A stretch of 26,397 bases of DNA, taken from a virus. This document shows, piece by piece, positions 1 through 26,397 of this stretch (the stretch's first letter is position 1; each line of letters begins with the position of its first letter). Both the position numbers and the translations under genes were made by a program. The stretch spans positions 1 to 26,397 of the IMG/VR virus record IMGVR_UViG_3300032736_000516; one strand, written 5' to 3'. The notes under the pieces are model-generated. The model saw only the letters and a program-made list of their open reading frames with translations, was not told the origin of the DNA and did no database searches.

Positions 1-1
1 A

Positions 2-364
2 TATGTTCCAACAGGTTACAAGGCTACTGAAGATGAAAGCTACTATGCTGCTCCTAAACTTTCAGAATTTGATATTCAATGCTTAACTGACGACACTGAG
101 AGTTACTGTAATTATGATTGGAGGGCAGACAGTAGATTCATGGCTTTTAACGCTATTGAGTTTACAGAGTCTGCATTCAACAAGGGAGCTTCCATTGGCG
201 AGTCTGTAGTAATCATCTTCTACCCTTGGAAAGATGAGAGCAAGGTATCAAAGGTTGCGACCCTATGGCTTGGTACTTGGCACCATGCTCCGATAGTTGT
301 CTGGAGCAATGGTTCTAGCATTAAGACTGATTCTTTGCCTGAGTACATCGACCTTATTCATTGA
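2..364 (+). CDS. Hypothetical protein, 5' end cut by window
   Basis: The reading frame is open from the first bases of the window to the TGA at 362-364, giving 120 residues. An internal ATG lies at 140, but the codons before it look like ordinary protein (Tyr/Asp/Glu-rich), so the true start is probably left of the window. The product is soluble, with a mid-protein hydrophobic strand (SVVIIFYPW) and a Trp/His-rich segment (WLGTWHHAPIVVW). I do not recognise a family. Its stop overlaps the next ATG by one base (TGATG), so it belongs to the same polycistronic unit as the following gene. Confidence 0.7.
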   Translation, partial: YVPTGYKATEDESYYAAPKLSEFDIQCLTDDTESYCNYDWRADSRFMAFNAIEFTESAFNKGASIGESVVIIFYPWKDESKVSKVATLWLGTWHHAPIVVWSNGSSIKTDSLPEYIDLIH

Positions 365-897
365 TGCAAAACTTACTACTTGAAGTTAAAAGTATTCGCC
401 GCTGCGAAGGCGGGCATACGTGCAACCTTATAGCTAATGGCAGGAAGGTTGCATTTATTGGTCCAGGGATTTTTGAGTGGACTACTTACTCGAAGAAGGT
501 TGATGTCTTGACATGGTACGCCAGCAAGGGAAGCCTAAAGGTTCCAGAGCTTGTGCCTGTTGAGCTAAAGGAAGGATGGGAGTCACAGATTGCAGATTGC
601 AGGCTGGACGATGCGAAGCAAGATATGACAGAGACTACGTTACATGAGTGGGTCAAGATGCACTTCCTAGCTTTTGAATTGCTGCAAAGGTGCAAGAATG
701 TACTAATGACCTTGGGTCGCAAAGGTGAGATATTAGATTGGGGGATTCCACCAGGCAATTCAAGCGATACGTTGAAGCGTGTAGCGGTAAATCGCTTTAG
801 TTCCAAGCTGCTCAATGGACTTTCAATCTCAGAGCTTGTAAAAGTCTTAGAAGAGAAGCAAAAGGCTAAGAAGTCAACTGCTGCCGTTAAAGTTTAG
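364..897 (+). CDS. Hypothetical protein, 177 aa
   Basis: The ATG at 364 overlaps the preceding TGA by one base; a TTG three bases earlier is a less likely start. The N-terminal part holds CEGGHTC, a possible metal-binding pair, followed by beta-rich sequence. The C-terminal 90 residues look helical, with a Lys-rich tail (KQKAKKS). I recognise no family. It is the last gene before the first repeated promoter module, so it ends the transcription unit that enters from the left. Confidence 0.7.
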   Translation: MQNLLLEVKSIRRCEGGHTCNLIANGRKVAFIGPGIFEWTTYSKKVDVLTWYASKGSLKVPELVPVELKEGWESQIADCRLDDAKQDMTETTLHEWVKMHFLAFELLQRCKNVLMTLGRKGEILDWGIPPGNSSDTLKRVAVNRFSSKLLNGLSISELVKVLEEKQKAKKSTAAVKV

Positions 898-956
898 AGG
901 TTAGGGGAGGGAAAGTTTGTGTGCTCGGTGCCTCTGATCCTATAGGGAGTCGGAAA

Positions 957-1025
957 CCTTACTGTTACATTTCGCTAACTTCACAGGACTTCGGGCTTGC
1001 TAAATGCAAGCTAGCGTGGTATAAT
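957..1025 (+). promoter_or_regulatory. Repeated promoter module, copy 1
   Basis: A -35 TTGCTA (997-1002) and a perfect -10 TATAAT (1020-1025) are separated by 17 nt. Nine nt upstream of the -35 lies a conserved box (957-987; core TTCGCTAACTTCACAGG) that recurs at 3426 and 5757 with the same spacing. The -35 is embedded in a perfect dyad GCTTGC-TAAAT-GCAAGC (995-1011), a likely operator that is largely kept in copy 2. It drives the small-gene group starting at 1082. Confidence 0.85.
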
Positions 1026-1031
1026 AGGTCT

Positions 1032-1054
1032 GTCGGAGAGGTTATGGCTTCGAC
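1032..1054 (+). promoter_or_regulatory. 5'-leader hairpin, copy 1
   Basis: GTCGGAG (1032-1038) pairs with CTTCGAC (1048-1054), seven pairs including one G-U, around the loop AGGTTATGG. It begins about 7 nt after the -10, so at the 5' end of the transcript. Equivalent hairpins with different but still pairing arms follow the other two promoter copies, which supports a real RNA structure. Confidence 0.6.
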
Positions 1055-1085
1055 GTGCTTAAACTTTACAGGTTACTTGCTATGA
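1044..1085 (+). CDS. Possible 13-aa leader peptide
   Basis: A purine-rich GGAGAGG (1035-1041) sits just before an ATG at 1044 that opens the 13-codon reading frame MASTCLNFTGYLL. Its TGA (1083-1085) overlaps the ATG of the next gene in an ATGA arrangement. This could couple translation of the downstream gene, which has no Shine-Dalgarno of its own. The peptide is not conserved behind the other two promoter copies, so it may be chance. Confidence 0.3.
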   Translation: MASTCLNFTGYLL

Positions 1086-1285
1086 AGTTTCAGGTTGACG
1101 ACATTGAGCTTGACTTTGAGATGGAAGATAATGTTTACCCGCCAGAGCAAACTCAAACTATTGTGCATGAAGGTTGCATTGGTATGTGGGAAGCTGATAA
1201 CGAAGAAGACTTGATTGAAGAGATTACAGGTTCCACTGGCTGGTGCGTTAAAAGCATTGACTATCGCATCTTACTTTCTTCATAG
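1082..1285 (+). CDS. Hypothetical acidic protein, 67 aa
   Basis: The ATG at 1082 is chosen because its context (TTACTTGCTATG) is shared by the first genes of other groups in this block; an upstream in-frame GTG at 1055 lies inside the leader hairpin's 3' end. The protein is strongly acidic (for example DIELDFEMED and EADNEEDLIEE). I recognise no family. It is first behind promoter copy 1. Small acidic early phage proteins often act as DNA mimics or inhibitors, but nothing here shows that role. Confidence 0.7.
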   Translation: MKFQVDDIELDFEMEDNVYPPEQTQTIVHEGCIGMWEADNEEDLIEEITGSTGWCVKSIDYRILLSS

Positions 1286-1341
1286 ATCAATGTACTCAAC
1301 ACCCTGACTGATAACTACTAACTCTTTGCAGCTTACATGCT

Positions 1342-1620
1342 ATGGAAACACCAAACGGAATCTGCGTCAAGGTTGTTCAAAGTCTTGACCGTAACGGCAA
1401 CAGAGTTTACACTGCCGTCCATAAACGTGATAGCAGTACAACTTATAGGGTGCGGATGCAAACCAAAGATCCAGAAGATGCACTTGGAGTTTGGATGATC
1501 AAGTTTACAGGTGTCTCGCCTGGCATGTCCAAGGGTCTTACGGCTGACTTCGAGGTTGTAGCTCGTGGCTCAGACCACGAAGGCTACTACTACATCCTTG
1601 CCGTTACTAACTACAACTGA
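1342..1620 (+). CDS. Hypothetical protein, 92 aa
   Basis: It starts at an ATG in the context CTTACATGCTATG, with no Shine-Dalgarno. The sequence alternates polar and hydrophobic residues and suggests a small beta-rich fold (VKVVQSLDRNGNRVYTAV; FEVVARGSDHEGYYYILAV). The stop overlaps the next ATG by one base, so it is co-transcribed with the next gene. I recognise no family. Confidence 0.7.
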   Translation: METPNGICVKVVQSLDRNGNRVYTAVHKRDSSTTYRVRMQTKDPEDALGVWMIKFTGVSPGMSKGLTADFEVVARGSDHEGYYYILAVTNYN

Positions 1621-1886
1621 TGGAGTTTCTAAAGTTTGTTGACTCAGCCAAGGAGGTTTTACCTTCCGAGTTTTATGGAAGCACTGTTGCGATTGATAAC
1701 GGTGTAGATGCAAGTTGGTGGCCAGATGTTGAACCTCAATGCTTTCTAGTCTTTGAGGATCATGCTTGGATTGCAATGTTTCCAAGTGGAACTTGTTACA
1801 CTATTATTGAGAAAGAAGAGCACAAAGGTAGTATTGCTGGACTTATATGGCTACTGTTCAGATGGTTCACCGAGGATTCTTCATGA
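1620..1886 (+). CDS. Hypothetical protein, 88 aa
   Basis: The ATG overlaps the preceding TGA (TGATG). It is an acidic, Trp-rich small protein with a hydrophobic C-terminal stretch (IAGLIWLLFRWF) that could be a membrane-contacting helix, although it is short and near the end. I recognise no family. It is coupled upstream by a 1-bp overlap and downstream by an ATGA overlap. Confidence 0.7.
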   Translation: MEFLKFVDSAKEVLPSEFYGSTVAIDNGVDASWWPDVEPQCFLVFEDHAWIAMFPSGTCYTIIEKEEHKGSIAGLIWLLFRWFTEDSS

Positions 1887-2050
1887 CGTTTCAAGAAGCC
1901 AAGACTTCGTTTGATGAACGCTTCAACTTTGACCCTAAAGACAAGCCCGAAGCATCCCAAGCATGGTGCATCTTCATTGATAGCTTGCACCGTGAAGGCA
2001 AGATCACAGACCAGCAAGCAAGGTGCTGGGACAATCCTTTCTACAACTAA
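1883..2050 (+). CDS. Hypothetical protein, 55 aa
   Basis: The start at 1883 is chosen because ATGA overlaps the previous stop and a GAGG lies a short distance upstream. An in-frame ATG at 1847 would force a 40-bp overlap. The product (MTFQEAKTSFDERF onward) looks like a small helical protein with a central WCIFIDSLHREGKIT segment. I recognise no family. Confidence 0.65.
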   Translation: MTFQEAKTSFDERFNFDPKDKPEASQAWCIFIDSLHREGKITDQQARCWDNPFYN

Positions 2051-2051
2051 C

Positions 2052-2258
2052 ATGGCACGCTACACGCACTACTTTGACGTTTGTATTTCAAACTCTTTTG
2101 ACAGCGACACTGAAGACTTTGACGAAGCACTTGAGAGGTGGCTTGATGGTCTTGGCACTATTGAGAACAAAAGGAAGGAGGTTCTTTCTACAGACGAGCC
2201 AACTTCTTCCTTAATAAAAGGAATCATTTACAGTGACACCTTGGAGGATGAATCATGA
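2052..2258 (+). CDS. Hypothetical acidic protein, 68 aa
   Basis: The ATG follows the previous TAA by one base, and the stop overlaps the next ATG by four bases, so it sits inside the cluster. It is acidic (SDTEDFDEALERWLDGLG). I recognise no family. The frame is open upstream to 1911, but that part overlaps the preceding gene and is not needed. Confidence 0.65.
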   Translation: MARYTHYFDVCISNSFDSDTEDFDEALERWLDGLGTIENKRKEVLSTDEPTSSLIKGIIYSDTLEDES

Positions 2259-2563
2259 TCTTCAACTCTATTGAATACACCGTGCCAGGGCACTGGTTAT
2301 CTGCGATCATCAACGGTGATGAAACATCCTTCGACTACTACGATGATGCCAAAGACTATGAAGCTTATAAAGCATTTTGTGAGCATGAAGTCAAAGATGC
2401 AACCGTAGAAGTTGTAGGCGAAGAATCTTACTTCTGTGTTTACCACGATGCCAGAGGCTATGGCGTTCTACCTTGCAACGTTGTGGACTGCATCTTCCAT
2501 TTTCCTTGTTGGGACAATAGCCGTTATCCAGCAACAGTCCAAACTGAACTTCTTGCAATCTGA
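2255..2563 (+). CDS. Conserved uncharacterised protein, 102 aa
   Basis: The N-terminus reads YTVPGHWLSAIINGDETSF. This resembles a small phage/plasmid/cyanobacterial family whose members begin with a motif like 'Y-x-hydrophobic-P-x-x-W-x-S-A-L-I-N-G-D'. The C-terminal half is Cys/Tyr-rich (ESYFCVYHDARGYG; CNVVDCIFHFPC), compatible with a small beta fold. Function is unknown in the family as far as I know. It overlaps the preceding gene by four bases (ATGA). Confidence 0.75.
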   Translation: MIFNSIEYTVPGHWLSAIINGDETSFDYYDDAKDYEAYKAFCEHEVKDATVEVVGEESYFCVYHDARGYGVLPCNVVDCIFHFPCWDNSRYPATVQTELLAI

Positions 2564-2566
2564 ATC

Positions 2567-3094
2567 ATGAAAACACAGCAGCCTAGCTTCTGGTGCATTG
2601 GTAACATTGGAGACGTTAATCCCTTCGAGCATGGAGGTGGCTTTGTATTAGTTGACAGGACGGGAGTTTACAGCCCTGAGCTGCTAATCTTGGAGGCTTT
2701 AGATGATGCAGACGAAAGTTGGCATTTGCTATATACCATCCTGCTGGAGCCACTTATCAAGATCGAGGGTAAAGATGGCGAGGATGGTTTATCAGATAAC
2801 AGGTTTCACCCTGATTATCCAGCCTGGTTCGGGGAGCCTACAAAGTTAAAGGCTTTAGCCGAAAGCTCTGGAATGTTTTACCCTGACATGCTGAACAGTT
2901 TTCTTTCAAATTGTCCAGCAGAGCGTGCATTTGCATACATGAACGCTGCTAGTTATTGGGGCTTCGCAAACTTTGATATTGATCCTCGCAGGTTGGAGCC
3001 TGAAAAGGCAAAGCTGCTATGTAACACCATGCTCGCTCAAATTGAAGAATCAAAAACCTTGCACAATGGTTATGGAGTCAACTACAATGGCTGA
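2567..3094 (+). CDS. Conserved uncharacterised protein, 175 aa
   Basis: The start ATG lies three bases after the previous stop. The N-terminal GNIGDVNPFEHGGGFVLVD, then GVYSPELLILEAL and later LSDNRFHPDYPAWFGEP, match a family I associate with cyanobacterial chromosomes, plasmids and other environmental bacteria; all members I recall are uncharacterised. The conserved His/Asp-rich segments suggest a folded, possibly metal-binding or catalytic protein, which is inference. It is the largest gene of the group under promoter copy 1. Confidence 0.75.
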   Translation: MKTQQPSFWCIGNIGDVNPFEHGGGFVLVDRTGVYSPELLILEALDDADESWHLLYTILLEPLIKIEGKDGEDGLSDNRFHPDYPAWFGEPTKLKALAESSGMFYPDMLNSFLSNCPAERAFAYMNAASYWGFANFDIDPRRLEPEKAKLLCNTMLAQIEESKTLHNGYGVNYNG

Positions 3095-3341
3095 ATCTAA
3101 AAGCTTCGGCTGGCTACGTTCAATTCACAACGCTACATGCTACGACAAGAGGACAGAGCTTACTTTTTCTATCATCAACAATGTAGACGCTACCTCAATA
3201 AGTGATAAGTTTACATATCGCTGTACAGGGAATGGTCGCAAGTTGATGTTTGATCGAAAGATTAACTTTGGAACAGCAATAGTAGTAGTTAATTCTTGGA
3301 CTGGAGACGTTGAAGTACAGGAGAAAGCACCACTAGGCTGA
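3087..3341 (+). CDS. Hypothetical protein, 84 aa
   Basis: The ATG at 3087 overlaps the end of the previous gene by 8 bp, in keeping with the tight packing here. The frame continues upstream to 2973 but only inside that gene. The product (MAESKSFGWLRSIHNATC onward) is basic and beta-rich. I recognise no family. It ends the second gene group, followed by a repeated hairpin element and promoter copy 2. Confidence 0.65.
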   Translation: MAESKSFGWLRSIHNATCYDKRTELTFSIINNVDATSISDKFTYRCTGNGRKLMFDRKINFGTAIVVVNSWTGDVEVQEKAPLG

Positions 3342-3368
3342 ACATTGTAGGTTGTAAGCCATAGGTTG

Positions 3369-3392
3369 TCACTATCCCGCACTTTGCAGGGA
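3369..3392 (+). promoter_or_regulatory. Repeated TCACTATCCCGCA element with hairpin, copy 1
   Basis: TCACTATCCCGCA (3369-3381) recurs exactly at 5666 and 9898. Here TCCCGC and GCAGGGA flank a short loop and can pair with one bulge. It lies just after the end of a gene group and about 85 nt before a promoter module, so it may act as a transcript end or processing site. There is no T-tract. Confidence 0.4.
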
Positions 3393-3425
3393 CCTTGGCA
3401 ACCTTATCGGCAAAACCGGGGGCAA

Positions 3426-3494
3426 CCTTACTGTTACAGATCGCTAACTTTACAGGCATCTCGGCTTGACATCTGCAAGCTGGCGTGGTATTAT
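3426..3494 (+). promoter_or_regulatory. Repeated promoter module, copy 2
   Basis: A consensus -35 TTGACA (3466-3471), a 17-nt spacer and -10 TATTAT (3489-3494). The conserved box (3426-3456; core GATCGCTAACTTTACAGG) ends 9 nt before the -35, as in the other two copies. The dyad around the -35 in copy 1 is retained as GCTTG...CAAGC. It drives the group that starts at 3558. Confidence 0.88.
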
Positions 3495-3502
3495 AGGAAC
3501 AA

Positions 3503-3531
3503 GTCGGGGAGGCTATAGGCTGAGCCCCGAC
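3503..3531 (+). promoter_or_regulatory. 5'-leader hairpin, copy 2
   Basis: GTCGGGG (3503-3509) pairs perfectly with CCCCGAC (3525-3531) around a 15-nt loop starting AGGCTATAGG. Compared with copy 1, both arms changed and pairing is kept (GGG/CCC against GAG/CTT), which is covariation. The position is the same: right after the -10. Confidence 0.65.
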
Positions 3532-3557
3532 CAACCTTGCACCTTGCACTTTCTACT

Positions 3558-3860
3558 ATGGACAGCATCTACTCTCACGCTACACGTTTGATCTGCAACT
3601 TTGACTTTGCTAAAGTTCAGAAGATGATGGCAGCAGTTGATTGGAAGTGGGGCGGACCTTACATGAATGGGGAGTTTGGACCTCCCACCATCAACGCAAT
3701 GCAGTCGCAGGCTCAAGCCTTGATCCTCGAAGCTCACAGGCTGGACAGCAATGTTTCATCCGGTGGCTTTGAAGCTTACTGGGTGCGCCAAGGACAAGTT
3801 GCAGGCTATAGGGGCAATGGCTACATCGGACTTCGCTTTATCGGAGCCGAATGTTACTAA
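3558..3860 (+). CDS. Hypothetical protein, 100 aa
   Basis: The ATG at 3558 sits in a heptad-like leader (CACTTTCTACTATG) behind promoter copy 2; a TTG at 3537 is in frame but less likely. The product contains a helical N-half (FDFAKVQKMMAAVDWKWGG) and a Gly/Tyr-rich C-terminus (GYRGNGYIGLRFIG). I recognise no family. Confidence 0.7.
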   Translation: MDSIYSHATRLICNFDFAKVQKMMAAVDWKWGGPYMNGEFGPPTINAMQSQAQALILEAHRLDSNVSSGGFEAYWVRQGQVAGYRGNGYIGLRFIGAECY

Positions 3861-3909
3861 CGCTGAGCTTCAAGTTTCAATCATCAATCACTAATCTTCA
3901 ATCATTGCT

Positions 3910-4107
3910 ATGACTACTTACAAGACTGTTCTGTTCAAGTTCAAGGGTGACAGCAAGACGCTTGATCGCGGCTTGACCTTAGAGGAAGCGCAGGAGTTCT
4001 GCAAGCATGATGATTCCAGCAGCAGAACTTGCATGGACAAGCGGAAGCTTGCAAGTTGGGGCGACAATCCTAGCAATCCATGGTTTGTTGGTTACAGAGA
4101 AGAGTGA
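3910..4107 (+). CDS. Conserved small protein, 65 aa
   Basis: Start context ATTGCTATG, no Shine-Dalgarno. The central GLTLEEAQEFCKHDDSSSRT resembles a widespread small phage-associated family with the pattern 'R-G-L-T-L-E-E-A-Q-x-H-C-x-x-x-x-x-S-S' and a C-terminal W-x-x-G-Y-x-E, present here as WFVGYREE. No function is known to me. The match to both ends of the pattern makes it a confident real gene despite its size. Confidence 0.75.
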   Translation: MTTYKTVLFKFKGDSKTLDRGLTLEEAQEFCKHDDSSSRTCMDKRKLASWGDNPSNPWFVGYREE

Positions 4108-4142
4108 CCACAGCTTCAACGTACACCCTGCACCTTAGGGCC

Positions 4143-4253
4143 ATGCCAATTACCAGAACAGTTACGCTTTACGCGTTTGGTGAGCTTAGCGAAGAAGCTC
4201 AAGAGGCTGCACTTTGCAGCTTGTGGAACATCAATGTAGACAATGTATTCTAA
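4143..4253 (+). CDS. Truncated small ORF with ELSEEAQEAAL motif, 36 aa
   Basis: ATG at 4143 to TAA at 4251-4253. The translation contains LYAFGELSEEAQEAAL. This is the N-terminal motif ('Y-x-F-x-E-L-S-E-E-A-Q-E-x-A') of a widespread phage/prophage family of unknown function that is usually far longer. Here it stops soon after INVD, so this is probably the remnant or a minimal version of such a gene. Confidence 0.6.
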   Translation: MPITRTVTLYAFGELSEEAQEAALCSLWNINVDNVF

Positions 4254-4288
4254 GCTTACAGATTCAATCATCCACTTGCTTACTTGCT

Positions 4289-4477
4289 ATGTACATCGCC
4301 AGGACAAAAACCCTACAGGTTTTCACAACTAATTACCCAGATGCTGTCAGAGAAGCACAGGATCTAGCTAATACCTACCGGTGCAGGGCACAGGTTATTC
4401 CCGTTGGTCAGGACGATCCAATTTACGAGACTACACCTCGAACTTCAGCACTTGATTGGACGGCGGCTGAAGGATGA
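4289..4477 (+). CDS. Hypothetical protein, 62 aa
   Basis: The ATG at 4289 has the CTTACTTGCTATG context shared with other group-leading genes here; the frame is open upstream to 4214 but without such a start. The product is a small soluble protein with the helical segment DAVREAQDLANTY. I recognise no family. The stop overlaps the next ATG (ATGA). Confidence 0.65.
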   Translation: MYIARTKTLQVFTTNYPDAVREAQDLANTYRCRAQVIPVGQDDPIYETTPRTSALDWTAAEG

Positions 4478-4641
4478 GACATTGGATACCAGCAACAAAG
4501 GTTGATTTAATGAGCTTGGAGGATCGCCTCCCTGCTGGAAAGAAGATCGTTACAGCTTGGCTCCCAGATCGTGGAGCTTGCTACATGATCGTTAATGCGT
4601 CGAAGCCACACTACAAAACCAGCTCAAAGGTTATCTACTGA
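4474..4641 (+). CDS. Hypothetical protein, 55 aa
   Basis: ATGA overlap with the previous gene; TGA at 4639-4641. The translation (MRHWIPATKVDLMSLEDRL onward, ending SSKVIY) has sensible composition with Trp and Tyr spread along it and fills what would otherwise be a 165-bp gap in a tightly packed cluster. I recognise no family. Confidence 0.6.
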   Translation: MRHWIPATKVDLMSLEDRLPAGKKIVTAWLPDRGACYMIVNASKPHYKTSSKVIY

Positions 4642-4642
4642 C

Positions 4643-4843
4643 ATGAACATTAAAACCATCTGTGATGCAGTAGAGCTTTTAGTCCATGAACGCTACGATC
4701 TTGTAGCCTTAGATGATGAAGGTAACTGGAAGGTTCTTGCATCTGCTGTAACTTACGAGGATGCAGACCACCAGTTAGATGTTTACACCGATCAGTTTCC
4801 ACATGCAATGCTCGACATTCTCCCCCATAAGAACAATGATTGA
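4643..4843 (+). CDS. Hypothetical protein, 66 aa
   Basis: The ATG at 4643 follows the previous stop by one base. The acidic product begins MNIKTICDAVELLVHERYD and continues DDEGNWKVLASAVTYEDAD, typical of a small alpha/beta protein. I recognise no family. It overlaps the next gene by 8 bp. Confidence 0.65.
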   Translation: MNIKTICDAVELLVHERYDLVALDDEGNWKVLASAVTYEDADHQLDVYTDQFPHAMLDILPHKNND

Positions 4844-5321
4844 AACTTGTATCTTTGATCCTAATTCAAAATATACTGGCGTCTACAGCTTCGTGAAGCC
4901 AGCTCGGACCCCAGAGGTTCTGGTCTGTCAATACGGAGGTCAGACTTTGGAGGAGCTGAAGGCAGAGGGCAAAGTTTCACCAGAGGCTTTCCTATGCCCC
5001 TGGGAGGAGGCTTTCAGGCTGAGCAATGACCTTGCACGTCAGAAGGAGTGCAATGGACCTTCCAGGGTCACGAAGGAACGTTGGTGGGAGCTGCTGGAGG
5101 TTCTCTTTCCAGCACGATGGGAACAGCTTGAAGGTGCTGAAATCTTCATGATGCCTGAATGTATCACTAGCACTCTTTACACGTTTGGTGTTCGGATTGG
5201 TGAAGATTACTTCTCAATCAATGAAGATCAGGACATTCCAGCAGAGAGGTTAGTTGCTATGTGCAGGGAGGTTGCGAGCAGCGAGCTTGCAAGCTTGTCC
5301 TTGTCCAGAGAGGTTGAATGA
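4836..5321 (+). CDS. Conserved uncharacterised protein, 161 aa
   Basis: The ATG at 4836 overlaps the preceding stop by 8 bp. The segment KYTGVYSFVKPARTPEVLV followed by YGGQTLEELKAEGK and SPEAFLCPWEEAF resembles an uncharacterised family I have met in cyanobacterial or phage settings; I cannot name it or give a function. The C-terminal half contains STLYTFGVRIGEDYFS. It is linked to the next gene by an ATGA overlap. Confidence 0.7.
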   Translation: MIETCIFDPNSKYTGVYSFVKPARTPEVLVCQYGGQTLEELKAEGKVSPEAFLCPWEEAFRLSNDLARQKECNGPSRVTKERWWELLEVLFPARWEQLEGAEIFMMPECITSTLYTFGVRIGEDYFSINEDQDIPAERLVAMCREVASSELASLSLSREVE

Positions 5322-5656
5322 TGGAAGCAGCCGCTAGGGACTACTTAAGAGAGGTTGCACGTTCCGATGATTCACCAAGAAATCAGATTGCACAGGGTAT
5401 CTCCTGGGCTGATGAATCCTGCAGGATTAGTGGAACGTTAAGCCTTGCGCTTAGGGATGCTGATGCTGAAGGTGGAAAGTTGCTACTTGAGTTGATGGTA
5501 GCGCAAGGGCTGAAGACACAGGCTGAAGTTCCGAGGTTCCTTAACCGATACTTCCATACTTGCTTGAACATGCTTCGACCGATTGACGAAGAGATTGAAC
5601 GCTACAAAGCGGAGTCGAAAGCTTACGGGTCAAACTCGCAAGTTCGTATGCTGTAG
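5318..5656 (+). CDS. Hypothetical protein, 112 aa
   Basis: The ATG at 5318 overlaps the previous TGA; a second ATG follows immediately. The product is predicted mostly helical (AARDYLREVARSDDS; LLLELMVAQGLKTQAEV). I recognise no family. It is the last gene before promoter copy 3 and is followed within 10 bp by the repeated TCACTATCCCGCA element. Confidence 0.7.
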   Translation: MMEAAARDYLREVARSDDSPRNQIAQGISWADESCRISGTLSLALRDADAEGGKLLLELMVAQGLKTQAEVPRFLNRYFHTCLNMLRPIDEEIERYKAESKAYGSNSQVRML

Positions 5657-5665
5657 GTTGTATGT

Positions 5666-5694
5666 TCACTATCCCGCAACTTTGCACGTTGCGG
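5666..5694 (+). promoter_or_regulatory. Repeated TCACTATCCCGCA element with hairpin, copy 2
   Basis: Exact TCACTATCCCGCA (5666-5678) continuing into a perfect 7-bp stem CCGCAAC (5674-5680) / GTTGCGG (5688-5694) with loop TTTGCAC. It starts 10 bp after a gene group ends. It could be a transcript terminator or processing hairpin; no T-tract follows. Confidence 0.45.
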
Positions 5695-5756
5695 CTGGAG
5701 AGTTGAGAGGTTGAGCGATGGAGCGGGTCTGACTTTATAGGAAGCTCCAGAGATTA

Positions 5757-5820
5757 GTGTTACAGATCGCTAACTTTACAGGGACTGGGGGTTGACTTAT
5801 TGGCAGTGATAGAGTATAAT
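5757..5820 (+). promoter_or_regulatory. Repeated promoter module, copy 3
   Basis: -35 TTGACT (5792-5797), 17-nt spacer, perfect -10 TATAAT (5815-5820). The conserved box (to 5782; core GATCGCTAACTTTACAGG) again ends 9 nt before the -35. The dyad over the -35 seen in copies 1 and 2 is absent. It drives the group beginning at 5883. Confidence 0.88.
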
Positions 5821-5827
5821 TGGATCA

Positions 5828-5853
5828 GCGGGGGAGGTTACAGCTTGCCTCGC
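5828..5853 (+). promoter_or_regulatory. 5'-leader hairpin, copy 3
   Basis: GCGGGG (5828-5833) pairs with CCTCGC (5848-5853), six pairs with one G-U. The loop contains GAGGTTACAG, like the loops of copies 1 and 2. It is at the same place after the -10. Confidence 0.55.
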
Positions 5854-5882
5854 TTCACACCTTACACTTTGCAGCTTGCACC

Positions 5883-6278
5883 ATGGCCACCCTTGCTGAG
5901 ATCGTTAAAGATTGCACCCCAGAGCTTGAATGGAAAGATTCTTCGCAGTGGGCTACACCCCACCCGAACGATCTCTACACCTCGGAGGTCAAAGTTTATC
6001 ACGATTACGTTTCGTTCCACGTTAGTGGAATGAGGTTGATACTCTGCAAGAAAGGTTGCTACTCATGGGCTGACGATCCTGAGGTTGCATATTACTACAT
6101 GGGAGAGTTTGTTGAACCGATTTCTTCCTCTTTGTCACAGCTTGTAGATGCTGGAGATAAGATCAAGGAGTATGCAGCCTATGTGGTTGCAGGTCTCAGG
6201 AAGCACGGTGACCTTAGACATTGCCCTATCTTCGAGTTAATGGATGATGTAGACGATAAGTTTAGCCCTATTTACTGA
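5883..6278 (+). CDS. Hypothetical protein, 131 aa
   Basis: The ATG at 5883 ends a leader made of 7-base words (CACCTTA, CACTTTG, CAGCTTG, CACCATG); the frame is open upstream to 5820 but that lies in the leader hairpin. The product (MATLAEIVKDCTPELEW onward) has an alpha/beta look with a central VKVYHDYVSFHVSGMRLIL strand pair and an acidic C-terminus. I recognise no family. Confidence 0.7.
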   Translation: MATLAEIVKDCTPELEWKDSSQWATPHPNDLYTSEVKVYHDYVSFHVSGMRLILCKKGCYSWADDPEVAYYYMGEFVEPISSSLSQLVDAGDKIKEYAAYVVAGLRKHGDLRHCPIFELMDDVDDKFSPIY

Positions 6279-6312
6279 TCTTCAAAACATTACATCTCAT
6301 AGGTCACACGCT

Positions 6313-6708
6313 ATGACTATTACAGCTCTGAAGCCCAAGGCTACTACTCTGGACACTCCAGAGTATGCTATCAAGCTTACAGTTCAACAGTTTTCTGAGA
6401 TCTTTGGAGGTAAGCCCAGAGACATTGGAGTTGGAGTTACCACCACAGGGTGGAATCTTAAATGGTACACCTTACAGCTTCCAGCCATAAAGCGACACTG
6501 GAGTCGAGAAGGCTACCTGTCAAAGGTTATAGCTGTTACGTTCTACGGGCAGCGTAGTCTTTATAGGCTGAAGGAGGAAGGCTACCACCTTGCTGGCAGG
6601 TGCAAGGTCGAAGGTCAGGAGGTTGCTGGTTACACCAGTGACGTCATGGTAGAGGTTGAGGGCAAGTTGTTCATCATTGCAGTTATCTCGATCAGAGGTG
6701 ACTCGTGA
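6313..6708 (+). CDS. Hypothetical protein, 131 aa
   Basis: ATG in the context CACACGCTATG. A beta-rich protein of ordinary composition (VGVTTTGWNLKWYTLQL; AVTFYGQRSLYRL; MVEVEGKLFIIAVISI). I recognise no family. The stop overlaps a GTG start in GTGA. Confidence 0.7.
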   Translation: MTITALKPKATTLDTPEYAIKLTVQQFSEIFGGKPRDIGVGVTTTGWNLKWYTLQLPAIKRHWSREGYLSKVIAVTFYGQRSLYRLKEEGYHLAGRCKVEGQEVAGYTSDVMVEVEGKLFIIAVISIRGDS

Positions 6709-6902
6709 ACCTTATCAGCCCACCTTCTGAGATACAAGTGATTTTTGAAGTCTTCCATGCTGCACCTTACCCAAAGTATCCTGGAGAGGTGAGGTCACAG
6801 CTTTACCCTACTAGGGTTGAAGCTGAAAGGATGCGGGAGTTCAATGAAAGTTGTGGCTGCCGTTCATACGTTAAAGTACGCACTGTCAACAAACTACAAT
6901 GA
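6705..6902 (+). CDS. Hypothetical protein, 65 aa
   Basis: GTG start overlapping the previous TGA (GTGA). The short protein has a beta-strand start (EIQVIFEVFHAAPYP), a helix (RVEAERMREFNESCG) and a Cys pair (CGC). I recognise no family. The stop overlaps the next ATG (ATGA). Confidence 0.65.
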   Translation: MNLISPPSEIQVIFEVFHAAPYPKYPGEVRSQLYPTRVEAERMREFNESCGCRSYVKVRTVNKLQ

Positions 6903-7105
6903 AACTTCCAGAGATTAAGAAGAAGCTTCCCAGCTTCAAGTCTGTGACCTTCACTGGTCAACAAGTAACCGCAGAGCGTACACCTGAGAGTATTACAGGT
7001 TTCTGCATTACAGGTTGGGAGCAGGGCTTGCCAGTTACAAGGAAGCCCATTACAGGTTCCGCCCTGCTGGAGTTACTTCAACGTTATCCCCACACACTTT
7101 ACTGA
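6899..7105 (+). CDS. Hypothetical protein with repeat-derived ITG motifs, 68 aa
   Basis: ATGA overlap upstream. The sequence carries three I-T-G tripeptides (SITGFCITG and KPITG), each encoded by ATTACAGG, the same word that builds the non-coding heptad repeats further right. This suggests that the repeat vocabulary has entered coding sequence, or that coding sequence here shares its origin. I recognise no family. Confidence 0.6.
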   Translation: MKLPEIKKKLPSFKSVTFTGQQVTAERTPESITGFCITGWEQGLPVTRKPITGSALLELLQRYPHTLY

Positions 7106-7150
7106 TGTGATCGACAACCAACTTTAATCTGAAACATTGCGATTAAAACA

Positions 7151-7339
7151 ATGACAACTGTTATTACAGGCAAGAACATTGAAGCTTACGGGTTGATGGT
7201 TCTGCTATCAGCTTTGAAGCTTGAGATGTTGGGGATAAAGCGTAGAGGGAGAACAGCTTATAGTATTATTAAGAGTGAGTTCAACCTTAAAGGTAGTCGC
7301 CAATCAGTCTACGATCAGTTTAAGTTGATTGTGGGCTGA
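7151..7339 (+). CDS. Conserved small protein, 62 aa
   Basis: The translation (MTTVITGKNIEAYGLMVLLSALKLEMLGIKRRGRTAY...) resembles a small family seen in cyanobacterial and phage genomes with the pattern 'ITGKNI-x-x-Y-x-L-x-x-L-x-SALKLE-x-x-G-x-K-x-x-GR-x-A', then a helix and a Gly-x-Arg-Gln-Ser motif (KGSRQSVYDQ). Its basic, helical character suggests nucleic-acid binding, which is inference. It is the last gene before a strong terminator. Confidence 0.75.
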   Translation: MTTVITGKNIEAYGLMVLLSALKLEMLGIKRRGRTAYSIIKSEFNLKGSRQSVYDQFKLIVG

Positions 7340-7360
7340 CCTTGCAATTTGCAAGTCTTT

Positions 7361-7390
7361 GCCGGTAGCCAAAAGGTTGCCGGCTTTTTT
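7361..7390 (+). terminator. Rho-independent terminator
   Basis: GCCGGTAGCC (7361-7370), loop AAAA, GGTTGCCGGC (7375-7384): a 10-bp stem with two G-U pairs, followed directly by six T's. It ends the left-hand block of small genes. Confidence 0.92.
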
Positions 7391-7473
7391 GTGCCTACTG
7401 AACTTTATAGGTTACAGCCCAAAGCCAAGAGCTTCGACGTTAGTGGTAGGATGATCGAAATTGAACTCTCCAG

Positions 7474-8211
7474 ATGAACCGATCGAACTTTGAAGATCTA
7501 GATGAAATGGCCGACACCTTAGAGTCTAATCTTAATGAGTATGGTGAAATAGAGGGTGACTTAGAAGACAATCTCGCAAGCTCGAAGGATACGTTAAAAG
7601 AAGAAGACTTTATAGAGAGTAATCTTAAAGATAAGTGTCTAGATACTGAAGACCCAATCGCAGTACGTATTGAACCCACTACTACTAACATATCCCAACC
7701 TGATAACTCGTGGGTTAAGAGATCATATCTTGCTGGTAATGAAACTGATAAGGAATTTGAGTTGTTTAAACTTTACTGTATGTATGGTGGGGGGCGTTCC
7801 CTACAATATATCTCAACTGTATCAAACGCTACACTTTCGTCCTTAAATAGGGTTAGCGTGAAAAATAACTGGAAGCGTAGGGGTGAAGACTACGATAGGG
7901 CGGAGCTTGTAAAGAAGATGAAACAAGTTCAAACATCAAAGCACGAGCTACATCTTCGTAAGTTAGAGAAGTACCGCGAGGAGCAAGAAGCTCTAGGCCA
8001 ACAGCTAACATTAAATGCTGCACGTATTGCATTCCTAGCAAACTCTGCACTATCGAAGATGCTAGATGAAGATAGAACGTTAGATGCTAGGGATCTACCT
8101 GGTATGTTAAACGTTGCAGCCAAGCTAGCTGACGTTGGCAAGAATCTACAAAGTACAGCACTTGGTGTTGATAACTTGCTGGTTGCATTGGAGGAGGCAG
8201 ATGGTGACTGA
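7474..8211 (+). CDS. Small-terminase-like HTH protein, 245 aa
   Basis: The first ~80 residues are acidic and low in complexity. Residues ~88-135 (ELFKLYCMYGGGRSLQYIS ... NNWKRRGEDYD) match the helix-turn-helix region of many phage small terminase subunits and related proteins, with the typical 'RSL-x-x-(V/I)...W...WK-x-R-x-x-x-YD' pattern. A long charged coiled-coil-like helix follows (KHELHLRKLEKYREEQEAL). In that role it would bind DNA at the packaging site and hand it to the large subunit. It lies 9.7 kb from the large terminase, unusually far, so it might instead be another HTH DNA-binding protein. ATG start; no clear promoter seen. Confidence 0.6.
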   Translation: MNRSNFEDLDEMADTLESNLNEYGEIEGDLEDNLASSKDTLKEEDFIESNLKDKCLDTEDPIAVRIEPTTTNISQPDNSWVKRSYLAGNETDKEFELFKLYCMYGGGRSLQYISTVSNATLSSLNRVSVKNNWKRRGEDYDRAELVKKMKQVQTSKHELHLRKLEKYREEQEALGQQLTLNAARIAFLANSALSKMLDEDRTLDARDLPGMLNVAAKLADVGKNLQSTALGVDNLLVALEEADGD

Positions 8212-8346
8212 CTACACGCTTAACTTTCTACTTCTTACATCGCAGATGCGAGTCTGTGAACGCAGTGAACTGCGAGCTTCTAACTCTAAACCTTATACCC
8301 GCAAGCCTGTTAGAGGCGCTCTCATTCTTCGAGCTTGTATTTGTTA
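8201..8346 (+). CDS. Possible small basic protein, 48 aa
   Basis: The ATG at 8201 is preceded by an unusually good Shine-Dalgarno (GAGGAGG, 8191-8197), although those bases also encode the C-terminus of the upstream gene. The product begins MVTDYTLNFLLLTSQM and contains CERSELRAS, encoded by a repetitive, partly symmetric stretch (around 8250-8282). It may be a real coupled gene or a chance frame through repeat-like DNA. Confidence 0.3.
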
Positions 8347-8590
8347 AGCTTGTAAGTTGACCCCTAATTCCACCCCCCTGCTGGGTTCCAGGTTCAAGCT
8401 GCGTCGCGCTGCGAGAGGGAGAGTGTTTGCACACTAAACAGAGAAAGAGAAGCGCTCGGAAGTTGCCCTGTCATACCAAGGGATCTCAAGGATGACTTTC
8501 AGGATTTGAGTCTCCATATGGAACTTTGACAGCTCGAAAACGATATGCTTCGGTTCAGCAGGCTGGACTTTAGGAGATAATTCGGATAAA
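8347..8590. other. Intergenic region without a supported gene
   Basis: No coding frame is convincing here. I see a TTGACA (8527-8532) without a good -10 at proper distance, a 10-bp palindrome TCCATATGGA, and a purine-rich stretch near 8420. Promoter elements for the next gene are probably here but I cannot place them. Confidence 0.4.
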
Positions 8591-9163
8591 TTGGAGGGGC
8601 AAGCTCACAAGCTCGCAGGATCAACCTGCCTCCTTGAAGACTGGGCATTAAACACTGGAGTTGCTACCTTGGAGCTTGTAAAGGCTGGGTTCATTAAGCT
8701 GATGAATGACAGGTTACCGATTGTGTTCTCACTCATTAGATTCAAGAAGATCTCAGGAAGGGATGTTCTTGTATTACTCGTATGCTTGCACTTTACAAGT
8801 TGGAAGACTGGCAAGTGTCAGGTTGCAACCAAGAAGATAAGTGAGATGCTTGGTACTGCGCTGCCTAATGTCAGAGGTTCAATGAGAAGGCTTAAAGCTT
8901 GTGGATTGATCATGGATGCTGTTGATACAAGTGGAACGCCATACATGATACCTCACCCCAAACTGTTTGAATGTTCCTCGGGTAAAGCACGAGGCTTATT
9001 GCTTCACAACTACTACAAGGGAGTCTATGGGCAGGACTATGAACTGTCTATTGAAGATGAAGAGCTTGAGTTCTTGAATAATAAAGCCCCAGCCTTGGAC
9101 CCTGCAGATTCCCAGCCTGATGGCGATGACTTAGAAGATCCAGGTTGCTACGATCAACCCTAG
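8591..9163 (+). CDS. RepL-like winged-helix protein, possible replication initiator
   Basis: Residues ~38-115 form a winged-helix domain: FIKLMNDRL, then SGRDVLVLLVCLHF, ATKKISEMLG, VRGSMRRLKACGLI and the wing ending YMIPHPKLF, followed by SGKARGLLLHNYYKG. This order resembles RepL-type plasmid replication/maintenance proteins, in which the domain ends with a 'Y-x-(I/V)-NP-x-L-F...G' motif. The C-terminus is acidic. The start is uncertain: a TTG at 8591 lies 14 nt after TAGGAG, while the first ATG (8702) would cut into the domain. Directly downstream lie AT-rich iteron-like repeats, so a role in replication from that site is plausible but inferred. A plain transcription regulator is the alternative. 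Confidence 0.55.
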   Translation: MEGQAHKLAGSTCLLEDWALNTGVATLELVKAGFIKLMNDRLPIVFSLIRFKKISGRDVLVLLVCLHFTSWKTGKCQVATKKISEMLGTALPNVRGSMRRLKACGLIMDAVDTSGTPYMIPHPKLFECSSGKARGLLLHNYYKGVYGQDYELSIEDEELEFLNNKAPALDPADSQPDGDDLEDPGCYDQP

Positions 9164-9716
9164 ATCTTACACCTTATAGGTTAGACCTTATACGTTATCA
9201 CTATCACGCTGTTGTAGGTTACAGGGCCATTCATGATACCTTCGAGCTTGCGAGATTGTCCTTGAAAGCCATTCATCTATATTACAGGTTACACGTTAAA
9301 AAGTCCATTCATCTAGGCTATAGGCTAAAAGTCATTCATTTTGCCATTCACCCTAAAGTTGCATTCATTTAACCATACACCTTAAAAAGCCATTCATCAC
9401 CATTCACCATTCACTTTAGACATTCACCATTCACCATTCACCATACACCTTGAAAGCCACACGTTACACGTTATAGGTTGCACCATAGAGGCCACACGTT
9501 GCAGGTTGCAGGTTGGACGTGCTAGGATAGTAGGCTGTAGGTTAAATGTTATATGCTATAGGTTACAGGTTGTAGGTTACAGGTTATATGTTATAGGTTA
9601 AATGTTAGAGGTTATATCTTATAGGTTGTGGGTTACAGTTTATAGTATAAAGCTATAGTTTATAGTTTATAAGTTTATAGGTTACAGGTTACAAGTTTAT
9701 AGACTGTAAGTTGCTA
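9164..9716. repeat. Heptanucleotide tandem repeat region (STRR-like)
   Basis: Non-coding DNA built from 7-base words. 9421-9449 is CATTCAC repeated with small variations. 9539-9650 is a nearly perfect phase of sixteen heptads (AGGTTAA, ATGTTAT, ATGCTAT, AGGTTAC, AGGTTGT, AGGTTAC and so on; consensus AKGTTAN), then it degrades to 9716 with phase slips. Such heptad repeats resemble the short tandemly repeated repetitive (STRR) elements described in cyanobacteria. Period 7 rules out codon-based repetition. The same words (TTACAGG, TATAGGTT, CTTGCA) recur in leaders and genes to the left. Confidence 0.9.
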
Positions 9717-9739
9717 AATATACTATATCCCTGGAATCT

Positions 9740-9883
9740 GTTAATTGTAACTTAGCGATTGCATAAGTTTAATTATATACAATATATGTTAGTTGTAACT
9801 TAGCAATCGTATAAGTTTAATTATATATAGTACATGTTAAATGTTAGATAGCAGATCTTAAAGTTTAATTATATACAATACAT
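9740..9883. repeat. Three 48-bp direct repeats, candidate iterons
   Basis: Units 9740-9787, 9788-9835 and 9836-9883 are each exactly 48 bp and share the core AAGTTTAATTATATA. Units 1 and 2 also contain the dyad AACTTA-N9-TAAGTT. The complement of unit 1 includes ATCGCTAAGTTACA, close to the GATCGCTAACTTTACA core of the three promoter modules. The AT-rich iteron structure next to a RepL-like gene suggests a replication origin or a regulator-binding array. Confidence 0.85.
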
Positions 9884-9897
9884 GCTAAATGTTATAT

Positions 9898-9910
9898 TCA
9901 CTATCCCGCA
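9898..9910 (+). repeat. TCACTATCCCGCA element, copy 3
   Basis: Third exact copy of the 13-mer found after the gene groups ending at 3341 and 5656. Here it follows the 48-bp repeats and has no obvious pairing partner. Confidence 0.6.
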
Positions 9911-9996
9911 AAAATATACCTTACTGGTCGGTAGGTTAAAGGTTAATCGAAGAGCCTTGCAAGTTGGGGGATCTGTTATTTGTTACGGTCTGCGAA

Positions 9997-10043
9997 CCTA
10001 TCAGATTGGGCAGCTTGCACCTATCAGATAGGTCTGTTACAAT
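9997..10043 (+). promoter_or_regulatory. Promoter with two palindromic operators
   Basis: -35 TTGCAC (10015-10020), 17-nt spacer, -10 TACAAT (10038-10043). The perfect 13-bp palindrome CCTATCAGATAGG (10020-10032) fills the spacer, and a near-copy CCTATCAGATTGG (9997-10009) lies 23 bp upstream, about two helical turns. A repressor dimer bound at the spacer site would block polymerase. Confidence 0.8.
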
Positions 10044-10089
10044 CCAGGCAGCGGGGAACCTATATCCATCCCGCCTTGCAGAAACAACC

Positions 10090-10707
10090 ATGCTGACCAC
10101 CAACGCCCGCAACACCAAAGCCGCCGCTGTACCCGAGCCCGACGACAACGATGGCCTCCTGCTGTCATTCGAACAAATCATGCAGATCAAGGTAACCAAG
10201 GCGACCACCGCCAAGGTCACCGCCAAGGCCCCCTGTCATCTGGGCCCCGTCATCTGGGCCCACGCCGTAGAGAGCAAGGCCGCAGGCATGGCCGCACCCG
10301 TGGGCCTACCCGCCCGTTACCTCACTAAAGGGCTTAGCGCCAGCATGCCCGGCGGCCCAGGATGGGCCCAGGCCCCCGGTGACCTCAGCGCGATCGACCA
10401 TCCTGTCGGCTCTCAGCCCAAACGCGACCCGCTCGACAAGCTGATCGCCGCTGCGATCTTCAATAGCTACGGGGGCCAACCTTTCTACAAAGGCCCCAGC
10501 GCCGCCGAAGGCGGAATTATGCCCGTAAATGCTGTGTTGCTCATGCTGTCGACTGAGCCCGCCTTACAAAGGGTCCGCAAATGGTCCCATGTATTGGTGG
10601 GCCCCCAGTCGATCCTCTCCCACGTTGCCGACGTTGCCGGCCGGTATGCAATCTGTCGGTCCGAAGGTATCACGTTAGTGAGCGACTTCTTTGCCCCAGC
10701 GGCCTGA
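10090..10707 (+). CDS. Hypothetical protein, 205 aa, GC-rich gene
   Basis: The ATG at 10090 follows the operator-controlled promoter by 46 bp; the frame is open further upstream but only through the promoter. Codon use (GCC, CCC, GGC) is clearly GC-richer than the genes to the left. An Ala/Pro/Gly-rich N-terminal half is followed by a better-folded C-terminal part (DKLIAAAIFNSYGGQPFY; VNAVLLMLSTEPALQRV; GRYAICRSEGITLVSDFF). I recognise no family. The regulated promoter suggests a protein whose dose matters. Confidence 0.7.
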   Translation: MLTTNARNTKAAAVPEPDDNDGLLLSFEQIMQIKVTKATTAKVTAKAPCHLGPVIWAHAVESKAAGMAAPVGLPARYLTKGLSASMPGGPGWAQAPGDLSAIDHPVGSQPKRDPLDKLIAAAIFNSYGGQPFYKGPSAAEGGIMPVNAVLLMLSTEPALQRVRKWSHVLVGPQSILSHVADVAGRYAICRSEGITLVSDFFAPAA

Positions 10708-10722
10708 TCAACTCATCGCCCA

Positions 10723-10742
10723 GGGCCCCAACCATGGGGCCC
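10723..10742. promoter_or_regulatory. GC-rich hairpin between genes
   Basis: GGGCCCC (10723-10729), loop AACCAT, GGGGCCC (10736-10742): a perfect 7-bp stem 16 bases after the previous stop codon. No T-tract follows, so it is a possible pause or protection hairpin and not a canonical terminator. Confidence 0.4.
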
Positions 10743-10770
10743 CCCATCCGAACCACCCGCAGCCGAACCA

Positions 10771-10956
10771 ATGCCCCGCCTCTCACTCATTGCCCGCCTA
10801 CATCGCGCCGGGATCAATCCCACTGCCGCGGCCCTTGCCACAGTTGCGACAGCCATGGCCGTAGCCGTGAGCGTTAACGATCGGCAACTTATTCAAAGTT
10901 GCCAATCAAACGGAGGCAACCCTACAGTCTGCACCCTGAAGATAGCGGGAAGGTAG
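10771..10956 (+). CDS. Small exported or membrane-anchored protein, 61 aa
   Basis: A basic N-terminus (MPRLSLIARLHRAG) is followed by an Ala/Val-rich hydrophobic stretch (residues ~18-35), then SCQSNGGNPTVCTLKIAGR. The 'C-x-(6-8)-G-x-x-x-x-C-x-L-x-x-x-GR' ending recalls a small phage/cyanobacterial membrane protein family of unknown role. The two Cys could form a disulfide outside the membrane. GC-rich like its upstream neighbour. Confidence 0.65.
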   Translation: MPRLSLIARLHRAGINPTAAALATVATAMAVAVSVNDRQLIQSCQSNGGNPTVCTLKIAGR

Positions 10957-10977
10957 CCTATACGCTGACCCGGTAGG

Positions 10978-11007
10978 CTGCACCTTGCCGGGCTGCACCT
11001 TGCCGGG
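10978..11007. repeat. 15-bp tandem duplication
   Basis: CTGCACCTTGCCGGG occurs twice in a row (10978-10992, 10993-11007) in the intergenic region. Just downstream, GAGCGT/ACGCTC (about 11034-11057) can form a hairpin 12 nt before a T6 run, a poor but possible terminator for the genes to the left. Confidence 0.75.
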
Positions 11008-11069
11008 CTAGAGGTTAGATGGGGTAACCTCGCCGGAGCGTAGGGGTACACGCTCTCCCCAAAGGCCAG

Positions 11070-11188
11070 CTTTTTTCCCTATTCCAACCACCACCTCCCT
11101 AACAAATACTTTAACTTACGCCTATTTTATACCAACTTTTTTCCCCATTCCACCCTACCCCCTCCTAACAACTAACTTAGCTTACACT
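11070..11188. repeat. Pyrimidine-rich imperfect direct repeat
   Basis: A ~53-bp segment beginning CTTTTTTCCCTATTCCA (11070) recurs 66 bp later beginning CTTTTTTCCCCATTCCA (11136), continuing with similar CCTCC-AACAA-CTTA blocks. The plus strand is strongly pyrimidine-biased. No gene is present between 10957 and 11325. Confidence 0.75.
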
Positions 11189-11209
11189 TCCCTCCACTTA
11201 CACCTCCCA

Positions 11210-11244
11210 CAGCGTGCCTCTGGCACATTGGAACGCAGTTCCGC
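11210..11244 (+). repeat. 35-bp inverted repeat, left arm (double hairpin)
   Basis: This arm matches the complement of 11582-11616 at 32 of 35 positions. Each arm contains two adjacent small palindromes, GTGCC-TCT-GGCAC and GGAAC-GCA-GTTCC. Two of the three mismatches lie in the hairpin loops and the third between the hairpins, so the paired arms are fully conserved. It resembles REP/MITE-type ends. Confidence 0.85.
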
Positions 11245-11259
11245 CACAAGACTTCCCCC

Positions 11260-11289
11260 TTGACAGACCTCCACCAGGGGTGAGATAAT
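11260..11289 (+). promoter_or_regulatory. Promoter upstream of small membrane genes
   Basis: -35 TTGACA (11260-11265), 18-nt spacer, -10 GATAAT (11284-11289), about 37 bp before the ATG at 11326. It lies just inside the left inverted-repeat arm. Confidence 0.7.
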
Positions 11290-11325
11290 TAAGGGGTTCT
11301 GTAACACGCTTGTCACTCAAAACAA

Positions 11326-11511
11326 ATGGGCTGCGAACTTGTGAGCCTGTCCTGCGAACTTGTGAGCCTGTCCTACTACTTCGCGGGCCTTGCCTTAGGA
11401 ATGCTGGCCGGATTCTTCTTCGGAAGAGCATATCAACTCCGGCTCGAAATACGCAATTCGCGTACCAAAGAGCGCTGGTCAACGCTACTGTTCCCGCCGA
11501 AATGGAAATGA
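11326..11511 (+). CDS. Small membrane protein with duplicated heptapeptide, 61 aa
   Basis: The N-terminus holds CELVSLS twice in tandem, produced by a 21-bp DNA duplication. A transmembrane helix (YYFAGLALGMLAGFFFG, residues ~17-33) and a basic tail follow. I recognise no family; a membrane-associated accessory or lysis-related role cannot be excluded. It lies between the arms of the 35-bp inverted repeat and behind a good promoter. The stop overlaps the next ATG (ATGA). Confidence 0.6.
   Translation: MGCELVSLSCELVSLSYYFAGLALGMLAGFFFGRAYQLRLEIRNSRTKERWSTLLFPPKWK
11332..11373. repeat. 21-bp tandem duplication inside a gene
   Basis: TGCGAACTTGTGAGCCTGTCC at 11332-11352 is repeated exactly at 11353-11373. 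The first 15 bases belong to a dispersed motif also seen at 8603-8620 (opposite orientation, one mismatch) and 15323-15340. Confidence 0.95.
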
Positions 11512-11660
11512 CAGGGCCGGGATACGCAACCGCAGCTTTTACATGGGGCTTCGTCGTTACCTTCAACGCATTTCTACTCCTGCGGAACTTCGTTCCATTG
11601 TGCCACAGGCACGCTGGTTCTCCACTTTGCTGGATTTGTCTGGAAATCTTTTCGCAATAA
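11508..11660 (+). CDS. Small membrane protein, 50 aa
   Basis: The ATG at 11508 overlaps the previous TGA in ATGA (another ATG lies at 11502). A hydrophobic helix spans residues ~7-25 (ATAAFTWGFVVTFNAFLLL), followed by a Cys-rich tail with CHRHAG and CWIC. The right arm of the 35-bp inverted repeat (11582-11616) is inside its coding sequence, so the tail may be element-derived. I recognise no family. Confidence 0.5.
   Translation: MTGPGYATAAFTWGFVVTFNAFLLLRNFVPLCHRHAGSPLCWICLEIFSQ
11582..11616 (-). repeat. 35-bp inverted repeat, right arm (double hairpin)
   Basis: Inverted copy of 11210-11244 with three mismatches, none of them in a hairpin arm. The two arms bracket 337 bp that hold a promoter, one small membrane gene and the start of another. 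Confidence 0.85.
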
Positions 11661-11666
11661 CCGCTA

Positions 11667-11873
11667 ATGGAGCTTAAATCTCTCGGAGATCACAACAGAG
11701 ACCGGCTTGATACTTTTTGGTCAAGCAACAGCGGGCCAAGGCCAAACGGCATCGCCTGCCCTGAGTGCAGCGAGGAGCTTGTTGATTCCAACCCGTACAT
11801 GTGTCTAACAAGCTGGCCGCCTCAATACGCAACGCATTGTCCGACCTGCGGGTATCTCGGATCACGCTATTAA
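11667..11873 (+). CDS. Zinc-ribbon protein, 68 aa
   Basis: CPEC (residues ~31-34) and CPTC (~58-61, followed by G-Y-L) form a typical four-cysteine zinc ribbon in a short, otherwise polar protein. Such small zinc ribbons in phages often bind nucleic acid or partner proteins, but no specific family is recognised. It is followed 8 bp later by another gene. Confidence 0.65.
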   Translation: MELKSLGDHNRDRLDTFWSSNSGPRPNGIACPECSEELVDSNPYMCLTSWPPQYATHCPTCGYLGSRY

Positions 11874-11881
11874 ATCTCATC

Positions 11882-12106
11882 ATGACCGCCCCTGACATGC
11901 CCAAAGCACGAAGCGTCTTCCCAGGCGATTCTGTGACGAATCACGATGAATTGATGCAGTTTCTCGTATCTCAACAGAAACAAATTGATCTCCTAGAAAC
12001 TCATGTGCACAATTTAATGCAGAAGATCCTGGCTATCTCTGGCCCAAGCGGTAGCGCACGCCTTCAAGCGATACCAGATTCACCAAAAGCAGAGGACAGC
12101 CCTTGA
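11882..12106 (+). CDS. Hypothetical helical protein, 74 aa
   Basis: The ATG at 11882 follows the previous stop; the frame is open to 11801 but only by overlapping the zinc-ribbon gene. The central region (HDELMQFLVSQQKQIDLLET onward) is a likely coiled coil, with a Pro/Ser-rich tail. I recognise no family. Its TGA overlaps the next ATG by one base. Confidence 0.6.
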   Translation: MTAPDMPKARSVFPGDSVTNHDELMQFLVSQQKQIDLLETHVHNLMQKILAISGPSGSARLQAIPDSPKAEDSP

Positions 12107-12333
12107 TGGCGAAACCCACTAGACCCGCCTTTATGGCAATTACCAGCACTGGTGGATACATTGGTCGCTGGTACTGGATCAATACTGGCGTACACCCTGA
12201 TTTTCCCTATTGGGGCGAAGTGCATTGCCTTGACGTTCCTGCGCTAGTGAAAGACGGACTGTCCGCATGGGCTGGTGATCTTTGGGTAATCAGCCAAGTT
12301 ATCAACTGGAGGTTTTATGACAACGACTATTAA
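12106..12333 (+). CDS. Hypothetical Trp-rich protein, 75 aa
   Basis: The ATG at 12106 overlaps the previous TGA (TGATG); an in-frame TTG lies just before. It is rich in Trp and Tyr (GYIGRWYWINTGVHPDFPYW; VINWRFYDNDY), suggesting a small beta-rich fold. I recognise no family. Confidence 0.6.
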   Translation: MAKPTRPAFMAITSTGGYIGRWYWINTGVHPDFPYWGEVHCLDVPALVKDGLSAWAGDLWVISQVINWRFYDNDY

Positions 12334-12454
12334 AGCCTGGATTAACGGCGCCCTTATTTTGCTGATCCTGCTGGCGATTCATGTCGCTGGCCATGACCAG
12401 GCCATGCAAGCCCGCCTCAACCATCCTGCCTGCCACCCCAACCTAAAACCATAA
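12317..12454 (+). CDS. Small membrane-anchored peptide, 45 aa
   Basis: It overlaps the previous gene by 17 bp and has a strong Shine-Dalgarno (GGAGG at 12308-12312) four bases before the ATG, unlike most genes here. The product begins MTTTIKAWINGALILLILLA, so one transmembrane or signal-anchor helix, then a His/Pro-rich tail (HPACHPNLKP). Size and layout are compatible with a small spanin or holin-like accessory protein, but there is no specific evidence for that. Confidence 0.6.
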   Translation: MTTTIKAWINGALILLILLAIHVAGHDQAMQARLNHPACHPNLKP

Positions 12455-12468
12455 CAAGAGAACCTTTG

Positions 12469-12678
12469 ATGTTTACTCGCCAACAACTGGAAAAGCTTTC
12501 CGAGATCCTCTGGAACTATCAGGATGAAGGCCTCGCTGGAGCTGGCTGGCCTAGCAAGGAGCTGGCAGAGCTAAGGGGCATCGTTGACGAGGCCTTGCGT
12601 AACCGCGAGGGCTGTCTGCCGCTTCCCGAGGGTTCAGTGCCAAGGTTCACATTTGCAGAGGGGAAGGGAGTGCTTTAG
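12469..12678 (+). CDS. Hypothetical protein, 69 aa
   Basis: ATG at 12469 (TTG just before), 14 bp after the preceding gene. The helical, acidic sequence (FTRQQLEKLSEILWNYQDEG; SKELAELRGIVDEALR) suggests a small helical-bundle protein. I recognise no family. It is the last plus-strand gene before the convergent minus-strand operon; no clear terminator is seen between them. Confidence 0.6.
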   Translation: MFTRQQLEKLSEILWNYQDEGLAGAGWPSKELAELRGIVDEALRNREGCLPLPEGSVPRFTFAEGKGVL

Positions 12679-12848
12679 GCGGGCTCTGCCTGTTATGCTG
12701 CAAAGGTCACTCCTGCTGGAAATGTCCGGTGGGAGGCTCGTGCCCCCTCGACCCATTTGGCAAAGGGCACATCGCTGGCCGTGGCACCTGAGATCAGCCT
12801 CGGAGAATTCCCAGCAGCAAGTCCCCTGGCTCAGCAGGGGCGACCAAT

Positions 12849-13217
12849 CTACCCGTACAGCACTACTCGATGCTTAAGATTATAGCTTTTGCAAAGCTTA
12901 ATCATTGAAGCAGTTCCCTTTGAGCTGCCGTCCCAAAAGATAACGGCGTGAGTGGCGTACTTTGCCATTTGTTCATTGCGAATATATCCAGCACGTTTGC
13001 CATGCTTATCCCAATCTGCTGGGAACCTTTCAAGGGGCAGGCCTCGATTTTCTGCATACTTTTCGCCTAGCTGGTCGGCGCCTCGTGCAGTCCCGCTGAC
13101 CATCTGCACTGACTGATGGCTGCCTATGTAAAAGTCAAGCTTAGACTCCAGCAGCCAATAGCAATCAAAGCCGCGAGAGCCTGCGACAATTATTCTCATG
13201 GCTTCGTTTATCACCAT
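12849..13217 (-). CDS. SLOG-family (YspA/DprA-like Rossmann) protein, 122 aa
   Basis: RIIVAGSRGF at the N-terminus, then GTARGADQLGEKYAENRGLPLERFPADW and FWDGSSKGTASMI, are the hallmark segments of the SLOG (YspA, cpYpsA-related) fold that binds nucleotide-derived ligands. The family is common in phages and is discussed as a sensor or processor of nucleotides or ADP-ribose derivatives. The start at 13217 overlaps the upstream stop (TGATG); an internal Met at 13199 gives the classic MRIIVAGSRGF start. It is the last gene of the minus-strand operon. Confidence 0.85.
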   Translation of the reverse strand: MVINEAMRIIVAGSRGFDCYWLLESKLDFYIGSHQSVQMVSGTARGADQLGEKYAENRGLPLERFPADWDKHGKRAGYIRNEQMAKYATHAVIFWDGSSKGTASMIKLCKSYNLKHRVVLYG

Positions 13218-13684
13218 CAGTCTTCAATTTCCAAGTCAAAGGGGCTGCTCATCACTCGCCACCTATCCTTCAGTACCTTTTGCCTGCCATATAGGAAGCC
13301 GCATAAGGTTGAGAGCGGGATTCCCTTATCCTCAGCCCACTCCCTTCTTTTGCTGATGGGAATCCTGATCTTTCGCCTGTTGATGATGTCTTTAAGATCC
13401 CAGCCTGGTTCATCTTCTGGCTTGGGCGCATCGATTGCATCACGCTTGACCCACCAGACCCAGGTGCCACTTTTATTGGAGATGCTGTAATAGCGAATCA
13501 GGCCTCGCTTTTCAAGATGTGATAGGCTGCGGTTCACCGTGGATCGATCGCTGCCAATTTGCAAGGCAAGATCATTTATCGATTCCCACCAGCCGGGAAC
13601 AAGCTGTTCAAGCTGAACCATGGCGAGCACCATCTCAGACCTGTACTGCTGGCGGAGATGAGCAAGGAAGTCGGGTTGGATCAC
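13217..13684 (-). CDS. Winged-helix DNA-binding protein, 155 aa
   Basis: Residues ~20-75 hold a MarR/replication-type winged helix: ESINDLALQIGSDRSTVNRSLSHLEKRGLI, then a wing. The C-terminal half has RRKIRIPISKRREWAEDKG and IPLSTLCGFLYGRQKV, a second possible helix-turn-helix. It is likely a transcription regulator or replication accessory protein. It overlaps genes on both sides by one base, so translation is coupled. Confidence 0.7.
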   Translation of the reverse strand: MIQPDFLAHLRQQYRSEMVLAMVQLEQLVPGWWESINDLALQIGSDRSTVNRSLSHLEKRGLIRYYSISNKSGTWVWWVKRDAIDAPKPEDEPGWDLKDIINRRKIRIPISKRREWAEDKGIPLSTLCGFLYGRQKVLKDRWRVMSSPFDLEIED

Positions 13685-14070
13685 TATTTACCGGGCGAGT
13701 TCAAGAAAATACGGTCGAGTGATTTAGTGGTAATTTCTTCTCGTCCAGTTTCGGTGTAATACATTGCGATTAGTTCCGCAAGCCTCTCCTGCAGCGGTCC
13801 AATCGCAGCGGCTTTTGTAAAGCTGACTAAACAGTGACCTAGCACCTTTGGTGGGATCAGCATGTAGCGAAGCTTGTCAATTTCAGGCCATTGGTCCATG
13901 CCAATGATTTCCTTCATTTCCCCGCCACGGATAACGCCCAGGTTCGCCAACCGTTGCGTAACGCCAACAAGCCAGATTGTGATAATCATTGCATGTGTTT
14001 CAGCGTCAGTTGAGCGGTTGAGCAATTTTCTTAGATGCGCTGCAAACTCTTCTGGTGTTCTCTCTGTCAT
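13684..14070 (-). CDS. Hypothetical helical protein, 128 aa
   Basis: An all-helical look (EEFAAHLRKLLNRSTDAETH; EIDKLRYMLIPPKVLGH; LQERLAELIAMYY). I recognise no family. It overlaps the upstream gene by 4 bp and the downstream start by 1 bp within the minus-strand operon. Neighbours suggest a replication or regulatory context, but nothing in the sequence shows it. Confidence 0.65.
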   Translation of the reverse strand: MTERTPEEFAAHLRKLLNRSTDAETHAMIITIWLVGVTQRLANLGVIRGGEMKEIIGMDQWPEIDKLRYMLIPPKVLGHCLVSFTKAAAIGPLQERLAELIAMYYTETGREEITTKSLDRIFLNSPGK

Positions 14071-14300
14071 AGCGTTTCTTCGTAAGTGAATTGAACTTCG
14101 CCGCGAACAACGCCAAACTGCGTGAACTTCTCAATCTCTCCCCCGAGCGCTTCACACTGGTCTTCGGTGGGGTAGATTACAGCTTCTACGCTAATTATTT
14201 CGTCTGCAGCAATTGTCATCTTGATTGACTTAACAAAAAGCCCCTCAAGGCCCAACGCATTTATCATGCGCGTAGCCAATATCCGATTGCCCTGTAACAA
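14067..14300 (-). CDS. Hypothetical protein, 77 aa
   Basis: A TTG start at 14300 is 5 bp after the upstream stop; an ATG at 14267 (MINALGLEGLFVKSIKM) is the alternative. The segment INALGL...VKSIKMTIAADEIISVEAV resembles small phage proteins of unknown function that start with 'ALGL' and continue into a beta-strand pair. The gene overlaps the next one by 4 bp. Confidence 0.6.
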   Translation of the reverse strand: MLQGNRILATRMINALGLEGLFVKSIKMTIAADEIISVEAVIYPTEDQCEALGGEIEKFTQFGVVRGEVQFTYEETL

Positions 14301-14305
14301 GCATT

Positions 14306-14908
14306 TTAGACATGAGATGTTACCTCTTGAGGCGGCTCTACGATACCACGCTCGGTTTCAAATTGCAAGATCATTGCGCAAGCTGAGTCGTAATTAGCCG
14401 ATGCGTAAACTGCCCAGCGCTTAGAGTAAGCTCGCTGTCTCGCCTCTGCTGGCGAAAACTGCTCATCATCAGTTATCTGGCCAGCAAGCTCCAGCAGCAG
14501 GAAACGTTCAAGCTCTGAATGCTTGTAGTTGCCGGTTGATTGCTTTGGAAGCGGGGTCGCTTGCTTGATGGAGGGTTGAAATGGCAGGCCATAGTAGTAG
14601 CTTTCGATTCGTTGAATTGCTTCCTTGAAGCTCCAGCCACGTACACGCATCAAAAGATCAATGCCACTCCCTCCACCACCTTGCTGGTTCTTCCCTCCAC
14701 AATGAGTACAGTACCAACCGGCTGGGCCATCATCTTTCATCCAGCGAAAGCGATCAGTACCGCCGCAACAGGGGCATGGTTGATGGGCACCGTTTAATTG
14801 ATAGTCCCTTAGCCCACCAATAGATACCAGCAGGTGGGGCCAGTGACCAGATGCTTTGCTGAGGATGTCCCACGATGGCTTGCGGGAGAACGCCTTATCA
14901 AAATCCAC
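14306..14908 (-). CDS. Orphan primase-type zinc-ribbon protein, 200 aa
   Basis: Residues ~44-75 carry CPCCGGTDRFRWMKDDGPAGW followed by YCTHCGG: the CxxC...CxxC zinc ribbon with GGTDRF that marks phage primase-helicases (T7 gp4 / P4 alpha type). Then come GGGGSGIDLLMRVRGWSFKEA and a helical C-terminus. In full primases a TOPRIM or polymerase core and helicase follow; here the protein ends at 200 residues. It could be a template-recognition subunit acting with a separate catalytic protein, or a remnant. It lies in a minus-strand operon with a winged-helix protein. Confidence 0.8.
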   Translation of the reverse strand: MDFDKAFSRKPSWDILSKASGHWPHLLVSIGGLRDYQLNGAHQPCPCCGGTDRFRWMKDDGPAGWYCTHCGGKNQQGGGGSGIDLLMRVRGWSFKEAIQRIESYYYGLPFQPSIKQATPLPKQSTGNYKHSELERFLLLELAGQITDDEQFSPAEARQRAYSKRWAVYASANYDSACAMILQFETERGIVEPPQEVTSHV

Positions 14909-14914
14909 GAATTA

Positions 14915-15121
14915 CTAGCGGAGTGGGAAGCTGTCTTGCTCGGACCAGTGAATGAGAGCGGTGATAACAAGCGAAACCGTAAATACCATGGCAGCCAGCG
15001 CTTGGATAAAGCCAAAGTACGTATAGGCGAGCGCACTTATGAACAGGATTAGCGCCAAAGAAAGGGCGAGGGCTGTTGTCATTGCCAACGTGGCAAGAAG
15101 TAGACGGGCGAAAGATTTCAT
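14915..15121 (-). CDS. Small two-helix membrane protein, 68 aa
   Basis: Two hydrophobic segments (residues ~7-31 and ~35-58) with a short polar break around AYTYFG and a charged C-terminus (HWSEQDSFPLR). The size and two-helix hairpin would suit a holin or another small membrane protein, but its place in a regulatory/replication-type operon argues for caution. It overlaps the upstream gene by 4 bp. Confidence 0.6.
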   Translation of the reverse strand: MKSFARLLLATLAMTTALALSLALILFISALAYTYFGFIQALAAMVFTVSLVITALIHWSEQDSFPLR

Positions 15122-15360
15122 TTTTCTGTAGCCAAGCTAATTAGAAAACCCGTGTCTTCGTCAATCCACTGCTCTTGTCGCTTCCAGTAATCATCTAGGA
15201 TGTGGAATTTTGCGCCATTCGATAGCACTACATGACTGCCAATGCGTTTTTCAACTGAGACAGTAAATTCTTCGCCTTCAAATTTTACTTTGACAGGATC
15301 ACCGACCTGCAAGAGTGGGCGGTCCTGCGAACCTGTGAGCTTGGCCTTGGTTGGCTGCAT
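15118..15360 (-). CDS. Small beta-barrel-like protein, 80 aa
   Basis: The start at 15360 (MQPTKAKLTG) is chosen because the promoter -10 at 15384-15389 predicts a transcript start near 15377, which would exclude the longer frame beginning at 15405. VGDPVKVKFEGEEFTVSV followed by VVLSNGAKFHI suggests an SH3/KOW-like small beta barrel. I recognise no family. It is the first gene of the minus-strand operon. Confidence 0.6.
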   Translation of the reverse strand: MQPTKAKLTGSQDRPLLQVGDPVKVKFEGEEFTVSVEKRIGSHVVLSNGAKFHILDDYWKRQEQWIDEDTGFLISLATEK

Positions 15361-15383
15361 AGCGACTGGTTGATAGCTCAGTA

Positions 15384-15413
15384 ATTTTAAGGCATGTGCC
15401 GCCAAGCTGTCAA
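15384..15413 (-). promoter_or_regulatory. Promoter of the minus-strand operon
   Basis: On the minus strand, -35 TTGACA (15413-15408), 18-nt spacer, -10 TAAAAT (15389-15384). A plus-strand TATAAT (15421-15426) lies back to back with it, with a poor -35, and may serve the gene at 15449. The two would compete, a layout typical of divergent phage control regions. Confidence 0.7.
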
Positions 15414-15448
15414 GCGGATTTATAATGCCTGTGTCGCGGATTCAGCCC

Positions 15449-15727
15449 ATGGCCGTCAAGGCAAGTATTCTGAAAAGACTTGTAACGCAGCTTGAGCGCA
15501 AGGGAATGTCGCCAGGGACGGCAAGTGCGATTGCTAGAGCAAGGCTTCAAGAAGCTGGAATCTTAAAAAAAGGTTCGGATGAGTTGACAGCTTACGGCAA
15601 GAAGCGCCAGGCCATGGGTGCAGCCGGCAGAGCGAAAAGCCGCGCAGCGAAGGAATCTGGCAAAACGGCAAATAGCTATAGCTACAATTCCAAGGCTAAT
15701 CGCGCAAGATTAAAGCGCAAGAAATAG
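15449..15727 (+). CDS. Basic phage structural-type protein, 92 aa
   Basis: The ATG at 15449 is preferred over 15425, which lies inside a TATAAT. The sequence has ILKRLVTQLERKGMSPGTAS, IARARLQEAGILKKGS, LTAYGKKRQAMGAAGRAKSR and a Lys/Arg-rich end. It matches a small basic family common in phages ('LT-x-x-GK-x-R-x-A-x-G-A-A-G-R-A-K-x-R-A-A', then 'Y-x-YN-x-x-x-N-x-A-x-L'). Its function is unknown; high charge suggests nucleic-acid contact. Confidence 0.7.
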   Translation: MAVKASILKRLVTQLERKGMSPGTASAIARARLQEAGILKKGSDELTAYGKKRQAMGAAGRAKSRAAKESGKTANSYSYNSKANRARLKRKK

Positions 15728-15763
15728 CAGCGGCAAGGCTTGACATATCTGTTCTTTGCTGGC

Positions 15764-16855
15764 ATGATACGCGAGGACATTGTATTCTTTGGCGATATGC
15801 CGCCTTGGATTGACGATCGCTTGCCGACCGGAATTGCCATGACTCAAAGCAAAGCCAAGGAGGCCTACGCTTTTGTTCAGAAATCTTCCTATCGAGACCT
15901 GAGAGAGAAGGCCCAGAGCAATGAGCTGGATGCCGTCTTTCTTTCAAAATGCGACGAGATGCTTGACGCCTACGCATCTCCTAGGAATTACATGGCTTGG
16001 AATGAGTACATAAAGATCTGTCTTCTTGCTGGTTGCGCAAAAAGCATGGAGTGGAGCTTCCGTGAAAGTGACATTCGTGGCGCAATTGCGTGCATAACAT
16101 TCCGCTCTGCAATTTTATCGAAAGCTTGCGCTAGGTATGTAAGTGAGCAAATCGTAGAGTCTTTCATTCAGACTTCACTGCCAGAATTGCCACCAGAAAT
16201 AATTGAGGTCTTGCCTTATGTTCATCTGATGCTGCCGCGCAACACCATTTATGACGCGGAGGGCGATGAAGTAATTTCTATTATGGTTCAGTCTGGCAAC
16301 CTTTACGCGGACGAGCTACGCGAGGAAAACCGAGCCGTTGCAGAAACTTTTTTCCCAGAAGAGAAGCTGGCTCCACAAGAGTTGATGGGCTCCAAGGGGC
16401 TCCAGATTGTTACCTTTACCAAGTCTGGAATGGACGTGTTCCAGGAATTTATCACTCCCGACGCGAAAAGCTGGCACGAGTCAAACGTAAAGGCTGCTGG
16501 CGAATCCAAGTACAAGTCTGCTAATACTGAGAAAATAATTAGAATCGCTGTCAACTCCTTGCTGGTGCATTTATATGAGCCAGGGCTGGTGACAACTGAT
16601 CCCAGGCCTGCGACCAAAGGGATTGGCTTTTCTGGCAAAAGCAAAGTCCCACTTTCTCCAACATGGATTGGCAAGACTTTCCGTAACACAGGCGAACGCC
16701 ATCGTCCCAAGATAGAAGACTCGGCGCGTGGCAATGTTAGATCTCATTGGAGGCGCGGCCATTGGCATAGTGTTTGCGTCGGACCTAAGAGAAGTGAAAG
16801 GCGAGTGCAATGGTTCAAGCCTGTTTACGTCAACCCAGCGCTAGAACCTTCTTGA
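15764..16855 (+). CDS. AcrVA2-like anti-CRISPR homologue, ~363 aa
   Basis: The C-terminus reads HWRRGHWHSVCVGP and then RRVQWFKPVYVNP. This matches the AcrVA2 signature 'H-x-RRGHWH...G...R-x-x-W-x-x-P-x-(F/V)-VN' known from the Moraxella protein, which blocks Cas12a by lowering its expression. The middle segment VLPYVHLMLPRN fits the 'LP-x-x-x-x-x-(V/I)' strand before it. Length (about 320-370) also suits the family. The start is uncertain: TTG 15740, ATG 15764, ATG 15797 and ATG 15839 are all in frame. Family membership does not prove inhibition of a Cas12 system; AcrVA2 homologues are widespread and mostly untested. Confidence 0.75.
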   Translation: MIREDIVFFGDMPPWIDDRLPTGIAMTQSKAKEAYAFVQKSSYRDLREKAQSNELDAVFLSKCDEMLDAYASPRNYMAWNEYIKICLLAGCAKSMEWSFRESDIRGAIACITFRSAILSKACARYVSEQIVESFIQTSLPELPPEIIEVLPYVHLMLPRNTIYDAEGDEVISIMVQSGNLYADELREENRAVAETFFPEEKLAPQELMGSKGLQIVTFTKSGMDVFQEFITPDAKSWHESNVKAAGESKYKSANTEKIIRIAVNSLLVHLYEPGLVTTDPRPATKGIGFSGKSKVPLSPTWIGKTFRNTGERHRPKIEDSARGNVRSHWRRGHWHSVCVGPKRSERRVQWFKPVYVNPALEPS

Positions 16856-16914
16856 GCTGACTGGCCACTTGGGGAAGGCTGTTCTAGTATCAGGGTGTCG
16901 CCCGAAGGCCTGCC

Positions 16915-17247
16915 ATGATCGAAAGCAAATATGAAAGGATTGAGAGCCTGAAAGCAAGAATCAAGACCTGCAGATATTGGTATGGCTTTTGCGGTATGCT
17001 TGGGATACTTGCAATTACCTTGCTTTTCCTGTCAATTTTGCTTGGCAACAAAACACTTGGCCTTTGCGCACTTTCTTGGCTTGCTGGCAGCTTCTTCGCT
17101 TTTCTTGCGTCAGTCCTGAGGTCCAAGGGTAGCGAGCTGGGGGATGAGATTTGCGCTATTGAGCTATCAAGTCAACTAGAAGCGAATCTGAATAATGGTG
17201 CGTCTCATTCAATTGAGACATGCTTCGGCCCTATTAGCATGAATTAA
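16915..17247 (+). CDS. Two-helix membrane protein, 110 aa
   Basis: An N-terminal charged helix (KYERIESLKARIKTCRYWYG) is followed by two transmembrane segments (residues ~26-43 ILAITLLFLSILLG and ~49-67 ALSWLAGSFFAFLASVL) and a polar tail. I recognise no family. It precedes a run of overlapping small genes leading to the terminase; no promoter was placed with confidence. Confidence 0.6.
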   Translation: MIESKYERIESLKARIKTCRYWYGFCGMLGILAITLLFLSILLGNKTLGLCALSWLAGSFFAFLASVLRSKGSELGDEICAIELSSQLEANLNNGASHSIETCFGPISMN

Positions 17248-17250
17248 GCC

Positions 17251-17445
17251 ATGGAACCGTTGGCGCTTACAGATTCCCAGAAATTTGAAATCGAAAGATT
17301 TTCGAGAGCCATCGATGCTACAGATGACGTAGCTGCATTAAAAAGCATTGCAAGTCAATTGCTCAGAGTTTGGATGACGCAAAAAGCTGCTACCGTCTGG
17401 GCAATGAAACAGACTATGCCTACGCCCCTTTCCCGTCATGATTGA
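17251..17445 (+). CDS. NblA-like small helical protein, 64 aa
   Basis: LALTDSQKFEIERFSRAID followed by a second helix (ALKSIASQLLRVWMTQKAAT). The pattern 'L-(T/S)-x-x-Q-x-F-x-(L/I)-x-x-F-x-x-x-(V/I)' and helix-turn-helix layout resemble NblA, the small adaptor that directs phycobilisome breakdown in cyanobacteria and is also carried by some freshwater cyanophages. The C-terminal half diverges from classical NblA, so this is a distant or related family at best. It would act in the host cytoplasm. It overlaps the next small gene by 8 bp. Confidence 0.5.
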   Translation: MEPLALTDSQKFEIERFSRAIDATDDVAALKSIASQLLRVWMTQKAATVWAMKQTMPTPLSRHD

Positions 17446-17602
17446 ATGCTGGCTCACGGTGCAAGTGGATCTTCAGAGGACCATGGATGTTCGCGTAAGC
17501 GGAGAGAGCTACGCTGACGTAGCGGAGCGATACAAGGAGAAGGACGGCCTGAGGGTCATAGCTGTTAGACCATGCCAGAGACCCGAGGAAGACGATGCCT
17601 GA
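17438..17602 (+). CDS. Hypothetical protein, 54 aa
   Basis: ATG at 17438 to TGA at 17600-17602. It overlaps the previous gene by 8 bp and the next by 8 bp, filling the gap in a continuous gene run. The product (MIECWLTVQVDLQRTMDVRV ... GLRVIAVRPCQRPEEDDA) has a beta-hairpin look and an acidic tail. I recognise no family. Confidence 0.6.
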   Translation: MIECWLTVQVDLQRTMDVRVSGESYADVAERYKEKDGLRVIAVRPCQRPEEDDA

Positions 17603-17885
17603 GCCAGCGTTTCCGCAATGCTTCACTGACCTTATGCGAAGCCTTAGGGAAAGTGGTTTAAGGTCGCCTGTATCAATTGAACTCGCCAGCAAGCAAGAAG
17701 CTCTCAAGATTGTTCAAGAAATAGAGCCGGCTGGATGGCTTACGGGCTCGATGTCCTACGTGTCCATAATGGGCGACATTGAGTCTGGAAGAATGCACAG
17801 CTTCTCGCTATTCGGCATCGAGTTCTGGTGGCGACCTAGCCCCGCTGTCATCGAGTTCCAGCAAGGCCTGAGGGTGGCGGCGTAG
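17595..17885 (+). CDS. Hypothetical protein, 96 aa
   Basis: It overlaps the upstream gene by 8 bp and ends 4 bp before the terminase start. An alpha/beta protein (FTDLMRSLRESGLRS; KQEALKIVQEIEPAGWL; SFSLFGIEFWWRP). The position directly before the large terminase would suit a packaging accessory or small terminase, but it has no visible DNA-binding motif and I recognise no family. Confidence 0.6.
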   Translation: MPEPAFPQCFTDLMRSLRESGLRSPVSIELASKQEALKIVQEIEPAGWLTGSMSYVSIMGDIESGRMHSFSLFGIEFWWRPSPAVIEFQQGLRVAA

Positions 17886-17889
17886 GGCT

Positions 17890-20370
17890 ATGCCAGCAAG
17901 ATCCAGGGCTAGCGCCTATGCCGACCGGGCGGCGGCCAGTGGCCTGGGCCTGCTGGCAGATGCTGCGATCTTGCAGAAGCTCAAGCGCCGCGCCAATTCA
18001 GCGTTCGACGTGCAAGCGGCTGAAGCAAGAATGATTCAAGACTTGCTTCCGTATCAGAGAGACTTCGCCACCGACTTTGATCACAAGTACGTAGGCTTTT
18101 GTGGTGGCTATGGGTGCGTCGCTGGTGAGACTCTCGTCAACGGCACACCCATTAAGGAATTAACTACACAGCCAATTCAGGTTCAGACTCTTGCTGGTCC
18201 GAGCTGGGCGACTCCTGCATACAAGAAAGGAGTTGCTCCACTTTATCGGGTTCGGACCTCAGCAGGACAAGAAGTTCTGGTAACCAAAGACCATCGTTTT
18301 CTGACGCCGTCTGGCTGGCTGGAATTAAAGCACCTGCGGCCAGGGTCTCTGATTGCTGTGCGTGATAGCACCTGTGAAGAGACGCAGAAGGGAAAAGCCA
18401 CAAGTTGGAATGTCTCTGATCACGAGGGCTCTCGTTCATGTGATGAATTACCCAGCCCTTCGGAAGTTTTTTACCAAGAGCAAGCTCAACAGTTCTCCGG
18501 CCCCAGTATTTGCCATGATCCCTATCAGAGCTGTCAACATGGTGCCTGCTCCGACTCGCAGCGTTTTTCCCCCCAGGTTGACCGCCTTGGCTTTTCAGTT
18601 CTACATGCTGGGCTAGAAAATTTTTCATCGTTCCTTCGTGAACTCCAAACCGACGAGCCACATCACGAATACTCACTGCATCAGTCGTGTAATCATGAAT
18701 TGCGGCATCGCGGCAATCGTGAAGACGCTCAATTCCAGTTTCATGATTGCTTGGCTTTTGAATGCCGGCAGCATCCATCTCAAGCTTTATCTTTACAGAT
18801 GTTACGCCGTAAACGCCTGACAAATAGTGAAGCGAGTAACCACGGCGATAGTCATTTTTGCACGTCTCCCGCTGCTCTTCGGTCAGCAGCGCCCATGGCC
18901 CTCGACGCGCCGTGGACATGCGGCTTTGCTTCAGAACTCTCATCACAGTCCCGTAGCTCCTCTTCGTCAGCTCAGATATTTGCTTTGGGCCCATTCCAGC
19001 CTTGTATGCCTCGGAGATCGCCCAGTGCTCGGCTTGAGTCAGAATTGCGGCCATTGTCAAAAGTGTGCAGGAGTTCCCAGTATAGCTGGTCAGCCGTGGA
19101 AGACATCGACTATGTTCGCACAGATGACTTCTACGATCTTCATGTTCCTTTTTGGAATCACTACGAAGCCCATGGCATCCTGCACCACAACTCTGGTAAA
19201 ACTTATACTTTGGTTATAAAACAGTTACTGCTGTGCTTTCGCTCACAAGGATTCACGCACCTGTTCCTTGAGCCTACCATCCCGCTGATCGATGACGTTG
19301 CGCTGCCAACCTGGAACCTGATCCTAGAGAAGTATAGCATTCCCCATACTTTCAGGGTATCACCTAGGCCAGTCTTCAAGCTTCTCTTGCCTGATGGCGA
19401 AACACCGATCCTCCTTCGTTCAATGGAGAACTATGAACGATTGATTGGTGTAAACGCTGCAAGCATCGCTTCTGATGAAACTGACACAACTCGCCAAGAA
19501 GTTGCAGAGAAAGCGATGATTAGGCTGCAAGGCCGTGTTCGTGTTGGCAACTGCCCTCAGATTGTTGCAGCTTCGACGCCCGAGGGCTATGGCTTCATGT
19601 ACACCTTCTTTGAAGAGCAAAAGGCAGACAATAAGAAATTGTATCGAGGGAAGTCTGAGGATAATCCGTATCTTGATAAGGACTTTGTTGAAGACCTGAA
19701 AAGCAAGTATCACCCGCAGCTTGTCAAAGCTTATCTTAACGGTGAGTTTGTAAACCTTGAGTCAGCGACTGTCTTCTACGAATTTAACAGAGAGAAGCAT
19801 ACGACTGGCGTATTCTTACCGGAGCCTGCCGAGAGAATTGTATTCGGCGCTGACTTTAACGTTGGCCAGTGCCATGCTCTTTATGGAGTCGTCAGAGCTG
19901 GTCAAAGAGGGCAGGAGCTGCACTGTTTTGCAGAGTCGAAGGTGGCCGATACCTTTGGCTTGGTAACCCACCTCCAGCACAAGTATCCTCGGCACCTTGC
20001 TGCTGGACTGATTACTTGCTATCCAGACGCTAGCGGTTCTCATGATTCAACTTCGTCAACACAAAGCGATCACGAGATTCTTCGCGGTGCTGGCGTAAAA
20101 GTTGTAGCAGAGCGCAAGAACCCTTATATTGCAGAAACGCTTGCTCATGCCAATGTTCATATGCACCGCAATTTAGTATTCCTTAACCCAACCACATGTC
20201 ACGATACTATTAACGCGGCCGAGCGCTGGTCCTACGACTCCAAGACATTGAAACCATCAAAGGGTGGTGCTGTCGATTATTCACACCCTGGAGACGCTTT
20301 GCGCTATTTGCTCTGGCAGGTCTTCCAGCGTGCTGGCTCTAGAGCTGGTCATGGCGGTCGCTGGAGATGA
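17890..20370 (+). CDS. Phage terminase large subunit interrupted by an intein
   Basis: The ATPase-nuclease packaging motor. The precursor is 826 residues; removing the intein (residues 76-434) leaves 467, normal for TerL. The Walker A motif is split: GFCGGYG (69-75) before the intein and SGKT (435-438) after it. Walker B is SIASDE (D529, E530), followed by the coupling segment VAASTPEGYG. The RNase H-like nuclease acidic residues are D655 (FGADFNVG), D713 (YPDASG) and D802 (HPGDALRYL). Without splicing the P-loop is broken, so packaging ATPase activity should depend on protein splicing. The portal gene follows. Confidence 0.95.
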   Translation: MPARSRASAYADRAAASGLGLLADAAILQKLKRRANSAFDVQAAEARMIQDLLPYQRDFATDFDHKYVGFCGGYGCVAGETLVNGTPIKELTTQPIQVQTLAGPSWATPAYKKGVAPLYRVRTSAGQEVLVTKDHRFLTPSGWLELKHLRPGSLIAVRDSTCEETQKGKATSWNVSDHEGSRSCDELPSPSEVFYQEQAQQFSGPSICHDPYQSCQHGACSDSQRFSPQVDRLGFSVLHAGLENFSSFLRELQTDEPHHEYSLHQSCNHELRHRGNREDAQFQFHDCLAFECRQHPSQALSLQMLRRKRLTNSEASNHGDSHFCTSPAALRSAAPMALDAPWTCGFASELSSQSRSSSSSAQIFALGPFQPCMPRRSPSARLESELRPLSKVCRSSQYSWSAVEDIDYVRTDDFYDLHVPFWNHYEAHGILHHNSGKTYTLVIKQLLLCFRSQGFTHLFLEPTIPLIDDVALPTWNLILEKYSIPHTFRVSPRPVFKLLLPDGETPILLRSMENYERLIGVNAASIASDETDTTRQEVAEKAMIRLQGRVRVGNCPQIVAASTPEGYGFMYTFFEEQKADNKKLYRGKSEDNPYLDKDFVEDLKSKYHPQLVKAYLNGEFVNLESATVFYEFNREKHTTGVFLPEPAERIVFGADFNVGQCHALYGVVRAGQRGQELHCFAESKVADTFGLVTHLQHKYPRHLAAGLITCYPDASGSHDSTSSTQSDHEILRGAGVKVVAERKNPYIAETLAHANVHMHRNLVFLNPTTCHDTINAAERWSYDSKTLKPSKGGAVDYSHPGDALRYLLWQVFQRAGSRAGHGGRWR
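18115..19191 (+). mobile_element. Intein in the TerL Walker A motif
   Basis: 359 codons. Block A: CVAGETLVNGT with catalytic Cys1. Block B: TKDHRFLT with T57 and H60, then GWLELKHLRPGS. Block F: FYDLHVPFWNHYEAHG. Block G: ILHHN with penultimate His and terminal Asn359, then Ser+1 of the extein. These are the residues needed for class 1 splicing. N- and C-splicing parts take about 85 and 35 residues. The ~235 residues between are rich in Ser, Gln, His, Arg and Cys, have no DOD or HNH motif, and read as the reverse side of another gene. Insertion is exactly in the P-loop, a favoured intein site. Confidence 0.93.
18164..19054 (-). CDS. HNH homing endonuclease encoded antisense within the intein
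   Basis: 296 codons from ATG 19054 (TTG at 19060 is also in frame). Three helix-turn-helix segments: residues ~21-44 (GMGPKQISELTKRSYGTVM), ~72-98 (GYSLHYLSGVYGVTSV) and ~126-151 (VSIRDVARRFGVHEGTM). The HNH core is at ~199-231: KGWVIHHMNESPRDQRHSNL with H204, H205 and N217, then H227 in SLHRCYH. The core ends near 18362, where sense coding for the intein's block B region begins. The last ~65 codons (18164-18361) overlap that region antisense. A weak -10 (TATACT, 19084-19079) precedes it. The protein is expected to cut intein-less TerL alleles. Sense and antisense codons are out of register by one base. Confidence 0.85.
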   Translation of the reverse strand: MAAILTQAEHWAISEAYKAGMGPKQISELTKRSYGTVMRVLKQSRMSTARRGPWALLTEEQRETCKNDYRRGYSLHYLSGVYGVTSVKIKLEMDAAGIQKPSNHETGIERLHDCRDAAIHDYTTDAVSIRDVARRFGVHEGTMKNFLAQHVELKSQGGQPGGKNAASRSRHHVDSSDRDHGKYWGRRTVELALGKKLPKGWVIHHMNESPRDQRHSNLWLFPSASLHRCYHAQQSETLAAGALIPASQTASENDGLWLPELLVLLRSEPDKVEQLLSCMQESPSSDQQESEPELAV

Positions 20371-20437
20371 TAAGATTTCAATGCACCAGCGATTGCCTTT
20401 CGGCGGGCACGACAAAAGATCGCTGAAACGTTGTTTG

Positions 20438-20463
20438 AAGGCCTTGGAGAAATTCAAGGCCTT
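20438..20463 (+). promoter_or_regulatory. Stem-loop between terminase and portal
   Basis: AAGGCCTTG (20438-20446), 8-nt loop, CAAGGCCTT (20455-20463): a perfect 9-bp stem 68 bp after the terminase stop. The following TGTGCTTT is only weakly T-rich, so it is a possible attenuator or mRNA-processing structure. Confidence 0.5.
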
Positions 20464-20504
20464 TGTGCTTTGGCTAAGATATGTTCATCCGGTAGTGCGG
20501 TCCC

Positions 20505-22178
20505 GTGCCTTCAATCGACGTTCCTAATTCCATTATCCTGAGCGCTGATGATGTTCCTATTCCTTTTGATAGGAGATCGCCAGAGACGGAGAAGGTTTAC
20601 GCGGAAGTCACTGATGTAGACGCATATTCAATTGATCAAGCAGAGCAGGTCTCAAGAATTCTCCCTATTAGGTTCTGCACGCTGCCAGAATTTTATCTTG
20701 ACGAAGCGATAGACGGCTACATTCCAAAAGATTACCAGGAGCACGCTGAAAGCTACAACGTTCGCAAGACGCGAGCGATGACTTGCTTTGAGCCGTTCTA
20801 CTCGCACTATGTTGACATTATTGTTGGTACGGCTCTCAGGAAAGGCATAATTCTTCCGCAAGAGCTTACGGAAGAGTGGGAGAAGTTTTTTGAAAATGCA
20901 AATCTCGAAGGAAAGTCGATCACGTCTTTTGCCAAGACTTTATTCACCGAAGCCTTAAATGGCGGTATCGCTGGCCTGATGGCGGATTACCCCAGGGTCG
21001 AGACTGCTGATAAGGCGGCTCAGCGTAAGATGGGTCTTCGCCCGTATTTTACTATTATTAAGGTTGACGATATTCTTGATTGCAGACACGAGAACGGTCC
21101 TGTTACAATCAATGGCATTACTTCTTACGAAGCCAGGGTTGTCTATCTGAGGATCAAGTCAGAAATTAGAAGGGCCAGCAACGTCAATGAGCACTATGAA
21201 GAAGTGGTGCCAACTGTTGTAGTTTATGACATTCCTGAAGAGGGCGCAAAAGTGCGCGTGCGCGTTTATGAGAAAAACGTTACAGGACACCCTCACGAAT
21301 ACTTTTTACCAGAAAATGGCGAGACTTCTCTTTCGATTGATTACATTCCATTCGTTCCCTGCTATGGCGGCAAGGAAGAAGCCTTCTGCCGTGCAAGGCC
21401 GCTTCTATTTGATATTGCAAGGCTGAATCTTCATCATTGGGCCACCTCTGCTGATCTTGCAGAAACTATTCACCTAAATTCTTCTCCACTTTTGACTGGT
21501 ACTGGTGTCAGGCCGGATGATGAGATTTATGCCGGCTCTGGTCGCAGCTTGTTCAGCCAAAACGAGAATGCAAGGTTCGGGATGGTATCCCCTGGTATGG
21601 ATGGTGCTGAAACGACGCTCAAAGAGCTTTCTCGGATCGAGAGTGCAATGGATCGCCTTGCAGCTATTGCAATTGCTCCAGGCAAAAGCCAGGTAGAGTC
21701 TGGTTTTGCGAAACTTCTTGATAGGTCGCAATCAGATTCTCAGCTTGCCGTCTTGATTGGTTCGCTGCAAGATTGCTTCAATAGGGCGCTTTGGTATGCT
21801 TCTGGTTACAGGCCTGATTCTTACCCTCAGGTAAAAATTACGGTTAGCAAGAACTTTATTCCTGCCAAGCTTCACAGCCAGCAGGTCATGGCAATCAGCT
21901 CCCTTTACAAGGATTCTGAGGCGATTCCTATCGGAACTTTCCTTGAGATGCTTGAAGCTGGAGAGATGTTTGAAGGGATGCACGGTTTCAGCGTCAAGGT
22001 CTTGCTTGAAAAGATGGGCCTCGGTGGCTCTGAGCGCAGGTCTGAAATTGTCAAGCCAGCCTTCCCGCAAGACGATGCTAATCGCAGGCTTTATGTCCAG
22101 AATGATCCACAGGAATCGGCCGGGATGGGCGCTGAGGGCGAACCGCCCGAGCAAATGGATGAACAGGGCGAATCTTAA
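20505..22178 (+). CDS. Phage portal protein, DUF4055 type
   Basis: 557 residues. The N-terminal third has FYLDEAIDGYIPKDYQEHAE, then RKTRAMTCFEPFYSHYVDII and GTALRKGIILP, and ITSFAKTLFTEALNGGIAGL with VDYP-like MADYP: the arrangement of DUF4055 portal proteins. The middle carries VDDILDCRHENGP, and the C-terminal part a long helical region (DRLAAIAIAPGKSQVESGFA) typical of portal crown/stem helices. Start is GTG at 20505; no early ATG is in frame. The portal forms the dodecameric ring through which TerL pumps DNA. Its place right after TerL fits. Confidence 0.82.
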   Translation: MPSIDVPNSIILSADDVPIPFDRRSPETEKVYAEVTDVDAYSIDQAEQVSRILPIRFCTLPEFYLDEAIDGYIPKDYQEHAESYNVRKTRAMTCFEPFYSHYVDIIVGTALRKGIILPQELTEEWEKFFENANLEGKSITSFAKTLFTEALNGGIAGLMADYPRVETADKAAQRKMGLRPYFTIIKVDDILDCRHENGPVTINGITSYEARVVYLRIKSEIRRASNVNEHYEEVVPTVVVYDIPEEGAKVRVRVYEKNVTGHPHEYFLPENGETSLSIDYIPFVPCYGGKEEAFCRARPLLFDIARLNLHHWATSADLAETIHLNSSPLLTGTGVRPDDEIYAGSGRSLFSQNENARFGMVSPGMDGAETTLKELSRIESAMDRLAAIAIAPGKSQVESGFAKLLDRSQSDSQLAVLIGSLQDCFNRALWYASGYRPDSYPQVKITVSKNFIPAKLHSQQVMAISSLYKDSEAIPIGTFLEMLEAGEMFEGMHGFSVKVLLEKMGLGGSERRSEIVKPAFPQDDANRRLYVQNDPQESAGMGAEGEPPEQMDEQGES

Positions 22179-22209
22179 GCTACAATTCACGTAGTCACAT
22201 TTTCAATTT

Positions 22210-23040
22210 ATGTCCGATCCGATCGAACTGAGCGTCGAAGAGCTGCAAGCGAAACTGGGAGAAAGCGAAGCGAAGCTGCAAGCGTTGGAGCGCACCAAGA
22301 CTGGTCTGTTGACCGATCTGCAAAAGCGCAAGGGCGTTGAGCGATTGGTAAGAGCCGCTGGGATTGATCTGTCGAGCGAAAACGTTGAAGACCAGATTGC
22401 TGAGCTGCTTGCGGCCAAGGTAGCCCCTGAGATGGCTGTCCCCCCTCTCTCCGCCCCTGTAGCGCCTGTCAGTGCCTCTGGCGAGACTCAGGCTGCTGCC
22501 ACCCCTTCCACGGCTGTCGAGGAGGCAATGCGAGCCCAACTGTCTTCGATGCAGAAGCAGATGGACAAGCTCAACGACAAGCTCCAGCAGACCGAGAAGG
22601 AAAAGCAACAGGAGCGCAAGGCACGGCTTGATGAATTCAAGCGTTCCATCGTGATGCAAGAACTGGAGAAGGCTGGCTGTAAGCGCCCTGCCCACGTCTA
22701 TGCCTTGCAAGGTAACCAGTTCCGGCTTCTTGATGACAATGAAACTGTCGTCTATGGTTCAGAAGAGAGCCCGGTCAATGTTTCCGATGCTGTCAGCAAT
22801 CTTGAAAAGGACGACGAGTATTCGATTTACTTTCCCGGCGTTGTAGCTTCTGGCTCTGGGTTGCCTACTTCTCGCTCGTCCATGCCGGTGAATGATAACC
22901 CGTTCACTAAGTCAGGCGCAAACGCCACCAAAGCGGCTGAGATCATCAATCGCGACAAGAGCTATGCGCAGCGTCTTGTGCAACAGGCTCGTGCTCGCGG
23001 TGATGTTGATCCAATCCTTGCCCGGGCTGTTGGCTATTGA
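22210..23040 (+). CDS. Capsid scaffold-like protein, 276 aa
   Basis: An N-terminal coiled coil (IELSVEELQAKLGESEAKLQ), an Ala/Pro-rich linker around residues 78-105, a second coiled coil (~110-145, MQKQMDKLNDKLQQTEKEKQ) and a folded C-terminus ending with SYAQRLVQQARARGDVDPIL. Highly charged, coiled-coil proteins at this place between portal and capsid are usually scaffolds that template procapsid assembly. No protease motif is seen. It is followed closely by a strong terminator. Confidence 0.7.
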   Translation: MSDPIELSVEELQAKLGESEAKLQALERTKTGLLTDLQKRKGVERLVRAAGIDLSSENVEDQIAELLAAKVAPEMAVPPLSAPVAPVSASGETQAAATPSTAVEEAMRAQLSSMQKQMDKLNDKLQQTEKEKQQERKARLDEFKRSIVMQELEKAGCKRPAHVYALQGNQFRLLDDNETVVYGSEESPVNVSDAVSNLEKDDEYSIYFPGVVASGSGLPTSRSSMPVNDNPFTKSGANATKAAEIINRDKSYAQRLVQQARARGDVDPILARAVGY

Positions 23041-23068
23041 TCTACCAGGATTCGCTCAGGTAAAGCGG

Positions 23069-23099
23069 GAGGGAGCGGCAATGTCGCCCCTCTTTTTTT
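23069..23099 (+). terminator. Rho-independent terminator after scaffold gene
   Basis: GAGGG (one bulged A) GCG pairs with CGC-CCCTC around loop GCAATGT, followed by seven T's (23093-23099). It lies 29 bp after the scaffold stop. Confidence 0.85.
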
Positions 23100-23135
23100 G
23101 GCTACGATTTCTCCGTACTCCTGCGACCGCCTCCG

Positions 23136-23234
23136 ATGCCTGCCAATAGCTCCTACCTGATGGCTGCCAACAAGGGCAAGAAGAAAAAGCCTAAGGCCGG
23201 CAAGAAGGAAGTGAAAAAAGGAATGAAGAAGTGA
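23136..23234 (+). CDS. Lysine-rich peptide, 32 aa
   Basis: ATG at 23136, TGA at 23232-23234. The product MPANSSYLMAANKGKKKKPK and onward is almost half Lys. An internal ATG at 23160 is an alternative start. Such tiny Lys-rich proteins occur in tailed phages of cyanobacteria; they may bind DNA or negatively charged capsid parts, which is inference. The stop overlaps the next GTG (GTGA). Confidence 0.6.
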   Translation: MPANSSYLMAANKGKKKKPKAGKKEVKKGMKK

Positions 23235-23401
23235 AGGTAAAGAACGTGCCAACGGACAAAGCCTTGTACTCTCGTGTCAAGGCTGACGCCAAGCGCAGGT
23301 TCAAGGTCTATCCAAGCGCTTACGCGAATGGCTGGCTCGTTCGCGAATACAAGAAACGTGGAGGTAAGTACCGTACATCTACGGTGAAGAGCAATGGCTG
23401 A
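23231..23401 (+). CDS. Conserved small basic phage protein, 56 aa
   Basis: GTG start in a GTGA overlap. KALYSRVKADAKRRFKVYPS, then AYANGWLVREYKKRGGKYR, matches a family widely seen in phages and other viruses of aquatic microbes, of unknown function (the 'PSAYAN-x-WLV-x-EYKKRGG' family). Conservation of this short core makes the gene certain despite its size. It overlaps the next gene by 8 bp. Confidence 0.8.
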   Translation: MKVKNVPTDKALYSRVKADAKRRFKVYPSAYANGWLVREYKKRGGKYRTSTVKSNG

Positions 23402-23651
23402 AAAAGCGCGAGGCGGCCTTGGCAGATGGTTTGCCGAGGATTGGGTTGACATCAAGACTGGCAAGCCTTGCGGAAGGAAGTCAGGCGAAAAGCGCAAGGG
23501 CTATCCAGCTTGCAGGCCGACTAAGCGCGTCTCAGCTCAAACCCCTAAAACTGCATCAGAGCTTTCTGAAAAAGAAAAGAAAAAGTTTAAGCGGGAAAAG
23601 ACAAGCTCAAAGAAGATCGGTTACCAGCATAAACGCAAGAAGCGTCGTTAG
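23394..23651 (+). CDS. Conserved basic phage protein (WVDI...CGR...YPACRP), 85 aa
   Basis: GLGRWFAEDWVDIKTGKPCG then GYPACRP and a Lys/Arg-rich tail match a small phage family with the pattern 'G-x-x-x-WF-x-E-x-WVDI...CGR...YPAC-x-P'. The two conserved Cys may bind metal. Function is unknown; genes of this family often sit with the preceding family, as they do here. ATG at 23394 overlaps the previous stop by 8 bp. Confidence 0.8.
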   Translation: MAEKARGGLGRWFAEDWVDIKTGKPCGRKSGEKRKGYPACRPTKRVSAQTPKTASELSEKEKKKFKREKTSSKKIGYQHKRKKRR

Positions 23652-23660
23652 TATTTGGCC

Positions 23661-23963
23661 ATGGCACCTAAACCTGTCAAAAACAAACGCAAGACCGCCG
23701 CTTTCTATGCGAGCAACCCCGAAGCTCGCAAGAAGAAAGCCGCTTATGACAAAAAGTATCATTCAACACCTGAGCGCAGGCAATACAGAGCCGAACTCTC
23801 AAGAGAGCGGAGGGCTCGGGGAATCGCAGGCAAGGGTGGCGATGATTTAAGCCATACCGCAAGCGGTGGCTTTACTAGGGAGAATCCCTCGGTCAACAGG
23901 GCTAGAAACGGTCAAGGGGATAATCGCAGGCTGGCTTCCAGCAGGCGCAGGACACGTCGCTAG
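23661..23963 (+). CDS. Conserved basic phage protein, 100 aa
   Basis: The ATG at 23661 is preferred to the TTG at 23655. The sequence has FYASNPEARKKKAAYDKKYH, STPERRQYRAEL and then DDLSHTASG and NPSVNRARNGQGDNRRL: a small basic family met in cyanophages and other phages, of unknown function. A very high Arg/Lys content suggests DNA binding, perhaps inside the capsid (inference). Confidence 0.75.
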   Translation: MAPKPVKNKRKTAAFYASNPEARKKKAAYDKKYHSTPERRQYRAELSRERRARGIAGKGGDDLSHTASGGFTRENPSVNRARNGQGDNRRLASSRRRTRR

Positions 23964-23987
23964 GCTGCCTTCATCAGCCGCAGACCA

Positions 23988-24341
23988 ATGGCCGTTCCCG
24001 AGCGCGTCAAAAACAAAATAAAAGAACTTGGGCTATCAGGTGTCAACAAGCCCAAGAAAACTCCTAGTCACGCTACCAAGTCTCATGTAGTGATGGCGAA
24101 AGAAGGAGACACCTATAAGGTGATTCGTTTCGGCCAGCAAGGTGTAAGCGGTTCACCAAGGAAAGAAGGGGAGTCGGCTTCTTATCGGGCAAGGCGGGAA
24201 GCCTGGTTCGCCAGGCATCGCAAGAGCATCGACAGGGGGCGCATGTCGCCGGCCTGGTGGGCCGCAACGACTAAATGGGCAATTTGGGGTGTTATGATAA
24301 GTGGTATTCTTGGCCTCGCCGGTCATGCGACCAATATTTAA
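23988..24341 (+). CDS. Conserved phage protein, DUF6321-like, 117 aa
   Basis: KSHVVMAKEGDTYKVIRFGQ QGVSG, then RHRKSIDRGRMSPAWWA and TTKW, match the small phage family with the core 'KSHVV-x-AKEGD-x-x-K-x-IRFGQQGV...KARH...NI-x-(R/K)G-x-x-(S/P)-A-x-(Y/W)WA'. I associate it with DUF6321. The usual proteins end at the TKW; here ~22 extra hydrophobic residues (AIWGVMISGILGLAG) follow, which may be read-through into sequence brought in by the neighbouring HNH gene. Confidence 0.8.
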   Translation: MAVPERVKNKIKELGLSGVNKPKKTPSHATKSHVVMAKEGDTYKVIRFGQQGVSGSPRKEGESASYRARREAWFARHRKSIDRGRMSPAWWAATTKWAIWGVMISGILGLAGHATNI

Positions 24342-24984
24342 CGAAAGAGTCTCCAAGTCTGGGAATGGATTGGCATGGCTTGCCACTTGCAATTGCGGAA
24401 AGGCAAGCCAATTTTCTCAAAAAGGAAATGCGATTCGCATGATTGAGCGAGGCGTTTGCCGCTATTGCAGAAAAGATTATCGCAGTGTCAAAGACGAAAC
24501 AATAGAGATATATCAAAACAGGGAAGGGCGCTGGTGCTCGGCTTGCAGCGGGTGTGGGATTGAACAACCGTACACGAGAAAAGATCACGCTAAGCAAAGT
24601 TCTTTGTCGGATTGGCAGTGCAGAAAATGTGTTCAGAGCGCCAAGGGCTTCTCTAGCAATCGTTCGGTTGGCCCTTTCCGAAGGGCTTACAATAAATTTC
24701 AAAAATCCGCAAATTCAAGGCAAATAAAATGGAATTTATCTTTTGAAGAATTTGAAAGTATTTATGACGGCTCTTGCGCTTTGACTGGGTGGCCGATAGA
24801 CATTGGTTTTGCTACAGTTACCGCAAGCTTGGACAGAGTTGATAGCAGCAAAGCCTATACCATTGATAATGTTAGATGGGTTCACAAAATGGTTAATATG
24901 TGCAAAAATCAATACGATGAAAAAAGTTTCATTGAAATGTGTACGGCCATTGCGATAAAAGCTGTAAATCGCCAAAAATGGTAG
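24325..24984 (+). CDS. Free-standing HNH homing endonuclease, 219 aa
   Basis: The ATG at 24325 overlaps the preceding gene by 17 bp (GTG 24301 is an alternative). The N-terminal half is a series of Cys pairs (CNCGK; CRYCRKDY; CSACSGCG; CRKC) forming probable zinc ribbons. The C-terminal half is an HNH variant: SCALTGWPI, then SLDRVDSSKAYTIDNVRW and the helix MVNMCKNQYDEKSFIEMC, typical of phage homing nucleases. It probably nicks or cuts related phages lacking the gene. It is AT-richer than its neighbours, which suggests acquisition, and it sits between virion genes, a usual place for such elements. Confidence 0.85.
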   Translation: MRPIFNERVSKSGNGLAWLATCNCGKASQFSQKGNAIRMIERGVCRYCRKDYRSVKDETIEIYQNREGRWCSACSGCGIEQPYTRKDHAKQSSLSDWQCRKCVQSAKGFSSNRSVGPFRRAYNKFQKSANSRQIKWNLSFEEFESIYDGSCALTGWPIDIGFATVTASLDRVDSSKAYTIDNVRWVHKMVNMCKNQYDEKSFIEMCTAIAIKAVNRQKW

Positions 24985-24985
24985 A

Positions 24986-25180
24986 TTAACGCGATTCTTC
25001 TTCTGTAATTTTAGCCTTTAACTCAGCCACGTATCGCCTCAGCTCCGCTGCTTTTAGCAGATGCCATTTATCAAGTGTCTGGAAATACATTTCGTTATGA
25101 TTGTCAATACCTTTCAGGCAGCAGCGAATTAGCTCATTCCATTTTTCCCTGGCAGGCGTATCCCAGGTTCGCCTTTCCAT
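24986..25180 (-). CDS. Hypothetical protein, 64 aa
   Basis: A minus-strand ORF that begins MERRTWDTPAREKWNEL and has a helical C-half (KAAELRRYVAELKAKITEEE) with WH before it. The composition is protein-like and it is the only minus-strand gene in the head module. A strong Shine-Dalgarno (AGGAGGT, 25247-25241) lies upstream but faces an 8-codon frame (MSLAEGCS) rather than this start. I recognise no family. Confidence 0.5.
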   Translation of the reverse strand: MERRTWDTPAREKWNELIRCCLKGIDNHNEMYFQTLDKWHLLKAAELRRYVAELKAKITEEESR

Positions 25181-25199
25181 AGCCTTAACAATAATTCGA

Positions 25200-25230
25200 T
25201 TGCATTTTAGCTGCAGCCCTCCGCTAGACT
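25200..25230 (+). promoter_or_regulatory. Possible promoter for the gene at 25256
   Basis: TTGCAT (25200-25205) and TAGACT (25225-25230) with a 19-nt spacer, 26 bp before the ATG. The spacing is long and the -10 weak, but the upstream genes are on the other strand or end at 24984, so a promoter is expected here. Confidence 0.35.
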
Positions 25231-25255
25231 CATTTCAAAGCCACCTCCTAGTCCA

Positions 25256-25555
25256 ATGACCGTCTCTGGCGCCTACCGCTCCTCCACCAACATGCGTGGC
25301 GGGCAATCTGCCACTGGAGTGGATGAAATCCTTTCCGGCATCGTTCTCTGCACTCGCGGCATGAAGGACTGGACCTTCATCCTGCCTGACGCCTTCACCA
25401 AGGCCCAGCTCGATGCGCTGCTCCCCGCCGCTCCTACCGTCACCGGCACCAAGACCATCACCTATAGCGGCACCGCTGGCTACACCGCGATGAGCGGCGG
25501 TGAGCGTACTACCATGGTGGCTGCTTTCCTTGCGAAGGGCTACACTCTCGACTGA
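25256..25555 (+). CDS. Small head-region protein with repeat-like C-terminus, 99 aa
   Basis: The ATG at 25256 lies behind a possible promoter. The C-terminal half (LDALLPAAPTVTGTKTITYS ... TMVAAFLAKGYTLD) resembles the last repeats of BspA-type leucine-rich or related phage repeats that end 'A-x-x-KG(W/Y)-T-(V/L)'. The N-terminal part contains a VDEILSGIVLCTRGMKDW strand. Placed directly before the capsid gene and flanked by terminators, it may be a head decoration or stabilising protein (inference). Confidence 0.65.
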   Translation: MTVSGAYRSSTNMRGGQSATGVDEILSGIVLCTRGMKDWTFILPDAFTKAQLDALLPAAPTVTGTKTITYSGTAGYTAMSGGERTTMVAAFLAKGYTLD

Positions 25556-25615
25556 TTTGTATTCCAGATTACAGGTTTGTATTTTTTGGTTTGCACACTT
25601 CACTTGCGGCAAATC

Positions 25616-25635
25616 TTCAAGTTGTTTAACTTGAA
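25616..25635 (+). terminator. Inverted repeat after the 25256 gene
   Basis: TTCAAGTT (25616-25623), loop GTTT, AACTTGAA (25628-25635): a perfect 8-bp stem followed by TTTG. It may be a weak terminator or a dyad operator between the small gene and the capsid gene. Confidence 0.5.
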
Positions 25636-25652
25636 TTTGTCATGAGACATAG

Positions 25653-25680
25653 GCCGGGCTGGAGGGCTCGGCTTTTTTTT
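25653..25680 (+). terminator. Rho-independent terminator before the capsid gene
   Basis: GCCGGGC (25653-25659), loop TGGAGG, GCTCGGC (25666-25672): a 7-bp stem with one G-U, followed by eight T's. It isolates the capsid gene from upstream transcription or trims it. Confidence 0.85.
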
Positions 25681-25688
25681 GCTATTAT
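25680..25688 (+). promoter_or_regulatory. Possible extended -10 promoter for the capsid gene
   Basis: TGC-TATTAT (25680-25688) is an extended -10 directly after the terminator; no good -35 is possible because the hairpin lies there. It would give a leader of about 93 nt containing the 13-bp dyad GAGGCAGTGCCTC. Confidence 0.35.
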
Positions 25689-25787
25689 CTGGGTGAGAGA
25701 GGCAGTGCCTCGCAGCAAGGACAGCGGTGCTGTGAAGCTGAATCAACAACGGCTAGGCCGTAAATCTGTTCCTCCGCTCCCAAGACA

Positions 25788-26397
25788 ATGCTTCTCGCAG
25801 GCGTCCCCCTTATTCCCGAACTCTTCCTCGACTACCAACAAGAAGAGATCCGCGACAAAAATGCTCTGGTGACTTCGGGCCTTATGGTCACGAATGCTGC
25901 CATCCAGGCTGAATTTGCCAAAGGCGGCAAAACCATCGACCTGCCTTTCTATGGCGATCTGACCGGCGATTCGGAAATTGATTCCGATACCGTTGCTTCG
26001 ACCCCCACTGACATCGCTGGTGATCTGCAGGTTGGCGTTCGCAACATGCGCCGGAAGTCCTGGAAATCCAGTGACCTTGCTGCTGATCTTTCTGGCAGCG
26101 ACCCTGCTCAGGCGATTGCCCGTAGCACTGGCCGCTATTGGATTCGTGACATGCAGGTTGTCACCCGCAACATCCTGAACGGCCTGTTCAACACTGGAGG
26201 CCCTCTTGCTGTCAGTCACACTGTCGGCGGTGCGACCACCCAGCTCTCTCCTGGTCTGATGGTTGATGGCATCGCCAAACTTGGTGACGCTGGCGACGAG
26301 CTGACCGGTGTGATGATGCACTCTGCAGTGTATTACGCGCTGATGAAGCTGGACCTGATTGTTCCCGCCTCCACCACCTCTCAGCTCGACACTCGTC
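25788..26397 (+). CDS. Major capsid protein, 3' end cut by window
   Basis: 203 codons are present. PLIPELFLDYQQEEIRDKNA, GGKTIDLPFYGDLTGDSE, ASTPTDIAGDLQVGVRNMR, SDLAADLSGSDPAQAIA and VMMHSAVYYALMKLDLI follow the order seen in a widespread tailed-phage major capsid family (Gp13-like coat proteins: 'L-x-x-x-GG-x-T-x-x-(L/M)-PF-x-x-D-L-x-GD', 'DPMxAIA', 'MHS-x-V'). It should fold as an HK97-type capsomer subunit. GC-rich, Ala/Gly-rich codon use suits high expression. The start ATG has no clear Shine-Dalgarno. Confidence 0.88.
   Translation, partial: MLLAGVPLIPELFLDYQQEEIRDKNALVTSGLMVTNAAIQAEFAKGGKTIDLPFYGDLTGDSEIDSDTVASTPTDIAGDLQVGVRNMRRKSWKSSDLAADLSGSDPAQAIARSTGRYWIRDMQVVTRNILNGLFNTGGPLAVSHTVGGATTQLSPGLMVDGIAKLGDAGDELTGVMMHSAVYYALMKLDLIVPASTTSQLDTR

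Follow-up and report, generated by a model that had tools for sequence, protein, structure and literature searches.

Layout of the terL locus

The window analysed here is the whole of IMG/VR virus record IMGVR_UViG_3300032736_000516 (26,397 bp). It includes the gene for a terminase large subunit (TerL) whose Walker A motif is interrupted by an intein at GGYG^SGKT. Inside this intein, the opposite strand carries a gene for an HTH-HNH endonuclease. The features are as follows:

17890-20370, plus strand: terL (terminase large subunit), one open frame of 826 aa
17890-18114, plus strand: terL N-extein
18115-19191, plus strand: complete intein (1077 bp, 359 aa), from C1 to a terminal HHN followed by Ser+1
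18115-18369, plus strand: N-terminal splicing half (HINT) with blocks A and B (model pLDDT 94-98 for residues 1-80; alignment A2)
18370-19071, plus strand: sense interior, a domain-less linker (no Pfam match; predicted to be unstructured except for a helix at residues 115-128)
19072-19191, plus strand: C-terminal splicing half with blocks F and G, ending in HHN (alignment of invariant residues and structure model)
19192-20367, plus strand: terL C-extein
19079-19084, minus strand: putative -10 (TATACT) ahead of the antisense HNH gene, which in the window has neither a clear -35 nor a clear Shine-Dalgarno
18164-19054, minus strand: antisense HTH-HNH endonuclease gene, 296 aa from the ATG at 19054 (298 codons from the TTG at 19060)
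18926-19036, minus strand: HTH segment 1 (HTH_38 match; structure model)
18770-18880, minus strand: HTH segment 2 (structure model)
18605-18712, minus strand: HTH segment 3 (weak HTH matches; structure model)
18338-18463, minus strand: HNH beta-beta-alpha nuclease motif, GWVIHHMNE...NLWLF...H (Pfam HNH_3; alignment A7)
18167-18369, minus strand: C-terminal part of the HNH protein, dual-coded opposite the N-terminal splicing domain (confident helices; fourfold-site suppression)
18166-18164, minus strand: stop codon of the antisense HNH gene

Elsewhere in the window, a free-standing endonuclease VII or HNH-type gene (24301-24984, plus strand; PHROG matches) is located downstream of the portal and scaffold genes, in a position unrelated to that of the antisense HNH gene. 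An ORF on the minus strand (14306-14908) matches the N-terminal part only of DNA primase families (positions 17-100 of the 667 in phrog_510) and, judging from these matches, is possibly a fragment or a stand-alone domain.

The intein and its sense interior

The insert scores 43.9 bits with the Pfam Intein_splicing profile (cut-off 35.8). The splicing residues C1, T57, H60, H358 and N359 are invariant (alignment A6) and the block B TxxH, the terminal HN and Ser+1 are all present. AlphaFold2 predicts a confident HINT domain composed of residues 1-87 and 321-359 (pLDDT 92-98), whose neighbours in the PDB include the NpuDnaB (4o1r), Ssp DnaB and Mtu RecA inteins (E-values down to 8e-7). With blocks A, B, F and G, the key residues and the HINT fold, the insert would be assigned, from sequence and model, to the class 1 cis-splicing inteins. 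These results bear out the initial annotation, which had placed a complete intein in the TerL P-loop, and define its exact bounds as 18115-19191.

Residues 131-320 are modelled as a mostly unstructured linker (pLDDT about 32-47). The sense interior was submitted to a separate profile search, which returned no Pfam domain match and no match to any endonuclease; the initial annotation, which would have been contradicted by such a match, had likewise seen no endonuclease domain in the sense frame. A conventional endonuclease, fused in frame between the splicing halves, is absent from the intein of the window.

The antisense HTH-HNH gene

The antisense ORF is contained wholly within the bounds of the intein. 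Its product matches HTH_38, HTH_58, HTH_23 and HNH_3 in Pfam, all above the cut-off (for HNH_3, 27.7 bits against 24.8). The HNH residues H204, H205, N217 and H227 are invariant (alignment A7), as expected of a beta-beta-alpha metal motif. The structure model comprises three HTHs, a beta-beta-alpha HNH and confident C-terminal helices; a PDB search with the model fold gave no match below an E-value of 0.001. The original description of an uninterrupted ORF of some 296 codons, with three HTH segments and an HNH motif and lying entirely inside the intein, is thus correct. If the HNH gene of the window is recoded with random synonymous codons, a mean of 12.8 stops is expected in the sense frame (P <= 0.001). 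None is observed, and the openness of both frames is therefore not due to chance.

Distribution of the element

Searches with the intein and searches with the HNH protein lead to the same element: a terL intein with an antisense HNH gene and both frames open. About 170 loci have it, and the relative phase of the two frames is identical in all of them. The insertion of an HNH gene in antisense with both frames kept open, as first suggested, is therefore upheld; its presentation as a one-off event is not, and is replaced by a large class with one shared phase.

The subgroup to which the window itself belongs (class 1a) shows the same layout in its relatives, including two (L020 and L021) added by alignment extension. 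A further group (class 1b) was defined from three divergent terminases (L034-L036) whose inteins each contain an antisense HTH-HNH gene of their own. Class 2 includes cultured phages. In Pectobacterium phage Ymer, a 'hypothetical protein' is a TerL carrying an antisense-HNH intein, and seven more isolates are close to Ymer (Abuela, Sabo, Koroua, Amona, Taid, Pappous and Setonix, of which Sabo, Koroua, Taid and Setonix were dissected). In Pseudoalteromonas phage PHS3 (L076, KX912252), an annotated HNH gene lies antisense within a continuous TerL frame. The public annotation reduces the PHS3 TerL to its C-terminal part (L076, 1245-3368) although the frame actually runs through the intein; it is too short because the antisense HNH gene has been called on the opposite strand. 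A search of phage isolates made directly with the window HNH gave no match, and the isolates were reached via class 1b sequences. In genome_contigs, a pattern search revealed no HNH relatives at the sensitivity applied.

A scan with the Ymer/PHS3 nuclease (class 2) identified 241 relatives. Among the best 80 of these, all 80 are antisense in an open frame, in phase 0 and with 0 stops, while the other two phases hold 2-17 stops each; nearly all of these 80 also have the junction HHN^SGK[ST]. The scan with the nuclease of L034-L036 (class 1b) gave at least 569 relatives. Here, 77 of the best 80 are antisense in a long open frame, again in phase 0 with 0 stops and in diverse hosts; many of the 77 have an intein motif or Pfam match, the check having covered part of them. 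The host genes are not restricted to terminases, and include those for an AAA_24 ATPase (L193) and a DEAD/Helicase_C protein (L209). Two loci were set aside: one (L074) has a sense intein, apparently of the LAGLIDADG type, in another gene and the other (L075) an HNH gene outside any open opposite frame.

Some terminases show variations on this arrangement. Two (L142 and L158) have an altered Walker A motif (SSKT after the intein) with the intein still at the same position. Another (L179, 1163-4927, minus strand) is a single frame of 1255 aa with apparently two inteins, one with an antisense HNH gene and a second, downstream, with a large in-frame interior of the homing-endonuclease type.

The nuclease families of classes 1b and 2 are clearly homologous (hhalign E-value 2e-44) and that of class 1a is more distant (2e-5). 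Together with the shared phase, this sequence relationship suggests a single old nested ancestor, with repeated capture as another possibility. We also considered that the shared frame might simply reflect a permissive phase and rejected this. Phase 0 has no clear advantage in staying open, as fewer stops are often expected in phase 1, which makes shared ancestry the more likely explanation.

Selection on the two frames

At all 58 non-redundant loci the sense frame contains 0 stops, compared with 1.7-12.8 expected per locus on recoding the HNH gene with random synonymous codons (codon usage being taken from terL of the same locus); as the loci are related, P values combined over them are not strict probabilities. 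In the shared phase, sense position 1 is opposite antisense position 1. This geometry bars the nuclease from placing Phe before Ile, Met, Thr, Asn or Lys and, indeed, Phe-[IMTNK] dipeptides are absent from the nested nucleases (0/235 observed, 46 expected). In the class 1b scan the corresponding figures are 0/221 for nested nucleases and 3/8 for their free-standing relatives.

Read as HNH, the interior has a dN/dS of 0.02-0.35 where this can be computed (23 pairs), whereas the same DNA read in the sense direction gives 0.89-8.8 (23 pairs); the Nei-Gojobori method used ignores the overlap and distorts both frames, but the contrast is large and consistent. Substitutions at the three antisense codon positions number 527/373/1295 and are therefore concentrated at HNH position 3, which is sense position 2. 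The low values for HNH, set against sense values around or above 1, indicate that the nuclease is conserved and that the sense interior is a stop-free passenger. The initial interpretation was open to challenge from relatives with a broken antisense frame and a conserved sense interior. No relative combining a broken antisense frame with a full-length, conserved sense interior was found; the pattern is the reverse, with the antisense frame the conserved one.

The N-terminal splicing domain is encoded opposite the C-terminus of HNH. Its divergence at fourfold sites is 0.29 in inteins with HNH and 0.58 in mini-inteins without it, while in the C-extein, which serves as a control, the two are equal (0.57 and 0.60). 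In class 2, fourfold divergence is 0.40 in the N-intein compared with 0.69 in the C-intein. Since the suppression occurs only when HNH is present, the overlap between HNH and the splicing domain is constrained on both strands. The two genes share coding DNA (18167-18369) rather than simply adjoining, and the assumption that the HNH gene is confined to an inserted segment has to be abandoned.

Expression signals

Predicted promoters and Shine-Dalgarno sequences of the antisense gene were scored against synonymous recoding of the sense strand. In class 2 (45 loci) both are in strong excess (z = 12.0 for a sigma70-like promoter and z = 14.4 for a Shine-Dalgarno), as they are in class 1b (3 loci; z = 5.7 and 5.3, respectively). 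The class 2 promoter occupies a fixed place directly 5' of the antisense start, within C-intein codons (for example, TTGACA-N17-TATAAT in L114). There is no excess in class 1a (10 loci, including the window; z = -0.1 and 1.0), which makes expression of the nuclease less certain in this subgroup. A TATA[CG]T at the same offset is nevertheless found in 8/10 class 1a loci where 2.2 are expected, an observation made post hoc. Separate expression of the nuclease, as initially proposed, is thus strongly supported by predicted signals for most relatives and weakly, by a -10 alone, for the subgroup of the window.

Evidence for mobility

Relatives with and without the antisense ORF, which the initial annotation had proposed comparing, both exist. 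One (L037) belongs to the same type of phage but lacks the intein: it has an uninterrupted GGYG|SGKT, a TerL of 99% amino acid identity and about 95.4% and 95.6% DNA identity with the window on the two flanks. The bases flanking the insertion are GGG^TCTGGT in the filled allele (window 18114/19192) and GGA^AGTGGA in the empty one (L037 5000), with identical protein; these differences are perhaps due to short co-conversion. Other relatives have an empty site or mini-inteins of 447-477 bp at the same position. The Walker A motif is the insertion site throughout the 58 non-redundant loci.

The element and its hosts have not diverged in parallel. Between the window and L012, identity is 35% for the C-extein, 81% for the N-intein and 70% for HNH; between Ymer and PHS3 it is 23%, 56% and 50%, respectively. 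Empty, mini and full alleles at one site, with divergence incongruent with that of the host, are the properties of a homing element. From sequence comparison, the empty sites, the mini-inteins and the greater similarity of the inteins than of their host TerLs are compatible with homing by a separately expressed nuclease.

The mini-inteins are either deletion derivatives or ancestors; one (L004) has short matches, of only 20-23 bp, to both ends of the HNH insert. Several (L006, L018, L044 and L057) have in common an SPWxxF-like sense motif (compare residues 109-128 of the window intein). HNH-bearing inteins have this motif too, across from the codons of the HNH active site, and the structure model shows it as a helix. 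It is either a retained splicing-domain element or the remnant of a lost HNH.

Proposed mechanism and alternatives

We consider it highly probable, from the sequence evidence, that this is a homing intein with its endonuclease encoded separately, on the opposite strand. The sense strand would provide a TerL precursor from which the intein excises itself to restore TerL, the antisense-derived linker being tolerated as a disordered segment of the precursor. A separate promoter, located within the C-intein codons, would drive transcription of the antisense strand and so yield a free HTH-HNH nuclease. This would cut intein-less terL at the Walker A site, and repair from the intein-bearing copy would spread the element. 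Being a protein apart from the precursor, the nuclease would be produced at times and in amounts uncoupled from those of terL. This layout would come at the cost of dual coding, since sense stops have to be avoided in the nuclease gene and the codons for its C-terminus overlap those of the splicing domain.

Long antisense ORFs can arise by chance opposite coding sequences and, as both frames are open here, the antisense ORF might be a non-functional by-product of a sense interior that is the real, novel domain. We give this almost no credence and have rejected it on the basis of dN/dS, profiles and structure: the antisense protein has HTH and HNH matches above the cut-off and invariant catalytic residues, substitutions fall at antisense third positions (with sense dN/dS as given above), and the sense interior is unmatched by profiles and predicted to be unstructured. 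It is also very improbable that the antisense transcript or protein mainly regulates terL (as an antisense RNA or by HTH autorepression), with the nuclease activity secondary or lost. The predicted promoter does oppose terL in many relatives, the protein has three HTH segments, and in T4-like phages intron-encoded endonucleases are known to repress their own expression (PMC2988022). However, the catalytic residues of HNH are invariant, relatives with mini-inteins lack the HNH gene, and the coexistence of empty and filled alleles in near-identical phages points to mobility.

A less remote alternative, though still an unlikely one, is that HNH is a functional parasite housed in a tolerated linker and cutting elsewhere (for example, the genome of a competing phage or, as in intronless homing, beside the site), intein and nuclease spreading together by linkage only. 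The nuclease is separate, like free-standing phage homing enzymes, it has free-standing relatives, and no cleavage site is known for it, all of which would suit such a parasite. It is more difficult to explain in this way why the nuclease family is almost always inside inteins (77/80 in class 1b and 80/80 in class 2, for the best matches), why insertion in the terminases read is always at the same Walker A position, as if the nuclease defined the site, and why the phase is fixed and the C-terminus shared, which imply long co-evolution.

The wider set of loci probably represents a large group of inteins, found in phage terminase genes and in genes for other ATPases or helicases, with an independently promoted antisense HNH homing nuclease in a single phase. 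The common phase suggests that the nesting arose once, long ago, and the splicing-domain DNA would be truly dual-coded, with one strand specifying a HINT domain and the other, over the same base pairs, helices of the nuclease.

Significance and comparison with known systems

We found no description of an antisense endonuclease inside an intein in the open literature, most subscription papers being outside the scope of the search; the initial annotation, too, had known of no described case. This kind of mobile element is widespread, including in cultured phages, and apparently undescribed. It changes the way in which mobile inteins should be recognised, since some 'large inteins without endonuclease' may have been misread, and it explains misannotations such as the truncated TerL of PHS3 and the 'hypothetical protein' TerL of Ymer. 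The antisense layout is a way of expressing a nuclease independently of the late structural gene around it. Cases in which two conserved proteins are dual-coded in antisense over a long stretch are rare, and this class is a deeply sampled one; the cultured phages that carry the element allow direct tests of homing, splicing and timing.

Conventional homing inteins have a nested, in-frame endonuclease, as in those of the LAGLIDADG type (for example, PI-SceI and the Tli and Pho VMA inteins; PMC8966425). The present element resembles them in its HINT fold, its insertion in a conserved P-loop, the location of the nuclease gene between the splicing halves and the existence of empty and mini relatives. 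It differs in that the nuclease is outside the precursor polypeptide, on the opposite strand and with its own start, in most relatives with its own predicted promoter and ribosome site, and in that its gene overlaps splicing-domain codons.

So-called 'fractured genes', in which a free-standing endonuclease gene lies between the two parts of a split intein, also combine a phage-type intein with a nuclease encoded apart from the splicing protein. Their host gene, however, is divided into two, whereas the present intein leaves TerL as one uninterrupted frame and has its nuclease gene nested in antisense. Free-standing phage HTH-HNH endonucleases (Pfam HNH_3; PHROG 7545 and others) share the combination of HNH_3 and HTH and give distant sequence matches, but they are not nested in an open frame; the phase-0 frame opposite them is interrupted by stops, and they contain Phe-[IMTNK] dipeptides.

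The closest precedent is provided by nuclear group I introns of Didymium (Dsq.L2066 and Dir.S956-2), which contain separately transcribed antisense homing endonuclease genes (PMC9548176). As here, the endonuclease gene is on the opposite strand of a self-splicing element. In the introns, however, that element is a ribozyme in rDNA, so that the opposite strand need not encode protein, and the nuclease is a His-Cys box enzyme expressed by polymerase II.
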